From Candidatus Thiodiazotropha endoloripes (GTDB taxonomy: Bacteria > Pseudomonadota > Gammaproteobacteria > Chromatiales > Chromatiaceae), in NCBI RefSeq assembly GCF_001708965.1, contig NZ_LVJW01000006.1, positions 1,240,001 through 1,304,000 on the forward strand: a DNA stretch of 64,000 bases, read 5' to 3'. Below, piece by piece: positions 1-64,000 of this stretch (the stretch's first letter is position 1; each line of letters opens with the position of its first letter). The notes under the pieces were generated by a model. It saw nothing but the letters and a program-made list of their open reading frames with translations, did not search any database and had not been told where the DNA came from. Both the position numbers and the translations under genes were made by a program.

Positions 1-51
1 GTAGCCCAGTTACGCGCGATAGAACGCATTCGCAAAGGCAAGCGCGGTTAA
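1..51 (+). CDS. atpC: ATP synthase F1 epsilon subunit, 3' end only
   Basis: An open frame runs in from the left edge and stops with TAA at 49-51. The visible 16 residues (V-A-Q-L-R-A-I-E-R-I-R-K-G-K-R-G) look like the C-terminal helix of the F1 epsilon subunit, in which an AQLRAIE-type segment is common. Epsilon couples the rotor and inhibits ATP hydrolysis. An atp operon followed by glmU-glmS is a frequent gammaproteobacterial order, and glmU lies just downstream here. The call rests on a short fragment plus this context. Confidence 0.75.
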   Translation, partial: VAQLRAIERIRKGKRG

Positions 52-64
52 TCCCTCCTACTTA

Positions 65-92
65 TAGTGGGTCTGTAGAGACAGACCCACTA
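65..92 (+). terminator. Hairpin after atpC
   Basis: A perfect 12-bp inverted repeat (65-76 with 81-92) encloses the loop AGAG, 14 bases after the atpC stop and 11 bases before the next start codon. No T-run follows, so it may end the atp transcript or only protect its 3' end. Confidence 0.6.
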
Positions 93-103
93 CCCTATCC
101 ATC

Positions 104-592
104 ATGTCAAAAGAGACGATCAAGTCGGGTAAATTTGTATCGCTTGCCTACACGATCCAGGATATGGATGGCAATGTGCTCGAGCAGAGTGACCTACCGG
201 TCAGCTATATCCATGGTGGAGAGACCGAGCTGATTGGCGGAATGGACCAGGCTGTACTCGGCAAGGCTCAGGGTGAAGAGGTGACCATGACCATTTCACC
301 GGAAAACGGTTTTGGTGATTACGATCCCAATTTGATCATTACCGATGAAATTGAAAATGTACCTGCCGAACTTCGCCAACTTGGTGCCGAGGTTCAGATG
401 CAGAATGATGCCGGTGATGTTAAAAGTTTCTATGTGACTAAAATTGAAGCTGGTTTGCTGACGGTTGATGGTAATCATCCTCTGGCTGGAAAGTCGCTAC
501 AGGTGAAAGTTAAGATTCTGCAAGTCAGGGATGCCACCCAGGAAGATGTGTTGCAAGTTGGCATGCCGGGCCAGTCACAAACCATCAACTAA
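104..592 (+). CDS. FKBP-type peptidyl-prolyl isomerase, SlyD-like
   Basis: This 162-residue protein is a cytosolic prolyl cis-trans isomerase and chaperone of the SlyD/FkpB class. It shows the early FKBP strand (LAYTIQDMDGNVLEQS), the ELIGGMDQAVLGKAQGEE segment of the catalytic half and an inserted flap domain around residues 70-130. It lacks the His/Cys-rich metal-binding tail of E. coli SlyD and ends in GMPGQSQTIN. It stands alone between atpC and glmU, preceded by the hairpin at 65-92. The substrate cannot be told from sequence. Confidence 0.85.
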   Translation: MSKETIKSGKFVSLAYTIQDMDGNVLEQSDLPVSYIHGGETELIGGMDQAVLGKAQGEEVTMTISPENGFGDYDPNLIITDEIENVPAELRQLGAEVQMQNDAGDVKSFYVTKIEAGLLTVDGNHPLAGKSLQVKVKILQVRDATQEDVLQVGMPGQSQTIN

Positions 593-777
593 TCTGCAAG
601 ATCTATCAGGGAAGATTCCAGGGAAAATCTCTTTTTCGAAGTTTTAAGTTTGGTAAGACTGTTGTAGGCTGGACATTTAGTCAGTCTATGCGTCGTCGTG
701 AGCTGAAATACGGTTTGTATAACGGCTGTCAGGGCCGGGTAAACCGTAAATACTTTTATCATTAAGGGGAGATAGGG

Positions 778-2148
778 ATGCATCTTGGTGCACTGATTCT
801 AGCTGCCGGGGAAGGGACGCGAATGCGCTCCAAGCTTCCGAAAGTGCTGCACTCATTGGCTGGAAAGCCACTACTTTCCCATGTAATCGAGACCTCGCGA
901 ACAATCAATCCGGATGAAATCTCGGTGATCTATGGTCATGGGGGAGAAGCGGTTAAAAACCATCTGGCGGCGGACGATCTGAACTGGATCGAACAGAAGG
1001 AGAGGCTTGGTACCGGCCATGCCGTGATTCAGGCCCTGCCCCATCTTCAGCAGGTGGATCAGGTGTTGATTCTTTATGGAGATGTACCCCTGATCAGTGG
1101 ACCCACGCTGGTGAGTCTCTTGAGTTGTCTGCATAGCAGTGACCTGGCACTGCTGACGGTGGATCTGCAAGACCCCACAGGTTATGGCCGGATCGTAAGA
1201 GACCGTGACGATCGTATTACCCGGATTGTTGAGCAGAAAGACGCTTCTGCACGGGAGCTTGAGATCAGTGAAATCAACACGGGCATCATGGCGGTGAACC
1301 GGGACAAACTGGAGACCTGGTTGTCACGGGTCGACAATAACAATGCACAAAATGAGTACTATCTGACCGATATCATCGCTCTGGCTGTTGCTGACGGGGT
1401 AAACATCCAGGCAGTACATCCTCACAACGAAGAAGAGGTAATGGGTGTCAACGACCGCAAGCAGCTCGCCTATCTTGAACGCTTTTATCACAGGAACCGG
1501 GCCGATGAGTTGATGCAGTCGGGTGTTACCCTGGCCGATCCCGGCAGAATTGATATCCGTGGTGAATTGAAGACGGGACAGGATGTATTCATCGACTGTA
1601 ACGTCATTACCGAGGGTAGCGTCAGTCTGGCAGACGGGGTCTCTATCGGGCCTAACGTTGTGCTGAAAAACTGTGCCATTGGAGTAGATACGGAGATTCT
1701 CGCAAACAGTGTGCTGGAGGATTGTGAAGTCGGTAGTGGCTGTCGGATTGGTCCTTTTGCCCGCTTGAGACCGGAAACTCAGCTTGCCGATCAGGTTCAT
1801 GTCGGTAATTTTGTTGAAATCAAAAAGAGCCAGGTTGCAGATGGTAGTAAAATCAACCATCTCAGTTATATTGGCGATTCTGAGGTTGGTAGCAAGGTCA
1901 ATATTGGTGCGGGTACGATCACCTGTAATTATGATGGTGCGAACAAGTTTCGCACGGTGATCGGCGATCGGGCCTTTATCGGTTCCGATACCCAGCTGAT
2001 TGCGCCGGTAACCGTTGGAGAGGGTGCAACCATTGGAGCAGGTTCAACGATTACCAAGGACACCCCGGCGGAACAACTGACCCTGAGTCGTGCCATGCAG
2101 TTCAGCATCGATAATTGGGTACGACCAGTCAAAAAAGCGAAAGATTAA
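778..2148 (+). CDS. glmU: Bifunctional GlmU: glucosamine-1-P acetyltransferase / UDP-GlcNAc pyrophosphorylase
   Basis: GlmU makes UDP-GlcNAc, precursor of peptidoglycan and LPS, in the cytosol. The N-terminal half has the nucleotidyltransferase motif LILAAGEGTRMRS (about residues 6-18) and GTGHAV. The C-terminal half, from about residue 250, is a left-handed beta-helix with hexapeptide repeats and the acetyl-CoA site region (NFVEIKKSQV, GAGTITCNYDGANK). At 456 residues it is full length. A GGGGAGATAGGG ribosome site precedes the ATG. glmS starts 22 bases downstream, so the two form an operon for amino-sugar synthesis. Confidence 0.97.
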   Translation: MHLGALILAAGEGTRMRSKLPKVLHSLAGKPLLSHVIETSRTINPDEISVIYGHGGEAVKNHLAADDLNWIEQKERLGTGHAVIQALPHLQQVDQVLILYGDVPLISGPTLVSLLSCLHSSDLALLTVDLQDPTGYGRIVRDRDDRITRIVEQKDASARELEISEINTGIMAVNRDKLETWLSRVDNNNAQNEYYLTDIIALAVADGVNIQAVHPHNEEEVMGVNDRKQLAYLERFYHRNRADELMQSGVTLADPGRIDIRGELKTGQDVFIDCNVITEGSVSLADGVSIGPNVVLKNCAIGVDTEILANSVLEDCEVGSGCRIGPFARLRPETQLADQVHVGNFVEIKKSQVADGSKINHLSYIGDSEVGSKVNIGAGTITCNYDGANKFRTVIGDRAFIGSDTQLIAPVTVGEGATIGAGSTITKDTPAEQLTLSRAMQFSIDNWVRPVKKAKD

Positions 2149-2170
2149 GCAAGGAACGGGAGATTTCATT

Positions 2171-3997
2171 ATGTGTGGCATTGTAGGCGGTATCGCACAC
2201 AGGGATGTTGTACCGGTCCTCATGGAAGGGCTGAAGCGCTTGGAATATCGCGGCTATGATTCAGCAGGTGTGGCGGTGCTCGATGAGAATCAGCATCTGC
2301 AACGGATCCGCTCGGTTGGCAAGGTTTCCAGTCTGAAAGGTTTGATCGATCAGGCTGATTTGAGCAGCAAACTGGGCATAGCCCATACCCGCTGGGCCAC
2401 CCACGGTATGCCATCTGAGCGTAATGCTCATCCACATATGAGTGGTGAGCAGGTTGCCATAGTGCACAATGGCATTATTGAAAACTACGCCGACCTCCGA
2501 GAAGAGCTTACCGATAAAGGCTTTGTTTTCACCTCAGAAACGGACACGGAAGTAATCGCACATCTGCTGGCCGATATCATGAAAAGTCAGACAGATATTG
2601 TCGAGGCGGTACGTCTGGCTTCAAACAAACTGATTGGTGCCTATGCCCTGGCTGTGGTCAGCCCTGAAGATCCGGACCAGATGGTGGTGATCCGTGCCGG
2701 TAGCCCTTTGGTAATTGGTTTGGGTGATGATGAGAACTTCATTGCTTCCGATGTGTTTGCCCTGCTACCTGTTACCCAGCAGTTCATCTTTCTGGAAGAG
2801 GGCGATTTGGCCCATATCACCCGCGAAAAAGTGGCGATTGCCGATCTCCATGGTCAACCGGTTGAGCGCGAAGTCCGTACCTCACAGGTTTCCGCCGCGA
2901 AAGCTGAAAAAGGTCCCTATCGCCACTACATGCTGAAGGAGATTTTTGAGCAACCAGCTGTCATAGCCGAGACGCTCGAGGGGCGGATTCACAAGGGTCG
3001 TCTGCTGGAAGAGTCATTCGGGCATGAAGCGAAAACATTACTCGATAAAACCCGCAACGTTCATATCGTAGCCTGCGGAACCAGCTTTCATGCCGGCCTG
3101 GTTGCCAGATACTGGCTTGAAGAGATCGGTATTCACTGTAGTGTCGAAGTGGCGAGTGAATTTCGCTACCGGGAGGTTGTTGTTCCGGACGACACCCTGT
3201 TTGTCACCATCTCCCAGTCCGGTGAAACGGCAGATACTCTGGCGGCCTTGAGAGGATCGGAGTCGAAAGGTTATCTGGGTAGTATGGTGATCTGTAACGT
3301 ACCGGAAAGCTCACTAGTGCGTGAATCAAATGTTGCCCTGATGACCCGTGCCGGGCCGGAGATCGGGGTGGCCTCGACCAAGGCCTTTACCACCCAGCTG
3401 GTTGCCTTGAGGTTGTTCACCCTGGCCTTGGCCAAACGTCGTGGTATGTCAGATGAGAGAGAACAGGAACTGGTCAACGAACTGCATGCCCTACCCCGTC
3501 AGGTAGAAGTGATTCTTAAACTGAACGACGAGATCAAGTCGATGGCGAATGCCTTTGCGGAACGCCATCATGCCCTGTTTCTTGGCCGGGGCTGTTTCTA
3601 TCCGATTGCGATGGAAGGTGCGCTGAAGCTTAAGGAGATCTCCTATATTCACGCCGAAGCCTACCCGGCCGGTGAACTGAAACATGGTCCGCTTGCGCTG
3701 GTTGATGCAGAAATGCCGGTGATCTGTGCCCTGCCGGATGACCCGTTACTGGAGAAGGTCATCTCCAACTTACAGGAGGTTCGCGCCCGTGGCGGTGAGC
3801 TATTTCTCTTCAGTGATCACAGTGTGAAGATCGGGCTGGATCATTATCAAAATCTGACGCTTTCTGATATCTATCCATCCACATCACCCATTGTCTACAG
3901 TATTCCACTGCAACTGCTTGCCTATCATGTTGCGATTTTGAAAGGTACGGATGTGGATCAGCCCAGGAATCTGGCCAAATCGGTAACCGTAGAATGA
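2171..3997 (+). CDS. glmS: Glutamine-fructose-6-phosphate aminotransferase GlmS
   Basis: GlmS makes glucosamine-6-phosphate from fructose-6-phosphate and glutamine, the entry step of the amino-sugar pathway completed by GlmU. The start was set at ATG-TGT-GGC so that Met removal exposes the catalytic Cys of the class II glutamine amidotransferase domain (MCGIVGGIA). An upstream in-frame start at 2090 would bury that Cys. Two SIS domains follow: CGTSFHAG and SQSGETADT in the first, GRGCFYPIAMEGALKLKE in the second. The C-terminus RNLAKSVTVE is the family's usual one. Length is 608 residues. No glmS ribozyme leader is possible in the 22-base gap. Confidence 0.97.
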   Translation: MCGIVGGIAHRDVVPVLMEGLKRLEYRGYDSAGVAVLDENQHLQRIRSVGKVSSLKGLIDQADLSSKLGIAHTRWATHGMPSERNAHPHMSGEQVAIVHNGIIENYADLREELTDKGFVFTSETDTEVIAHLLADIMKSQTDIVEAVRLASNKLIGAYALAVVSPEDPDQMVVIRAGSPLVIGLGDDENFIASDVFALLPVTQQFIFLEEGDLAHITREKVAIADLHGQPVEREVRTSQVSAAKAEKGPYRHYMLKEIFEQPAVIAETLEGRIHKGRLLEESFGHEAKTLLDKTRNVHIVACGTSFHAGLVARYWLEEIGIHCSVEVASEFRYREVVVPDDTLFVTISQSGETADTLAALRGSESKGYLGSMVICNVPESSLVRESNVALMTRAGPEIGVASTKAFTTQLVALRLFTLALAKRRGMSDEREQELVNELHALPRQVEVILKLNDEIKSMANAFAERHHALFLGRGCFYPIAMEGALKLKEISYIHAEAYPAGELKHGPLALVDAEMPVICALPDDPLLEKVISNLQEVRARGGELFLFSDHSVKIGLDHYQNLTLSDIYPSTSPIVYSIPLQLLAYHVAILKGTDVDQPRNLAKSVTVE

Positions 3998-4107
3998 TCT
4001 AGGGTCTGATAGCACAGAGCCATTCAGCCAAGATGCTCCAGAAAAGCGCTTATCGAAGATTGGTTCTGAGTTGACTGGCCCTTTATGTAACGAGGGATAA
4101 TTAAAGC

Positions 4108-5217
4108 ATGCCCAACAAAAAGAGAGTTCTGATAACAATATCCTCGATTACAGGTGGTGGTGCTGAGCACGTCGTAGAACATTTGTGCGAGCTGCTGGGG
4201 GAAAAATATGAGGTCATTTGTGGTTATTACAAGGAGTGTGGCGATCGCGGTGAAGCGTTGAAGGAGAAAGGCATCAAGGTTGTTAAAATCAAAAATGCCG
4301 AGCGAAAAAATCGAAACTATCTCAATTTCCTCGATCTGAGAAAGTTTGTGAAGGAGCACAATATTGACCTGATTCATGCCCATGATATCCACTCGATGAT
4401 GAATGCATCACAGGTCAAGTTACTGATGCCGAGTGTCAAAGTTGTCTATACATTTCATTTCGGCAACTACCCCAATATCGACAAGAAGATTTACTATTTT
4501 GAGAAACTGTTTACCAAGTTCATTGATGTCCTGATCGCTGTTGGAACCAAACAGGCAAACGCAATAAGAGATACCTATAAATATCCGGCAGATCGATTAC
4601 AGGTAATCTACAACGGTGTACATGCATTGGATTCTCAACCTGCAAAGGTTGAACAACAAGACCCGGATCGCCCCATCCTGTTCGGTTCACTGAGTACGCT
4701 GATTGAACAGAAAGGCATACCTGTACTGATCGATGCTGTTGAAATATTGGAGAAGAGGCACCCCGGTCGATCCAAGTTCATCATTGCCGGTGATGGCTAC
4801 ATGATGGATGAATTGCTCCAGCTGTGTGAGCAGAAAAATCTTTCTGAGATCATTGAGTTTACCGGTTGGGTAAGGGATGCCAATGTCAATCTGCTACCCA
4901 AGTTTGATGTCTTTGTACAAAGCTCAAAATGGGAAGCCATGTCGATGGTGATTCTTGAAGCCATGTCTGCTGGAAAGCCGATTGTCGCTACGGAAGTTGG
5001 TGAAAACGGTGTTGTGATCGAGCACGATTCCTGTGGCTTGATCGTACCTCCCAATCAAGCAGAGATGCTCGCTGATGCCATGGAGAGATTGCTGTTGGAT
5101 GGTGAATTGAGACGCACATTTGGTGAAAATGCAAAACAGCGGTTTGCTGATAACTTTACCGTTCAGCAGATGGCAGACAACTATGAAAAGTTATACAACT
5201 CAATGATGGAGTCGTAA
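4108..5217 (+). CDS. Glycosyltransferase family 4 protein
   Basis: This 369-residue GT-B glycosyltransferase likely adds a sugar to a surface polysaccharide or lipid carrier on the cytosolic face. It has the N-terminal ITGGGAEHVVEHL segment of GT4 enzymes, the hinge VIYNGV, and the donor-binding ExxxMVILEAMSAGKPIVATEVG block with E-x7-E spacing. A glycan ligase lies convergently downstream and a PEP-CTERM gene follows, so it may serve exopolysaccharide or O-antigen synthesis. Sugar specificity cannot be read. Confidence 0.85.
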   Translation: MPNKKRVLITISSITGGGAEHVVEHLCELLGEKYEVICGYYKECGDRGEALKEKGIKVVKIKNAERKNRNYLNFLDLRKFVKEHNIDLIHAHDIHSMMNASQVKLLMPSVKVVYTFHFGNYPNIDKKIYYFEKLFTKFIDVLIAVGTKQANAIRDTYKYPADRLQVIYNGVHALDSQPAKVEQQDPDRPILFGSLSTLIEQKGIPVLIDAVEILEKRHPGRSKFIIAGDGYMMDELLQLCEQKNLSEIIEFTGWVRDANVNLLPKFDVFVQSSKWEAMSMVILEAMSAGKPIVATEVGENGVVIEHDSCGLIVPPNQAEMLADAMERLLLDGELRRTFGENAKQRFADNFTVQQMADNYEKLYNSMMES

Positions 5218-5295
5218 TCCGGTTTATCTACCGACAATCCTTTCAAGCTTTTCGCCCTTGAGATTAGCCGTGCCGGTTGACGTGAATAAAACCTA

Positions 5296-6531
5296 TTAGA
5301 AATATCGTGGTCGGGCCGGTGCCGACTCCTCTTCGGTGGGCTCAGCACTGTTTTCCAACTCTTTCACTACGATTCGATGCACAGCAATCGTGAGTCCCAT
5401 CAGCAGAAACAGATGTGGGTAAACATATCCGGTAAGGAACATGGCGCAGACAGCCCAGGAGATGGTCGCCCAGTTGAGGGCCTGCGGCCAAAAAGGTGTT
5501 ATTTCGAGCCGCTGCTGATTCTCTGCGATCAGTTTTTGGGTTTCCCGATTGATCTTCAGATTATGCAGGATACTCAGTATGTATATGATGATTCCGGGAA
5601 AGCCATACTCTGCCAGTACCTTGAAATAGACACTGTGGGTTGAGATCCATCTCGCCGGATCATCCGGCTTTTTATAAAACCGACCGTAGGCTGAATTGAA
5701 ACTGCCTGCGCCGACTCCCAGTATAGGATTGTCGATCGCCATCTCTGTGGCCGTACGCCAGGCCTTGAGACGTCCCATTGCAGAAGAGTCCTCCTGATAG
5801 TCGACAATGGTCCCCATCCTTGAGAAATAACTTGTCGGGGAAAATGCGATAACCCCAATGCCTATGATGCCGATGAGAATAAACCCGGCGACCCTTTTAT
5901 TTGATATGAAACTGAGGTAGTAGAGCATTCCCGCTGCGAGCGCAAGTGAAGCCCCTCTTGACTGGGTGCCGACGATTCCGATCAGAATGATTAAAGCGAG
6001 TGCGACATAGCCATATTTGAATAGGGTGTTCTTGGTCGTGAAGGCGAGGTGAATGGCCAGTGGAAAGGCAACATTCTGAGACCAGCCGAAATCATTGCCG
6101 TCACCGAGAAAGAAACCACCGATGTAGAAGCCGACCCGTTCGCCTCCGACTTTGTCAAGATTCAATACGACCAGTGCCGCGTGAACGAGAGTGAATACCA
6201 GAGTGAACAACCTGAACTGCTTGAGGTTGGTCACCAGATAGATACAGATGAACATGAAAATAAAATAGCCGATCTGTACCTTCAGCGGTTCAATGGCATA
6301 GTTCTTTATCAAGCCGTGGATACCGGCAAATGCTGTTAACAGGACAAAGATGAAGGTGTAGATGACCGTCTTATATTGAAACAGTTCTGAAATCTTGTTT
6401 TTAGATATCAGATAGAGAAACAAAAGGGTCGAAATGACCAGTGTAAACGGAAGTGCTTTAAAGGCAGGTACGAAGGTACCTAGACCAGCATAGTCTGCTG
6501 CAATGAGGAAAAGAAATATGTATAACAGCAT
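5296..6531 (-). CDS. O-antigen ligase-like polytopic membrane protein (Wzy_C domain)
   Basis: This 411-residue inner-membrane protein has about ten hydrophobic segments and a large periplasmic loop. The loop includes GVGAGSFNSAYGRF and HSVYFKVLAEYGFPGIIIYI, typical of the WaaL/Wzy-C family that transfers undecaprenyl-linked glycans to lipid A core or protein. It runs convergent to the GT4 gene. A PEP-CTERM gene lies about 0.8 kb away, and exosortase-type systems often carry a related O-glycosylation ligase, so this could be that protein rather than an LPS ligase. Sequence alone does not decide. Confidence 0.8.
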   Translation of the reverse strand: MLLYIFLFLIAADYAGLGTFVPAFKALPFTLVISTLLFLYLISKNKISELFQYKTVIYTFIFVLLTAFAGIHGLIKNYAIEPLKVQIGYFIFMFICIYLVTNLKQFRLFTLVFTLVHAALVVLNLDKVGGERVGFYIGGFFLGDGNDFGWSQNVAFPLAIHLAFTTKNTLFKYGYVALALIILIGIVGTQSRGASLALAAGMLYYLSFISNKRVAGFILIGIIGIGVIAFSPTSYFSRMGTIVDYQEDSSAMGRLKAWRTATEMAIDNPILGVGAGSFNSAYGRFYKKPDDPARWISTHSVYFKVLAEYGFPGIIIYILSILHNLKINRETQKLIAENQQRLEITPFWPQALNWATISWAVCAMFLTGYVYPHLFLLMGLTIAVHRIVVKELENSAEPTEEESAPARPRYF

Positions 6532-7251
6532 AGGGTTTTGGCAACTTTGATGTCGCTGTTGAGATGTGTACCAGAGTTGTGATCTGTCTACACCTATAAA
6601 GACTCATTATATTTGTAAAGCTTTGATTAGTGAAGTTCATCAGTTTTCAGTTGATCAAGATCTCAAGCTCTGTGCAATGTATCATCCTCTGCGTAGACTG
6701 CCTCAGGGGAGGTGGCGTCTGGCTCTCTGCTCTATTTCCATCATGTTACAGAGCCGGCTTAATCCATGGGTAGAGGAAAAAGGTCGTTATCGAGAAACCA
6801 AAGTCTCTCATTCAGTTGAGTAGTATCCCGAACAAGTGTGAAAGATGACCATGACATGTTGCGGCTTGGGATATTGATGTTCTAAATGGCGCTTAGGCTG
6901 TCGCTGTATCCTCTCGGGATGTTTGAAATGGCGATCTAAAAGGCTTCACGTTGAGAAGCTGATATGGTCAGGTTGGTTGAAAAACGGATCTCAATTCCTA
7001 CAGTGATTGGTGTGGTAAAGGGCTATTTATTAAGGTGTTGTTTAATTTTTTTTAATTGACGGCGCTTTATCCTGTGTGTTGCAATTCTGTGAATTGAGCC
7101 AGGATAGACGGGCCTGATTGGCTCTTCCTTGCACCGGATCGATCCGACTAAACAGGGTCTAGTCAGAGGCAAATTAATTAGGCGCTGTTTAGTTGTCCTG
7201 AAGAGTGTCGGGATAATTTACACAACGCATTAGTCGGTTTTTTCTATCTCA
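6532..7251. other. Long intergenic region without a credible gene
   Basis: This AT-rich stretch lies between the ligase gene, read leftward, and the PEP-CTERM gene, read rightward, so it must hold both promoters. Open frames here are short, lack ribosome sites and match nothing I recognise. No tRNA or strong hairpin was seen. The sigma-54-type site belonging to the PEP-CTERM gene lies just to the right at 7276-7291. Confidence 0.6.
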
Positions 7252-7275
7252 TTGTTTTTGGCAAATAAAAGCGTT

Positions 7276-7291
7276 TGGCCCATTTTTTGCT
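7276..7291 (+). promoter_or_regulatory. Candidate sigma-54 (-24/-12) promoter of PEP-CTERM gene
   Basis: The sequence TGGCCCATTTTTTGCT carries GG (7277-7278) and GC (7289-7290) separated by exactly ten bases, the RpoN core spacing. It lies about 36 bases upstream of the start codon. PEP-CTERM genes are known to be controlled by the PrsK/PrsR-RpoN system in other bacteria. No enhancer site was identified. Confidence 0.6.
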
Positions 7292-7326
7292 CAAGGATAC
7301 GATCATTACAAAAGGGAGTATTACTC

Positions 7327-8136
7327 ATGAAATTTGGAATTCCACACCTCATTGCCACGGGCCTAGCATCACTGCTCTATCTCGGATCGGCACAGGCGAT
7401 TCCTCTCTATTACTCTTTTGAAGGCACTGTAGCCGCTTATCCAATTTCCGATCAGTCGGGTTTCTTAGGGGATGTAGGCCTGGGTGCAGGTGACAGTGTG
7501 TCATTCACTTTCATGATCGACAAAGACCGGCAGGGTACCCGTACCGGGCCGAATGGTGAGATCGTTGAAGATCAGGACAGGATTTTTCCCGGCATGCAGA
7601 ACGCTCCTGGCGCACTCGAGAATTACATCCTCCACGATAGCTTTCATGTCGAACTGGTAGAGTCATCCGTGTTTGACCTGGTGCAGGGCCTCTATCCGGG
7701 CCGGGGTAGTGACGATCCATGGAGCGGTAGTGGCTATTCAAACTCAGCCTATCGGAATGGTCTGTTGGACGAGGGTTTTGGTGAAGTCTCCCTGTTCGGC
7801 AGCTCTGACTCTCTCGGCTCCAGCGGCCTCTATATCTACAGTGACATGTCGAAATGGGAAATTGGTACCACCCTGTCAGCGGACAATGTGACGAGATTAA
7901 ACGGGCATCAGCCAGGCGACCGGTCCTCCTCGTTCAGATCTGAATTGTTATTGACCGCAGTTTCATCGGTTAACCCGGCTGCTGCTTCGGATTCATCTCT
8001 GGTTTCAGGTATCTCAGGAGGGCCTGGTACAGAAGGAGGTCTGCCCCGTGTTTCAGTGCCTGAGCCTTCGACATTCCTGTTGATGGGGCTGGGTCTGCTG
8101 GGTATCGGTGCGAGACGCTATCTCAAGTCAGCTTGA
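7327..8136 (+). CDS. PEP-CTERM sorting-domain protein
   Basis: This 269-residue exported protein has a signal peptide ending near GSAQA. Its C-terminal sorting tag is VPEPSTFLLMGLGLLGIGAR: the PEP motif, a membrane helix and a basic end (RRYLKSA). Such tags are cleaved by exosortase/EpsH during passage to the surface, usually alongside exopolysaccharide. The middle of the protein is Gly/Ser/Asp-rich and unassigned. The start was set at 7327 after the ribosome site AAAAGGGAG; an upstream in-frame codon at 7252 would ruin the signal peptide. No exosortase gene is in the window. Confidence 0.9.
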   Translation: MKFGIPHLIATGLASLLYLGSAQAIPLYYSFEGTVAAYPISDQSGFLGDVGLGAGDSVSFTFMIDKDRQGTRTGPNGEIVEDQDRIFPGMQNAPGALENYILHDSFHVELVESSVFDLVQGLYPGRGSDDPWSGSGYSNSAYRNGLLDEGFGEVSLFGSSDSLGSSGLYIYSDMSKWEIGTTLSADNVTRLNGHQPGDRSSSFRSELLLTAVSSVNPAAASDSSLVSGISGGPGTEGGLPRVSVPEPSTFLLMGLGLLGIGARRYLKSA

Positions 8137-8159
8137 ATCAGCAGTCATCACTGGCCCTA

Positions 8160-8188
8160 ACTCAAATGGTGGGTAGACCCATTTGAGT
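8160..8188. terminator. Hairpin between convergent genes
   Basis: A perfect 10-bp inverted repeat (8160-8169 with 8179-8188) sits 24 bases after the PEP-CTERM stop codon and about 80 bases before the end of the opposing HDOD gene. It may stop both transcripts. No long T-run is present. Confidence 0.5.
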
Positions 8189-8267
8189 GATCGCATCCCG
8201 GTAATCGCTGGTATTTGATGACCAGCGGCTATCCGGGGGACGTTTTGAATTGAATCCCTGCGTGCAA

Positions 8268-9527
8268 TCAGCCCATCAGCATCGCTTCAGCGTGGGCGAT
8301 TTTTTCATCGGCCTTATCAAGAATCTTCAAGCTTAGTTTGGGTGTTAATTCACCCAGATTGAGCCGTCCAAAGGCCGGTACCTGATCGAGACTTGGCAGG
8401 CTGCTCATCGCGGGGCTGCCGATGAATGTATGCAGCTGCGCCACGATCACAAGATCGGCGTAATCTGCCTCGCCCTCGATTTCACGAAGCCAGTTTTCCG
8501 CATGTATGGTGACTTCAATCAAGTCCTCGATAAAACCCCAGTTACGCAGGATGACACTGCCGATTCTGCCACGCATATCCGCTACAACCTGATCGAGCTT
8601 TTCAGCATCATTGGCAACTTCGGGAAAGCGTTCGGCATAACTGAGAATCGCCACGTTACCAATGTCATGTAGCAGTCCGGCCAGCATGGCATGCTCCGGA
8701 TTGAAGCGTTTGGTGACCTTGGAGAGGATGTAGCAGACGGCACTGACCTTGACACTGTGTGTCCATAGATCTCGCATGTGATCCTTCAAGATACTGGAGC
8801 GGGTATTGAACAGATCGCGCAGCGCAAAGGTCAGCACCAGTTTATGAGTGGTGTCGGCGCCGAGCCGGACAATCGCGGCAGCACAGGAGTCAACCGGCGT
8901 GACGCCGGCATACAGCGGGCTGTTTGCCGCGCGGATCAGTTTGGTGGTGATGGCGGGATCTGTCTGTACGATTTCTGCCAGTTTACGTGCGTTGGTGTTT
9001 TCGTCCCGCATCGCCCTGCCGACACGCACCGCAACATCCGGCAGACTGGGCAGTACAAGTTTATCCTCATCGAGATCCGCCAACAGTGCCTCGGTCAGAC
9101 TGTTCTCCGCACTGTCTTTGTCGTAGGGTTTGATCTCCCCATCGATTTCGGTGGCGGTTATCCCCTCCTCATCATCAGAGATGAGTCCTTTGATCAGGGC
9201 GTTGTCCACCATCAGATATTCAACTGGAGAGATCGCCTCGACACTGTAGCGACGGGGAATCAGACTGGCGATGGGATTTTGCGCTTTAGGCGTATCTGCA
9301 CTGATTTCACTGATGCGTCCATCCTCTGAATAGAGCTGCACTCTGCCTTTCAGCAGGTAGAGGCTGAATTCCGTTGTGTCACCCAGCTCTATGATCATCA
9401 ATCCTTTGCCGGCTGTATAGGTCTTGAGCGAGCGACTCAGGAGTTCGAGCTGATCATCGGACAGATGATGCAGTGGATTAAGTTGTTTTAGGATTTCAGG
9501 TGATGGATGGCTCATAGTCTCACTCAT
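8268..9527 (-). CDS. HDOD-domain protein with N-terminal cyclic-nucleotide-binding-like domain
   Basis: This cytosolic signalling protein of 419 residues starts with a cNMP-binding/Crp-like beta roll (about residues 15-120, with GKGLMIIELGDTTEFSLYLLKGRVQLY). An HDOD domain follows (about 160-370, with LPSLPDVAVRVGRAM and MLAGLLHDIGNVAILS). HDOD proteins are output or scaffold modules in signalling. The start at 9527 follows a GAAAGGAAC ribosome site and lies 18 bases past the pyrD stop; the earlier in-frame ATG at 9557 would overlap pyrD. No separate effector domain is seen. Confidence 0.85.
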   Translation of the reverse strand: MSETMSHPSPEILKQLNPLHHLSDDQLELLSRSLKTYTAGKGLMIIELGDTTEFSLYLLKGRVQLYSEDGRISEISADTPKAQNPIASLIPRRYSVEAISPVEYLMVDNALIKGLISDDEEGITATEIDGEIKPYDKDSAENSLTEALLADLDEDKLVLPSLPDVAVRVGRAMRDENTNARKLAEIVQTDPAITTKLIRAANSPLYAGVTPVDSCAAAIVRLGADTTHKLVLTFALRDLFNTRSSILKDHMRDLWTHSVKVSAVCYILSKVTKRFNPEHAMLAGLLHDIGNVAILSYAERFPEVANDAEKLDQVVADMRGRIGSVILRNWGFIEDLIEVTIHAENWLREIEGEADYADLVIVAQLHTFIGSPAMSSLPSLDQVPAFGRLNLGELTPKLSLKILDKADEKIAHAEAMLMG

Positions 9528-9544
9528 TGTTCCTTTCTCGATGA

Positions 9545-10513
9545 TCAACAGCCACACTTGCTGGGTTTTGATTGATTCATCTGGAGTGTTCCAACCAGCT
9601 GATCCACAGAGGAGAGCTGATGGGATTTAAGATACTCAGTAATACCCGTATTGATCGATTTGCACACCAAAGGATCGTAGAACAGTGCGGTTCCGATACC
9701 GACAGCACTGGCGCCTGCAATGATGAATTCCAGAGCATCCTCAGCCGAAGTGATGCCGCCTTGGCCGATGATCGGGATCTGATGGGTTTTGCAGACCTGG
9801 TAGACCTGATGAACCTTGAGCAGTGCTACAGGCTTGATTGCAGGACCTGACAATCCTCCCTGGTTATTGCCGATGATGGGCGTTCTGCTCTCGATATCGA
9901 TCGCCATGCCCATCAGGGTGTTGATCACTGAAAAGGCATCACTCCCGGCTTCAATACACCCCTTTGCATTGGACGCTATGTCGGTTTGATTGGGGGAGAG
10001 TTTGGTTATCAATGGTTTGTCTGTCGCTTTACGACAGGTCTCAACCACCTTGGCGGACATGGCAGGATCGTTGCCGAAGGCCACCCCCCCCTCTTTCACA
10101 TTCGGGCAGGAGATATTGATCTCGATGGCATCGATGGGTGAGTCATCGAAGCGGCGGGTTACCTCGTAATACTCCTCCACACTCGATCCTGAGACATTGG
10201 CTATGAAGCGGGTCTCGGTAAAGTCCAGGTTGGGCAGTATTTGATTGACTACGTGGTCGACCCCGGGGTTTTGCAGCCCGATGGCGTTGAGCATGCCCTG
10301 GGGTGTTTCGTAGACCCGGTGGGGTTGATTGCCGAGACGGGCATCCTGGGTGGTTCCTTTGAGGCAGACAGCCCCCACATCCCGATTGCTAAACCCGTTT
10401 ACCCTTGTGTACTCTTCACCAAATCCGACGCACCCGGAGAGGAGAACAATGGGGCTGTTGAACGACATACCACAAAAATCGGTATTCAATGTTGGCTGGC
10501 TATTGCTGCTCAT
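9545..10513 (-). CDS. pyrD: Dihydroorotate dehydrogenase, class 1B catalytic subunit
   Basis: This 322-residue FMN TIM-barrel oxidises dihydroorotate to orotate in pyrimidine synthesis. The active-site segment EINISCPNVKEGG holds the catalytic Cys of class 1 enzymes, where class 2 enzymes have Ser. FMN phosphate motifs GQGGI and GASAVGIGTALF are near the end. Class 1B enzymes normally pair with the Fe-S/FAD subunit PyrK, which is not in this window. The C-terminus ends KCGC, unusual but possibly irrelevant. It probably forms an operon with the HDOD gene and is divergent from trmL, 34 bases away. Confidence 0.85.
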   Translation of the reverse strand: MSSNSQPTLNTDFCGMSFNSPIVLLSGCVGFGEEYTRVNGFSNRDVGAVCLKGTTQDARLGNQPHRVYETPQGMLNAIGLQNPGVDHVVNQILPNLDFTETRFIANVSGSSVEEYYEVTRRFDDSPIDAIEINISCPNVKEGGVAFGNDPAMSAKVVETCRKATDKPLITKLSPNQTDIASNAKGCIEAGSDAFSVINTLMGMAIDIESRTPIIGNNQGGLSGPAIKPVALLKVHQVYQVCKTHQIPIIGQGGITSAEDALEFIIAGASAVGIGTALFYDPLVCKSINTGITEYLKSHQLSSVDQLVGTLQMNQSKPSKCGC

Positions 10514-10547
10514 GAACCTTTATATAATCTTCAGTTAGGAGGGTGGG

Positions 10548-11012
10548 GTGTTTCATATCGTACTCTATGAGCCGGAGATCCCACCGAATACAGGTAATAT
10601 CATACGCCTGTGTGCCAATAGTGGCAGCAAATTGCATTTGATTCACCCCCTGGGTTTCAAGCTGGATGATAAACGTTTAAGGCGGGCAGGTCTCGACTAT
10701 CATGAATGGGCCGATGTTGGGGAATATGCTTCGCTCGATGAGTTTCTTGCCGATGTGAGGCCAGAGCGGCTGTTTGCCTGTACAACCAAGGGCCAACGTG
10801 GCTATGCTGCCGTCGACTATCAGCCTGGCGATGCCCTGCTATTCGGCCCTGAGAGCCGGGGTCTACCGGCAGAAGTCCTACAGGCGCTGGATCCCCAGCA
10901 GCGTATCCGCATTCCGATGAAGCCTCACAGTCGCAGTCTCAATCTCTCCAACGCTGTGGCATTGATCCTGTATGAGGCCTGGCGGCAGTGTGACTATCTC
11001 GGTGGTAAATGA
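10548..11012 (+). CDS. trmL: tRNA (cytidine/uridine-34-2'-O)-methyltransferase TrmL
   Basis: TrmL methylates the wobble ribose of certain leucine tRNAs using SAM. This 154-residue SPOUT enzyme shows the family N-terminus [23 protein letters not shown], the motif [11 protein letters not shown] and the knot segment [28 protein letters not shown]. It starts with GTG; the ribosome site TTAGGAGGG at 10535-10543 fixes that choice. Its stop is followed by the palindromic repeat at 11034-11152. Confidence 0.93.
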
Positions 11013-11033
11013 TTAATTGGGTCTCAGCACGAT

Positions 11034-11152
11034 TGGCACTTACTTAAGCGCCAAGAGACACATTGCATTGAGCGTATCAAAGGGTTTTTGGTGGGGCATG
11101 GCCCCACCCTACTGTTGAATTCAGAGTGTAGGGTGGGGCCATGCCCCACCAA
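11034..11152. repeat. Dispersed palindromic intergenic repeat, copy 1
   Basis: The core is a perfect 25-bp inverted repeat (11088-11112 with 11128-11152) of GTGGGGCATGGCCCCACC type. A left flank (11034-11087) aligns without gaps, in inverted orientation, to the flank of copy 2 at 58611-58750. Over the 38 bases I compared by eye, 29 match. The repeat lies between convergent trmL and gpsA and could also act as a two-way terminator. Confidence 0.8.
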
Positions 11153-11206
11153 TGACTGGTTAAGTCCGCACCATTCGGTCTCAGTATGCCCCGGTTGGGG
11201 CGTAGC

Positions 11207-12217
11207 TCAGAGACCCTCTGCTTTCTGGCTTCTGTCCAGCAGGTTGTGGACGGCTGTTTTCGGATTCAGATCCTCATACAACACCCGGTAGACCTGCTCT
11301 GAAATCGGCATCTCGACCTGCAGCCGCTGAGCCAGGGCGTAAACCTCTTTGGCGGTATGCACACCCTCAACCTCCTGACCGATCTTCGCTCTCGCGCTCT
11401 CGAGTGTCTGGCCCTCGGCCAGGGCAAGGCCCATACGGCGGTTGCGGGATTGATTGTCGGTACAGGTCAGCAGCAGGTCGCCCAATCCAGCCAGCCCCAT
11501 GAAGGTTTCCGATTTTCCACCAAGTTTCAGCCCCAGTCGCATGATTTCGGTGAGGCCACGGGTGATCAGTGCGGAACGGGTATTGGCGCCGAATCCAAGC
11601 CCATCGGCGATGCCGGCGGCGATCGCCAGCACGTTTTTGCTTGCACCGCCTACCTGCACACCAATCATGTCGCTGCTGGTATAGGCGCGAAACCATGAGG
11701 TATGCAGCCTGTTGGCCAGGCGATCGGCATGTGCCGGGTTGGTAGAGGCAACCGTAATGGCAGTCGGCAATCCTCGGGCCACCTCACCGGCAAAGGTGGG
11801 ACCTGAGATCACGGCCAGATCCCGGCCAGGCAGATGGCTGGCGGCCACTTCGCTGAGCAGTCGCTGACTGCCCGGTTCAAACCCTTTGGTGGCCCAGGCT
11901 ATTCCGGGATTGCCGTCGAGCAGAGGTTCGATGGCCTTGGTAACGGCGCTGAAGGCGTGGCTGGGTACTGCGATGATCACCTCCGAAGCCTGCTCCAGGG
12001 TTCGCTGCAGGTCAGCTTCCGGGGTGAGTGAGGGGGGCAGCGGGACGCCAGGTAGAAACTGTCGATTCTCCCGATCTTCGAGCAGTGCATCGACTTCGGC
12101 TTTGAGATGCCCCCAAAGCCGTACCGGTTGTCCCTCGCTACTCAGCAGTATGGCGAGTGCGGTTCCCCAGGAACCGGCACCCAGAACCGCAACGGCTTGT
12201 TCCCTGGCGTCACCCAT
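11207..12217 (-). CDS. gpsA: Glycerol-3-phosphate dehydrogenase [NAD(P)+]
   Basis: GpsA reduces dihydroxyacetone phosphate to sn-glycerol-3-phosphate for phospholipid synthesis. The 336-residue protein starts with the Rossmann motif VLGAGSWGTALA. It contains ISGPTFAGEVARGLPTAITVAS, the catalytic-Lys region GGASKNVLAIAAGIADGLGFG and the substrate motif GLAGLGDLLLTCTDNQSRNRRMG. Its ATG overlaps the secB stop (TAATG), so the two are translationally coupled. Confidence 0.96.
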   Translation of the reverse strand: MGDAREQAVAVLGAGSWGTALAILLSSEGQPVRLWGHLKAEVDALLEDRENRQFLPGVPLPPSLTPEADLQRTLEQASEVIIAVPSHAFSAVTKAIEPLLDGNPGIAWATKGFEPGSQRLLSEVAASHLPGRDLAVISGPTFAGEVARGLPTAITVASTNPAHADRLANRLHTSWFRAYTSSDMIGVQVGGASKNVLAIAAGIADGLGFGANTRSALITRGLTEIMRLGLKLGGKSETFMGLAGLGDLLLTCTDNQSRNRRMGLALAEGQTLESARAKIGQEVEGVHTAKEVYALAQRLQVEMPISEQVYRVLYEDLNPKTAVHNLLDRSQKAEGL

Positions 12218-12702
12218 TAATGCTGACTTTGGCCTTCAGCCTCTGTCTCTGCGCGTTTCGCCCGCTCCTGCTGATGTTGAGCGTAGATCATGTCGAAATT
12301 GACCGGCTGCAATACCATCTGTGGAAAACTGCCCTTGGTGATCAGGTCAGAGACCACTTCCCTCACATAGGGAAACAGCTGGTTGGGGCAGAAGGCGCCG
12401 AGCAGGGGGCCCATCTCTTGCTCCGGAAAGCCCTTGGCGGTGAAGATCCCGGCCTGTTTGACCTCCGCCAGATAGGCGGTCTGCTCCCCCAGTTTGGTGG
12501 TGACCGTGACCGTCAGGGTCACCTCGAAAACATCATCGTTGAGTTTATTGACTTCGGTATTCAGATTGACCCCGGTTTCCGGCTTCCACTCCTGCTGGAA
12601 AACAGCCGGAGAGTTTGGGGTCTCAAAAGAGATATCCTTGGTATAGATGCGTTGAACGGCAAATTCTCGGTTCGGCGCGTCTTGCTTGGCTTCTTCGGTC
12701 AT
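12217..12702 (-). CDS. secB: Protein-export chaperone SecB
   Basis: SecB is a tetrameric cytosolic chaperone that holds preproteins unfolded and hands them to SecA. The 161 residues show the N-terminal FAVQRIYTKDISFETPNSP and the later FPQMVLQPVNFDMIYAQHQQ helix of the family. It sits in the common gammaproteobacterial order rhodanese-secB-gpsA, 21 bases after the rhodanese gene. Confidence 0.96.
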   Translation of the reverse strand: MTEEAKQDAPNREFAVQRIYTKDISFETPNSPAVFQQEWKPETGVNLNTEVNKLNDDVFEVTLTVTVTTKLGEQTAYLAEVKQAGIFTAKGFPEQEMGPLLGAFCPNQLFPYVREVVSDLITKGSFPQMVLQPVNFDMIYAQHQQERAKRAETEAEGQSQH

Positions 12703-12723
12703 GTTGGTTTCCTGGTGGTGAGA

Positions 12724-13146
12724 CTACTTTTTCTTACGTGTGACAGGCAGGTTGTCACTCTGCCAGGCGAGTATACCGCCTTTTAGGTTGAACACCTCTT
12801 CAAACCCGGCTTTCTTCAGATGTTGGCAGGCGGCGGATGACTGGGCACCGGACCGACAGCTGACGATGATCGGTTTGTCCTTATATTTGTTCAACGCCCC
12901 GATCTGGCTGGCGAAGCCATTGCTGGGAATATTGATGGCATTGATGATATGGCCTTTGTTGAAGTCCGCTGCCGGTCTGACATCGACCACCACCGCTTCA
13001 CGGTTGTTGATCAATTCTGTTGCGGCAGAGGGCCCGACAGCGCTCCTGTCAGTGTGAGAGAGATTGAAGATCAAAAGGCCCGTGACCAGTGAAAAGGACG
13101 TGACGAGTACCCAGTGATTCATCGCAAATTCGATGAGTTGTTCCAT
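12724..13146 (-). CDS. Membrane-anchored rhodanese-like sulfurtransferase (YibN-like)
   Basis: This 140-residue protein has one N-terminal membrane helix (about residues 12-28) and a single rhodanese domain. VDVRPAADFNKGHI and the active loop CRSGAQS supply the persulfide-carrying Cys. It probably moves sulfane sulfur near the membrane. The start at 13146 follows a GAGG ribosome site; a start at 13158 is possible. The upstream same-strand gene is a two-cysteine ArsR regulator, which suggests sulfide or persulfide control. Confidence 0.88.
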   Translation of the reverse strand: MEQLIEFAMNHWVLVTSFSLVTGLLIFNLSHTDRSAVGPSAATELINNREAVVVDVRPAADFNKGHIINAINIPSNGFASQIGALNKYKDKPIIVSCRSGAQSSAACQHLKKAGFEEVFNLKGGILAWQSDNLPVTRKKK

Positions 13147-13322
13147 TCGGCGCCTCATGTGCAGCTGATTGTTCTACAGGGAGCGGAGTTTATACCAGCC
13201 AGCAGCAATGGTTAAGGGGTGTGTGGCCAGAGCTGGTGAATTTGGCTGTGCAGAGCACAGCCATGGGAGAGTTTATTTGATTCTACGGGGCAGCAGCAGA
13301 AGGTGGTTTTGCTGCTGAGCTC

Positions 13323-13685
13323 TCAGGGCGTGTGGGTACAGAAGACTTCCCGCATCATGCCGATCAACTTCAAGGTGCGGAAATCGCTGACCCGATAGTA
13401 GACCCGGTTGGCATCCTTGCGTGAAGCGAGAATGCCTTTATCCCGCAAAATCGCAAGATGCTGCGAGATATTGCTCTGAGAGGTGCCCACCTGTTCGACA
13501 ATCTCCTGGACGCTGACTTCCTGAGCGCCAAGGGTGCATAGAATCTTCAACCTCAGAGGATGTGACATGGCCTTCAGAGAGCGGGAGGCGCGGTCAACAT
13601 CGTCATCTGTGGCAAACAGATTATTCATGCCCTCGGGTTCATTCAACTCCAGGGGTTGGGCGCTTTTACTGTACTTGTGTTCCAT
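13323..13685 (-). CDS. ArsR-family regulator with SqrR/BigR-type cysteine pair
   Basis: This 120-residue winged-helix repressor has the family signature LKAMSHPLRLKIL, the recognition-helix segment VGTSQSNISQHLAILRDKGIL and the wing SRKDANRVYYRV. It has only two cysteines, Cys50 (KILCTLG) in the second helix and Cys116 (EVFCTHTP) near the C-terminus. The 66-residue spacing equals that of Cys41 and Cys107 in the persulfide sensor SqrR. The usual ArsR metal motif ELCVC is absent. It lies upstream of the rhodanese gene on the same strand. The sensing role is inferred. Confidence 0.8.
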   Translation of the reverse strand: MEHKYSKSAQPLELNEPEGMNNLFATDDDVDRASRSLKAMSHPLRLKILCTLGAQEVSVQEIVEQVGTSQSNISQHLAILRDKGILASRKDANRVYYRVSDFRTLKLIGMMREVFCTHTP

Positions 13686-14022
13686 ATACGTCCAGCCTTT
13701 TACTAGTAACTAATACAATAATACGCTGTTTTTCGTGGCAATGAGAACCCCTTTATTTAATCTGGTTACTTTTTATCCATTTTTTGCTTTCAATGGGGTT
13801 CGGTAGCCATTAAAAGCCTTGCAGTATAAAGGGAATATCCATTTATCACACATACTGAAAGAAAAACCATCAATCTTTATTTCAGATTGATGAAATGGTA
13901 CTGGTTTTCTGGTCTGGTCAGGTATTTGGTGATTTAATTGGCGACTGAATGTCAGACAGTTTTTTTGACCACCCTTTATCACCGCTTACCGCGCTAAATA
14001 GTCTTTATTGAAGAGAATCAAC
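13686..14022. other. Divergent intergenic region upstream of arsR-type gene and gpmI
   Basis: This AT-rich gap contains the promoters of both flanking genes. A 9-bp inverted repeat CATCAATCT/AGATTGATG is centred near 13881. The sequence TACTAGTAACTAATA near 13700 lies where an autoregulatory operator of the ArsR protein would be expected. No gene was seen. Confidence 0.5.
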
Positions 14023-15576
14023 ATGAGCGACAGACCTAAACCGGTCGTCCTGACCATTCTGGATGGTTGGGGTTATAGTGAAGACACAGAAGTAAATGCC
14101 ATCACAGAAGCCCGTACTCCGGTTTGGGATCGATTGTGGCGTGAGCATCCGCATACCCTGATTACCACGGCGGGGGCTGCCGTGGGGCTGCCTGGTGGCC
14201 AGATGGGCAACTCTGAAGTGGGTCATCTCAATCTGGGGGCCGGCAGAGTCGTCTACCAGGAGTTTACCCGGGTCTCCCGGTCAATCCGCACCGGTTCGTT
14301 CTTCACCAATGAGACTTTGACCACAGCCGTCGATAAGGCGGTCGAGAACGGCAAGACCGTGCATCTGCTCGGGCTGCTCTCTCCCGGCGGGGTGCACAGT
14401 CATGAGGAGCATATCCATGCAATGGCCAAACTGGCGGTCGAGCGTGGCGCCAAACAGGTCTATTTCCATGCATTCCTGGATGGTCGGGATACTCCGCCGA
14501 AAAGTGCCGAAGCATCCCTGGTCGCCCTGACTGAGGTGTTCGAATCTCTGGGTGTGGGCCGCATCGCCAGCCTGATCGGACGTTACTTTGCGATGGACAG
14601 GGACAACCGCTGGGAGCGGGTGGAGCAGGCCTACAATCTGTTGGTGGACGGTAAAGCGGCTTATCAGGTGGAAGATGCGATTAGCGGACTGCAGGATGCC
14701 TATCAACGGGGTGAGACCGATGAGTTTGTGGCTTCAACCTCGGTAACCCCGCCCGGCGCATCCCCAGCCAGAGTGGAAGATGGGGATGTGATGCTGTTCC
14801 TCAACTACCGGGCGGATCGGGCACGACAGCTGACCAAATCCTTCGTTGAGACTGACTTTGACGCGTTCAAGCGAGAGCGGGTTCCGGCGTTGGCGGAGTT
14901 TGTCAGCCTGACCCGTTACCATAAGCAGTTTGATATCCCGGTCGCCTTTCCTCCCGAGAAATTGCGCAATGTATTCGGTGAATACATCGCCAAACAGGGT
15001 CTGCTGCAGCTGCGTCTCGCAGAGACGGAGAAGTATGCCCATGTGACCTTTTTCTTCAATGGCGGGCGAGAGAAACCGTTTGAAGGTGAAGACCGGATTC
15101 TGGTGCCCTCACCCCAGGTGGCGACCTACGATCTGAAGCCGGAGATGAGCGCGGAGGAGGTGACGGACCATCTTGTCGAGGCCATCGAGAGCGGTAAATA
15201 CGACGCCATCATCTGTAATTTCGCCAACAGTGACATGGTGGGGCATACCGGCAAGTTCGAGGCGGCCAAGCTGGCCATCGAAACCCTGGACCACTGTCTG
15301 GGCCGGGTGCTCAAGGCGCTCCATCTGGTCGATGGCGAGATGCTGGTCACCGCCGATCACGGCAATGCGGAACAGATGGAGGATCATATCAACCATCAAC
15401 CTCATACGGCTCACACCACCAATCCGGTGCCTCTGGTCTATGTCGGTAGGCACAATGCCCAGCTGCTTGAGGGCGGCGCACTCTGCGATATCTCCCCAAC
15501 CCTGCTGAAGATCATGGGGTTGTCACAACCGGATGAGATGAAGGGGCGGTCTCTGATTGAGTTCGATGAGGCCTAA
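14023..15576 (+). CDS. gpmI: 2,3-bisphosphoglycerate-independent phosphoglycerate mutase
   Basis: GpmI interconverts 3- and 2-phosphoglycerate in glycolysis and gluconeogenesis with two Mn ions. The 517-residue protein shows [11 protein letters not shown], the catalytic-Ser segment [17 protein letters not shown], and the metal-binding [12 protein letters not shown] and [11 protein letters not shown] motifs. The ATG at 14023 matches the family N-terminus; the in-frame TTG at 14008 is less likely. envC begins 4 bases after the stop, so gpmI-envC-ctp form a common gammaproteobacterial operon. Confidence 0.97.
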
Positions 15577-15579
15577 TCT

Positions 15580-16830
15580 GTGTTGTGTCTGAGTCGCCTT
15601 GCGGCGCTCTGTGTTGGATGCTGTCTCGCCTTGATGGCGATGCAGGTAGCAGCGGAGGCCTCTGAAGAGGAGGCAAAGACAAAACTCGAACAGGTCAAAC
15701 GCAAGATTCAGACGCTGCAGCAGCAGTTACGCAACACCGAAGGCAAACGGCAGGAGCAGAGTCATGCGCTGCAGGAGATGGAAACGCAGATCGGTACGCT
15801 GGCCCGCCGGATTCGGGTCACCAGGCAGAGTTTGAAACGTCAACAGCGTCGTCTGTCGGAGCTGGAAGGGGAACGGGCCGATGCCCGACTGCGTCTGGAT
15901 CAACACCGCTCATCGCTTGAAAGACAGCTTCGCGCCGCCTACGCCATGGGGCGGCAGGAAAAAATGAAAATCCTGCTCAATCAACAAGATCCAGCAGTAG
16001 TCAGTCGGGTGATGGTGTATTACGATTACTTTAATACGGCCCGCCTGAAACAGATGGAGCAGATTCGGGTGAATCTGCAGAAATTGAACAAGATTGAACA
16101 GCAAATTGCTCGGGAGGAGCAACGCCTGCAACAACTCCAATCGAAAAACCTGACGCAGAAAAAACAGCTCGAAGCGGCTCAGTCCGGGCGTAAAAGGATC
16201 ATCGCCAGTCTCAACAGCCGATTGAAAAACAAAGGTCAGGAGTTAGAGAGTCTGAAAACAGACGAGAAACAGCTGCAGTCTCTGCTGGAGGAGATTCAAC
16301 AGGCGCTGGTGGATATCCCGATCAATCCAACGGCCCATGTCTCGTTCCAAAAGCGCAAAGGTAAGTTGCCCTGGCCATCCAGCGGCAAGCTGGAGGCCCG
16401 TTTCGGTTCCACCCGGGAGGTGGGTAAATTGAAATGGGACGGGGTGCTGATCTCCGCACCGGAAGGACAGGAGGTGCGAGCGATTCACCACGGCAGAGTG
16501 GCGTTTGCCGACTGGTTACGAGGCTTTGGCTTGTTGTTGATCATTGATCACGGTGAAGGCTTTATGAGTCTTTACGGGCACAATCAGAGCCTCTTCAAAG
16601 AGACCGGTGAGTGGGTGGAGCCTGGAGAGGTGGTTGCTCAGGTGGGTAACAGTGGGGGTCGCGCCTCATCGGGGGTCTATTTTGGCATTCGGCATAACGG
16701 AAAGCCGAAAAACCCAACCCAATGGTGTCGTCGGATCCGGGGGCGGGTGATTGCGGGTAAGGCTGTGAAGGAACTATCTTTTTATCCAGTTACTCACAAC
16801 ACAAAGAGCGACAGATTGGCGTCACGCTGA
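15580..16830 (+). CDS. envC: EnvC-type amidase activator (coiled coil plus degenerate LytM)
   Basis: EnvC activates periplasmic amidases for daughter-cell separation. The 416-residue protein begins with a signal peptide (cleavage near MQVAAEA). It has a long coiled coil over about residues 28-250 (TLQQQLRNTEGKRQEQSH and later). The C-terminal LytM/M23 domain includes RAIHHGRVAFADWLRGFG and LYGHNQSL. Metal ligands are degenerate: KWDG replaces the first His motif and FGIRHNG replaces HxH, as in non-catalytic EnvC. GTG start four bases after gpmI. Confidence 0.92.
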   Translation: MLCLSRLAALCVGCCLALMAMQVAAEASEEEAKTKLEQVKRKIQTLQQQLRNTEGKRQEQSHALQEMETQIGTLARRIRVTRQSLKRQQRRLSELEGERADARLRLDQHRSSLERQLRAAYAMGRQEKMKILLNQQDPAVVSRVMVYYDYFNTARLKQMEQIRVNLQKLNKIEQQIAREEQRLQQLQSKNLTQKKQLEAAQSGRKRIIASLNSRLKNKGQELESLKTDEKQLQSLLEEIQQALVDIPINPTAHVSFQKRKGKLPWPSSGKLEARFGSTREVGKLKWDGVLISAPEGQEVRAIHHGRVAFADWLRGFGLLLIIDHGEGFMSLYGHNQSLFKETGEWVEPGEVVAQVGNSGGRASSGVYFGIRHNGKPKNPTQWCRRIRGRVIAGKAVKELSFYPVTHNTKSDRLASR

Positions 16831-16965
16831 GGATCTCGGATGGAGATCGGTCAGCAGCGCGTTTCAAGCGGCGGGTTGAGCATTGGCTGGCCCTCTGGAG
16901 ATGATCCGGCCGCATCGAATCATGAGCCTGCTACTCAAGTAGCGGCACGAATGTAGGAAAAGCAG

Positions 16966-18291
16966 ATGATGAAAGCCGTTATGCGGAATAACCGACTGGG
17001 TTTCAGCCTGATAGTGATGGCTGTAATGCTGATACCTTTTGCACTGCCCGCGGAAGAGGATGGGGAGTCCAAGAACAACCTGCCGCTGCAGCAGTTGAGA
17101 ACCTTTGCGGACATTTTCGGGCGTATCAAAGCAAACTACGTGGAACCGGTGGATGATGAGGTACTGCTGGAAAATGCCATCCGCGGCATGGTTTCCGGGC
17201 TCGATCCACACTCCAACTATCTGGATGCGGAAGACTACAAGGATCTGCAGGTCGGAACCAAAGGTGAGTTCGGTGGCCTGGGCATCGAGGTGGGCATGGA
17301 AGACGGCTTTGTCAAAGTGATCGCGCCGATCGATGACACGCCGGCGGCCAGGGCCGGTGTCCGCAGCGGTGATCTGATTGTGCGCCTCGATGAGACACCG
17401 GTGAAGGGCATGAGCCTGAATGAGGCGGTTGCCCTGATGCGCGGCAAACCGGGTACGCCCCTGGAGCTGACCATCATCCGTGAAGGGGAAGAGAAGCCAA
17501 TCAAAATCACCGTGGTGCGGGACGTGATCCGGGTTGCCAGCGTCAAGAGCCGCCTGCTGGATGATCGATTTGCCTACTTACGGATCTCTCAGTTTCAAAC
17601 CCATACCGCCAGAGACATGCTGAAAGTGCTGCGCAAGTTGAAAGGTGAATCCGAGGGGGATCTGCAGGGCATGGTGCTGGATCTGCGCAACAATCCGGGC
17701 GGGGTGTTGAATGCCGCCGTCTCGGTCAGTGACGCCTTTCTCGAAGATGGCCTGATTGTCTATACCAAGGGCCGTGAGACCGACTCCCAGCTGCGTTTCG
17801 AAGCGGCGCCGGATGATGTGCTCGAAGGGGCGCCGATTGTGGTGCTGGTGAATGAAGGCTCCGCCTCCGCTTCGGAGATTGTGGCGGGTGCGCTGCAGGA
17901 TCATGGGCGCGCCGTCATCATGGGCAGCCAGACCTTCGGTAAGGGTTCTGTCCAGACCATCATTCCGATCACCGATACCGCCGCAGTGAAGCTGACCACG
18001 GCACGTTACTTCACCCCATCCGGTCGTTCGATTCAGGCGGAAGGGATCAAACCGGATATCGAGTTGGAGGACTTTACCCTCTCAAAGGTGAAGAAAGATC
18101 AGGTTGGACCGATCAAGGAGTCGAATCTGACCGGTCACCTGGAGAACGGCAACGAGGAGAGTGAGGAAAACCAGCCATCCGATTCGGATCAAGGGGATGA
18201 GTCGGTGGCCGCTAAAGATTATCAACTGGGTGAGGCGTTGAATCTGCTGAAGGGTCTTGCCATTCTGAATGCCAGAAAAGGGGCGGGGTAA
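16966..18291 (+). CDS. S41-family C-terminal processing peptidase
   Basis: This 441-residue periplasmic serine protease has a signal peptide, a PDZ domain (about residues 95-175, VIAPIDDTPAARAGVRSGDLIVRLDE) and the catalytic Ser/Lys dyad in NEGSASASEIVAGALQDHGRAVIMG and TFGKGSVQT. The C-terminal acidic linker (residues about 385-425, EENQPSDSDQGDES) is poorly conserved in the family. The gpmI-envC-ctp order suggests a role in cell-wall hydrolase turnover. A TAGGAAA ribosome site supports the ATG at 16966. Confidence 0.93.
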   Translation: MMKAVMRNNRLGFSLIVMAVMLIPFALPAEEDGESKNNLPLQQLRTFADIFGRIKANYVEPVDDEVLLENAIRGMVSGLDPHSNYLDAEDYKDLQVGTKGEFGGLGIEVGMEDGFVKVIAPIDDTPAARAGVRSGDLIVRLDETPVKGMSLNEAVALMRGKPGTPLELTIIREGEEKPIKITVVRDVIRVASVKSRLLDDRFAYLRISQFQTHTARDMLKVLRKLKGESEGDLQGMVLDLRNNPGGVLNAAVSVSDAFLEDGLIVYTKGRETDSQLRFEAAPDDVLEGAPIVVLVNEGSASASEIVAGALQDHGRAVIMGSQTFGKGSVQTIIPITDTAAVKLTTARYFTPSGRSIQAEGIKPDIELEDFTLSKVKKDQVGPIKESNLTGHLENGNEESEENQPSDSDQGDESVAAKDYQLGEALNLLKGLAILNARKGAG

Positions 18292-18403
18292 AATACCGAT
18301 AACTTGTGCACTATCCGATTCTAAAGCGTGACATCAGAGGCTCGCACAGCACCCAGGTCAGGGTGTACTGCAGCGGTGACGGCCGGCCTTTGCCAAACAT
18401 CCG

Positions 18404-19240
18404 ATGAGCAGACTGTTTCTGATCGGGCTATGGATAGTTATCGCCTTCTCCCCTACCCTCAAGGCTGAGCTTCAGCAGAATCCTCAACTGGAACACCCGG
18501 TCAGGATCGGCCTGATCATCGATGATCTGGGCAACCAGAAAGCCGCGGGAGAACGGGCGATCAATCTACCGGGCCCGGTGACTTACGCTTTTTTGCCGCA
18601 AACCCCCTTTACCTGGCATTTGGCGACCCGCGCCCATGAGCTCAACAAAGAGGTGATGCTGCATCTGCCCATGGAGTCCGATCTGGGTAATCCTCTGGGG
18701 AATGGGGCGCTGACACTGGCGATGCCCAAATCCCACTTTGTCGCAACCCTGAAGCGCAATCTCGCCTCGGTGCCCTATGTTGCCGGAGTCAACAACCATA
18801 TGGGGAGCCTGCTCACCCGGGATCCCACGGCGATGCGCTGGATCATGTCGGAGTTACGTCGTCAGGGGCTCTATTTCATCGACAGCCGCACTACCGAACT
18901 GACCGTGGCCGAAAGGGTGGCGCAGCGCCATCTGATCAGTAATGGACGTCGGGATGTGTTTCTCGACAATGTGCCGGAAAAGTCACTCATCAGGTTGCAG
19001 CTCCAGAAGTTGGTGGCGATCGCCCGGGAGCGGGGTGAAGCGATTGGAATCGGTCACCCCTATGGGGCGACCCTGGCTGTATTGCAGGAAGAATTGCCTA
19101 AACTTAAACAGCAGGGGATCGAACTGGTCCCGGTTTCTGAAATCATCAAACACAGGAGTTTCGTAATCCAACAGGCTAAAATTGATAGACTCAGCGAGGC
19201 GAGAAGCGGTAAGCTGCTAGGCGTGCGAGCGCAGGACTAG
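18404..19240 (+). CDS. Divergent polysaccharide deacetylase family protein
   Basis: This 278-residue exported protein belongs to the divergent polysaccharide deacetylase group (YibQ-like) commonly found after envC-ctp. It has a signal peptide, RIGLIIDDLGNQKAAGERA, and HLPMES and NNHMGSLLT as candidate metal-site segments. Its last 25 residues (from V254) are encoded inside the MITE-like element at 19163-19428, whose left arm supplies the stop codon. The native C-terminus was probably different and the tail is likely dispensable. Confidence 0.85.
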   Translation: MSRLFLIGLWIVIAFSPTLKAELQQNPQLEHPVRIGLIIDDLGNQKAAGERAINLPGPVTYAFLPQTPFTWHLATRAHELNKEVMLHLPMESDLGNPLGNGALTLAMPKSHFVATLKRNLASVPYVAGVNNHMGSLLTRDPTAMRWIMSELRRQGLYFIDSRTTELTVAERVAQRHLISNGRRDVFLDNVPEKSLIRLQLQKLVAIARERGEAIGIGHPYGATLAVLQEELPKLKQQGIELVPVSEIIKHRSFVIQQAKIDRLSEARSGKLLGVRAQD

Positions 19241-19428
19241 CAGTCGCTAATTCAAAGGAGCACAACAACGCAGATTTCCGCTTCTCGCCTCGCCCGAAGG
19301 GAGCCCCCCAAATAGGCCCATTCGGCGTTGCCGTCCTTGACAATGGGATAGCCATTGCCTGCGGACGGCGCCATGACTGGGCCTCTTTGGGTGGCTCTGA
19401 GTCTATCAATATTAGCCTGTTGGAGTAC
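19163..19428. mobile_element. MITE-like element with 32-bp terminal inverted repeats
   Basis: The ends 19163-19194 and 19397-19428 are inverted repeats of 32 bp with two mismatches. Directly inside the left end, 19194-19209 pairs perfectly over 16 bp with 19278-19293, enclosing a 7-bp hairpin (19214-19220 with 19237-19243). The right half folds separately: 19314-19320 with 19378-19384, 19330-19336 with 19363-19369, and a CAATGG/CCATTG hairpin at 19341-19357. The whole could form a two-armed cruciform. There is no transposase inside. The left end codes for the last residues of the deacetylase; the right end stops 4 bases before the yajL-like ATG. No clear target duplication was found. Confidence 0.75.
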
Positions 19429-19432
19429 TGAA

Positions 19433-19981
19433 ATGGCACGCGTCCTCGTCCCCCTAGCGCAAGGGTGTGAAGAGCTGGAAGCTGTCACCATCACCGACCT
19501 GCTGACCCGGGCCGGTGTGACGGTGGTCACCGCCGGGCTCGATGAGAATCCGGTCAAGGCGTCACGTGGCGTGACACTGCTACCCGATACCACTCTTGAC
19601 GATGTGAATGCCGATGAATTCGATATGGTGGTGCTGCCTGGCGGCTTGCCTGGCGCCGACTATCTCGATGCGGATCCGAGGATTCATGCAATCCTCAAGC
19701 AGCTGCATCAGCAGGGTAAATATACCGCTGCGATCTGTGCTGCACCGAAGGTATTGGCCGGTGCGGGTCTACTGGATGGGCGCCAGGCGACCAGCTATCC
19801 GGGCGTGCTCGACGGTATGAACCTGCCGCAGGTTGCTGTGATGTCGGATGCCGTGATCAGCGACGATAAGGTGATCACCTCCCGGGGGCCGGGAACCGCC
19901 ATGGATTTTGCCCTGGAATTGATCGAGCAGTTGAAGGGCCGGGAGATTCGTAATGAAGTGGAACGGGGGCTTTGCCGATAA
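19433..19981 (+). CDS. DJ-1/PfpI family protein, YajL-like
   Basis: This 182-residue flavodoxin-like protein is of the DJ-1 superfamily, with roles proposed in protein-thiol and carbonyl stress protection. It keeps the conserved Glu in QGCEELEAV and the nucleophile-elbow Cys in AAICAAPKVLA. The end is AMDFALELIEQLKG. The ATG at 19433 matches the family start MARVLVPLAQG; in-frame codons upstream fall within the MITE-like element. No good ribosome site of its own is visible in the element's right end. Confidence 0.9.
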   Translation: MARVLVPLAQGCEELEAVTITDLLTRAGVTVVTAGLDENPVKASRGVTLLPDTTLDDVNADEFDMVVLPGGLPGADYLDADPRIHAILKQLHQQGKYTAAICAAPKVLAGAGLLDGRQATSYPGVLDGMNLPQVAVMSDAVISDDKVITSRGPGTAMDFALELIEQLKGREIRNEVERGLCR

Positions 19982-20033
19982 GCCTCCATCGTTGCAATCG
20001 ATCACTGTCAAAAAACACCAGGCGGAACATCAG

Positions 20034-20060
20034 CTGGTGCAGGCTCACAACCTGCACCAG
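20034..20060 (+). terminator. Hairpin after yajL-like gene
   Basis: A perfect 10-bp inverted repeat (20034-20043 with 20051-20060, CTGGTGCAGG/CCTGCACCAG) lies 53 bases after the stop codon. It has no T-run, so termination strength is uncertain. Confidence 0.45.
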
Positions 20061-20207
20061 CCCCGGTTCGGATGGAACTCTCCAGCAGGATTTACACTCT
20101 CAAGTGACCGGCGGGCCCATTCAGGCTAAAATGTCCGATTGCCCGGTAGTTAGCCTATCCTGGCAGACTATTTCCAAGAGTAATCTTTTGCAGACAAACA
20201 CCATCTG

Positions 20208-22367
20208 ATGTCAATTAACACCATCTTCCCCGTTCTGCTGCTGGTCTTCGTTACCGGTTGTGCCAACCTCAACAGTCGCTCCGACAGTGAAGATCCGACC
20301 CTCGGTAAAAGTGAAGTCCCCCCCGGCCATTTGATTCCTGGCAGGCCAAAGGAGGATAAGGATACCGGTGTTGAGGCATTTGGCCGGGAGCGGCCATCAC
20401 AGGCCAGCCCCAAAGCAGAGAAACCGGAGCTCTATTACGGTACCGGAAGGTTTGTCAAACAGGGCCGGGCCAGCGGTCGCAAGGGTATTGCAGAGTCAGC
20501 GGCCGGTGATATCACCCTGAATTTCGAGCAGGCGGATCTGCGGGAAGTGGTGCAGACCGTACTTGGTGAGTTACTCAACGAGAGCTATATTCTCGATCCG
20601 GCAGTAAAGGGTAAGGTGACCATCCAGACAGGAAAATCCCTGCGTCGAGCCGATCTGCTGCCAACCCTCGAGACCCTGCTGCGAATGAATGGGGCTGCGA
20701 TGGTGCTGGTGGACGGGATCTACCGGATCCTGCCTCTGAGCAAAGCGATCCAGGGTCAGCAGGTTCCCAGGCTGGCGGATGGCAGCGCACCGATACCGGC
20801 GGGTTACGCTCTGCAGGTGGTGCCGTTGAAATATATCGGTGTACGGGAGATGGCCCAGATTCTCCAGCCCCTGGCACCAGCCAACAGTGTGATCCGGGTC
20901 GATGCCACCCGTAACCTGCTGGTGTTGGGTGGAACCGGCGGTGAACTGGCCGGACTGCTGGAGACCATTCAGCTGTTCGACGTGGATTGGATGGAGGGTT
21001 TGTCGGTCGGTTTTTTCCCTCTCAAATACGCCAAAGTCTCCAGCGTGACCAAGGAGCTGCAGGCGATCGTCGGCAGCATCGATACCAACCCCCTCGAGGG
21101 TATGTTCCGGGTGGTGCCCGTGGATGAAGCCGGCGGGATTCTGGTGGTTACCCCGCAGAAGCGCTATCTGGATCGGGTGGCGGAGTGGATACCGAGGCTC
21201 GACCGGGTCGACAGCCAGGAGTCGGGAACTGGGCAGAAGCTCTATGTCTATCGGGTACAGAATGGGGAAGCTGTGGAGCTTGCGGATATGCTGCAACAGC
21301 TCTTCTCAGCTTCAGGGGCAACTCAGAAAAAGAGCAAATCCGCTCAGGTAGCTCCAGGCAAGACGAAAAAGACTCTCAGCAGTTCAACCGAAAGTGAGTC
21401 GAAGAGCCTATCCACAACCTCAGTGGCTCGCATGACCTTTTTTGGTGCCGGGGGTAATGAGAGCAAGAGCGAGATCCGGGTTGTCGCAGATGATAAACAT
21501 AACTCCCTGGTGATCACAGCAACCCCCTCACAATATGCCAACATGCTGGATGCTCTGGAGAAACTGGATGTGCGCCAGCTTCAGGTGATGGTGGAGGCGA
21601 CCATCATCGAAGTGGCCCTGCAGGATGAGTTCAAATATGGATTACAGTGGGCTTTCAATTCGGATGTGGGTTCAAATTATCTTGGTGAAGGGGTGCTAAG
21701 CAGTGGCACATCCACTCTATTGGGCAATACATTGCCCGGCTTCAACTTTTCTGTTCTGCGTTCAGCGTCGGATGTCAGGGCGGTATTCAATGCCCTGGCC
21801 GAAGATTCTCTGATCCGGGTGCTCTCTTCGCCCTCTGTGATGGTGCTGGATAATGAAACCGCCTCGATCCAGGTGGGTGATGAAGTCCCGATTGTCGATC
21901 AGCAGCGTCAGTCCACCACAGATTCCGATTCACCCATTATCAACAGCATCAGTTATCGTGAAACCGGTGTGATGCTGGAAGTAACACCGCGGGTCAATCC
22001 CGGTGGCCTGGTGACTCTGGATGTGACTCAGGAGGTGAGTGATGTCTCTGACGTGGTGGCCTCCAGCACATCGGGCTCGCCGACCATCTCGACCCGCAAG
22101 ATCAACAGTACCGTAGCGGTGAAAAATGGAGAAGTTCTGGTACTCGGAGGACTGATCACAGATCGGGATAACGAAGGCACCTCCGGTCTGCCGTTTTTAA
22201 GCAAGCTGCCGTTGATTGGCTGGCTGTTTGGTCAGGAGTCGAGTTTCAGTAAACGAACAGAACTGGTGGTGGTGCTTGTCCCGACCGTTGTATTCGATTC
22301 AACTGACAATCGCCAGGTGGTTGAATCCTTCCGAGCCAAGCTACAGGGTTTGAAAGGCTCTTTCTAA
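20208..22367 (+). CDS. gspD: Type II secretion system secretin GspD, lipoprotein form
   Basis: GspD forms the outer-membrane pore of the type II secretion system. The 719-residue protein has a lipobox signal peptide (LLLVFVTGC) and a low-complexity linker (about 25-90). Domains follow in order: N0 (ITLNFEQADLREVVQTVLGELL), N1 (VVPLKYIGVREMAQIL), N2 (FFPLKYAKVSSVTKEL), N3 (VYRVQNGEAVELADMLQQL, split by a Ser/Lys-rich insert) and the secretin barrel (VLSSPSVMVLDNETASIQVG, GLITDRDNEGTSGLPFLSKLP). The C-terminal pilotin-binding S-domain is short or absent, which suits a self-lipidated secretin. No other gsp gene is nearby. Confidence 0.92.
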   Translation: MSINTIFPVLLLVFVTGCANLNSRSDSEDPTLGKSEVPPGHLIPGRPKEDKDTGVEAFGRERPSQASPKAEKPELYYGTGRFVKQGRASGRKGIAESAAGDITLNFEQADLREVVQTVLGELLNESYILDPAVKGKVTIQTGKSLRRADLLPTLETLLRMNGAAMVLVDGIYRILPLSKAIQGQQVPRLADGSAPIPAGYALQVVPLKYIGVREMAQILQPLAPANSVIRVDATRNLLVLGGTGGELAGLLETIQLFDVDWMEGLSVGFFPLKYAKVSSVTKELQAIVGSIDTNPLEGMFRVVPVDEAGGILVVTPQKRYLDRVAEWIPRLDRVDSQESGTGQKLYVYRVQNGEAVELADMLQQLFSASGATQKKSKSAQVAPGKTKKTLSSSTESESKSLSTTSVARMTFFGAGGNESKSEIRVVADDKHNSLVITATPSQYANMLDALEKLDVRQLQVMVEATIIEVALQDEFKYGLQWAFNSDVGSNYLGEGVLSSGTSTLLGNTLPGFNFSVLRSASDVRAVFNALAEDSLIRVLSSPSVMVLDNETASIQVGDEVPIVDQQRQSTTDSDSPIINSISYRETGVMLEVTPRVNPGGLVTLDVTQEVSDVSDVVASSTSGSPTISTRKINSTVAVKNGEVLVLGGLITDRDNEGTSGLPFLSKLPLIGWLFGQESSFSKRTELVVVLVPTVVFDSTDNRQVVESFRAKLQGLKGSF

Positions 22368-22375
22368 GTGGCTGC

Positions 22376-23890
22376 TCAGTATTCCTGTCTTCGGTCCAGC
22401 CGCCGATAACCAATCGCCTCACTCAGATGCTGGGTGAGGATCTCCGGGCTGGCTTCGAGATCGGCAATGGTGCGGGCCACTTTGATGATGCGGTGATAGG
22501 CGCGCATCGAGAGCCCCAGTTGATCGACCGCCTTCTGCAGCAGTTTCTGCCCCGCCCCGTCGATCTGGATATAGGTCTCGATATCACGCCCGGCAAGGGC
22601 CTGATTGGTCTTTCCCTGCCTCTGATACTGGCGTCTCCTGGCGGCAAGGATGCGGGCTTGAATCTGCTCACTCCCCTCCTCCCGGCTGTTGCTCTGTCTA
22701 CCACCGATCGGGATCGGTTGTCTGGGGACTTCCACATGCATATCGATGCGGTCCAGCAGCGGGCCTGATATGCGGTTGCGGTAGCGGCTGATCTGTTCGA
22801 TGGTGCAGTGGCAGCGGTTGCTGCCGTCTCCCAGATGGCCGCAGGGGCAGGGGTTCATGGCGGCGAGCAGCTGGAAGCGGGCCGGGTAGTCGGCCTGACG
22901 ATTGGCCCGGGAGATGGTGATCGAGCCATTCTCCATCGGTTCACGCAGCACCTCCAGTACATGCCGGTCATACTCGGGCAGCTCATCGAGAAACAGTACC
23001 CCATGGTGGGCCAGGGAGATTTCGCCCGGTTTTGGATGACTGCCACCACCGACCAGCGCCACCGCAGAGGCTGTGTGGTGCGGAGCCCGGAAAGGTCGCT
23101 GGCTCCAGCAGCTTGAATCAAACGGCTGTTGCTGGGCGAGTGAGCGTATCGCCGCACTCTCCAGGGCCTCCTGTTCGGTCAGCGGTGGCAGGATGCCGGG
23201 CAGTCGGGCGGCCAGCATCGATTTCCCGGTTCCGGGCGGACCGATATAGAGTAGAGAGTGAGCACCCGCCGCTGAGATCTCCAGCGCCCGTTTCGCTTGC
23301 TGCTGACCGATAACGTCAGCCATATCGGGCTGCTCGGGTGTCGACTCGACGAGGGCCTTTTGCTGGGTCGGCAGGGTCTCCAGGCCTTTTAGGTGAGCGC
23401 AGACCTGTAACAGATGGTCGGCGGGCTGGCAGGTCAGACCCTCGACCAGAGCGGCTTCCGCCGCGTTATCTTCGGCCAGAATCAGTGCCCGCTTCGCATC
23501 CCGGGCTGCCAGGGCGGCGGGTAGGATGCCGTGTACCCGGCGCAACTGCCCCGAGAGTGCCAGCTCGCCGGCAAACTCATACTGATCCAGGGCCTGTTTC
23601 GGGATCTGCCCTGAGGCGGCGAGAATGCCCAGGGCGATCGGCAGATCGAAACGCCCCCCCTCTTTCGGCAGGTCGGCCGGAGCCAGATTGATGGTGATTC
23701 GGCGGGCGGGAAATTCGAACTGACTGTTGATCAGTGCGCCCCTGACACGATCCTTGCTCTCCCGTACTGCCATCTCCGGCAGGCCGACGATGGAGAGTGC
23801 AGGGAGTCCGTTGGCAAGATGAACCTCAACGGTCACCAGGGGTGAGTTGATGCCCTCCTGGGCGCGGGAATAGAGGATGGCGAGTGACAT
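22376..23890 (-). CDS. comM: ComM/YifB family Mg-chelatase-like AAA+ helicase
   Basis: ComM is a hexameric branch-migration helicase active in natural transformation. The 504-residue protein has the N-terminal Lon-like domain (MSLAILYSRAQEGINSPLVTV), the Walker A motif GPPGTGKSMLA, Walker B LFLDELPEY and the Cys-rich insert NPCPCGHLGDGSNRCHC. The ATG at 23890, after GAAGGAAG, gives the family N-terminus; a start at 24004 would add 38 unlikely residues. Lies convergent to gspD, 8 bases apart. Confidence 0.93.
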   Translation of the reverse strand: MSLAILYSRAQEGINSPLVTVEVHLANGLPALSIVGLPEMAVRESKDRVRGALINSQFEFPARRITINLAPADLPKEGGRFDLPIALGILAASGQIPKQALDQYEFAGELALSGQLRRVHGILPAALAARDAKRALILAEDNAAEAALVEGLTCQPADHLLQVCAHLKGLETLPTQQKALVESTPEQPDMADVIGQQQAKRALEISAAGAHSLLYIGPPGTGKSMLAARLPGILPPLTEQEALESAAIRSLAQQQPFDSSCWSQRPFRAPHHTASAVALVGGGSHPKPGEISLAHHGVLFLDELPEYDRHVLEVLREPMENGSITISRANRQADYPARFQLLAAMNPCPCGHLGDGSNRCHCTIEQISRYRNRISGPLLDRIDMHVEVPRQPIPIGGRQSNSREEGSEQIQARILAARRRQYQRQGKTNQALAGRDIETYIQIDGAGQKLLQKAVDQLGLSMRAYHRIIKVARTIADLEASPEILTQHLSEAIGYRRLDRRQEY

Positions 23891-24005
23891 GGCTTCCTTC
23901 CATGGTGTAGCAGGTCGATGGTTCCGGTATCGACGTGACAATAATGGTGCGTTAATCTTTTCCGAGTTTCCCTGTCGGTTTGACAGGGCGACAGAATCGG
24001 GCAAT

Positions 24006-24251
24006 TCAGCGTTGTTGTTCTTCCAACGCTTTGACCTGTTCCTCCAGGCGTTTCAGCTTCTCCCGTGTGCGGGATAAGACAGCGGCCTGCACCTCGAACT
24101 CCTCTCGGCTCACCAGGTCGAGCCTGGCCAGTCCGGACTCGAGTCCGGCACGCAGGTTTTTCATCACATCCCCCTGCATGCTTTGAATGCCTGCAGGCAG
24201 AGTGTTTGAGAGCCGTTGGGCCAGGTCGTCAATCAGTTTTGAATCTATCAT
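24006..24251 (-). CDS. ubiK: Ubiquinone biosynthesis accessory factor UbiK (BMFP domain)
   Basis: This 81-residue protein has the BMFP layout: a short amphipathic start (MIDSKLIDDLAQRLSNTLP) and a C-terminal coiled coil (about residues 48-80, VLSRTREKLKRLEEQVKALEEQQ). UbiK binds UbiJ in the soluble ubiquinone-synthesis complex; a ubiJ gene is present at 60453-61082. The gene lies upstream of comM on the same strand, a frequent neighbour pair. Confidence 0.9.
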   Translation of the reverse strand: MIDSKLIDDLAQRLSNTLPAGIQSMQGDVMKNLRAGLESGLARLDLVSREEFEVQAAVLSRTREKLKRLEEQVKALEEQQR

Positions 24252-24389
24252 GCAGCAGACAATAGCCAGTGTTGGTCCGCTTGTCCAGAGGCCCTCTGAG
24301 TCGGATTTAGTGTCGCTTTATTACAACGGTTTCGCTCTATGTGGTTCTGACGAGACGCTGTTGTGAACCCGCTCCCAGTTTGAAATATA

Positions 24390-24419
24390 TGCACTGCTTT
24401 GGTGCACCAGAGCAGTGCA
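24390..24419 (+). promoter_or_regulatory. Two overlapping NtrC-type binding sites
   Basis: Two 17-bp palindromes fit TGCACC-N5-GGTGCA with one mismatch each: TGCACTGCTTTGGTGCA at 24390-24406 and TGCACCAGAGCAGTGCA at 24403-24419. They share TGCA at 24403-24406 and together make a perfect 10-bp inverted repeat. They lie about 110 bases upstream of the candidate sigma-54 core, a normal enhancer distance, and about 230 bases upstream of the porin ATG. Confidence 0.75.
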
Positions 24420-24523
24420 TGCCCGCTTTTTGTGAATCCAAATAAGGCATAGCTTTTTTACCTGGCTGTAACAAAAAAGTGAATTATTAGGAAATTTATT
24501 TGATAAACAGAGGGTTGCAATGG

Positions 24524-24540
24524 TTGGCACGAAGTCTGAT
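24524..24540 (+). promoter_or_regulatory. Candidate sigma-54 promoter of porin-glnK-amtB
   Basis: TTGGCACGAAGTCTGAT has a consensus -24 half (TGGCACG) and a -12 half CTGAT at the right spacing (GG, ten bases, then GA). The usual -12 GC is replaced by GA, which weakens the call. The NtrC-type sites upstream support it. Confidence 0.5.
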
Positions 24541-24630
24541 TAGTAAATGCCACATTCGGCTTATTACATGAAATAGCTGAACCCAATATTTCAACTTTGT
24601 CATGATCGTTTAGTAGAGGAATTGAAAACC

Positions 24631-25308
24631 ATGAAAATGAACAAAATCGCTCTGGCCTGTGGTATTGCTATGCTGGGGCTGTCATCTATCGCTGCCGCTG
24701 ATATCAGTGCCAACATCGGTGTCACCAGTAACTACGTCTGGCGTGGTCTGACCCAGTCTGCCAACAGTACCGCTTTCTCCGGTGGTATTGATTATTCTCA
24801 CGAAAGTGGCCTCTATGCCGGTACCTGGATCTCTGAGGCTTGGGATGATTACGAGTTGGATTTCTATGGCGGCTACGGTGGTGAAATTTCTGGCGTCAGC
24901 TATGACGCTGGTCTGATCTACTACTCCTACTCAAGTGATTCGGAGTCTGACTTTGCTGAAGTCAATGCCAATGTGGGATGGAATTTCCTCTCAGCAGGTG
25001 TTGCCTATGTGATTTCTGCTGAAGATGCCGTGGAGGCAGTTGAAGAGGATCTCTATTTCTACATCGGCGCAGGCTTCGATCTTCCCGAAGACTTCTCTAT
25101 TGGCCTGACCGTTGGTTTTGTCGAACCTGATGGCGATGATGATGCCGATGCGGATGACTACACCCACTATCAGATCGACCTGAGCAAGTCAGCCGGTGAC
25201 TTTGGTGATGTGACCTTCAGTCTCTCTGACACCGACCTGGATGATACCGACGCTCCGGGTGAAGACTCCGATATGCGTTTCTTCGTCTCTTACTCAAAAG
25301 AGTTCTAA
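24631..25308 (+). CDS. TorF-family putative porin
   Basis: This 225-residue outer-membrane protein has a signal peptide (cleavage near SSIAAA-DIS) and the family start NIGVTSNYVWRGLTQSANSTAFSGG. Alternating amphipathic strands follow, then an aromatic C-terminus (VSYSKEF). It is rich in Asp/Glu. Proteins of this family often precede glnK-amtB, and the NtrC-type sites upstream imply nitrogen control; it may pass small nitrogen compounds. The ATG at 24631 follows AGAGGA; the TTG at 24622 and ATG at 24637 are alternatives. Confidence 0.85.
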   Translation: MKMNKIALACGIAMLGLSSIAAADISANIGVTSNYVWRGLTQSANSTAFSGGIDYSHESGLYAGTWISEAWDDYELDFYGGYGGEISGVSYDAGLIYYSYSSDSESDFAEVNANVGWNFLSAGVAYVISAEDAVEAVEEDLYFYIGAGFDLPEDFSIGLTVGFVEPDGDDDADADDYTHYQIDLSKSAGDFGDVTFSLSDTDLDDTDAPGEDSDMRFFVSYSKEF

Positions 25309-25340
25309 GCGACCTTTTTTCGTGACTAATCATACGTCCG

Positions 25341-25358
25341 CCTACGGGCGGACTCGAT
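25341..25358 (+). terminator. Hairpin between porin and glnK
   Basis: GTCCGCC and GGCGGAC are separated by a four-base loop in the 67-base gap between porin and glnK. There is no T-run after it. It may lower read-through from the abundant porin message into glnK-amtB or stabilise the porin mRNA. Confidence 0.45.
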
Positions 25359-25360
25359 AA

Positions 25361-25714
<354 letters not shown>

Positions 25715-25744
25715 CCGATTTGTAACTACTTTCTGGAGAGTATC

Positions 25745-27007
25745 GTGGAAGCGATTACACATTTAAGCTACGCACTGGACACCTTCTATTTTCTGGTGTC
25801 TGGTGCACTCGTAATGTGGATGGCGGCAGGTTTCGCCATGCTCGAGGCCGGTCTGGTCCGAGCTAAGAACACTGCCGAAATCCTTACCAAAAACGTCGCC
25901 CTGTTTGCCATCGCCTGTATCATGTACATGCTGATGGGTTACAACATCATGTACCCGGCTGACGGCAACGGCATCATCCCTGCGCTGGATCTGAGCTTCA
26001 TGTTCGGTGGCGACAACAGTGTTGAAGACGTGCTGGCCAGCAATGGCGATACCTACTATTCCGGTATGTCAGACTTCTTCTTCCAGGTGGTCTTCGTGGC
26101 TACCGCCATGTCGATCGTATCCGGTGCCGTGGCTGAGCGTATGAAGCTGTGGGCATTCCTGGTCTTCGCTGTGGCGATGACCGGTGTGATCTATCCCCTG
26201 CAGGGCTACTGGAAGTGGGGCGGCGGTTTCCTGGATGCGGCCGGCTTCAATGACTTTGCCGGTTCCGGTGTGGTGCATCTGTGTGGTGCATCTGCCGCTC
26301 TGGCCGGTGTCATCCTGCTCGGCGCTCGTAAGGGTAAATACTCCGCTGACGGTCGGGTTAACGCCATTCCTGGTGCCAACATGCCTCTGGCGACCCTGGG
26401 TACATTCATTCTCTGGTTGGGCTGGTTCGGCTTCAACGGTGGATCCGAACTGAAAGTCTCTGACATCGGTGAGGCCAATGCGGTAGCTGCCGTATTCGTC
26501 AACACCAATGCGGCAGCTGCCGGTGGTGTGATTGCGGCCCTGTTGACCGCCCGCGCCCTGTTCGGCAAGGCTGATCTGACCATGGCATTGAATGGCGCAC
26601 TGGCTGGCCTGGTGGCGATCACTGCTGAGCCTTTGGCACCGACCCCACTCTGGGCAACCATTGTTGGCGCCATCGGCGGTATCCTGGTGGTCTTCTCCAT
26701 CATCACCATGGATAAGATCAAGATCGACGATCCTGTTGGTGCGATCTCGGTGCATGGTGTGGTTGGCATGTGGGGCCTGATTGCCGTGCCCTTCTCCAAT
26801 ACCGATGCCGCCTTTGGTGCACAGTTCCTGGGTCTCGGCGTGATCTTCGCCTGGACTTTCATCGCCAGCTTCATCGTATGGCTGGTCCTCAAAGCGATCA
26901 TGGGTATCCGTGTGAGCGAAGAGGAGGAGTACGAAGGCGTCGACCTCGGGGAATGCGGCATGGAAGCCTATCCGGAATTCACTGGTAATAGGGGGTCCGG
27001 ACTCTAA
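25745..27007 (+). CDS. amtB: Ammonium transporter AmtB
   Basis: AmtB is a trimeric inner-membrane channel for ammonium. The 420-residue protein has about eleven membrane helices, the twin-His region (HLCGASAALAGV and SVHGVVGMWGLI), and the family signature DFAGSGVVHLCGASAALAG. The cytosolic C-terminal tail contains GVDLGECGMEAYPEF, which docks GlnK. Starts with GTG after CTGGAGAG. Followed by a strong terminator. Confidence 0.96.
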   Translation: MEAITHLSYALDTFYFLVSGALVMWMAAGFAMLEAGLVRAKNTAEILTKNVALFAIACIMYMLMGYNIMYPADGNGIIPALDLSFMFGGDNSVEDVLASNGDTYYSGMSDFFFQVVFVATAMSIVSGAVAERMKLWAFLVFAVAMTGVIYPLQGYWKWGGGFLDAAGFNDFAGSGVVHLCGASAALAGVILLGARKGKYSADGRVNAIPGANMPLATLGTFILWLGWFGFNGGSELKVSDIGEANAVAAVFVNTNAAAAGGVIAALLTARALFGKADLTMALNGALAGLVAITAEPLAPTPLWATIVGAIGGILVVFSIITMDKIKIDDPVGAISVHGVVGMWGLIAVPFSNTDAAFGAQFLGLGVIFAWTFIASFIVWLVLKAIMGIRVSEEEEYEGVDLGECGMEAYPEFTGNRGSGL

Positions 27008-27036
27008 TCTCATATTGATGGGATTGACTACAAGGT

Positions 27037-27066
27037 AAAAAGGGCGCTTCGGCGCCCTTTTTTTTG
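27037..27066 (+). terminator. Rho-independent terminator of amtB
   Basis: AAAAGGGCGC and GCGCCCTTTT with a TTCG tetraloop are followed by a run of T. This is a textbook terminator 30 bases after the amtB stop. Confidence 0.93.
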
Positions 27067-27393
27067 TTCTTCAGGTCAGCCAATGAATGCCTATCAGGTC
27101 TGTTAGGGCCTGTTAACACTAATCCAATACGCCCGAATATTTTCTACGCTGTTTTTTTGATAGTCTATTTCAGGAACAACTGATTATTCCTCTCTACAAC
27201 ATCCCGGCGCATGCTGGACTAAAGTGCGAAGTGACCCGTTCAGAGAGTCAGGCGGCTGGATAGCAACATCTGTCTGAATTAGTATTCAATCAGTGGTTGT
27301 TTGGATGAATGGCCCCCCATGAGCCGCAACAGCGAGCGGCTTGGCGGGAATGGTTTAGTGATGGATACTTAATTACATTTCAAGGATTTGACA
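27067..27393. other. Intergenic region, nothing recognised
   Basis: Between the amtB terminator and the DUF4124 gene I see no credible frame, RNA gene or repeat. It presumably holds the promoter of the gene at 27394. Confidence 0.5.
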
Positions 27394-27843
27394 ATGAATG
27401 TTTTGCTTCGGGCAGTCGTGATCAGCGCCATTTTCTCGCACAGTCTCTATGCGGGTGTCTATAAGTGGACCGATGAGCATGGACGGGTCCATTTCAGTGA
27501 TCGCCCTGTTTCCGAATCTTCCACTGAGGTGAAGATCAAACAGACCCCCTCCTCCGGTTCCACTGGCGACTCCCCTCAGCAACGACAGCAGAAGATGCGC
27601 AAAATGCTCGATGCGTTTGAAGAGGAGCGTAGCGAAAAGAAAGAGGCCAAGCAGAAAGCAAAACAAGAGCGGGAAAAAAGAAAGAAAAAGTGTATCTATG
27701 CCAAAGACCGATATAACTCGCATAACAGGGCTCGTGGAATTTACAACTATAAGAAGGATGGGGATAGGAGTTATCTCAGCGAGGCTGAACGTAAAAGCCA
27801 TATGCAGCGGTTAAAGGCGGATGTTGATCGCTGGTGCAAGTAG
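27394..27843 (+). CDS. DUF4124-domain exported protein
   Basis: This 149-residue protein has a signal peptide and then the DUF4124 motif VYKWTDEHGRVHFSDRP (about residues 24-40). A highly charged, Lys/Glu-rich helix follows (about 70-115, EEERSEKKEAKQKAKQERE). The family's function is unknown; its members are common envelope proteins in gamma- and betaproteobacteria. CAAGGA lies upstream of the ATG. Confidence 0.85.
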   Translation: MNVLLRAVVISAIFSHSLYAGVYKWTDEHGRVHFSDRPVSESSTEVKIKQTPSSGSTGDSPQQRQQKMRKMLDAFEEERSEKKEAKQKAKQEREKRKKKCIYAKDRYNSHNRARGIYNYKKDGDRSYLSEAERKSHMQRLKADVDRWCK

Positions 27844-28249
27844 TGGACGGCCGATAATTTTCCCGCCCAAACAGACCCTAGGAGAGAAGCAACACCACTT
27901 TGCCTTGGATCGAACGGGTAGTCAGCCTGAAAACGATCAACCTATGATCGTCTGCAGCACTAAAGGCTGAGCATATTGAAATTCATGGTCTGATCGGTAC
28001 GCGCTTCTGGATTGCTATTCTAACAAGTAAATATTACGCATTTTCCTTGGTGTCTTATTCACCTTTTTTATTGAACACTATCATATATTCTTATGTTCAA
28101 TAGGCTGACAAAGTGCCCTGTATTGCTGAAAGGATATTCAGCTTGAATCACACAAGAAGAGAATTATTGCCGCTATAACACATCTGCTTGTTTTGGCTCA
28201 AAGCATTGCTGGCTGGCTAATAAAATCGATACCCGCAAGGAGACAAACG
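27844..28249. other. Intergenic region, nothing recognised
   Basis: The gap is AT-rich toward 28000-28140. An in-frame upstream extension of the next gene (TTG at 28193) was rejected in favour of the ATG with a ribosome site at 28250. No hairpin of note was seen. Confidence 0.5.
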
Positions 28250-28579
28250 ATGGAAAAGGCAGATCTACCGGACCTGGGGGATAAAGGTAACCAGCACTAC
28301 GGTAGAAAAAAATATCCGCAAAAAGGTACTTCAGGCCTGGCCGTTGCCTATGTGCAGAATCTGTTAAATGCACGAATGCCCCCTCCCCCGCTTTGGGTCG
28401 ACGGTATCTTCGGGCCTAAGACGGATAGTCGGGTCAGACAATATCAGGCAAGCCGTAGATTGGCGGTCGATGGCATCGTCGGTCCGATGACACTGGCGAG
28501 TCTGGAGGCGGGGCCGCCAGCAATCCGTAAACGACCAAGTGCAGGGAGTATGGTAATCCCGGCAACCGGTGGCGTTTAA
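28250..28579 (+). CDS. Small peptidoglycan-binding-domain protein
   Basis: This 109-residue protein has one PG_binding_1 repeat (about residues 30-82: GLAVAYVQNLLNARMPPPPLWVDGIFGPKTDSRVRQYQASRRLAVDGIVGPMTLASL). No signal peptide is visible from the chosen start, which follows AAGGAGA. It could be exported by another route or act as a T6SS- or phage-like accessory, but nothing nearby supports either. The C-terminal tail is basic and short. Confidence 0.75.
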   Translation: MEKADLPDLGDKGNQHYGRKKYPQKGTSGLAVAYVQNLLNARMPPPPLWVDGIFGPKTDSRVRQYQASRRLAVDGIVGPMTLASLEAGPPAIRKRPSAGSMVIPATGGV

Positions 28580-28710
28580 AAACGCAAATGTCGAGAATTC
28601 AATCGAGGCTCAAGCCGGACTGAGCTCGGCGGGTCATGCCGCCGGGCATCTGTTGTCTTTAACCATTTTCTGCCAAGAAATCCGAAATTCGAAATCGGCA
28701 AGCAAGCGAT

Positions 28711-30957
28711 TCAGAAAAATGAAAAGGTACGACCCAGGTATAGGTAATTTTCAGTGCGGCCATTTTCTGCAAAACCCCGTGCCAGGTATATTGGGCCAAG
28801 TGGTGAATCCATCGATAGGGTGATACTGCCTGCCGTTCTTAATCTATCCATGGCGATATCATCCCGCTCATCCCAGACATTGCCAGCTTCTAACGAGACT
28901 CCCGCATAGACCGGTATTTTTAAAACCGATCGACTGTCGCCCAGTTCTCTTAAATAGATCAATCGTATGAGTCCGGCGTAACGCCCGGCGAGTTCTGATT
29001 CCTGATAGCCGGAGAGATTGAACAGACCACCGATGGAAAATCCAGTGTTTACCGGTCCATCTGTATTGGTCACTCCGGCAGCGCCAGCCCACAGCATAAG
29101 GGTATTCTTGTTCCAGGTATTTGCCCACAGGCCATTGATATTGAATGTGTCATACTCTTCCTCAGCCCCAAGCTCATCTCTGCTGGCCGACCAGGATAGG
29201 TTTGCCATCAGCCCGTGACGGGGAAAATTGATGCTATCCAATTGGTCGTAAGTAAAGGTTACGACCCAAGTGCCGAATTTGATCTCTTCCGAGGAGGTCG
29301 ACAGATCGCCAATGTATGGACTGACATCACCTGAGCCTGCATACGCGCCGATCTCGAGCTGGCCCCAATTGCCAAATTGACGTCCACCGGCGAGTAAAAA
29401 ATTGGAGTAGTTCACATTCAGGTCAGCCACCTGGCGACCGGATTCAAATACCCCGGCATGGGTTTCGTAGTAACCCAGCAAAGTTCGAAAATAGTATCTG
29501 AGGTTATAGTCGATGGGTTGATACAGCTCTGTGGTGATCCGCTGATCATGGCCGATCTGCACTTCTGTACGCCATTCTCCCCCCATACTGTTGATGGGTG
29601 TCATGGTATGGCTTGAGGCCAGGTTGAAAATCCCGGATCCATCAAAATTGGTCTCCATGGTCAGGCCGAATCTTAAGTAGTTAGGCCCCCACTCCTTTTC
29701 TGTTGCACGAATCTTCAATTCGTTTTGGTGATCCTTCTGCAGAAGATTGTAATCGACCCGTTCAAAGATGTTCATGCCATACAGCTGATTGATCTCCTCC
29801 TCCAGTTTCGCGATATTGAGTTTTTCGCCCTCGCTTGCCGAAATGTTTGCCTGCAGTACATCCGTGCTCAGAGGCGAATGGTTTTCGAAGCTGATCTGGT
29901 CGATAAGCGGCGTTGCGCTCTCCCTTTGTCGGAGTGAGGTCATGTGTGCGGCATACAACTCTTCCGATAGAGAGAGTTGTGCCAGCTGCTGCGCCATTTG
30001 GTTTGCTGCGGTCATACCGTTGTCGATCATTTCAGCGGCACGCCAGAAGTCAGTGGACGAGTGGTTGCCTAGGTCCGGCTTTATCAAAATATCCTTGTCA
30101 GTGAGTTTTTCCAGTTGCTGTTGCGTATTGCTCAATGTGGAAAAGCCCAGAATCTGGTTGAGTATGCTCAGTGGCGATGAAAGCCCTTCCCGACTTTGTG
30201 GCTTGGTACTGAGATCAACCACGATCAATCTGTCGGCACCCAGATCAAGGGCTTGCTGAACTGGCAGGTTATTGGCGAATCCGCCGTCGACCAGTAACCG
30301 GCCGTGCCAATCGACTGGTGCAAAAACGCCAGGGATCGCCATGCTCGCAAGCATGGCGGTTGAGAGAGGGCCGTTAGCCAGTGTGACCGCTTCACCGGTC
30401 TCTATATCGGCGCCTACGGCACGAAATCTGATTGGCAGCAGATCGAAATCATCTGGCGCCAGCAGAGTCAGTGATTTAAGTCTGAGGCTAAGTTGCTGAC
30501 CCTGTAGCAGTCCTTTCGGTATGACGAGGTTCCAGTCTTCAATCCCGGCTTCCTGCTTGATGAGAAAATCGTAATCATCGTGTTTGCGGCGAAAGCTCCG
30601 GTTCTGCCTGGGGGGTTGATCTTGAAATGCGGCATCCCAATCGGTTTCAGCCAGCAGTTGCTCAATCTCCTCCACCGTATAGCCATAGGCATACAGGCCA
30701 CCGACGATGGCGCCCATGCTGGTGCCGGTTATCACATCGATGGGGATGTGGAGCGCTTCGAGTACTTTCAGTACCCCAATATGTGAAGCTCCCCGTGCGC
30801 CGCCTCCACTTAGCACAAGACCGATCACCGGGCGGTCGAGAGGCTGGGTTGCTGTTGCCGCATCCGCCTGCAGTCCGATACCAATCAGCAGGATTGAACA
30901 GGCGATGACTTTTACCGTCGATATGGATACACGGGATAGGGAGGTTATTAGGCGCAC
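28711..30957 (-). CDS. Patatin-like phospholipase with C-terminal beta-barrel (type Vd, PlpD-like)
   Basis: This 748-residue protein has a signal peptide, then a patatin domain (about residues 45-245): oxyanion motif GGGARGASHIGVL, nucleophile GTSMG and the Asp motif DGGFANNLP. A POTRA-like segment (about 355-420) and a 16-strand-type outer-membrane barrel (about 430-748) end in YLYLGRTFSFF, with the terminal Phe of barrel proteins. This layout is that of type Vd autotransporters such as PlpD, secreted lipases. Start is GTG at 30957; no strong ribosome site is visible. It is convergent with the preceding gene. Confidence 0.88.
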   Translation of the reverse strand: MRLITSLSRVSISTVKVIACSILLIGIGLQADAATATQPLDRPVIGLVLSGGGARGASHIGVLKVLEALHIPIDVITGTSMGAIVGGLYAYGYTVEEIEQLLAETDWDAAFQDQPPRQNRSFRRKHDDYDFLIKQEAGIEDWNLVIPKGLLQGQQLSLRLKSLTLLAPDDFDLLPIRFRAVGADIETGEAVTLANGPLSTAMLASMAIPGVFAPVDWHGRLLVDGGFANNLPVQQALDLGADRLIVVDLSTKPQSREGLSSPLSILNQILGFSTLSNTQQQLEKLTDKDILIKPDLGNHSSTDFWRAAEMIDNGMTAANQMAQQLAQLSLSEELYAAHMTSLRQRESATPLIDQISFENHSPLSTDVLQANISASEGEKLNIAKLEEEINQLYGMNIFERVDYNLLQKDHQNELKIRATEKEWGPNYLRFGLTMETNFDGSGIFNLASSHTMTPINSMGGEWRTEVQIGHDQRITTELYQPIDYNLRYYFRTLLGYYETHAGVFESGRQVADLNVNYSNFLLAGGRQFGNWGQLEIGAYAGSGDVSPYIGDLSTSSEEIKFGTWVVTFTYDQLDSINFPRHGLMANLSWSASRDELGAEEEYDTFNINGLWANTWNKNTLMLWAGAAGVTNTDGPVNTGFSIGGLFNLSGYQESELAGRYAGLIRLIYLRELGDSRSVLKIPVYAGVSLEAGNVWDERDDIAMDRLRTAGSITLSMDSPLGPIYLARGFAENGRTENYLYLGRTFSFF

Positions 30958-31263
30958 TGCATTGGTATCGATCAGCTTCAGGTTTCCCTATGTGAAAGTC
31001 CACGCATCTCGAAATCAATGCGCTCCAGTGCAAACGAACAGGCTTTGATCTCTGATCTCTCCAGCACACTGGCGAGAAACTTCAGGCATTGTTGAACACC
31101 CTCTCTTTTGCCGGAGAGATCAGCTCTGTTTTATTGTAGCGGCATTGTTCAGCCTGGTACCAGAGCGAATGGTCTTGAGTCCAGCCCTAGCTGTTGGGCT
31201 GTTGTGGGTAGAAAATAGGGAGTGGGGAGGGGCTGTAGCAGCCCCTCACGAGAGATTGATCGA
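30958..31263. other. Intergenic region with a terminator for the DsrC-like gene
   Basis: Between the start of the patatin gene and the end of the DsrC-like gene, both read leftward, this gap holds the hairpin at 31228-31246 and presumably the patatin promoter. No gene was seen. Confidence 0.5.
31228..31246 (-). terminator. Hairpin after DsrC-like gene
   Basis: AGGGGCTG and CAGCCCCT pair around a three-base loop just 17 bases after the stop codon of the minus-strand DsrC-like gene. The following bases are C/T-rich rather than a pure T-run. Confidence 0.6.
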
Positions 31264-31608
31264 TCAGTGCACGCTGCCAAATGAGAGATCGAGCGAGTAG
31301 GGTGGCAGGGGAATGCCGGCAATCTTGCAGGCCTGAACAACCGGTCCTCTTGGGAAGAGGCTATAGAGATATTTCTTGCCACCCCGGTCTTTGACCTGTC
31401 CGGTCATGGCTTTGAGTACCAGTCTGGCGCTACAGGTGGCGCCATTCTGTTCGCAGTGACTGCGTAGGAAGTGGATCACTTCCCAATGGGCATCGGTCAG
31501 TTCGATATTCTCTTCGGCAGCAAGCTGAATGGCTTGTTCCTCAGTCCAATCCTCGAAGCCCTCGGGCGTATTGCTGTTCTCCACAGCCATAGGATTCATC
31601 TCAGGCAT
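31264..31608 (-). CDS. DsrC/TusE-like protein lacking the C-terminal cysteine
   Basis: This 114-residue protein matches the DsrC/TusE family across its length: FEDWTEEQAIQLAAEENIELTDAHWEVIHFLR and the C-terminal arm LFPRGPVVQACKIAGIP. DsrC carries sulfur on two arm cysteines. Here the upstream one is kept (Cys94), but the penultimate-position Cys expected 11 residues later is Ser105, and the chain runs nine residues further (LDLSFGSVH). It therefore cannot form the DsrC trisulfide in the usual way. It is not in a dsr or tus operon. A TGGAGA site precedes the ATG. Likely a regulatory or sulfur-relay paralogue. Confidence 0.85.
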   Translation of the reverse strand: MPEMNPMAVENSNTPEGFEDWTEEQAIQLAAEENIELTDAHWEVIHFLRSHCEQNGATCSARLVLKAMTGQVKDRGGKKYLYSLFPRGPVVQACKIAGIPLPPYSLDLSFGSVH

Positions 31609-31841
31609 TGGTATTCTCCAGTGGTGGTGGTTGTATTTTTCGTGGTCGTATTATTGGGTTTTTGTGCCCCACGCATTTAAAGATAGATCAGATCTGGATA
31701 AAGACCAAGAAAAATAGTAAGGAATGTTGTTTAGGCTTGTTCAAACCTTGTGGAAAGGCGACAAAGCCGCCTGTTTTCCGCTAACATGAGCAGCCTGGAT
31801 CGCCTTCCATGGTAAAGTATTCATAGGATAAACAATAAGTT

Positions 31842-34547
31842 ATGTCAGAAAAGCCGCCATTTGTTCTGGTTGATGGATCATCCTACCTGTTTCGGGCCTA
31901 CCACGCCCTACCGGACCTCAGTAACTCACAGGGGGAGCCGACAGGAGCGATCGTCGGGGTGCTCAACATGCTGCGTCGTCTGATCGGTGATTATCAGCCG
32001 CACTATATGGCGGTGGTCTTCGATGCGCCGGGCGGTAGTTTCCGCAATGAACTCTATCCCGACTACAAGGCCAATCGGCCGCCGATGCCGGAGGATCTGC
32101 GCTGTCAGATCGAACCCCTGCATGAAATCGTTCAGGCCATGGGGCTGCCGCTGGTTATGGTGGCCGGTGTTGAGGCGGATGATGTGATTGGCACCCTGGC
32201 TGTGCAGGCGACGGAAGCCGGCCTGGAGACGGTGATCTCCACGGGAGACAAGGATATGGCTCAGCTGGTCAATCCCTCGGTAAGCCTGGTCAATACCATG
32301 TCCGAGACCACCACGGATGAGCAGGGGGTAATGGACAAATTCGGTGTCAGACCGGACCAGATTATCGACTATCTGGCCCTGGTGGGTGACAGTGCGGACA
32401 ATATACCGGGGGTACCGAAATGTGGTCCGAAAACCGCAGCAAAATGGCTTAAAAGCTACGAAACGCTGGATGAGCTGATCAGTCATGCAGACGAAATTGG
32501 TGGTAAAATAGGCGAAAATCTTCGATCCAGTCTTGAACAGCTACCATTATCGAGAAAATTGGCGACAATTAAGCTGGATGTGGCGCTCGATCAGGCGCCC
32601 AAGGATCACAGCATCGGAGACCAGAACACGTCACTGCTGGGAAGCCATTTTCAGCGCATGGAGTCCAATCGGCTGCTGGCGAGCCTTGAGGGTACCGACC
32701 AGGAGGCGCCGCAAGCGGAGGCAGAGGCCGCTGTCGAGGCAGATTATCAGACCATTCTCAGCCAGGCGGAGCTGCTCAAGTGGCTGAAACGACTCAGTTC
32801 CAGTGAACTGTTCGCCTTTGACACGGAGACCACCAGCCTCGATTACATGCAGGCCGAACTGGTGGGTATCTCCTTTGCCATCTCGCCCGGTGAGGCGGCC
32901 TATGTGCCCCTAGCCCATGACTATCCGGGGGCTCCGGAACAGCTCTCTCTGGAGTGGGTGTTGGAGCAGTTCAAGCCCCTGCTGGAAGACCCTGAGCAGA
33001 AAAAGGTGGGTCAGAATCTGAAATACGACATGAGCGTGCTGGCCCGCTATGGCATCCAGATGCAGGGTATCGCCTTTGACACCATGCTGGAGTCCTATGT
33101 GCTCAATTCCACGGCAACCCGCCACGATATGGATTCGTTGGCGAAAAACTATCTGAACCACGCCACGATCCACTTTGAGGATATCGCCGGGAAGGGCAAA
33201 AAACAGCTCACGTTCAATCAGATCGAGCTGGATCAGGCCTCGCCATACGCTGCCGAAGATGCGGATATAACCTTAAGGTTGCACCAGGAAATCTGGCCGA
33301 AACTAGAAAGTGAGTCTTCACTAACAAAGCTCTTCAATGAACTGGAAGTGGCTCTGGTTCCGGTGCTTTCTCGCATTGAGCGTAACGGGGTCAGCGTCGA
33401 TAGCACGATGCTGCGTCAGCAGAGTGACGCTTTTGCCCGGCAGCTTCATGAGCTGGAGCAGCAGGCCTACAGCCTGGCCGGCCACAACTTCAATCTGGGC
33501 TCGCCGAAACAGATCGGTGAGGTTTTTTTCAATGAGCTGCAGTTGCCGGTGATCAGCAAAACCCCGAAAGGGGCCCCATCCACCGCCGAGTCGGTGTTGG
33601 TCGAATTGGCCCATCAGGGGCATGAACTGCCGTCGGTGATCCTGCAACACCGGGGATTGGCTAAACTGAAATCCACCTACACCGATAAGCTGCCCGAGAT
33701 GGTCAATCCGACCACAGGAAGGGTGCATACCTCCTATCATCAGGCTGTCGCCGCCACCGGCAGACTCTCCTCAACCGACCCGAATCTGCAGAATATCCCG
33801 ATTCGCAGCGAGGAGGGGCGTCGTATCCGACAGGCCTTTGTGCCTCAAGCCGGCTGGAAAATGGTGGCAGCCGACTATTCCCAGATTGAACTGCGCATCA
33901 TGGCCCATCTGTCACAGGATCAGGGGCTGTTACAGGCCTTCTCAGAGGGTAAGGACATCCATACCGCTACCGCAGCAGAGGTTTTCGGCACCGAGCTGGA
34001 GCAGGTGAGTTCAGAGCAGCGCCGTTCTGCCAAAGCGATCAATTTCGGCTTGATCTACGGAATGTCGGCCTTCGGTCTGGCACGACAGCTGGGTATCGAG
34101 CGGAAGGCAGCCCAGGAGTATGTCGACCTCTATTTCGATCGCTACCCCGGCGTGGCTGAGTTTATGGATCGAATCCGTGAGCAGGCCCATCAGCAGGGCT
34201 ATGTGGAGACCCTGTACGGTCGTCGCCTCTATCTGCCCGATATCAATGCCCGCAATCATCAGCGCCGTACAGCCGCTGAGCGCACCGCCATCAATGCGCC
34301 CATGCAGGGTACAGCGGCGGATATCATTAAACGGGCCATGCTCTCGGTCGATCAGTGGATTGAAGGGGAGAAACCGCCAGTGCAGATGCTGATGCAGGTA
34401 CACGATGAGTTGGTCTTCGAGGTCGAACCGGAGTATCTGCAAGAGGCCACGACAGTGCTGACGGAGCGTATGCAGGGGGCGGCTCTACTCGATGTCCCAC
34501 TCCTGGTGGATGTCGGTGTGGGTGACAATTGGGACGAGGCCCATTGA
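31842..34547 (+). CDS. polA: DNA polymerase I
   Basis: This 901-residue enzyme does repair synthesis and Okazaki-primer removal. All three domains are present: 5'-3' exonuclease (about 1-290, VLVDGSSYLFRAYHALP, VGDSADNIPGVPKCGPKTAAKWL), 3'-5' exonuclease (about 300-500, with the intact FDTETTSLD motif) and polymerase (motif A AADYSQIELRIMAHLS, motif B RRSAKAINFGLIYGMSAFGL, motif C QVHDELVFEV). It is monocistronic and followed by a terminator. Confidence 0.97.
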   Translation: MSEKPPFVLVDGSSYLFRAYHALPDLSNSQGEPTGAIVGVLNMLRRLIGDYQPHYMAVVFDAPGGSFRNELYPDYKANRPPMPEDLRCQIEPLHEIVQAMGLPLVMVAGVEADDVIGTLAVQATEAGLETVISTGDKDMAQLVNPSVSLVNTMSETTTDEQGVMDKFGVRPDQIIDYLALVGDSADNIPGVPKCGPKTAAKWLKSYETLDELISHADEIGGKIGENLRSSLEQLPLSRKLATIKLDVALDQAPKDHSIGDQNTSLLGSHFQRMESNRLLASLEGTDQEAPQAEAEAAVEADYQTILSQAELLKWLKRLSSSELFAFDTETTSLDYMQAELVGISFAISPGEAAYVPLAHDYPGAPEQLSLEWVLEQFKPLLEDPEQKKVGQNLKYDMSVLARYGIQMQGIAFDTMLESYVLNSTATRHDMDSLAKNYLNHATIHFEDIAGKGKKQLTFNQIELDQASPYAAEDADITLRLHQEIWPKLESESSLTKLFNELEVALVPVLSRIERNGVSVDSTMLRQQSDAFARQLHELEQQAYSLAGHNFNLGSPKQIGEVFFNELQLPVISKTPKGAPSTAESVLVELAHQGHELPSVILQHRGLAKLKSTYTDKLPEMVNPTTGRVHTSYHQAVAATGRLSSTDPNLQNIPIRSEEGRRIRQAFVPQAGWKMVAADYSQIELRIMAHLSQDQGLLQAFSEGKDIHTATAAEVFGTELEQVSSEQRRSAKAINFGLIYGMSAFGLARQLGIERKAAQEYVDLYFDRYPGVAEFMDRIREQAHQQGYVETLYGRRLYLPDINARNHQRRTAAERTAINAPMQGTAADIIKRAMLSVDQWIEGEKPPVQMLMQVHDELVFEVEPEYLQEATTVLTERMQGAALLDVPLLVDVGVGDNWDEAH

Positions 34548-34857
34548 GGCAGATGCAAAATAGTTGAGTAGGTTGCTGAACTTTTTCCGGGCAGCCCAGT
34601 CAGAGGTTCTGTAAGTCGTACGGCACGGGTCGCTTTTCCTCCCTTTGCGACCCACCCCTTCCCGGTGACCCCATCCGGGAAGATCCGGCCCCGTCAGTCT
34701 CTCCCCTTAGGCTGATGGGGCCACTTTTTTATATGGTATTGATTTTCTTAGATCTCTTACGGACAGGATTGCCCTGTTCCAATACGCATATTTTGTAAGG
34801 TATTTGTAAGCGCACGGATCTGTTGCATCTGTCGAGAGCTCTCTGTGATAACCCAAA
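34548..34857. other. Intergenic region between polA and the redox cluster
   Basis: The gap holds the polA terminator. The rest, up to the end of the minus-strand gene at 34858, shows no gene. Confidence 0.5.
34687..34732 (+). terminator. Rho-independent terminator of polA
   Basis: GGCCCCGTCAG pairs with CTGATGGGGCC (one G-T wobble) around a pyrimidine-rich loop and is followed by ACTTTTTT. It lies about 140 bases after the polA stop. Confidence 0.85.
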
Positions 34858-35313
34858 TCAGTGCATGAGGCGTGAGATCAGTGACTGTTCAGGGAATGTG
34901 GTTTGAGTGAGATCGACGACTGCATCCGGTTGTAGCTTGAGTGCTGCATCGGCCAGAATGACAACGGGCAGCACCACATTATGTCCCCAGGGTTTGGTGC
35001 TGAATTCTGTTAGCCAGGTTATCACTGACTGATTCTGTTTTGAGACCAGCAACGATTCAATATTATGTAGTACTGTTGGTCCTGCCTGCATCGTCTCGAA
35101 CAGAGTGCGATCGAGTTCAGCAAGGGTCAGGTCTGCAGCCTTCATGCCGAGAGGTGCCATCTCGGTTTCACGATAATCGTAAAATGAATAGTTCAGTTCA
35201 TGTGCCAGGGTTTTGAATAGATCTGGGCGATATTCGGGAAAAGCGACAATCAGTCCATACCACTCCGTTTTGTTGGCTAACTGCTGAGCGACTATTTTTA
35301 TCCATTGTTCCAT
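34858..35313 (-). CDS. Unknown protein at the end of the redox cluster
   Basis: I do not recognise this protein of about 151 residues. From the ATG at 35313 it reads MEQWIKIVAQQLANKTEWYG and contains HELNYSFYDYRETEMAPLG, TVLHNIESLLVSKQNQSVITWL and VVLPVVILADAAL. The alternating hydrophobic strands and helices resemble an alpha/beta ATPase-like fold without a P-loop, but this is only an impression. The open frame extends upstream to 35571 across the end of the DUF302 gene in another frame; that part looks non-coding. It is the last gene of the minus-strand cluster, 86 bases after DUF302. Confidence 0.6.
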   Translation of the reverse strand: MEQWIKIVAQQLANKTEWYGLIVAFPEYRPDLFKTLAHELNYSFYDYRETEMAPLGMKAADLTLAELDRTLFETMQAGPTVLHNIESLLVSKQNQSVITWLTEFSTKPWGHNVVLPVVILADAALKLQPDAVVDLTQTTFPEQSLISRLMH

Positions 35314-35399
35314 CGAGTAATCCGGTATCTGTTCAGGCGTTCCTGGTATCGGTCTTCTACGTTGACTGAGGCACTGGCCAATTTGTCTGTTGTTGTTAT

Positions 35400-35909
35400 T
35401 TAGAAATCTCCAGTGGCACCCGCCGTCATTACTGCAAGCATGGCCTGGTTGACACGAATTGCGATGGTCTGCAGTTCCGGCGATAGGGAGGTGCTGTTGA
35501 TCAACATGTCGAGGTTGAGCATATAGAGCCAGGCTTTTCCATGCTGATCTTCCACCAGAGATATACGGCATGGCATGTAGGCTGAATAGAGAGGATCACT
35601 GACTACCATCTGTACGGCGTCTTCCGGATCGCAGAACTGCAGAATCTCGAGATGGGGGGATTTCAAACCTCGGGCTCGTACCTCTTCATGCACCTTCTGA
35701 CGTCCAACCAGGCGCAGGTTCAATTCTGCCGCTTTGGATGTCATGGCGTCACCTGCGTCGGCTAGGCTGACACCGCTGGCAAGGCTCATTTTAATGACTG
35801 ATTGATAGATGTCAGCAATCTCTACCTCAGGATCTTCACCGGCGGACAGGTTGAATGTAAGGAGTAAGAAAGCTAAGAAGCAGAGATTATATTTGGTAGA
35901 TAATTTCAT
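35400..35909 (-). CDS. DUF302-domain exported protein
   Basis: This 169-residue protein has a signal peptide (cleavage near NLSAG-ED) and a DUF302-like domain with the typical blocks ILQFCDPEDAVQMVVSDPLYSAYMPCRISLVED and a YMLNLD strand. DUF302 proteins are small periplasmic or cytosolic proteins often found near sulfur and heavy-metal redox genes; their biochemical role is not established. GGGGAGACG precedes the ATG. It is transcribed after the diheme cytochrome, about 95 bases away. Confidence 0.75.
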   Translation of the reverse strand: MKLSTKYNLCFLAFLLLTFNLSAGEDPEVEIADIYQSVIKMSLASGVSLADAGDAMTSKAAELNLRLVGRQKVHEEVRARGLKSPHLEILQFCDPEDAVQMVVSDPLYSAYMPCRISLVEDQHGKAWLYMLNLDMLINSTSLSPELQTIAIRVNQAMLAVMTAGATGDF

Positions 35910-36003
35910 GATCGTCTCCCCATAGTCGATGAATATGCAGGCAGATCATTTCGCTTCCGAAATAGTTTTACTAGTTATCTGCCTGATGGAAAGGTGATTT
36001 GCA

Positions 36004-36843
36004 TTAATTGGGCATGAACAGTATTCCTGTTGGGGTGATTCTGAAGTTGCCGGATAGACCAGCGATAGAACGCATATCCTGATTGAGCGGCTTGAGAACA
36101 ATATCGCCGGAAGGTGTGACTCTGAATTGGCCGGATATATTGAGATCGTCCTGATCGCCTCCCTGTACCATACCGACCATACTCATACTGTCCATCATGC
36201 TGGACATGCCTACCGAGAAGTCATTTGTTTCAGGAAGAGGTGGATGAGCAGGTAGAGTTGTGACATAGGCGATAATGTCATCGATTTCAGAGTCAGCATA
36301 GTCATCGAATGTTTCGTCTTCAGGATCGTCGTCATGGTGACGTTGTTTATCCTGAAATTTTTTGATTTGGCTAAAGATGTAACTGCCGTATTGCCCTGCT
36401 ACCGGTGGTATGTCCTTTTTAGGTTTTCCCAAACCTGATTTCTTGTGGCAGGATTTGCACACATCATTGAATATTTCTTTGCCTTTGTCGGGTTTGCCAT
36501 TAGGGTATTCAGGGATTTTTGGCAGGTTGAGATTGCGTAAGTTGACCCCTGCGAGGTATTCCGAAATGTCCCTGATATCGTCATCGGTCATTTTTTTGAT
36601 GGACGAAGCGATAACCATAGGAGCATAACTTCGTTCACCGGAACGATAGAATTTGAGTTCCTTTTCCAGATAGTCGGCGGGTAAGCCGGCCAATCTGGGA
36701 GACATGGTGCCAGGAGTTCCCTGACCATAGTCACCGTGGCAGAGTGCACAGCTCCTGTTAATCCGTTTGCCATTCTCGATATTCAAAGCCTGACATAGAT
36801 TTGGTAGTAATAGTAAGAGTATCAATACAGTTTTAAGCAGCAT
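36004..36843 (-). CDS. Periplasmic diheme cytochrome c with Met-rich tail
   Basis: This 279-residue protein has a signal peptide and two class I cytochrome domains, each with one haem site: CALCHG (about residue 33) and CKSCHK (about 130). It resembles cytochrome c4. A roughly 90-residue C-terminal extension holds a Met-rich stretch (VGMSSMMDSMSMVGM) and two related repeats, GQFRVTPSGDIVLKP and GNFRITPTGILFMPN. The same R-V-T-P-x-G motif occurs in the Met/Gly repeat protein at 42306-43154. It follows the ferredoxin gene by 35 bases and has an AGGAG site, so it is probably in the operon as electron donor or acceptor. Confidence 0.88.
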   Translation of the reverse strand: MLLKTVLILLLLLPNLCQALNIENGKRINRSCALCHGDYGQGTPGTMSPRLAGLPADYLEKELKFYRSGERSYAPMVIASSIKKMTDDDIRDISEYLAGVNLRNLNLPKIPEYPNGKPDKGKEIFNDVCKSCHKKSGLGKPKKDIPPVAGQYGSYIFSQIKKFQDKQRHHDDDPEDETFDDYADSEIDDIIAYVTTLPAHPPLPETNDFSVGMSSMMDSMSMVGMVQGGDQDDLNISGQFRVTPSGDIVLKPLNQDMRSIAGLSGNFRITPTGILFMPN

Positions 36844-36878
36844 TCATTGACTCCTGGGTTATCGGTTCAACTTTTATG

Positions 36879-37556
36879 TTAAGAATTATCGTTATCTACG
36901 TTGCCTTTAGAGTGGGCAATGAAACGAATCGAGGGATTGGTTAGTTTTGGATCAGCCATGTTCTTGACCTGTTTGACAGGCTGTTCATTTGGTCCAATCG
37001 CTGTTGTATCGAAATTGCCGCTATCGAGTTGATCGATTGGGCCGATATCCAACACGCGCATCATACAGGCCATAACACAGTATGGTTTGCGTCCGGCATC
37101 GATCTCATCGACGCACATGTTGCATTTTTTAACCAGATTATCACTGGGATCGAATTGAGGTGCGCCGTATGGACAGGCGGCTTCACAACGTCTGCAACCG
37201 ATACAAAGTGAGGAGTCAATGTCGACAATGCCGTCTTGCTTACGTTTGAAGATGGCGCCTGTTGGGCAGGTCGGCAGGCAGGCAGGTTGTGCACAGTGGT
37301 TGCAAGACATGTTGACCTTGTAAGCATAGACATCGGGAAAATCACCTCCCTCAATGTAGCTTACTCGGCGAAAGCGTGGTCCCGGCGCAAGCCCGTTTTT
37401 GTCTTTACATGCTATTTCACAGGCACGGCAGCCAATACAATCAACATTATGATGTATGAAGCCTAATTGTTGATCAGGATCAACAGGTGTGTAAACCTGT
37501 TGTTTACGCCGTTTGACCGCTGCTTTTATTTTTGATTTGTCCATGGTTTTGCTCAT
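36879..37556 (-). CDS. Four-cluster ferredoxin subunit of a DmsB/PsrB-type molybdoenzyme
   Basis: This 225-residue electron-transfer subunit has the cysteine motifs CIGCRACEIAC, CNHCAQPACLPTCPTG, CIGCRRCEAACPYG and CNMCVDEIDAGRKPYCVMAC, enough for four [4Fe-4S] clusters, as in DmsB. It has no signal peptide and would be carried through the Tat system with the catalytic subunit. It starts 23 bases after that gene's stop. No DmsC/NrfD-type membrane anchor is encoded in the window, so electrons must pass to another carrier such as the adjacent cytochromes. Confidence 0.9.
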   Translation of the reverse strand: MSKTMDKSKIKAAVKRRKQQVYTPVDPDQQLGFIHHNVDCIGCRACEIACKDKNGLAPGPRFRRVSYIEGGDFPDVYAYKVNMSCNHCAQPACLPTCPTGAIFKRKQDGIVDIDSSLCIGCRRCEAACPYGAPQFDPSDNLVKKCNMCVDEIDAGRKPYCVMACMMRVLDIGPIDQLDSGNFDTTAIGPNEQPVKQVKNMADPKLTNPSIRFIAHSKGNVDNDNS

Positions 37557-37579
37557 ACGAATGAACTCCAGTTGATCGA

Positions 37580-40168
37580 CTAGATGTCGCGGCCAAAGAC
37601 ATGGGTTCTGGATATGGATGTTTCATCCCAGCCTGCACGATGTTGTAGTGTTGTTTTACGTATGTTTACGAGAATGGTGTTGTAGGCAAAAGATCCTGCT
37701 GGACTCGGTGTGTCAGCGCTGAGCATATTGGGATTACCGGCACGATCGATGCCTTTGCTGTCCAAATCGATCCATGCCCCTTCGGGGATGGCGACAACGC
37801 CAGGCAGACATCTTTGGGTCACATAAGCCGGAACCACCAATCTGCCACGATCGTTCCATACTTCAATTTTGTCTCCTGTAGAGATACCGAGCTTTTTCGC
37901 GTCACCGGCATTGATTGTAATCTCCTGATCATAGGTTTCTCGCAGGATGGCGCTGTTATTGAAAATTGAATGTGTTCTATGTCTTGGATGTGGCGTGATC
38001 AAATGAAATGGATACTTTTCTGTTTTGGTTGGGTGGTTCAGGGATTCGAAAGGTTCAATCCATTTTGGAATTGAAGGAATATGGTAGCCATAACGTGTTT
38101 TGGTCCAGTCGTTGATGCGAGCCAGTTCGTCACACAGGATTTCAATTTTTCCTGAAGGTGTCTGAAACGGTAGGCCAAGTTCCACCTGATCCTGAAAGGC
38201 GATGTGCGGACGCTCAAGTTTTACTTTGTAGACACCGTGCTTTTTAAACTCCGTCCAGGGCATTTCCACATGTTGGTGATGCATTACCCGCTCTTCCCAC
38301 CAGGTACGCAGATACTCCTCATCGACCGGGTCTGGGTTGTTCCAATAGTCACGCGTGGCTTTCGGGTTGTATGCCTGGCCAAACTTATCGCCGATACCTG
38401 TCATGTTACCTAAGCGGTAGGCAAGTTCCGTAAACACCTGAAAGTCAGACTTGCTTTCACCCAATGGTTCGATCACTTTAGGTCTGTGTATATAGTAATG
38501 ACCCTTGTACCAGGGAAGGGCTACATCATGTCTTTCGAAGTGTGTGCAGATCGGTAACAATACGTCAGAATAGAGACCGGAGGTTGTAATCGTCTGGTCG
38601 AGGCAAACCACCAGATCCAACTTGTTGATGGCTTCGATTTCTGCATTGATATTGGTGAGTTGGTTGAACCAGTTTGATCCTTGATAGAATATGCCACGGA
38701 TATTCGGGATCACACCGTCAAGATTGTCATCGCGTGGCCAGAGACCAGCTTCCTGGCGGGTTACGTTGGGGTAGTTGTTGACAATATGAGCCCAACGATC
38801 CGATTTGATCGAGGAGAACCAGATATTGGAATAATCATCATATGGGTGGGCCACCCCTTCTGCATGCCAGGCCTTACCTACACCTTCGGCACAGCCGCCG
38901 AGTATGCCGATATTACCGGTCATAGCCTGTAGTGCGGCTGCCATTCGATTATACTGTTCACCGTAGTCGTTTCGTCCAGGGCCCCAGCACGCTTTGAGTG
39001 CGGCTGGTTTCGTTGTGGCATACATATCAGCAAGTTTTCTGATATCTGCTGCCTTGACGCCACAGATCTTTTCAGCCCACTCCGGTGTTTTAGGCTGACC
39101 GTCATACTTGCCCAGAATATAATCTTTGAAATTTTCTGTGCCGTTGGGTGAATTTTTTGACCATTCAGGCATGGTGTCTGCATCCATACCTTGTACAAAT
39201 TTATTGATGAATGCCTGGTCCTGTAGATTGTTGGTAAAGATGTAATGTGCCATACCAGCCATCATTGCTGCATCGGTATTGGGCTTGATTGGAATCCACC
39301 AAGCATCGAAGGTGGCTGCTGTATCGGTGTATAAGGGATCGATTACGACGAACTTACAGCCATTCTGTTTCGCCTTACGCATGTAGTAGATGGTATTTCC
39401 GCCATGAAATGTGTAGGCTGGATTCCAGCCCCACATGATCAATAGTTTCGAATGGGCGAAAGTATCATCTTCATTGCCGTCTTCAATGGTACCGAAGGTC
39501 CAACGTGAACTTGTGGTAGTACCCTGATAGGAGGGAACGGACCAGCAACTCGTGCGACAGGCAAACATTCCCAGAAAACGCCCTTGCAAACCTTCGATTT
39601 GATCTGATTTATGTAAGACACCATAAGAGGCCCCAGCATAGCTCTGATCGAGTATGGCTTGTGATCCATACTGGGCTTTTATTTCGATGAGCTTATTGGC
39701 GATGAAATCCAGTGCTTCATCCCAGGAGACACGTTTGAATTTACCTGAACCTCTTTCGCCAACACGCATCATCGGATAGAGTAATCTTTCGGCGCAATAG
39801 ATGCGTTCTCGATAGGCTCTGCCGCGAAGACAGGCTCTGAGTTGCGGTTCCTCATCCGTATCCTTGCCATAGCAACCATCCCGTTGGTAGCGTCCATCAT
39901 CCGAAGAGAGTCGCACAATCACATCATTCTGTTTATGAGCTACCAGCATATGACGTGAACCACAGTTATGGGCGCAACTGGTGACAACCGTTTCCAATTG
40001 GTTGTCGGTAGGATAGGGTTGATAAGCTTGTGCAGTAGCTTTATTGATTTTGACAAGCCCGCCTGCGGCCAATGTTGCAAAACCAGTTGCTGATACCTTG
40101 AGAAAATTTCTGCGTTCCTGATTCAGGGAGTTGTTGATCAGCTTTGTTAGTGCATGTTTCTTTATCAT
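37580..40168 (-). CDS. Tat-exported DmsA-like molybdopterin oxidoreductase, catalytic subunit
   Basis: This roughly 862-residue enzyme of the DMSO reductase family has a twin-arginine signal (QERRNFLKVSATGFA). Its N-terminal Fe-S motif reads CAHNCGSRH...ACLRGR: two Cys, then His where DmsA has the third Cys, then the fourth Cys. Further DmsA-like blocks are WGWNPAYTFHGGNTIYY, VIDPLYTDTAATFDAWWIPIKPNTDAAM, CWGPGRNDYGEQYNRMAAALQAMTGNIG and the C-terminal WNDRGRLVVPAYVT. The region SCWSVPSYQG probably holds the Mo ligand; Ser is likely. The ATG at 40168 was preferred to the TTG at 40207. Substrate is unknown: sulfoxide, thiosulfate, polysulfide and oxyanions are all possible. Confidence 0.88.
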   Translation of the reverse strand: MIKKHALTKLINNSLNQERRNFLKVSATGFATLAAGGLVKINKATAQAYQPYPTDNQLETVVTSCAHNCGSRHMLVAHKQNDVIVRLSSDDGRYQRDGCYGKDTDEEPQLRACLRGRAYRERIYCAERLLYPMMRVGERGSGKFKRVSWDEALDFIANKLIEIKAQYGSQAILDQSYAGASYGVLHKSDQIEGLQGRFLGMFACRTSCWSVPSYQGTTTSSRWTFGTIEDGNEDDTFAHSKLLIMWGWNPAYTFHGGNTIYYMRKAKQNGCKFVVIDPLYTDTAATFDAWWIPIKPNTDAAMMAGMAHYIFTNNLQDQAFINKFVQGMDADTMPEWSKNSPNGTENFKDYILGKYDGQPKTPEWAEKICGVKAADIRKLADMYATTKPAALKACWGPGRNDYGEQYNRMAAALQAMTGNIGILGGCAEGVGKAWHAEGVAHPYDDYSNIWFSSIKSDRWAHIVNNYPNVTRQEAGLWPRDDNLDGVIPNIRGIFYQGSNWFNQLTNINAEIEAINKLDLVVCLDQTITTSGLYSDVLLPICTHFERHDVALPWYKGHYYIHRPKVIEPLGESKSDFQVFTELAYRLGNMTGIGDKFGQAYNPKATRDYWNNPDPVDEEYLRTWWEERVMHHQHVEMPWTEFKKHGVYKVKLERPHIAFQDQVELGLPFQTPSGKIEILCDELARINDWTKTRYGYHIPSIPKWIEPFESLNHPTKTEKYPFHLITPHPRHRTHSIFNNSAILRETYDQEITINAGDAKKLGISTGDKIEVWNDRGRLVVPAYVTQRCLPGVVAIPEGAWIDLDSKGIDRAGNPNMLSADTPSPAGSFAYNTILVNIRKTTLQHRAGWDETSISRTHVFGRDI

Positions 40169-40213
40169 CGTCACTGTTCCGGTTTTTGTCTCTGTAAGTG
40201 TTGGCAAAAGAGA

Positions 40214-40996
40214 CTAATTCGTGAAACGAGAATCGTATTCCGTTGGACGATTTTTTGCCCACTCAGGTAATGCACCTGGCATTCTTTGCAACCAGGGACG
40301 TCTTACGTAGGGATAGGGAATGGCATACCAGGCGCGTCCACCATGGCAGCCGTAACAAAGATCACTTTCGTTGGCTTGCAGGTTTTCAATTTCATATTCA
40401 TTAAGAAAGTTCAATTTATGACGGACTGTCCTGTATTCCTTGTGACAAGTAACACAATCATTTTCAAATTTTTCTGCGACTTCAGGCCAATCGCCGGATA
40501 GACCTGACATCACTTTGTAATCGAATCTCCCATGGCACATAAGGCAGATGTCGGGATCAACGGCCTTACGCAAAATCAATCCGGATTGTGATGTTTCTGA
40601 GCTGCCTGAAACTTCATCTTTTGGGTCATGTCCTTGGTGACAGGTGATGCATTTGAATTGCATGAAGCGTCTGGCTTCAGGGGTTATAAGGTGGCGACGA
40701 TGAAATGTCTCTTGAGGGCCGGTATAGTTCGGATTTGCCTGATACCAGGCAATACTCTCTTCTGATTTGATTCCTGCTGGCGATTCGCTACGAGACTTTC
40801 TCTGAATAATTTCCTGGTGACAGTTGAGGCACTGCTCATCACTGGCCTGGTCGATGGCGGGTTTGAAGTGAATTGGGTCCCAGCGGGAGCCAAGATAGTC
40901 ATGCTCCGGGTCTTCTACTTCATTTGCCTGGATCTGTGTAACACAAAGCATCAAACTCATGAGCAGCAATATCAGTGCCGTTTGGCTTTGTTTCAT
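40214..40996 (-). CDS. Periplasmic pentaheme cytochrome c
   Basis: This 260-residue protein has a signal peptide (cleavage near QIQAN) and five CxxCH haem sites: CLNCHQ, CITCHQ, CLMCHG, CVTCHK and CYGCHG. Many spare His residues (FHRRHLI, GHDPKD) could serve as distal ligands. It has no membrane anchor, unlike NapC/NrfH. Its gene starts the operon before the molybdoenzyme, 45 bases apart, and GGAGAT precedes the ATG. It probably passes electrons between the Fe-S subunit and another envelope carrier. Confidence 0.9.
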   Translation of the reverse strand: MKQSQTALILLLMSLMLCVTQIQANEVEDPEHDYLGSRWDPIHFKPAIDQASDEQCLNCHQEIIQRKSRSESPAGIKSEESIAWYQANPNYTGPQETFHRRHLITPEARRFMQFKCITCHQGHDPKDEVSGSSETSQSGLILRKAVDPDICLMCHGRFDYKVMSGLSGDWPEVAEKFENDCVTCHKEYRTVRHKLNFLNEYEIENLQANESDLCYGCHGGRAWYAIPYPYVRRPWLQRMPGALPEWAKNRPTEYDSRFTN

Positions 40997-41407
40997 AGCA
41001 ATCTCCTCATCTACTCATACAATGTATAAGTAACAGCGATTTCGTTATTGTGCCGGTTGTCGGTAACGCAATGATCATCAGTATTCAGTAGATACTGTAT
41101 AACCAGACAACCAAGCTGCTGTTGAAAGTATTAATAATGCTTGTGAAACGATGGGTCAGCTTATTTTTGTGAGGTTCTCATAGTGCGAGACTTTTCTGAC
41201 ACGAGTGAATGCTATTGTTCTGTGCGCTGGTTGTAATTAACTTATGTTAATGATTTTCGAAAATATGATGGCGATATGGCCACACTATTAAAAGTGTTTT
41301 GATGGTTGGCTTGTTACTTAAGTAGGTTTTCAATCGAAGTGCTACAAAACCTAAATTGAGGATAACAGGAGTGGTTTGTGCAATGACGTGGGCTGAACTT
41401 AAAGTGA
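40997..41407. other. Regulatory gap upstream of the redox operon
   Basis: This AT-rich region between the Crp/Fnr gene's 3' end and the pentaheme gene should hold the operon promoter. It contains the palindrome at 41236-41251. No gene was recognised. Confidence 0.6.
41236..41251. promoter_or_regulatory. Candidate Crp/Fnr-family operator
   Basis: ATTAAC-TTAT-GTTAAT is a perfect palindrome with a 4-base spacer, the geometry of Fnr and Dnr sites (TTGAT-N4-ATCAA). It lies about 240 bases upstream of the pentaheme start and next to a Crp/Fnr gene. Confidence 0.5.
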
Positions 41408-42181
41408 TTAAAGAATGTTGCTTACATGCAGGCAATTTGGATCAAAATGAGCCAATGATTTGAGTTTTTCTTCATTCAGAACCTGTATCTTTCCTTTGCC
41501 ACAAGCAATTAAATTGTCCTGTTTGAGTTGTCTGAGTGTTCTGTTTACATGGATAGCCGTCAAACCAACTGCATCTGCAAGGTCTTCTTGGGTGATAGGT
41601 AAGTCGATCGGACGGTTGTCATAGGGTGGTGTGTTGGTTCTATTGAGTTGTTTAAGCCGATGGTTGAATTCAACCAGTGTAAAAGCAATGCTCTCTACAG
41701 CGCTTTTGGCTCCGGTGCTGGCTAAATGCTCCTGACAGAAAGCCATCATCTTGGCGTTTTTCATAATTAATTCTGAAGCGATATCTTTATGCTCACAGAT
41801 CATTCTGTAAACTTCATCCTTTGAAAACGCACACACCGTGATATCTGTAAGGGCAACAGCACCATGATGCATCGTACCTTCCAGGTCGCCCTGGAAACCT
41901 AAAAAATCCCCTGGTGTAGCAAACCGCAGTCCCTGGATCTTGCCGTTTTTTAGTGTCTTGTATAATTTCACGCAACCACTGAAAAGCGTGTAAACGTGAG
42001 TGCTGGTTTCTCCTTCATGGTAGAGATGTGATTTTGCCTCATAGGTGAGTTGCGAAGAGCGGTGATTCTGAGTATGTCCAAGTTGATCCTGAGGAACGCG
42101 TTTAAATAAAGCCATGCTGCGGATCGGGCAGGCCTCACATTGAGTCTCGCTTTTTTGCTTCTCTTTTGAGCTATCTAACAT
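41408..42181 (-). CDS. Crp/Fnr-family transcriptional regulator
   Basis: This regulator of about 257 residues has a Cys pair near the N-terminus (QCEACPIRS), a cNMP-binding-type beta roll (LYHEGETSTHVYTLFSGCVKLYKTLKNGKIQGLRFATPGDFLG) and a C-terminal HTH (ITQEDLADAVGLTAIHVNRTLRQLKQDNLI). Fnr uses four Cys for its [4Fe-4S] cluster; here CxxC plus two later Cys (SGC, VCAF) could serve, but the pattern differs. It probably controls the adjacent redox genes. The ATG at 42181 was chosen because the GTG at 42214 lies inside a palindrome. Confidence 0.88.
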   Translation of the reverse strand: MLDSSKEKQKSETQCEACPIRSMALFKRVPQDQLGHTQNHRSSQLTYEAKSHLYHEGETSTHVYTLFSGCVKLYKTLKNGKIQGLRFATPGDFLGFQGDLEGTMHHGAVALTDITVCAFSKDEVYRMICEHKDIASELIMKNAKMMAFCQEHLASTGAKSAVESIAFTLVEFNHRLKQLNRTNTPPYDNRPIDLPITQEDLADAVGLTAIHVNRTLRQLKQDNLIACGKGKIQVLNEEKLKSLAHFDPNCLHVSNIL

Positions 42182-42210
42182 TCTATTGTCGATAAGTCCG
42201 CCAAAAGATT

Positions 42211-42224
42211 GCACTGTTTAGTGC
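42211..42224. promoter_or_regulatory. Candidate autoregulatory operator of the Crp/Fnr gene
   Basis: GCACT-GTTT-AGTGC is a perfect 5-4-5 palindrome 30 bases upstream of the chosen start codon. Its spacing matches Crp/Fnr-family sites, but its sequence differs from the one at 41236. Confidence 0.4.
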
Positions 42225-42238
42225 TATTGGAATGAATA

Positions 42239-42266
42239 GGCTGCCATCGTAAATCCGATGGCAGCC
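42239..42266 (-). terminator. Hairpin after the Met/Gly repeat gene
   Basis: A perfect 11-bp stem GGCTGCCATCG/CGATGGCAGCC with a 6-base loop lies about 40 bases after the stop of the minus-strand repeat gene. It has no T-run. It separates that gene from the Crp/Fnr gene. Confidence 0.6.
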
Positions 42267-42305
42267 ATGTTGTTTCAGTAACTCAGTAGGGAGCGTTCCG
42301 CCCTA

Positions 42306-43080
42306 TCACCAGAACCGATACCAGGCGCGACTCTGCTGGCCGCCCATGCCGCTCATTCCATCCATACCGGACATCCCGCTCATGCCACCCATTCCGGACA
42401 TCCCGTTCATGCCGCTCATGCCGGACATCCCGCTCATGCCACCCATTCCGGACATCCCGGACATTCCACTCATGCCGCCCATACCGGACATCCCGCTCAT
42501 ACCGCCCATTCCGGACATCCCGCTCATGCCACCCATTCCGGACATCCCGCTCATGCCACCCATTCCGGACATCCCGCTCATGCCACCCATTCCGCCCATA
42601 CCGGACATCCCGCTCATGCCGCCCATACCGGACATTCCGCTCATGCCACCCATGCCGGACATTCCGCTCATGCCACCCATACCGGACATTCCGCTCATGC
42701 CGCCCATACCGGACATTCCGCCCATGCCACCCATACCGGACATTCCGCTCATGCCACCCATGCCGGACATCCCGCCCATGCCGGACATTCCGCCCATGCC
42801 GGACATTCCGCCCATACCGGACATTCCACTCATGCCGCCCATACCGGACATTCCGCTCATGCCACCCATACCGGACATTCCGCTCATGCCGGCTGGATAG
42901 AGTTGAACTCCTTGAGGTGTCACACGGTAAGTTCCATACGTTCCGCCCATGCCGGACATCCCGCTCATGCCACCCATGCCGGACATCCCGCTCATGCCGC
43001 CCATGCCGGACATCCCGCTCATGCCACCCATGCCGGACATCCCGCTCATGCCGGACATTTGGTTATTACTCATTTGTGCG
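42306..43080 (-). repeat. 27-bp coding tandem repeats
   Basis: Units of 27 bp coding MSGMSGMGG, with 18-bp and 36-bp variants, fill most of the gene. Synonymous differences (for example ATCCCG against ATTCCG on the plus strand) show the array is not freshly duplicated. The spacing is regular and there are no unique spacers, so this is not a CRISPR array. Confidence 0.9.
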
Positions 43081-43154
43081 TGCACGTGAGGAATACTCAA
43101 CATTCCACTGGTTAGTACGAGAATCATGGCTTGGGCTGTTTTTTTGAGTTTCAT
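42306..43154 (-). CDS. Secreted Met-Ser-Gly-Met-Gly-Gly repeat protein
   Basis: This 282-residue protein has a signal peptide (cleavage near HVHA-QM). It is then almost entirely tandem 9-residue units MSGMSGMGG (27-bp DNA units) with shorter MSGMGG and longer variants. One non-repeat island (about residues 74-90) reads GTYRVTPQGVQLYPAG, resembling the C-terminal repeats of the diheme cytochrome at 36004-36843. The C-terminus is QQSRAWYRFW. About a third of residues are Met. No known family was recognised; Met-rich proteins can bind copper or scavenge oxidants, and Gly/Ser repeats favour a flexible or fibrous state. A GAGGGAG site supports the start. Repeat number may vary or be assembly-sensitive. 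Confidence 0.85.
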   Translation of the reverse strand: MKLKKTAQAMILVLTSGMLSIPHVHAQMSNNQMSGMSGMSGMGGMSGMSGMGGMSGMSGMGGMSGMSGMGGTYGTYRVTPQGVQLYPAGMSGMSGMGGMSGMSGMGGMSGMSGMGGMSGMGGMSGMGGMSGMGGMSGMSGMGGMGGMSGMGGMSGMSGMGGMSGMSGMGGMSGMSGMGGMSGMSGMGGMGGMSGMSGMGGMSGMSGMGGMSGMSGMGGMSGMSGMGGMSGMSGMSGMGGMSGMSGMSGMNGMSGMGGMSGMSGMDGMSGMGGQQSRAWYRFW

Positions 43155-43596
43155 GGTGATTTACTCCCTCAATAGTTTTTTTATAAGTCGCAGTAAACAG
43201 ACTCTCCATACAATAAGTGCACCAACTTTTAGGCTGAGAGGCGTGAGCGGGTCAGGAATTGTCTTGGTAGAACGCTACTTATATCAATTTATCAAGGGGT
43301 TAGCTGGTTGCTGATAAGCGTGTGATGGGATGAGAACGTGCTCAGGAATGCTTCTCAGGATGCCTGCCTGCAGATTCAGATGACTGTCAATCTGACAGGT
43401 TGAGCCACTCTTATTTTGGATAAGTCCTTATCCTGTTTACGAATTAATTGTCTGACAATTTGTCACTGCATGACCTTCGCAAAGTGGTTCGAGGTTAAGC
43501 TGATTGTGGAGATCAATCCTAAGAACGTATGGCAATGGCGAGGGTTCCTCAACCGGGCTTAAGGCTTTTGTGAATTCGAGAGGGTTTTAAATGCAC
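43155..43596. other. Intergenic region with several small palindromes
   Basis: This AT-rich gap upstream of the repeat-protein gene contains GGATAAG-TC-CTTATCC (near 43418-43433), CTGTC-N5-GACAG (near 43385) and ATTGTC-T-GACAAT (near 43447). They may be operators or weak hairpins; none matches a site I know. No gene or tRNA was seen. Confidence 0.45.
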
Positions 43597-44208
43597 TCAC
43601 GTATGAGGCAGATCTGGCAATTCGAACCAACTGTCCAGAACCTGATGACATGTCTCTATGCCCTCTTTTTTCAGAGAAGAGAAGCGTTGAACGGAAATTT
43701 CTGGGTGATCGCTCAGGCTTCGCTGCACCTGTAGCTGAGTGCTCTTTGCCGCTCCGGTTTTAAGTTTGTCCGCCTTGGTCAGGAGAATATGGGTGGGAAG
43801 GCCGTGGTGGGTATTCCACTGCAGCATTTGCAAGTCATATTGGGTGAGTGGATGCCGAATATCCATTAACAGGATCAACCCTCTGAGGCACTGGCGATGC
43901 TCAATATAGTTTGCCAGGCTCCTTTGCCACTGCTTTTTCACCGCTTCTGCGACCTTTGCATAACCGTAACCGGGCAGGTCAACGAGTCTGCGCTGTTCAT
44001 CCAGTTCAAAGAAGTTCAACAGCTGGGTTCTACCTGGCGTTTTACTGGTACGCGCCAAGGACTTCTGGCTGCATAGGGTATTCAAAGCGCTCGATTTGCC
44101 AGCATTGGAGCGGCCGGCAAAAGCGACTTCGTAGCCCTCGTCGATGGGGGATTGGGAGAGTTTGGCGGCACTTTTGAGAAAGTGGGCCCGGTGGTAATAA
44201 GGGTTCAT
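43597..44208 (-). CDS. engB: Ribosome biogenesis GTPase EngB/YihA
   Basis: This 203-residue GTPase assists large-subunit assembly. G1 is [13 protein letters not shown]3 is [12 protein letters not shown]4 is LLTKADKL. The N-terminal [28 protein letters not shown] is typical. It is separated from the redox genes by the 442-base gap and lies beside bacteriohemerythrin on the same strand. Confidence 0.95.
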
Positions 44209-44262
44209 GGTCTTCCTAAGCTCAATGAACCCTCGATTTTAGCCTGTATGGGTATTAGGCAA

Positions 44263-44715
44263 CTAGCCCCAGAGTCGTTGAATCCAGGATTTTTTACCCA
44301 GTTTCGGTTGGGCGCCTGCCTGCAGGAAGAAGCCGCTGTACTGCATATCCTCTTCCATGATGTGTTTGGTCAGCCAGGTCTTGAGGAAGTGCATCAGCTC
44401 AAAACCGATGGCGGTCTTGCCAGCCGCTACTTTATCCAGCAGATCCGCGACAGACCCTAGCAACTCCTCGTGCACCTCCTTATGCTCTTCATAGCCAGGA
44501 TAGTTGAGGATGCGCATCAGGCTCTCTTCCACGGCAAAATGGATACGAGTGTAATCTGCGAGATCGGTCAGGATGCTTTTGACCACATCACTGCCGTGGC
44601 GCTGATGTATCGCCTCATGCATTTTGTTGACCAGATCGACCAGCATCTTATGCTGTTCATCGATCTCTTCGATACCGACGCTCAAGGCATCGGACCACTC
44701 TACGAATTTACCCAT
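44263..44715 (-). CDS. Bacteriohemerythrin
   Basis: This 150-residue four-helix protein binds O2 at a diiron site. Ligand motifs are in order: IDEQHKMLVDLVNKMHEAI, HFAVEESLMRILNYPGYEEHKEVHEELL and WLTKHIMEEDMQY, giving the usual His5/carboxylate pattern. It is cytosolic and may deliver or buffer oxygen for a microaerobic lifestyle. The start MGKFVEWSDALSVG matches the family. Confidence 0.92.
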   Translation of the reverse strand: MGKFVEWSDALSVGIEEIDEQHKMLVDLVNKMHEAIHQRHGSDVVKSILTDLADYTRIHFAVEESLMRILNYPGYEEHKEVHEELLGSVADLLDKVAAGKTAIGFELMHFLKTWLTKHIMEEDMQYSGFFLQAGAQPKLGKKSWIQRLWG

Positions 44716-44828
44716 TTGTGCATCCTTACTACTCAGAAAGTTACTAATAGTCTGTCAACTTAGCGGCGTTAGATTGTGACAGGCTTCACGTAAATGCACA
44801 AACTTAAACGGCAGGCCTAAAATAAACT

Positions 44829-45308
44829 TTAATCGACCCTTTCCCAGGTTCCCGATTTTCCACCACTCTTCTCCAATAAGCGGACCTGGTGGATCGCCAT
44901 TCCCCGGTCCACCGCCTTGCACATGTCGTAGATGGTCAGCAGGGTGACCTGAGTGGCACAGAGGGCTTCAATCTCGACCCCGGTCTGACCAATGGTCTCA
45001 ACATGGGCGCGACAGTGGATGGTATTGGTTTCGGCGTCGGCTTGCAGATCGATTTCGACCTTGGTGATCGCCAGCGGGTGGCATAGGGGAATCAGATCCG
45101 GCGCCTTTTTCGCCGCCATGATGCCGGCAACCCGGGCGATTCCCAGGACATCCCCCTTTTTATGGCGACCCTCAACGATCATTTCGAGCGTTTCCGGCTG
45201 CATGGAGATGTGGCCCTCGGTCACCGCTTTTCTTCGGGTTGAGGCCTTGTCGCCCACATCCACCATATGGGCCTCGCCGGAGGCGTTGAAATGGGTGAAT
45301 TCCGCCAT
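44829..45308 (-). CDS. moaC: Cyclic pyranopterin monophosphate synthase MoaC
   Basis: MoaC makes cyclic pyranopterin monophosphate in molybdenum-cofactor synthesis, the cofactor needed by the molybdoenzyme at 37580. The 159-residue protein has [45 protein letters not shown] and [13 protein letters not shown]. Its ATG overlaps the stop of the phosphoesterase gene by one base. No other moa gene is nearby. Confidence 0.95.
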
Positions 45309-45847
45309 CAGTAACCCGCCTCCCGCTCAATTTGTTTGGAAACCTCCCGGGCTTCGAAGGTCATCTCTTGCAGATTTGCCATGATAAAGGTGGCCGGTGA
45401 TTTTCCAACACCACCGATTGTTCCGGGGTTGACCAGATGAGTGGTGCCCCCTTTGATATTGGTGAATTGTTCGAAACTCAGCTTATGGCTGTGTCCGCAA
45501 CAGACCAGATCCCAGTCACCGGTAGCCGCCATGGCCCTTGCGTAGTGGGGGTAGTGGACCAGGAAGATCTTCCGCCCGGCCAGCTCCACCCCGGCATCCA
45601 TACCGTGGTAGTGGATATGGCTGTCATCATTGTTGGCCAACCGCGCCAGGGTATAGAGATCACCGCTGTTATTGCCGTGAATCACATGTACAGGCAGGCC
45701 ATATTTCTGCAGGCAGTGGAGGGTGCTTGGGGCGACGACGTCACCACAATGAAGTACCGCCTCAGCGCCATCGGCCTTGGCCGATTCCACTGCCGCATCC
45801 AGCAGCGGAATATGGTCATGACTGTCAGATACGATACAGACCTTCAT
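45308..45847 (-). CDS. YfcE/MJ0936-like metallophosphoesterase
   Basis: This 179-residue calcineurin-like phosphodiesterase shows the metal-binding motifs SDSHDH, LHCGDV, GNNSGD and CCGHSHK, and ends after a VNPGTIGG strand. Members cleave small phosphodiesters in vitro; the natural substrate is unknown. It is coupled to moaC by a one-base overlap and follows ppa. Confidence 0.88.
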
Positions 45848-45886
45848 ACTTCACTCCTGGCCAGACAGCTTGGCACCCTGACCGAT

Positions 45887-46435
45887 TTAAAAGTGTGGTT
45901 TTTCCGGTGCATCCTGGAACATCTGTACCGAGTTGCTGACCTCTTCTTTAGCCGCTTCAGCCCCTTCCCAGCCGGATACACGAACCCATTTGCCCTCATC
46001 GAGATCCTTGTAGTGTTCGAAAAAATGAGCAATACGCTCCATCAGCTCTTCCGGCATGTCATCATAGGATTTCACGTGGGTCCAGCGGCTGGAGACATCG
46101 TCCACAGGTACGGCAACCACTTTGGCATCGTCGCCCGATTCGTCCGTCATTTTCAATACCGCGACAGGACGACAGCGGATCACGGAACCGGGAATCAGTG
46201 GAAATGCCGTGGGGACCATCACATCACAGGGATCACCGTCGTCTGACAAGGTATGGGGAATGTAACCGTAGTTGGCCGGGTAGTGCATAGCTGTGCGCAG
46301 GATGCGGTCGACGAACATCGCGCCGGTCTCCTTGTCCACTTCATACTTGACAGGGTCGGCGTTCGAGGGAATTTCAATTATGACGTTGATTTCGTCAGGA
46401 ATACTCTTTCCTGAAGAGACACGGTCTAGGTTCAT
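45887..46435 (-). CDS. ppa: Inorganic pyrophosphatase, family I
   Basis: This 182-residue soluble enzyme hydrolyses pyrophosphate. It shows [47 protein letters not shown] and the final [16 protein letters not shown]. It lies near hppA and pfp on the same strand, a cluster dealing with pyrophosphate, but hppA is separated by 394 bases and a terminator. Confidence 0.95.
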
Positions 46436-46829
46436 TTGTCTTACCTTGCAGTGAAAAACAGCGGTGATCGAATCCAGCCAGTAGGCCGGTGGTGTGAGAT
46501 GTGAAGGGTACGGATTACCAGAGCGGGTGTCCAGTATGAGCCGGCCTGATGGCTTGACCCGAGAGTCGTATCGTTGCGTAGATTATCCTGACAACGGCGA
46601 GGGGGTTGTTGGAATGCCCTATTTGGCGTGGTCAAGCGCCCGGTAAGGGGTCGTCTGCATTTCTGTAGAGACCTTGATAAACCTTGATTTTTCAATGATA
46701 TGTATTCAGGTCGTCTGATTCAGATCTGTCTGCTTGAAGGATTTGAGCTAAAACCATAGTTACAAAATGGTCTTAGGCTATAAAAAAGGGGAGCCGAGGC
46801 TCCCCTTGAAGTTTTGTTGCTGTGCTCTT
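46436..46829. other. Intergenic region between ppa and hppA
   Basis: It holds the hppA terminator at 46786-46807 and probably the ppa promoter. No gene was seen. Confidence 0.55.
46786..46807 (-). terminator. Rho-independent terminator of hppA
   Basis: Read on the minus strand, AAGGGGAGCC pairs with GGCTCCCCTT around a two-base loop and is followed by TTTTTA. It lies 23 bases after the hppA stop. Confidence 0.9.
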
Positions 46830-48878
46830 TTAGAGAAGTGGCACTATCAACAGGGCGACAATGTTGATGATCTTGATCAACGGATTGATCGCAGGACCAG
46901 CGGTGTCTTTGTAGGGGTCGCCGACGGTGTCGCCGGTGACAGCCGCTTTATGGGCATCAGATCCTTTACCACCGAAATTACCATCTTCGATGTACTTTTT
47001 CGCATTGTCCCAGGCGCCGCCGCCAGCGGTCATTGAGATGGCCACGAACAGGCCGGTGACAATGGTGCCGATCAGCAGACCACCCAGGGCTTGTGCGCCG
47101 AGGAACAGACCGACCAGTATTGGTACGGCAATCGGTAGCAGTGACGGGATGATCATCTCCCTGATCGCGGCTTTGGTCAGCATGTCCACGGCATTGCCGT
47201 ACTCCGGTTTCTCGCTGTGGTCCATGATGCCCGGTTTCTCACGAAACTGACGACGTACCTCGTTGACGATACCGCCGGCCGCACGACCCACGGCTTCCAT
47301 CGCCATGGCGCCGAACAGGAAGGGCACCAAGCCACCGATCAACAGGCCGATCAGGACCATGTGATTGGAGAGATCGAAGCTGATCGCTGTACCGGTATGG
47401 CTCTCAAGGCTGTGGGTGTAGTCGGCAAACAGTACCAGCGCAGCCAGACCGGCAGAGCCGATGGCATAGCCTTTGGTGACCGCTTTGGTGGTATTGCCAA
47501 CCGCATCCAGTGGATCGGTGATGTTGCGGATCTTCTCGTCCAGCTCGGCCATCTCAGCGATACCACCGGCGTTGTCGGTGATTGGACCGTAAGCATCGAG
47601 TGCAACGATGATGCCGGTCATGGAGAGCATTGAGGTGGCTGCCACAGCGATACCGTAGAGGCCAGCCATATCATAGGCACCCCAGATCGCCGCACAGATC
47701 ACCAGTACCGGGGCAGCGGTGGATTTCATCGAGATACCCAGGCCGGCAATGACATTGGTGCCGTCACCGGTGGTGGAGGCTTCCGCGATGTAACGCACCG
47801 GATTGTACTCTGTGGAGGTGTAGTACTCGGTGATGACCACCATGGCAGCGGTCAAAACCAGGCCGATCATGGCAGAGCCGAACAGCGCCATGACTGGATC
47901 GGAAACCGTGGTGTCACCTGCGGTCAGCACCACACTGCCCATCATGTAGTCTGTGACGTAGTAGAAGGCGACAGCGGCCAGTACCCCGGCGACAATCAGT
48001 CCCTTGTAGAGGGCAGGCATCACGTTGGTATCGCTGTCCTTGGCCCTGACGAAGTAGGTGCCGATGACAGAGGCTATGATAGAGACTCCACCCAGCACCA
48101 GCGGATAGATGACGGCTTCATTGCTGGCGCCCGTAACCAGCAGACTGCCGAGCAGCATGGTGGCAACCACGGTTACCGCATAGGTCTCGAACAGATCAGC
48201 GGCCATACCGGCACAGTCACCCACGTTGTCACCTACGTTGTCGGCGATGACCGCGGGGTTGCGTGGATCATCCTCCGGGATACCGGCCTCTACCTTGCCC
48301 ACGATATCGGCGCCCACATCCGCACCTTTGGTGAAGATGCCGCCACCCAGTCGGGCGAAAATGGAGATCAGTGAACCGCCGAAGGCGAGACCGACCAGGG
48401 CGTGCAGGGCCTGGCTGTCGGAGACACCCATCATGTTCAGGACGTAGTAGTATCCGGCAACACCCAGCAATGCCAGGCCAACCACCAGCATACCGGTGAT
48501 GGCGCCGCCACGGAAGGCGACCTGCAGTGCCGCATTGATGCCGTCGTGGGCCGCTTCAGCGGTACGCAGGTTGGCGCGAACCGAGATGTTCATGCCGATA
48601 TAGCCCGCCAGGCCGGAGAAGATGGCGCCAATCGCAAACCCGATGGCGGTGGCACTATCCAGGCCGAAGTAGATCACCACCAAAACCACGATACCGACAA
48701 AGCCGATCGCCGTGTACTGGCGGTTCAAATAGGCTTGAGCGCCTTCCTGCACAGCGCCGGCAATCTCACGCATTCTTTCGTTGCCTTCCGGCTGCGCGAG
48801 AATCCATTTGACGGATATGAAGCCGTAAGCCAGTGCAGCTGCGGCACAGGCTAGGGCAAAGATCAGTTCTGTATTCAC
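46830..48878 (-). CDS. hppA: Membrane-bound proton-translocating pyrophosphatase
   Basis: This 682-residue inner-membrane pump couples PPi hydrolysis and synthesis to ion transport. It has about 16 helices, the substrate motifs [20 protein letters not shown] and [19 protein letters not shown], and [16 protein letters not shown]. The segment [10 protein letters not shown] carries Lys where K+-dependent enzymes have Ala, so this should be the K+-independent H+ pump. pfp lies upstream on the same strand, an arrangement reported in methanotrophs and sulfur-oxidising symbionts. Confidence 0.96.
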
Positions 48879-49002
48879 TTTATAGATCCTCCTGAGATAT
48901 TAAAAAAATAAAACTTGATGCATTTCGTTTGCCCAGCTTTGACCGACCTCCACTACGATTGATTCTCCGGGGCAATCGTTACCGGTTGCTGAGCACAAAA
49001 AA

Positions 49003-49021
49003 AGGGGCTGAAGCAGCCCCT
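49003..49021 (-). terminator. Rho-independent terminator of pfp
   Basis: Read on the minus strand, AGGGGCTG and CAGCCCCT pair around a 3-base loop and are followed by TTTTTTTG. It lies 12 bases after the pfp stop, so hppA needs its own promoter. Confidence 0.9.
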
Positions 49022-49033
49022 GTTTGTCGTTAT

Positions 49034-50290
49034 CTATAGTTCGAAAACGTCTAGTTTTTTCGGTACTGCTGCCCCTTTCATGGTGACATAGTCAGGCATG
49101 CCGTTATCCAGGTATGGGGGGTAGGCCTCCCCTTTGATCAATGGGTAGAGGTACTCTTTGCAGGCCTCTGTGATACCGAAGCCATCCTCAGTGATGAACT
49201 CCATTGGCATCATTTTTTCCACATTGGCGACTTCGCTGAGCGGCGCTTCACCGATGGACCATTTATAAGGATTGGAGGATTCACGAACCACGGTGGGCAT
49301 GATGGAGTTTTTACCCTGCAGTGCCTTCTCCACAGCGGCCTGACCCAGGGCATAGGCCTGTTCCACGTCAGATTCAGAAGCGAGATGGCGAGCTGCCCGT
49401 TGCAGGTAGTCTGCAACCGCCCAGTGGAATTTGTGTCCCAGGGCATCTTTGATCATATTGGCGACAACGGGAGCGGCACCGCCCAGCTGAGCGTGGCCGA
49501 AGGCATCCCGGGTACCCTGTTCGGCGAGGAATTTTCCGTCGGGCCAGTGACAACCCTCGGATACCACGATGGTGCAGTATCCGAACTCCTTAACCTTGGC
49601 ATCCACATTGGCAAGGAACTTCTCCTGATCGAACTCGATTTCAGGAAACAGTACCACAACCGGGATGCCCTGGTCTTCGACCAATCCACCTGCGGCGGCA
49701 ATCCAGCCCGCATGGCGCCCCATCACTTCGATGACGAAGATCTTGGTGGAGGTGGCTGCCATGGAGCGAACATCGTAGGAGGCCTCCAGAGTGGAGACGG
49801 CGATATATTTGGCCACGGAGCCGAAACCCGGGCAGTTGTCGGTGATCGGCAGATCGTTGTCGACGGTTTTCGGGACATGGATGGCTTGTACAGGAAATCC
49901 CATTTTTTCAGAGAGTTGGGAGACCTTGTAGCAGGTATCCGCAGAGTCGCCGCCACCGTTGTAGAAGAAGTAGCCGATGTTGTGAGCTTTGAAGATCTCG
50001 ATCAGGCGCTCATATTCACGCTTGTTGTCTTCCAGGCTCTTCAGTTTGAAACGGCAGGAGCCGAAGCCGCCGGAGGGGGTGTGCTTGAGTGCCGCGATAT
50101 CTTCTGCAGACTCCTGACTGGTATCGATCAGATCTTCGGTGAGTGCGCCGATGATGCCGTTACGGCCGGCGTAGACATTGGCAATCTGGTCAGGATGTTT
50201 ACGGGCTGTTTCGATCACACCGCTGGCGGAAGCGTTGATTACTGCGGTTACGCCTCCTGATTGTGCATAGAAAGCATTTTTTGCTGTCAT
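49034..50290 (-). CDS. 6-phosphofructokinase, probably pyrophosphate-dependent
   Basis: This 418-residue enzyme interconverts fructose-6-P and fructose-1,6-bisP. PKTVDNDLPITDNCPGFGS carries the Lys found in PPi-linked enzymes where ATP-type enzymes have Gly. The phosphate-binding loop is NGGGDSADT, different from the ATP-type GGDGS. VIEVMGRHAGWIAAAGGL follows. The start at 50290 follows AAGGGG; an earlier codon at 50407 adds 39 unlikely residues. Being reversible, such enzymes can replace FBPase in the Calvin cycle and make PPi for the neighbouring HppA. Confidence 0.9.
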   Translation of the reverse strand: MTAKNAFYAQSGGVTAVINASASGVIETARKHPDQIANVYAGRNGIIGALTEDLIDTSQESAEDIAALKHTPSGGFGSCRFKLKSLEDNKREYERLIEIFKAHNIGYFFYNGGGDSADTCYKVSQLSEKMGFPVQAIHVPKTVDNDLPITDNCPGFGSVAKYIAVSTLEASYDVRSMAATSTKIFVIEVMGRHAGWIAAAGGLVEDQGIPVVVLFPEIEFDQEKFLANVDAKVKEFGYCTIVVSEGCHWPDGKFLAEQGTRDAFGHAQLGGAAPVVANMIKDALGHKFHWAVADYLQRAARHLASESDVEQAYALGQAAVEKALQGKNSIMPTVVRESSNPYKWSIGEAPLSEVANVEKMMPMEFITEDGFGITEACKEYLYPLIKGEAYPPYLDNGMPDYVTMKGAAVPKKLDVFEL

Positions 50291-50333
50291 TGATGATCCC
50301 CTTATGTTATTGATATTGAAATATTTTATAAAT

Positions 50334-50705
50334 TTATTCGGTCGCTTGGATATCACCTTTTTCCCGAGCCGAATGATCCGCTTGGGTCTGCAGCAGTGAC
50401 ACCACACATTCTGTCAGGTCGTCGTATTCGCGCACCCCGGTACCGTACTGCTGATACCCACGGTAAAAGAACTGGCAGCGGTATTTTCGGCTGCCGGTTT
50501 TGAAAATGATGAAGTTACACCCCTCCTGATTCCAATAGACGGCCGGGCAGCTGCTCAGCTCCCGGTCCGAAGGCATCAGACGGATCTCAGCGTCTGCGAT
50601 CTGCGTCTCCACCTTGTAACCATATCGCTCGGTCAAAGTGGTTTCGATGATCCAGAGCTCAGAATCTGTAATGTCTGGTATTTCAGACATGAGGTTACTC
50701 TGCAT
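50334..50705 (-). CDS. Unknown small protein upstream of pfp
   Basis: I do not recognise this 123-residue protein. From the ATG at 50705 (after CAGGAAG) it reads MQSNLMSEIPDITDSELW, then IIETTLTERYGYKVETQIADAEIRL, CPAVYWNQEGCNFIIFKTGSRKYRCQFFYRG and ECVVSLLQTQADHS. There is no signal peptide. Four Cys residues are spread out and look unlike a zinc site. It lies 43 bases before pfp on the same strand and may be in its operon. Confidence 0.65.
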   Translation of the reverse strand: MQSNLMSEIPDITDSELWIIETTLTERYGYKVETQIADAEIRLMPSDRELSSCPAVYWNQEGCNFIIFKTGSRKYRCQFFYRGYQQYGTGVREYDDLTECVVSLLQTQADHSAREKGDIQATE

Positions 50706-51395
50706 ACAGTCACTTCCTGAGGCAGAGAAGAATAATCTAATCGACCCTTTTAGTACATACTGACCAGACCATGGTATCCCGATCATGCCCCGGGTATTGG
50801 CGCACGGCGAGCCATCAAGATGGCGCCATCGCACGGGCAATGCCGGTTTTAGTCACGCAGTCCGGGTTCTACACCCGGCGGGCTGTCACTCTATACCCAA
50901 GGATTGGGGATTGATGAATGGCTCAACCTGTTGGGACGGCGGCAGACCGGGGGCCGCCTATTAACTGCGAGTTACGTCTCTATCTGAGTCTTTGCTGTAG
51001 CCCAGAGTGTCAGGATCCTTATGTCTGGTTGGTAAAGTCCGTTGACTTTACAGGAAATCTTGGATTAGCTTAACCAAGCGAACCAGATTCGGCTAATCCA
51101 AAAGTTGGATGGAGCCATGGAATTTCTTAATTGTTAGTCAGTTGAAATCAGTGAACGCAACCCGGCAATTCGTACATTTCGATTCGTAGAGCCTATGTAT
51201 CATGCAGTAGACATCCTTTGTGCCCAGGGCCAAGGTTTAACTAACAACCTGAATACAAAACTAAAAATTCTATGTACAGTGCAGCTAATCAGGCATCTGC
51301 CTTGATCCTGATTCAAACGGGGTCAGGCTGGCTAAATTGCTGTTTAGCAAGGGATTTTACGATAATGTGATCTGGCCAAGGGGGAATTGTAAGGA
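50706..51395. other. Long intergenic region with small hairpins
   Basis: This 690-base gap has no credible gene. It contains TAAAGTC-CGTT-GACTTTA (51033-51050) and a perfect 10-bp inverted repeat TTGGATTAGC/GCTAATCCAA (51060-51069 with 51092-51101), which could be part of a small RNA or a transcript leader. A CCGGGT-TCTA-ACCCGG-like hairpin is near 50862. It must hold the promoters of both divergent flanking genes. Confidence 0.5.
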
Positions 51396-53012
51396 ATGCG
51401 TATCGTGATACTCGGGGCGCCTGGAGCCGGTAAGAGAACCCAGTCCGCTCTGTTGGCAGAAAAGCTTGGTCTTGCCATCGTAACCACGGGTGATTTACTC
51501 AAGCAGGCGATCGCTGAAGAGAGCCAATTGGGCCTGGAGGTGAAGGCGCTGCAGGATGCGGGACGGATTGTAACGGAAGATATCATTCTTGGACTGCTAC
51601 GGGAGCAACTGCTGCTTCCTGCCATGGCGGATGGATTCATTCTCGACGGATTTCCCAGAAACCTGTTACAGGCACTTACCCTGGATGAGCTTTTGCAGGA
51701 GATCGGCCAGCCACTGGATCTGGTGTTGTTGATCGATATCGATAATGACCACCTGATGGAGCGCCTGGTTGGCAGGCGGACCTGTCGCAGCTGCGGCCAG
51801 CTCTATAATGTCTACCGCAATCCACCCATTGTCGATGGGGTCTGTGATAGCTGCGGTGGCCGACTGCACCAACGTTCAGATGACAATGAGGAGACTGTCA
51901 GCAGCCGGATTCATGTTTTCGATCATCTGATCGCGCCGCTCATCACTCATTATGAAAAGAGTCGCCGGTTGGCTCGGGTGGATGGCAATGGTAGCCTTGA
52001 GGCGGTTTTCGGGCACTTGATCCAGGCGATTGAAGATGCCCAGAGTTCCACAGCTGCAACATCAGACACGGCAAACAATGGAATTGAACCCCCTGCGCAG
52101 ATGTCAGGTTCCCAGGCCGTGACGCAGGCTGAGGCAGTGTCTCAGGCCGAACCCGGGGAGCAAATCCAAGCGAGGGATGAGAAGCGGGCTAGCGAACCGG
52201 TGAAATCAGATAAGCGCCCATCCAAACAGGCCTCAAAAAAGACTACCCAGAAAAAGAGAGCCGCTAAAGCGGCCAAAGCTTCGAAAAATCCCCCACAGAA
52301 GAGTGCCAAACCGAGCGGGACAACAAAGGCCAAAACGAGCAAGCCGAAGAGCAAATCCAAGGGAAGTGCCAAGCCGGCTATGAAGCGTGCAAAACCCTCA
52401 TCTGAAAAGTCAGCTCAGGTAAAGAAAAAGAAAAAAATCAGCAGTAAGGCAAAAGTTGCCAAAAAATCAACCAGCAAGAAAGGTAAGCCGGTAGCAAGCC
52501 GCAAAAAAATCGCTCGAACGAAGAAAAAGATCACAACCAAGCGCCGTTCTACGGCAAAGGTTGTGAAAAAGTCTGTTGCCAAGAAGCGTAAACCGACAAC
52601 GCCATCGAAGAAAAAGGTCAGTGTAAAGACCAGATCCGCTGCAAAGAGCGTCAAGCAAAGCAAACCATCTGCAAGCCGGAAAAAAGCCGCGTCATCAAAC
52701 AAGAAGGTTGTGAAAAAACAGCTTCAGGCAGCGAACACGAGCAGTAGAAAAAAACTGCTTAAGAAAAAGTCTGCTGCCAAGAAAACAGTGAAAAAGCAGG
52801 TTGCAAAAACAGCCAGGAGCTCGGCAAGCAAAAAAACTATTGCCGCCAAGAAAAAAATCTCAACGAAAAAGGCCAAGGCCTCTCAGGTTAAAAAGGTATC
52901 GGCAAAGAGAGCTAAGAAACAATTAGGGAAAAAGTCGTTGGTGAAAAAGGCTGCAACCAGGAAGAAGAGAAGCGCCTCCAAACAGACGCTTAAGAAAAAA
53001 TTGAAAAAGTGA
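51396..53012 (+). CDS. Adenylate kinase fused to a Lys/Ala-rich histone-H1-like tail
   Basis: This 538-residue protein has an N-terminal adenylate kinase (about 1-215): P-loop GAPGAGKRTQ, NMP motif TTGDLL, DGFPR, a zinc-type LID with CRSC and CDSC pairs, and RSDDNEETV. The P-loop has Arg where nearly all adenylate kinases have Gly (GKGTQ). From about residue 230 it turns into a low-complexity Lys/Ala/Ser tail (KKKKKISSKAKVAKKS and similar) of over 270 residues, like AlgP or histone H1. That tail should bind nucleic acid or polyphosphate. It reads in one frame with no stop. Whether the genome has another normal adk is unknown. Confidence 0.88.
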   Translation: MRIVILGAPGAGKRTQSALLAEKLGLAIVTTGDLLKQAIAEESQLGLEVKALQDAGRIVTEDIILGLLREQLLLPAMADGFILDGFPRNLLQALTLDELLQEIGQPLDLVLLIDIDNDHLMERLVGRRTCRSCGQLYNVYRNPPIVDGVCDSCGGRLHQRSDDNEETVSSRIHVFDHLIAPLITHYEKSRRLARVDGNGSLEAVFGHLIQAIEDAQSSTAATSDTANNGIEPPAQMSGSQAVTQAEAVSQAEPGEQIQARDEKRASEPVKSDKRPSKQASKKTTQKKRAAKAAKASKNPPQKSAKPSGTTKAKTSKPKSKSKGSAKPAMKRAKPSSEKSAQVKKKKKISSKAKVAKKSTSKKGKPVASRKKIARTKKKITTKRRSTAKVVKKSVAKKRKPTTPSKKKVSVKTRSAAKSVKQSKPSASRKKAASSNKKVVKKQLQAANTSSRKKLLKKKSAAKKTVKKQVAKTARSSASKKTIAAKKKISTKKAKASQVKKVSAKRAKKQLGKKSLVKKAATRKKRSASKQTLKKKLKK

Positions 53013-53051
53013 TTAACGGATCAGGCCGCTGTTCAAGCGGCCATAAATCCA

Positions 53052-53747
53052 TCAGCCCTTACGGTGTTGCCTCTGAAATCCGATCAGGCCAATCAATCCC
53101 GAACCGAACATCCAGAAAGCGGCTGGCAGTGGAACAGGAGAGGGGGCGGCGATACCATCGAGCTCGACAAGATAATCCTCGCCATTAATGAAATCCTCAA
53201 TGCCAAAAAATGCTGTGCCTGTCAGATCAAACAGAGCGGCATCGGTAGTAATCGATGAGAATCGGCTGGATTCGGGTGGCTCCAGTTCGGTGGGGAAATC
53301 GAATATCAGATCATTCCCATCATTTGATCTGGTTGCCAGATCAGGACCTAAATCGCCAAGGCCATCAAGGCGATATTCTACATCGGTCAGATAGCCGCTG
53401 AATCCTGTTACCGACCAATCATATATCCCGAGATTGCTCTCACTGGTGACAGCCAGGTCATGGATGCGTCCTGAAAATATAAGTTGATTGGTATTGGTGG
53501 ACCTGACGACTCTATCCAGGTAGTGGCCGGTTAGTAGTGTGGCGCCACTGGGATCTGTCACTTCAAATCCAATTAGGTTTTCATGCATCACCGTGCCCGC
53601 GAGATCCGCGTCAATGGTGGATGTTGTACCATTGAGCGTGATGGTGGTGCCAGGGGAAAGAAGGGCTGCGGAAGCGGCACTAAACCAGAGGCCCAGTCCA
53701 ACAACGAAAGCGAGTTTTGAAAAATGGATGGAGAGCCTTTTAAGCAT
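53052..53747 (-). CDS. VPLPA-CTERM sorting-domain protein
   Basis: This 231-residue exported protein has a signal peptide (cleavage near ASAALL) and a C-terminal tag VPLPAAFWMFGSGLIGLIGF followed by QRQHRKG. This is the VPLPA variant of exosortase-type sorting signals. The body is a beta-rich domain with no assigned function, with GTTITLNGTTSTIDADLAG near the start. It is convergent with the adenylate-kinase fusion, 39 bases apart. Confidence 0.87.
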   Translation of the reverse strand: MLKRLSIHFSKLAFVVGLGLWFSAASAALLSPGTTITLNGTTSTIDADLAGTVMHENLIGFEVTDPSGATLLTGHYLDRVVRSTNTNQLIFSGRIHDLAVTSESNLGIYDWSVTGFSGYLTDVEYRLDGLGDLGPDLATRSNDGNDLIFDFPTELEPPESSRFSSITTDAALFDLTGTAFFGIEDFINGEDYLVELDGIAAPSPVPLPAAFWMFGSGLIGLIGFQRQHRKG

Positions 53748-54188
53748 GACAATACTCCTTTATCGACATGAGACAATTGAACGATTGTGGCTATCTGGAT
53801 GTGAATTATCTTCACTGGAGTATATAGCAGGGTTTCGAGGTTCACCACCATAAAGCGTTTGTTGTTCGTGATGAGTAGTTACTGGTCATTGTTTTATTTC
53901 GTCAAGTCAAACAGTGTCATATAACTGGGCTGTTTCTATGCAGCGTTTATCAAGTTCTCTTTAAAGAAACTTTGTAAACATTGTTATTTGCCTACAGCTC
54001 AATCTCTCCTGTTCAAATCTCACTGGACTAAGTGCTTTGCAACAGTTGCTAAGATTTGGCAGATGGGTGATTGGGATATGGATTGACAGTAATCAACAAG
54101 ACCGTTTGTATCGGTTAGACTATTTTTTATGTGGAAACCTGAATCATCTTGTTCGTATATTGATGTAGCAGCACTCTGGGCCTTGAAT
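53748..54188. other. Divergent intergenic region
   Basis: This AT-rich gap lies between the VPLPA-CTERM gene and the tlpA operon and must hold both promoters. No gene, hairpin or recognised site was seen. Confidence 0.5.
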
Positions 54189-54674
54189 ATGAAACAGATC
54201 AAAATACTTCTTATTGCCGTCATACTGACCCCAGTCCTGTTTTTATTTACGGCTGAGACAAGCGCTGAGCAACGGTCCGTTGAAGGGGGCGGGAAAGCTG
54301 AATTCAATCTCGAAGCGTATCGAGGCAAGGTGGTGCTGCTCGATTTTTGGGCCTCCTGGTGTGGCCCCTGCCGTGAAGCTTTTCCCTGGCTGAATGCGAT
54401 GCAGCGAAAATATCAGGGGCTTGGTCTGGAGGTCATTGGCATCAATCTCGATCTGTCCCGTGAAGAGGCGGATCAATTTTTAGCCAACACGCCGGCTGAA
54501 TTTACGCTTCACTATGACCCTGAAGGCATGTTGGCAAAACGTTACGATCTTCAGGGTATGCCAGCTTCCTATCTGTTCGACAGGAAGGGCAGGCTTCTGA
54601 TCACTCATACCGGGTTCTTTAAATCCGAGACACACCAGCGAGAGTTGGAGATCAGACAGGCGCTTAGACTCTAG
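54189..54674 (+). CDS. TlpA/ResA-family periplasmic thiol-disulfide protein
   Basis: This 161-residue thioredoxin-fold protein has an N-terminal membrane signal (MKQIKILLIAVILTPVLFLF) and the active site WASWCGPCREAF. The cis-Pro segment is GMPASYLFD. It should be a periplasmic reductase or oxidase of disulfides. It starts the operon with DUF4266, DUF3570 and apbE genes. The start at 54189 gives a clean signal; the one at 54129 adds 20 residues. No strong ribosome site is visible at either. Confidence 0.88.
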   Translation: MKQIKILLIAVILTPVLFLFTAETSAEQRSVEGGGKAEFNLEAYRGKVVLLDFWASWCGPCREAFPWLNAMQRKYQGLGLEVIGINLDLSREEADQFLANTPAEFTLHYDPEGMLAKRYDLQGMPASYLFDRKGRLLITHTGFFKSETHQRELEIRQALRL

Positions 54675-54776
54675 CTAAAATGCTAAATCTCTCTTCAGTA
54701 TTAAGCTTGGTGAAAGAAAACTATATCATAATGAGTGTTTCTGGCTTTGGTCCAGCACGCTGAGGATGAACAACGT

Positions 54777-54998
54777 ATGTCAGTCAAGTTGCACCTGGTA
54801 ACACTATTTGTCGTGTTGTTACTGTCAGGTTGCGCGAATCTGGGAGTAGAGCCCTGGGAGCGCAATATTCTCGCGAAACCGGAGATGCAGTTGATTGAGG
54901 ATCCGGTCAGTTCCGGTCTTGATGATCATATCTATTTCAGTAAAGAGGCATCGAGTGGTGGCCGGGGTTTTGCCGGAGGGGGTTGTGGGTGCAATTGA
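54777..54998 (+). CDS. DUF4266-domain small lipoprotein
   Basis: This 73-residue protein has a lipobox (LLLSGC) and the DUF4266 body VEPWERNILAKPEMQLIEDPVSSGLDDHIYFSKEASSGGRGFAGGGCGCN, ending in a Gly/Cys motif. It is always a small lipoprotein paired with DUF3570 genes, whose start overlaps its stop here. Function is unknown; the Cys at the end may be redox-active or carry a modification. Confidence 0.88.
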   Translation: MSVKLHLVTLFVVLLLSGCANLGVEPWERNILAKPEMQLIEDPVSSGLDDHIYFSKEASSGGRGFAGGGCGCN

Positions 54999-56272
54999 AG
55001 AAACAGAAAAAGATAAGCCATGCACTGACTGCGGCAACCTGCAGTCTGCTTGGGATAAACAGTAGTGAGAGTTTGGGCGAGGAGGGGGACTGGACATTCG
55101 ATAGCGCGGTACTCTACTACTCCGAGGTGGACAGAGTGAGCGCCGTGGAACCGGTAATCAGCGCCACGCGGGATTTTGGTGATGAGAAGGCGCTGAACCT
55201 GAAACTGGTTTTCGATACCTTGACCGGGGCCTCGGCAAACGGTGCAACGCCGAGTGATCAGCCGCAGACTTTCACCCGCCCTTCGGGTCGGGGCAGCTAC
55301 GCCAGTGAGGCGCAAGAGACGCCTCTGGATGACACATTCAAAGACAATCGATTCGCACTCAGCTCCCAGTGGGAACAAGCCGTCAACCGGGAATACCGGA
55401 CAGGGTTCGGTATCAATTTCTCTACAGAATATGACTACAGCTCATTGAGCGCCAATGCCAACCTGTCCAGGGATTTCAACAAGCGTAACACCACATTGAA
55501 TGCAGGCCTCTCGGTTGCCTACGATACGATCAGTCCGGAGGGCGATATACCGGTTGGTCTGTCGAGCATGGTCATCAATACCGGTCAAGCGGATTATCGG
55601 TCTGAGTTCAACACGACCCGGGGTGAGGGTGAGGATAACAAGGATACCCTGGATCTGATCTTTGGCCTTACTCAGGTGATCGACCGCAATACCATCATGC
55701 AGGTGAGCTACGCATACAGTGATGTCTCCGGTTATCTGACCGATCCCTATAAAATCGTCAGCATTGTCGGTGATGATGGGCGTCCGTTTGAGTATCGCTA
55801 CGAACAGCGACCGGATTCACGCAATAAACAGAGCCTCTACTGGCAGGCGAAACACCAGTTTGAAGCGGATATCATCGACCTCTCGTATCGCTATTTCTGG
55901 GATGACTGGGGGATCACATCCCACACCATCGACCTGCGATATCGTTGGATGCTGGGTGGACGGCAATATCTGGAGCCCCATATCCGCTACTATGATCAGA
56001 GTGAAGCGGACTTCTATCGGCGGTTTTTCATTCAGGGTGAAAGTCTGCCCGACCAGGTCTCTGCCGATTATCGGCTGGGGAGTATGAGTGCGCTGACCAT
56101 TGGTATGAAATATGGTATGGCTTTGAGTAATGAGCAGCAGCTGAGCCTGCGTCTGGAATACTATCTGCAAAGCAACCACAACACCGAGTCGGTGATTCCT
56201 GGGATACTCAATGATATGGAACTCTATCCCGATGTAGAGGCGATCATTGTCCAGTTCAGCTATAAGTTTTAA
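54989..56272 (+). CDS. DUF3570-domain outer-membrane beta-barrel protein
   Basis: This protein of about 427 residues is predicted to be an outer-membrane barrel: amphipathic strands throughout and a C-terminal VQFSYKF with terminal Phe. A weak signal peptide precedes EEGDWTFDSAVLYYSE. DUF3570 occurs with DUF4266, TlpA and ApbE. The start is uncertain: GTG 54989 sits at good spacing from GGAGG (54975-54979), with TTG at 54983 and 54995 as alternatives. It overlaps the previous gene. Confidence 0.85.
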   Translation: MQLKKQKKISHALTAATCSLLGINSSESLGEEGDWTFDSAVLYYSEVDRVSAVEPVISATRDFGDEKALNLKLVFDTLTGASANGATPSDQPQTFTRPSGRGSYASEAQETPLDDTFKDNRFALSSQWEQAVNREYRTGFGINFSTEYDYSSLSANANLSRDFNKRNTTLNAGLSVAYDTISPEGDIPVGLSSMVINTGQADYRSEFNTTRGEGEDNKDTLDLIFGLTQVIDRNTIMQVSYAYSDVSGYLTDPYKIVSIVGDDGRPFEYRYEQRPDSRNKQSLYWQAKHQFEADIIDLSYRYFWDDWGITSHTIDLRYRWMLGGRQYLEPHIRYYDQSEADFYRRFFIQGESLPDQVSADYRLGSMSALTIGMKYGMALSNEQQLSLRLEYYLQSNHNTESVIPGILNDMELYPDVEAIIVQFSYKF

Positions 56273-56306
56273 GCAATCGAGATGCTGCTGATCTGGCGTC
56301 GCAACA

Positions 56307-57200
56307 GTGATTGATCGTCCAGTCAAACTGAATGCTGCAGATGGTTATTGGGTCGGTTCGTTTGAGGCCATGGCAAGCCCCTGTGAGCTGTTCATGGAGG
56401 TCGATGATGAGACGTTGGCAAACAGGCTGCTTAACATCGCGGCCAGAGAAGCCTGGCGCATAGAGTCCAAGTTCAGTCGCTATGTGAGTGATAATCCGGT
56501 AGATCGGATCAACAACAGTGGTGGGCAAGCGGTTGAGGTTGATGAGGAGGTTGGCCAGTTGCTCGATTTTGCTCAGGCCTGTTGGCAGCTGAGCGAGGGG
56601 ATGTTCGATATCACTTCCGGTGTGTTGAGGCGGATCTGGCACTTTGATGGTGGACATCGACTGCCCAGTCAGCAGCAGGTGGATCAAATTCTGCCCTTGG
56701 TGGGTTGGCATAAACTGACTTGGGAAAGGCCCTACCTGACCCTTCCCCCAGGCATGCAGGTCGACTTTGGCGGCATCGGTAAAGAGTATGCGGTGGACAG
56801 AACGTTACAACTGTTGCAGCAACAGACCGATCAGGCCCTGTTGATCAACTACGGTGGCGATATCTGTGCAGGCGGGGCAAGGCAGTCCAATCTGCCCTGG
56901 TCGGTCGGCCTTGAGCACCCCAGTCACCCCGACTCACCAAAGGGTGTGCTGAGGATCCGTCGAGGAGGCCTGGCAACCAGTGGTGATACCCGACGCTATT
57001 TACTGCATCAGGGAAAGCGCTATGGTCATGTGCTGAATCCCAAAAACGGCTGGCCTGTTGAGGGGGGCTTACGTTCGGTTACCGTTGCGGCGGCAAGCTG
57101 TACCGAAGCCGGATTATTGGCCACGATGGCGCTGTTGCAGGGGCCAGATGCAGAAGAGTTTCTGCAGAACCAGGATGTCCAATATTGGGTGATTCCCTGA
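56307..57200 (+). CDS. apbE: FAD:protein FMN transferase ApbE
   Basis: ApbE attaches FMN from FAD to Ser/Thr of target proteins outside the cytosol. The 297-residue protein shows FEAMASPCELFM, the FAD motif DFGGIGKEYAVDRTLQLL, INYGGDICAGG and GLATSGDTRRYLLHQGKRYGHVLNPKNGWPV. It has no obvious signal peptide from the GTG start at 56307. No FMN-binding (NqrC/RnfG-like) domain protein is in the operon, so its target is not evident here. Part of the TlpA-DUF4266-DUF3570-ApbE operon. Confidence 0.93.
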   Translation: MIDRPVKLNAADGYWVGSFEAMASPCELFMEVDDETLANRLLNIAAREAWRIESKFSRYVSDNPVDRINNSGGQAVEVDEEVGQLLDFAQACWQLSEGMFDITSGVLRRIWHFDGGHRLPSQQQVDQILPLVGWHKLTWERPYLTLPPGMQVDFGGIGKEYAVDRTLQLLQQQTDQALLINYGGDICAGGARQSNLPWSVGLEHPSHPDSPKGVLRIRRGGLATSGDTRRYLLHQGKRYGHVLNPKNGWPVEGGLRSVTVAAASCTEAGLLATMALLQGPDAEEFLQNQDVQYWVIP

Positions 57201-57315
57201 GCCGGCCTGATCTGAATGTTGGAAATTCTATATAAAACATAAGGATATCGGTCCAGAACTATTTCCGAGTATTTAAGTCAGATATTTAGAATATTAGGAA
57301 ATACTGGAGGTAGCC

Positions 57316-57765
57316 ATGAACGGTTTGATTGCTGACTTTCCTTATGATGGTGTGGTGACAGTGAATCGTGTGATCCTCAAGCCGGGTTATACGGTGGATG
57401 ATCTGCAGGAGCGGGTTGCCGAGCTGTGTGAGAACGTCAAGACCTATCACTCCGAGAGCGGTTTCATCGGCGGCTTTGTAGCACTGAACAGCGGCCAGAT
57501 CTCCAATGAGGGGTCGACCATCGGTCAGCCGGTATCAAGTGAGCTGAAAGCCCGGGAAGCCTTGATCGTGACTTTCTGGCGAAGCTTTGAAGAGCATGAG
57601 CTGTCGCATCGCAGTGAGACCTTTCAGCCCCTGTTCAAACGGGTCGTGGCGATTTGTGAGAACGGTAACGAGGAGATCGCCTATGAGATGCTGTGGTCGG
57701 GCAAGGCCTACAGTGAGGAAGAGGCGAAAGCGGCCAGGGAGGCCAAGGCCCGCTATGCTGCGTAG
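57316..57765 (+). CDS. Unknown 149-residue cytosolic protein
   Basis: I do not recognise this protein. It reads as a single small alpha/beta domain (VVTVNRVILKPGYTVDDLQERVAELCENVKTYH, GFVALNSGQISNEG, EALIVTFWRSFEEHELSH) resembling an antibiotic-biosynthesis-monooxygenase or ferredoxin-like fold, with an acidic/Ala-rich helical C-terminus (SEEEAKAAREAKARYAA). It has no signal peptide and no obvious cofactor motif. A strong GGAGG precedes the ATG. It stands alone with a hairpin after it. Confidence 0.7.
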   Translation: MNGLIADFPYDGVVTVNRVILKPGYTVDDLQERVAELCENVKTYHSESGFIGGFVALNSGQISNEGSTIGQPVSSELKAREALIVTFWRSFEEHELSHRSETFQPLFKRVVAICENGNEEIAYEMLWSGKAYSEEEAKAAREAKARYAA

Positions 57766-57773
57766 CGATAACA

Positions 57774-57809
57774 TGTACCCCCCAACTTTGCGGATGAAGT
57801 TGGGGGTAC
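57774..57809 (+). terminator. Hairpin after the unknown gene at 57316
   Basis: GTACCCCCAACTT-type and AAGTTGGGGGTAC arms form a stem of about 12 bp right after the stop codon. The region beyond is not T-rich. It may stop transcription in either direction. Confidence 0.6.
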
Positions 57810-57928
57810 AACCTAGTGGACTTTGTTCTTTTCACACTCTATTTGTGGTTGACTCCCATATATTGAGCGCCATCTGTCTGATGGCGCTTTCATCAATCCG
57901 CAAATTCGCCATATCCCCAGCCTGGAGT

Positions 57929-58447
57929 TTAACTGCCGGAACGTTGAAAGTCGGTTCCCTTGCAGCCTGAGCAGGGTGGGATGTGGCCGGTTTTCTTGAA
58001 GTGCATCTCTTTGCCGCATGCGGCACAGATCAGGGTACCCGGTCCGGTAACCTCGCCGGTATGGTAGAGGGATGCGGTATTGGCCCGCTGGGCCAGTTTG
58101 GCCAACTCCAGTTTGGTCTGATCGGCGACGCTGGTGAACATCTCCAGCATCCGCTCTTCCACCTGCTGTACATCGAAGCGCCACCAGGCTGAGAGCTGTT
58201 CACCGGTCTCCAACAGATAGTTGGCTGCATCTTTCATATCCCGCTCCACATAGGTGGAGACCTTTTCAGCCTCTTCCCGGCTCAATTCACCCAGTTCGAT
58301 CATCTTTTCCCGTGCCTCTTCAAGATAATCCTTGAGGCCGGGCAGGGTGTTCTCCCGGGCCGATTCGACGGCTTCGTGTACTTCGTGCAACATCTTGTCG
58401 TAGGCTTTCGCCAGGCGTTCCATCGGATCTTGGGGGGTCTCTGTCAT
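57929..58447 (-). CDS. DUF1451-type zinc-ribbon protein
   Basis: This 172-residue protein has a long helical N-terminal part (about 10-125, coiled-coil-like) and a C-terminal zinc ribbon with CAAC and CSGC pairs (LICAACGKEMHFKKTGHIPPCSGC). It matches the DUF1451/YgjT-like family of unknown function, often linked to stress granules or phasin-like proteins by shape. No partner gene is coupled to it. Confidence 0.85.
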   Translation of the reverse strand: MTETPQDPMERLAKAYDKMLHEVHEAVESARENTLPGLKDYLEEAREKMIELGELSREEAEKVSTYVERDMKDAANYLLETGEQLSAWWRFDVQQVEERMLEMFTSVADQTKLELAKLAQRANTASLYHTGEVTGPGTLICAACGKEMHFKKTGHIPPCSGCKGTDFQRSGS

Positions 58448-58797
58448 GCTTCTCTCCTACGCTGAACCATAGTTTAATCATGGATCAATTTTTCAGTTGC
58501 GCCAAGCGGAGTCGCAGGATGTGAATAAAGTCCGCAAATGTTATGAGAGTATCGTGTTACAAGTGCAGGCGCTTCATATTGCAACAAAGCAAACCATGGC
58601 CTGATATGGATGGCACTTAGCTTAAGCAGTATTTGGTGGGGCAAGGCCCCACCCTACTGTAAATTGAGGGTGTAGGGTGGGGCCCTGCCCCACCAACAGC
58701 CTTTGCTTATACTAAGCGCAATGAGTGTCTTGGTACTTCAGTAAGTACCATTCAGACCTGATACTCTTCGCTTTCATTCGTGGACTGATTATTCTTC
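58448..58797. other. Intergenic region holding repeat copy 2
   Basis: Most of this gap, from 58611 to 58750, is the dispersed palindromic repeat. The rest shows no gene. It lies downstream of ubiB and upstream of the zinc-ribbon gene, both read leftward. Confidence 0.6.
58611..58750. repeat. Dispersed palindromic intergenic repeat, copy 2
   Basis: The core is a 25-bp inverted repeat (58633-58657 with 58672-58696) with one mismatch, nearly identical to the core at 11088-11152. The flank at 58697-58750 matches, in inverted orientation, the left flank of copy 1. A short TGGCACTTA-GCTTAAG motif at 58611-58626 repeats the same flank on the other side, so the unit is built of inverted modules. Confidence 0.8.
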
Positions 58798-60456
58798 TTA
58801 ACCGGAGGCTTTGATCCAGCTCCTCAGCAGCAGGATACCGCCGCCGCTGCCCAGGCCGAAGCCGAGCGCGGTGGCCAGGGTGACCGGAATCAGTCCGCCG
58901 CTGCCGAACACCAGTAGCAATGAACCGCTGAGCAGCAGTGCGCTGCCGGAGATGGTGGTCAGAGTATTGAGGTGGTTGTGTTGCATCTGCTGGCGCAGTT
59001 TCTGCAGCTCTTGCGACTCCCAGTTGAGGGTCAGCTTGCCTGCCGCTGCGTCATCGATGATCTTATTCAGTTTATTGGGCAGATCCGGCAGGTTTTCCGC
59101 GATCTGGGGAAGGTTCTTTCTCAGTTTGCCGACAAATGCCCGACGTCCAATCTGTTCACTCATCCAGCGTTCGAGGAAGGGTTTCGCGGTGGTCCAGAGA
59201 TCGAGTTGTGGATAGAGCTGACGACCCAGACCCTCAATATTCAACAGGGTCTTCTGCAGCAGCACCAGTTGTGGCTGGACCTCCATATCGAAGCGCCGTG
59301 CGGTCTGGAACAGGCGCAACAGAAAGTGACCGAAGGAGATCTCGCTAAGGGGTTTTTCGAAGATCGGCTCGCTGACGGTGCGGATCGCCGATTCGAACTC
59401 TTCCACCCGGGTTCCCTTGGGTACCCAGCCGGAGGCCACATGGAGCTGGGCGACCCGTTTGTAGTCCCGGTTGAAGAAGGCGAGCAGGTTCTCAGCCAGG
59501 TAGCGCTTATCCTCTTCGGTGAGCGTTCCCATGATGCCGAAATCCACCGCGATATAACGTCCGTCGGGTTCGACGAAAATATTGCCCGGATGCATGTCGG
59601 CATGAAAAAAGTTGTACTTGAAGACCTGGGTGAAAAAGATCTCGACGCCCCGTTCTCCAAGCAGTTTCATACTGATGCCCTGCTGGCGCAGTGTGTCGAT
59701 ATCCCCGACGGGAGTACCGCTGATGCGTTCCATGACGAACACATTCTGCCGGGTCAGGTCCCAATAGACCTCAGGTACATAGAGGGTTTCGCTGTCGAGG
59801 AAGTTACGCCGCAACTGGGAGGCGTTGGCCGCTTCCCGCATCAGATCCAGTTCATCGAAAATGGTCTTCTCATACTCCTGTACAACCTCCACCGGCCTGA
59901 GTCTGCGCCCCTCCTTCCAGTACTTTTCCGCCAGATGGGCGATGGTGAAGAGCAGATCCACATCCCGGCGGATGGTCTTTTCGATGTTCGGTCGCAAAAC
60001 CTTCACCACCACCTTGCGCCCATCCTTCAATTGGGCGGTGTGCACCTGGGCGATGGAGGCCGAGGCAAGTGGTTTTTCATCGAATGCCTCAAGCAACTCA
60101 TCGATCGGCTTTCCGAACGCCTTTTCGATGATTTTTCTCGCCTGGCTACCAGGGAAGGGGGGGACCCGATCCTGAAGTTTGGCCAGTTCATTGGCCAGGT
60201 CGTCTGGCAGCAGGTCGCGGCGGGTGGAGAGGATCTGGCCGAATTTTACAAAGATCGGCCCCAGATCTTCCAGTGCCCGGCGTATCCGCACCGGGTAGCT
60301 TCCACGGTCCTTGCGAAACCAGTACCAGGGAGAGAGATAGATCAGAAATCGGATTGGCCGGAACAGGTGTGTGGCAAGGATCACCTCATCCAGACCGTGG
60401 CGCAGCAGCACCAGATTGATATGGATCAGACGGATTGCTTGAGAGGGACGAATCAC
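58798..60456 (-). CDS. ubiB: Ubiquinone biosynthesis kinase-like UbiB
   Basis: UbiB is an atypical ABC1/ADCK-type ATPase needed for ubiquinone synthesis. The 552-residue protein has the KxGQ motif ([32 protein letters not shown]), the Ala-rich loop [15 protein letters not shown], the catalytic-loop-like [12 protein letters not shown] and DFGIMG, and two C-terminal membrane helices. Its start overlaps the ubiJ stop by four bases, giving the order ubiE-ubiJ-ubiB. Confidence 0.96.
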
Positions 60457-61082
60457 GAGGTTTTGTCCTCTTGGTCGTCACGGCGGGAGAGCCTCTGAAC
60501 GCGGGCTTCAAGACGTTCCACATCGTCACGCAGGCGATCCACGTCCTGCAGAAAGGGTTGCATCTCGTAGCGTCCGGGAATCAGCCGTAACTCCTCCTCA
60601 AGATACTCTTTCAGGTTGAGGCTGGCGGTATCATTGAGCTCTTTACCCCACCCCAGGAAGCCCCGTGCCATGCTACCGATCTGATGGGCGGCGATGTCAC
60701 CGGTGAGTCGGGAGAGCTGCTCTTCCCAGTCGATATCGAGGCTGCGGAAGAACTCACCGAAACGTTGTGCCAGGGCAGTATCCCCCTCGATGGTGACCGA
60801 ACCGTTGAATAACTGATCGGCACTGTTGCTGGAGTTGCGCATGCCTGCCAGGTCGAGCAGGGTGCCGCGCAGCAGGCAGTCCGCTTCGCCTTCGAAATGG
60901 CTAAGGACCTGGAATCCCTGAGGTTCGGGGATCATATAGAGATTCAGCCCGGTTCCCAGCAGGTCCAGCTGGATGACCCGGCCCTGCATCGGGGCCAGTC
61001 GATTGGCGGCCTCAGGGTCGAGGTTGATGGCTTGGTTGAGCAGTTGCTCCAGGCTGGCGAACAGGGCGGCTGTGATGGTCAT
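60453..61082 (-). CDS. ubiJ: Ubiquinone biosynthesis accessory factor UbiJ (SCP2 domain)
   Basis: This 209-residue protein has an SCP2 lipid-binding domain (about 20-125) and a C-terminal helix (about 185-205, [19 protein letters not shown]) that pairs with UbiK in the Ubi complex. It is thought to hold the hydrophobic quinone precursor. The ATG at 61082 follows the ubiE stop by 4 bases. UbiK is encoded far away at 24006. Confidence 0.9.
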
Positions 61083-61086
61083 GGCG

Positions 61087-61836
61087 TTAGACTTTATAGC
61101 CCCGGTGTATGGCGACCACCCCACCGGTCAGGTTGAAGTAGTCGCATCGCTCGAAGCCGGCATGTTCCAGCATACCTTTGAGGGTCTCCTGGTCCGGGTG
61201 CATGCGTATCGATTCCGCCAGGTAGCGGTAGCTCTCCTCATCCTGAGTGACCAATTTGCCGATCTTCGGCAGCAGCGTGAAGGAGTAGAGGTCGTAGACT
61301 TTCTGCAGTGGCTGAAGGACCGGTTTGGAAAACTCCAGTACCAGCAGACGTCCGCCGGGCTTGACCACCCGGAATATGGCATTCAACGCCAGCTGCTTGT
61401 TGGTGACGTTACGCAGACCGAAGCCGATGGTGACACAATCGAAGTGGTCGTCGGGAAACGGCAGGTATTGGGCATCCGCCTGAACATATCGGACATTGGC
61501 TACCCGGCCCTCGTCGATCATCCGGTCCCGGCCCTGGGAGAGCATGGCGGCGTTGATGTCGGAGAAGACCACCTCCCCCTCATTGCCGACCAGGCCACTG
61601 AAGCGGGCTGACAGATCGCCGGTGCCGGCGGCCAGGTCGAGAACCCGCTGTCCCTGACGGACACCGGACATTTCGATGGTTTGGCGTTTCCACAGCCGGT
61701 GAATGCCGAATGACATCAGGTCGTTCATCAGGTCATATTTGTTGGCGACGGAATCGAATACCTGCCGAACCCGTCCCGCTTTTTCGCTGACCGGCACATC
61801 CTGATAGCCGAAATGTGTCGTCTTCTCATCCTTCAT
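61087..61836 (-). CDS. ubiE: Ubiquinone/menaquinone C-methyltransferase UbiE
   Basis: UbiE methylates the benzoquinol ring with SAM. The 249-residue protein shows [26 protein letters not shown], motif [18 protein letters not shown], and [41 protein letters not shown]. The start at 61836 gives the family N-terminus; the TTG at 61860 is less likely. It lies 32 bases after the DUF971 gene. Confidence 0.96.
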
Positions 61837-61868
61837 GGCATCACCAATTGTTTCAATCAAAGAGCGCC

Positions 61869-62237
61869 TTAAGCCGATGGCTCCTTGCGCTGGTAACCTG
61901 CCGCCTGCAGTCGTTGCAGATAGTCCTGCCAGTAGCGCTCGTAGTTGACGCCCAACTGATACAAGGTATCCCAGGAATAGATTCCGGTGTTGTGCTCATC
62001 GTCGAAATGGAGGCAGATGGCATAATTTCCCACAGGTTCAATATGGGCAATATTCACCTCTTCCTTGCCAACCTGCAACACTTCTTGTCCCGGACCATGG
62101 CCCTGAACCTCTGCTGAGGGGGAGAAGACCCGCAGATACTCAGCGGGATAGCTGTATTTGTTACCGTCATCGAAACTGATTTCCAGGACACGGGACTGCT
62201 TATGCAGGTGGATCTCTGTCGGATTGGGGTGTGACAT
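61869..62237 (-). CDS. DUF971 (GBBH-like N-terminal domain) protein
   Basis: This 122-residue protein is the stand-alone form of the domain found at the N-terminus of gamma-butyrobetaine hydroxylase. It shows [32 protein letters not shown] and [26 protein letters not shown]. Such proteins are linked to Fe-S or iron metabolism in other bacteria. It often sits between hslVU and ubiE, as here. Confidence 0.9.
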
Positions 62238-62368
62238 GGTTTTCTCTCAATTCATCTGTTATTCAATTGTTGGGCGCGGCCACTTTATATCGGATCCGGT
62301 GACCCATAAGCAGGCTTTAAACAGGGTTTGTCCCAGTCAAGCAGCTGTCGATCGCCTGTTGCTGGTCG

Positions 62369-63706
62369 CTAAAGGATATATTGGCTCAGGTCCTCATCCG
62401 CCACCAGCTGGGAGAGCTGACTGTCGACATAGGCCTCATCGATGACGATGGTTTTGCCGCACTGCTCCGAAGCTTCATAGGAGATGCTCTCCAGCAGTCG
62501 CTCCATGACCGTGTGCAATCGCCGGGCGCCGATGTTCTCGGTTCGCTCATTGACCTGCCAGGCGGTCTCCGCGATCCGCTTGATTCCTCCCTCGGTGAAC
62601 TCCAGGCGTACCTGTTCCGTATCCAGCAGGGCCTGGTACTGTTCGGTGAGCGAGGCATCGGGTTCGGTCAGAATGCGGGTGAAGTCATCGGTGTTGAGGG
62701 CCGACAGTTCCACCCGGATCGGCAACCGTCCCTGCAGCTCCGGAATCAGGTCCGAGGGCTTGCTGAGGTGGAAAGCGCCGGAAGCGATGAACAGGATATG
62801 ATCGGTCTTCACCATGCCGTGCTTGGTGGAGATGGTGCAGCCTTCCACCAGCGGCAGCAGGTCCCGCTGTACCCCCTCACGGGATACGTCGGCGCCACTG
62901 GCCTCTGCCCGGCTGGTGACCTTGTCCAGCTCGTCGATGAACACGATGCCATGCTGCTCCACGGTCTCCAGGGCGCGTAGCTTGAGGTCCTCCTCATTGA
63001 TCCGCTTTGCCGCCTCTTCGTCGCTGAGCACCTTGAAGGCGTCTTTGATTCGTAACTTGCGCCGACGGGTTCTGCCGCTACCCAGATTCTGGAACATTCC
63101 CTGCAGCTGGCTGGTCATCTCTTCCATGCCGGGAGGCGCCATGATCTCAACACCCACCGGTGTGGTGTTGACCTCGATTTCGATCTCTTTGTCGTCCATC
63201 GAGCCGCTGTGCAGCTTATCGCGGAACTTCTCCCGGGTTGAGCTGGAGACGCTGCTGCCGCTCTCGTTGTCGTCCCACCCAGTGGGTTTGGGGGCCGGTA
63301 ACAGCACATCGAGTATGCGCTCTTCCGCGGCATGGCTGGCCTCTTCGGAGACCTTATCCATCTCCCCTTCGCGGACCATTTTCACCGCCGAATCGGCCAG
63401 CTCGCGAATGATTGAATCCACTTCACGACCCACATAGCCCACTTCGGTGAATTTGGTCGCTTCCACCTTGATGAAAGGTGCATTGGCCAGTTTCGCCAGG
63501 CGGCGGGCAATCTCGGTTTTTCCTACCCCGGTAGGGCCGATCATGAGGATGTTCTTGGGTGTGATTTCATTCCGCAGGGCCTCATCCACCTGGGCCCTGC
63601 GCCAGCGGTTACGCAGCGCAATAGCTACCGCGCGCTTGGCATCGTTCTGGCCGATGATATGTTTATCCAGTTCGGCAACAATCTGTTGGGGTGTGATTTG
63701 CGACAT
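62369..63706 (-). CDS. hslU: ATP-dependent protease ATPase subunit HslU
   Basis: HslU is the AAA+ unfoldase that feeds HslV. The 445-residue protein has [37 protein letters not shown], Walker [12 protein letters not shown], a coiled I-domain (about 110-240), Walker [12 protein letters not shown] and the C-terminal DLSQYIL that docks into HslV. The upstream gene on the same strand is hslV. Confidence 0.97.
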
Positions 63707-63882
63707 GAAATAAAGCCTGTTTTTACTCCGCCTTGGTTTATCTACAGTATCCTCAAGGCGACTTATCGAATATGGTTTTTAAGCGCTGTCGCGGCTGATC
63801 AACACAGTTTCCGCCCCGCTGCCTGTCGACAGGGGTGTGCTTGATTCTGCCGACCACGCAGCTCGGTTCGGGCTCATCTGGA

Positions 63883-64000
63883 TTAAGTTTCGCTATCCAG
63901 CTCTTCGAGCACCCGGTTGTGGTTGGTATAGATGCAGATGTCAGCGGCTATACCAAGCCCTTTTTCGACGATCTCACGGGCACTGAGTTCCGTGTTTTCC
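63883..64000 (-). CDS. hslV: HslV protease subunit, 3' end only
   Basis: An open frame runs in from the right edge on the minus strand and stops at 63883. The translation ([20 protein letters not shown], then [17 protein letters not shown]) is the C-terminus of the HslV peptidase. It precedes hslU, as in the usual hslVU operon, with a gap of about 176 bases that may hold a separate hslU promoter. Confidence 0.93.

What the first reader, a model, noticed from the sequence alone, without database searches (positions are those of the whole stretch)
34858..43154. All-minus-strand redox region: DmsA-like molybdoenzyme, Fe-S subunit, pentaheme and diheme cytochromes, DUF302, Crp/Fnr regulator and a Met/Gly repeat protein
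Eight genes on one strand combine a Tat-exported molybdoenzyme and its four-cluster subunit with two periplasmic cytochromes but no DmsC/NrfD anchor. A regulator and a very unusual secreted repeat protein sit at its upstream end. I know of no described system with this set. By inference it is an envelope electron-transfer system in which cytochromes replace the quinol-oxidising membrane subunit. The substrate is unknown.
Basis: partly seen in the sequence, partly recalled or inferred. Interest (0 to 1): 0.78.

Follow-up and report, generated by a model that had tools for sequence, protein, structure and literature searches.

The report
Methionine-repeat protein with dedicated molybdenum enzyme
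A sulfur-oxidising animal symbiont carries a conserved gene set that pairs a secreted protein made almost wholly of methionine-glycine repeats with a molybdenum enzyme and cytochromes, which may be a rechargeable shield that soaks up oxidants and is then reduced again.

Summary
In detail: eight minus-strand genes (Met/Gly repeat protein, Crp/Fnr regulator, pentaheme, DmsA-like enzyme "MoA", four-cluster Fe-S subunit, diheme, DUF302, small ORF), no anchor gene. The host is probably a Candidatus Thiodiazotropha.

The window copy is a rarer paralog of a larger cluster (sensor kinase and sigma-54 regulator, small secreted proteins, repeat protein, pentaheme, MoA, Fe-S, TorD, ferredoxin) found in gamma- and alphaproteobacteria. 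The repeat gene lies upstream of 65 of 81 MoA genes. In a class sample, (Met-X-Gly)6 occurs in 11 of 11 MoA-bearing genomes and 5 of 174 others. Met and Gly are nearly invariant; the third residue and codons vary. In 7 of 9 fetched Thiodiazotropha loci where the repeat gene lies away from MoA, it abuts an exported MsrA or MsrAB. MoA forms its own clade with Ser at the Mo-ligand position.

Best reading (0.5, inferred): the repeat protein is a methionine sink for oxidants that MoA-FeS-cytochromes recharge by reducing methionine sulfoxide. This works like MrpX/YedY but with another enzyme family. Lucinid-symbiont papers report a highly expressed "DMSO reductase", probably the main paralog. A sulfur-oxidation role is the main rival.

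The parts
42306..43154 (-). Secreted Met/Gly repeat protein, 282 aa, (Met-X-Gly)n with one insert GTYRVTPQGVQLYPAG; proposed oxidant sink
   Evidence: signal peptide read by eye
42239..42266 (-). 11-bp stem-loop between repeat gene and regulator gene, terminator-like on the minus strand
   Evidence: 12 terminator-like sites found in the region against 8.3 expected, so weak as a class
41408..42214 (-). Crp/Fnr-family regulator; CxxC at 26/29 and Cys 81 and 128 kept in the relatives listed
41237..41250 (.). Palindrome TTAAC-N4-GTTAA between regulator gene and pentaheme operon; candidate operator
   Evidence: one match in 64 kb (chance mean 0.52, so not significant alone); found between the same genes in 5 of 6 regulator-bearing loci checked (two with one mismatch), not in L072
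40214..40996 (-). Exported pentaheme cytochrome c
   Evidence: signal peptide by eye
37580..40168 (-). MoA: Tat-signalled DMSO-reductase-family molybdoenzyme, Ser213 at the Mo-ligand position, FS0 motif Cys65-Cys69-His73-Cys113
   Evidence: Tat motif by eye
36879..37556 (-). Ferredoxin-like subunit with 16 Cys (enough for four 4Fe-4S clusters), DmsB-like
36004..36843 (-). Diheme cytochrome c with a Met-rich tail and two copies of the repeat protein's insert motif (FRVTPSGDI.., FRITPTG..)
35400..35909 (-). DUF302 protein with a signal-peptide-like start; travels with the window-type cluster
34858..35313 (-). Small protein without a known family, at the end of the window-type cluster in the Thiodiazotropha loci

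Best explanation
The repeat protein is a periplasmic sacrificial methionine polymer. Its thioethers react with oxidants (H2O2, hypohalous acids, possibly reactive sulfur or nitrogen species) and become methionine sulfoxide. MoA, a DMSO-reductase-family enzyme of its own clade, with its Fe-S subunit and the pentaheme (plus the diheme in this copy), reduces the sulfoxides with respiratory electrons and so recharges the sink. The insert motif shared by the repeat protein and the diheme tail may dock them. Shown: gene set, conserved linkage, Met/Gly conservation, MsrA adjacency of stand-alone repeat genes, Ser at the Mo-ligand position. Inferred: substrate, direction of electron flow, docking, regulation by Crp/Fnr.
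For: (1) Linkage: repeat upstream of 65 of 81 MoA genes; 6 others are near contig ends and 10 lack it; of ten genomes whose MoA locus showed no linked copy (two of them cut by contig ends), 8 have a match elsewhere, some short. (2) Co-occurrence: 28 of 28 MoA-bearing relatives have a match of at least 69% identity; of the 28 others, 4 have weak matches (33-54%) and 24 none. (MXG)6 in 11 of 11 MoA-bearing and 5 of 174 other genomes of the class sample. (3) What is conserved is Met and Gly: of 4652 tripeptides Met in 4629 and Gly in 4651, X widely variable, Gly and Ser codons varied. (4) 7 of 9 fetched stand-alone repeat loci in the genus abut an exported MsrA or MsrAB (2-3 msrA genes in each of those seven genomes). 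(5) Ser213 in 91 of 91 rows, aligned with the corresponding Ser of DmsA/YnfE/YnfF/TorA/BisC and DorA. (6) A DMSO reductase, DorA, reduces protein-bound MetO (PMC7402097: abstract, part 1 of 2 of the Results, passages). (7) The same logic, mrpX with yedYZ, and exported msrA/msrB in further islands, is reported in perchlorate islands (PMC4623255, passages).
Against: No enzymatic data. The MsrA adjacency is one orthologous neighbourhood (convergent genes), absent in 2 of 9 loci and in three repeat loci fetched outside the genus (L151, L184, L185). The DorA motif SYGW, called necessary for sulfoxide reduction in DorA-like enzymes (PMC7402097, passages), reads SYAG here (Trp lost). Two of ten tested MoA-bearing genomes have no repeat match. 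dmsB/dmsD transcripts of lucinid symbionts rise with aprAB (PMC12172469, section 7), and MoA associates with dsrA (9 of 11 against 51 of 174), which fits a sulfur-oxidation role too. MsrP occurs in 5 of 11 MoA-bearing genomes against 73 of 174 others, so MoA does not simply replace it. Cytochrome partners fit either direction of electron flow.
Confidence: 0.5

Rival explanations
1. MoA is a step of sulfur oxidation: a periplasmic oxidoreductase of an inorganic or organic sulfur species that hands electrons to c-type cytochromes. The Met/Gly protein is a scaffold or a binder of elemental sulfur or persulfide.
For: MoA-bearing genomes are enriched in dsrA (9 of 11 against 51 of 174, Fisher p 8e-4, uncorrected for kinship). 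In the own genome a second dsrA, with a dsrB-like gene and (by eye) soxYZ-like and YeeE-like genes, lies about 8-12 kb downstream of the main paralog, and PMC11237559 (passages) notes dmsAB near soxY, YeeE/D and dsrAB in lucinid symbionts. dmsB/dmsD transcripts rise with aprAB (PMC12172469, section 7). A class-I cytochrome domain is fused to the pentaheme in Rhodobacter xanthinilyticus.
Against: soxB is not clearly enriched (7 of 11 against 68 of 174, p 0.10). The Mo-ligand position is Ser, as in S/N-oxide reductases. It does not explain stand-alone repeat genes beside MsrA. The dsr neighbourhood is not general (not seen in the 18-kb stretch L052).
Confidence: 0.24
2. It is an ordinary DMSO (or TMAO) respiratory reductase, as the lucinid-symbiont literature suggests, with a cytochrome link in place of DmsC as in Shewanella (the Shewanella comparison is recalled).
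For: Best NCBIfam models are DmsA/YnfE and DmsB, with a TorD/NarJ-type chaperone in the common cluster. A Crp/Fnr gene lies beside the window copy. PMC6872982 (passage) suggests DMSO as a possible acceptor.
Against: Below the DmsA model cut-off (611.6 against 777.7) and separated from DmsA/YnfEF by a long branch. Cys to His at the third FS0 ligand in 91 of 91. It gives no role to a Met polymer present in all 11 MoA-bearing genomes of the class sample.
Confidence: 0.12
3. The Met polymer is a Cu(I)/Ag(I) sponge (Met at every third position), and MoA or MsrA only keeps its Met reduced.
For: M-x-x-M spacing resembles Mets motifs of copper proteins (recalled); Met conservation.
Against: None of the recurring neighbours that I identified is a copper gene, though no dedicated search for copper genes was made. 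It needs MetO reduction as well, so it is partly a form of the best explanation.
Confidence: 0.08

Closest known systems
MrpX/YedY (with SigF/NrsF) hypochlorite-scavenging system of perchlorate islands
   Same: Periplasmic Met-rich peptide paired with a MetO reductase, YedYZ, and in some islands with exported MsrA/MsrB (PMC4623255, passages)
   Different: YedY is of the sulfite-oxidase fold family (recalled); here the enzyme is of the DMSO-reductase family with Fe-S and multiheme partners, the Met protein is a long (MXG)n polymer, and the regulators found beside it are a sensor kinase/sigma-54 regulator or Crp/Fnr, not SigF/NrsF
DorA-type DMSO reductase (Rhodobacter)
   Same: Ser at the Mo-ligand position and the Tyr of the SYGW motif; DorA reduces protein-bound MetO (PMC7402097)
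   Different: DorA has no Fe-S subunit (recalled); Trp of SYGW is Gly here; I know of no dedicated Met-rich substrate for it
DmsABC / YnfEFGH of E. coli
   Same: Best-scoring family for catalytic and Fe-S subunits
   Different: Separate clade, third FS0 Cys is His, no DmsC in the operon, cytochromes instead
Shewanella DmsEFAB (recalled)
   Same: DmsAB fed by multiheme cytochromes without DmsC
   Different: No decaheme and no beta-barrel family among the matches of the eight genes (the DmsE model hits the pentaheme only weakly); a Met-repeat protein is present

Membership tests
Met-rich scavenger plus MetO reductase systems (MrpX/YedY-like) | Exported protein very rich in Met, genetically linked to the candidate reductase | tested here: met
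   export by eye from signal peptides
Met-rich scavenger plus MetO reductase systems (MrpX/YedY-like) | Reductase of the YedY/MsrP family | tested here: not met
   MoA is of the DMSO-reductase family; the own genome has no MsrP match at E <= 1e-40
Met-rich scavenger plus MetO reductase systems (MrpX/YedY-like) | The enzyme reduces MetO of the partner protein | not testable with these tools
   needs biochemistry
DmsA/YnfE family | Score over the curated model cut-off | tested here: not met
   TIGR02166 611.6 against 777.7 bits
DmsA/YnfE family | FS0 motif Cys-x3-Cys-x3-Cys-x(n)-Cys | tested here: not met
   third Cys is His73 in 91 of 91 rows; Cys in E. coli DmsA, YnfE, YnfF
DmsA/YnfE family | DmsC anchor in the operon | tested here: not met
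Ser-ligated S/N-oxide reductases (DmsA, DorA, TorA, BisC) | Ser at the Mo-ligand position | tested here: met
   Ser213 in 91 of 91, aligned with the E. coli enzymes and DorA
DorA-like protein-MetO reductases | SYGW motif | tested here: not met
   SYAG in the window; Tyr177 and Gly179 in 91 of 91
FNR-type [4Fe-4S] regulators | Conserved Cys set | tested here: inconclusive
   CxxC at 26/29 plus Cys 81 and 128 kept in the listed relatives, spacing differs from E. coli FNR as recalled

The most novel reading that the evidence does not exclude
The Met polymer is a rechargeable solid-phase electron store. It is oxidised to poly-methionine sulfoxide while oxygen or oxidants are present and respired by MoA and the cytochromes when they run out, so symbionts living across oxic-anoxic swings carry their own terminal electron acceptor; the Fnr-like regulator beside this copy would switch it on. 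Redox-switched condensation of the (MXG)n chain, as reported for a Met-rich low-complexity domain of yeast Ataxin-2 (title seen in a reference list only), could be part of it.
Probability: 0.12. Interest if true: 0.93.

Novelty: new variant of a known kind. Interest (0 to 1): 0.76.

Why it matters
A gene annotated as anaerobic DMSO reductase is reported among the most highly expressed genes of a lucinid symbiont in five transcriptomes and six proteomes (PMC6872982, passage), and dmsB and dmsD are in the upwelling-season top 100 of two Thiodiazotropha clades (PMC12172469, section 7). If, as the genome data suggest, that gene is the main paralog of this one, its usual reading as DMSO respiration is doubtful. 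Its partner is a Met polymer, and the question becomes directly testable in cultured carriers. It would extend the idea of methionine as a catalytic antioxidant from a short peptide with YedY to a respiratory-chain-fed polymer system spread over many sulfur oxidisers.

Tried and rejected
Rejected: collagen-like adhesin (Collagen and Lcl/Scl models match, but Lcl/SclB/SclA stay far under their cut-offs and the repeats have no Pro). Rejected: strict replacement of MsrP by MoA (no exclusion). Rejected: the Crp/Fnr regulator as part of the core (5 of 79 named loci). Rejected: canonical FNR boxes as support; with two mismatches allowed the pattern is over-represented across the whole window (60 against 35.7 expected) and the only perfect match, 37470-37483, lies inside the Fe-S gene. 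AlphaFold of MoA gave mean pLDDT 38 and was not used. AlphaFold of the repeat protein, single sequence, gave mean pLDDT 46, with no regular structure in the repeats and a short hairpin at residues 76-85, the insert; at that confidence it is at most a hint that the repeats are unstructured. Fold search was not used. The repeat protein finds nothing in phages; Rfam (gathering cut-offs) and tRNA scans of the window are empty. A looser form of the insert motif also occurs in 28 of 41 frames of the ~280-aa protein, but in 21 of 116 MoA frames too, so I draw nothing from it. Literature: methionine-rich with molybdopterin, DMSO reductase, multiheme and sulfur-oxidizing gave one paper, on iodate, seen as a listing; methionine-rich protein with chemosynthetic symbiont none; tyrosine 114 with DMSO reductase and biotin sulfoxide reductase none; dmsA with highly expressed, lucinid and symbiont none; DMSO reductase with Endoriftia none; MetO reductase with sulfur-oxidizing bacteria and molybdoenzyme none; sulfur globule protein with glycine-rich, repeats and periplasm none. 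Absence from print is claimed only for these searches of an open-licence library. One (MXG)6 match in G145 is, by eye, the GroEL tail.
Full report
What is there. On the minus strand, in order of transcription, the window holds a secreted Met/Gly repeat protein (42306-43154), a Crp/Fnr regulator (41408-42214), a pentaheme cytochrome (40214-40996), a Tat-signalled molybdoenzyme here called MoA (37580-40168), a 16-Cys Fe-S subunit (36879-37556), a diheme cytochrome (36004-36843), a DUF302 protein (35400-35909) and a small orphan protein (34858-35313) (signal peptides by eye). The flanking genes look ordinary (a DNA polymerase I on the other strand and an EngB-like GTPase, both named by eye). The nearest relatives of MoA are in Candidatus Thiodiazotropha, symbionts of lucinid clams; I infer that the host belongs to that genus.

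The wider family. The own genome has a second copy (77% identical MoA) on contig C3. Of 56 relatives (own genome included), 28 carry a MoA of at least 74% identity. The common arrangement is: sigma-54 response regulator and sensor kinase with a CxxCH motif in its sensor part (by eye), divergent; a ~280-aa and a 94-aa exported protein; the Met/Gly repeat protein; pentaheme; MoA; Fe-S subunit; a TorD/NarJ-type chaperone; and a 4Fe-4S protein. A plasmid of the alphaproteobacterium Rhodobacter xanthinilyticus has nearly the same set (no ~280-aa protein seen), with a class-I cytochrome domain fused in front of the pentaheme domain. A pattern-based scan of 84,980 species genomes found 456 relatives; the best 80 gave 79 named loci. 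Their record titles include Thiodiazotropha, Sedimenticola, tubeworm symbionts, Thiohalocapsa, Thiobacillus, Tepidiphilus, Thiothrix, Thermopetrobacter and Thiodubiliella; most are metagenome bins, and a few titles (a Clostridia, a Dichelobacter) are probably misassigned. The window-type cluster (regulator, diheme and DUF302 in place of the two-component system, chaperone and ferredoxin) is a supported sub-branch (99 SH-aLRT, 7 rows). It is shared with tubeworm symbionts, where it lies directly behind the common cluster (L070 complete to DUF302, L071 cut after the diheme), and with a Sedimenticola contig that ends just after MoA and shows regulator, pentaheme and MoA only (L072).

The repeat protein belongs to the system. 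Among 81 MoA genes of the 79 named loci, 65 have at least four consecutive Met-X-Gly tripeptides within 4.5 kb upstream, 6 lie within 1.6 kb of a contig end without one, and 10 have none. The ten are the second, tandem copies in L070 and L071 and single loci in L072, L074, L081, L087, L089, L095, L115 and L125. Searching the genomes of those eight loci and of two contig-end loci (L073, L075), 8 of 10 have a match elsewhere, some of them short; G221 (L075) and G227 (L125) have none. Among the 56 relatives all 28 with MoA have a match of at least 69% identity to the repeat protein; of the 28 without, four have weak matches of 33-54% identity and 24 none. In a class-wide sample of 185 genomes (three of its MoA-bearing genomes are also among the relatives), the DNA pattern for six consecutive Met-X-Gly occurs in 16: all 11 MoA-bearing genomes and 5 of 174 others (Fisher p 2.7e-14, not corrected for kinship).

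What is conserved in the repeats. Over 83 reading frames in 79 sources (partly overlapping, since two collections hold the same organisms) I counted 4652 tripeptides: position 1 is Met in 4629, position 3 Gly in 4651, and position 2 is Ser 2660, Gly 1462, Asn 209, Arg 105, Tyr 81 and others. Gly uses all four codons and Ser six. The counting rule admits a triplet only if at least one of Met or Gly is kept, so the figures are somewhat favourable. In other lineages the middle residue changes wholesale (Tyr/Arg in L156, Arg/His in L157) while Met and Gly stay. Between the repeats lie inserts like YFKITPQGQIFFYP. A profile of that motif, trained on repeat proteins only, picks the diheme cytochromes of the window-type cluster as the best non-repeat matches among 7678 open frames (whole-protein E 0.003-0.009, next best 0.07; two copies each, each weak alone; eight frames that stem from five genomes besides the window). 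So repeat protein and diheme appear to share a module.

Link to methionine sulfoxide. In Thiodiazotropha I fetched nine loci with a repeat gene away from any MoA (one further short contig-end match, G013:C11, was not fetched). In seven of these (L146, L147, L149, L153, L161, L163, L165) the adjacent convergent gene is an MsrA or MsrA-MsrB protein with a lipoprotein-like signal (by eye). Four were confirmed by Pfam (PMSR E about 1e-60, SelR in L147) and the other three by BLAST at 81-98% identity. Those genomes have two or three msrA genes each, so adjacency by accident is unlikely, about one in several hundred by my estimate. But it is one orthologous neighbourhood, and L148 and L162 lack it, as do three repeat loci fetched outside the genus (L151, L184, L185). 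Thus the same kind of Met polymer is tied to two unrelated kinds of enzyme, of which one is a known MetO reductase and the other belongs to a family with known sulfoxide reductases.

The enzyme. MoA scores best with DmsA/YnfE (611.6 bits) but under the cut-off (777.7). In a tree with five E. coli enzymes the 91 MoA rows fall on one side of a long branch with 99 SH-aLRT (midpoint root, quick method, no bootstrap). Ser213 is invariant and aligns with the corresponding Ser of the E. coli enzymes and with Ser147 of DorA (that this Ser is the Mo ligand is recalled). Tyr177 is invariant and matches the Tyr of DorA and BisC, but the Trp of the SYGW motif, described as necessary for sulfoxide reduction in DorA-like enzymes (PMC7402097, passages), is Gly. 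The third Cys of the FS0 motif is His in 91 of 91 rows, against Cys in DmsA, YnfE and YnfF. A structure prediction of MoA failed to reach useful confidence.

Mechanism. I commit, at 0.5, to a methionine sink with its own recharging chain: oxidants convert the polymer's Met to MetO, and MoA-FeS-pentaheme, fed from the quinone or cytochrome pool, reduce it. Four NapC-type proteins over the cut-off are encoded elsewhere; the only DmsC-family match lies near another molybdoenzyme. The published precedents are mrpX with yedYZ, and exported msrA/msrB, in perchlorate islands (PMC4623255, passages) and the reduction of protein-bound MetO by DorA (PMC7402097: abstract, part 1 of 2 of the Results, passages). 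The regulator of the window copy keeps a CxxC and two further Cys in its relatives, and a palindrome TTAAC-N4-GTTAA lies between it and the pentaheme in 5 of 6 loci checked. Control of the operon by a redox- or oxygen-sensing Fnr-like protein is therefore plausible and untested.

What speaks for another role. MoA-bearing genomes of the class sample have dsrA over the cut-off in 9 of 11 cases against 51 of 174 (p 8e-4), and soxB in 7 of 11 against 68 of 174 (p 0.10). In the own genome a second dsrA, with a dsrB-like gene and soxYZ-like and YeeE-like genes (named by eye), lies about 8-12 kb from the main paralog, as described for lucinid symbionts (PMC11237559, passages). Such abundance suits a bulk antioxidant, but also a central sulfur-oxidation enzyme, which I keep at 0.24.

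Novelty. Pairing a Met-rich scavenger with a MetO reductase is known. A polymeric (Met-X-Gly)n partner, a DMSO-family enzyme clade with a Cys-Cys-His-Cys FS0 motif, a multiheme feed and this cluster were not found described in the searches made. If the substrate assignment fails, the cluster is still an unnamed, widespread and probably highly expressed system.

Noticed in passing
L160 1386-5798 (own genome contig C3, downstream of the main paralog): Second dsrA with a dsrB-like gene and soxYZ-like and YeeE-like genes (by eye), separate from the other dsrA at C3:627256.
   Followed up: partly
window 51396-53012: Adenylate kinase of 538 aa; the Pfam adenylate kinase match covers only residues 5-189, so about 350 residues of unknown function follow.
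   Followed up: no
window 45887-48878: An inorganic-pyrophosphatase-like gene (by eye) lies close to a membrane H+-pyrophosphatase.
   Followed up: no
L148 5005-5307: A different small exported Met-rich protein (24% Met, Lys/Glu-rich) about 2.2 kb from a stand-alone Met/Gly repeat gene, beside an AhpC/TSA-like Tat protein.
   Followed up: no
L074 6142-8586: In a Sedimenticola the pentaheme-MoA pair is followed by an 814-aa exported protein instead of the Fe-S subunit and has no repeat gene beside it: a possible third variant.
   Followed up: no
L048 5923-6207 and relatives: 94-aa exported protein ending in GMxGPYDIRxWH-like sequence, conserved upstream of the repeat gene in gamma- and alphaproteobacteria, no Pfam family.
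   Followed up: partly
L048 2443-4311: Sensor kinase with a CxxCH (heme c) motif in its sensor part and a Cys-rich PAS region, divergent from the common cluster.
   Followed up: no
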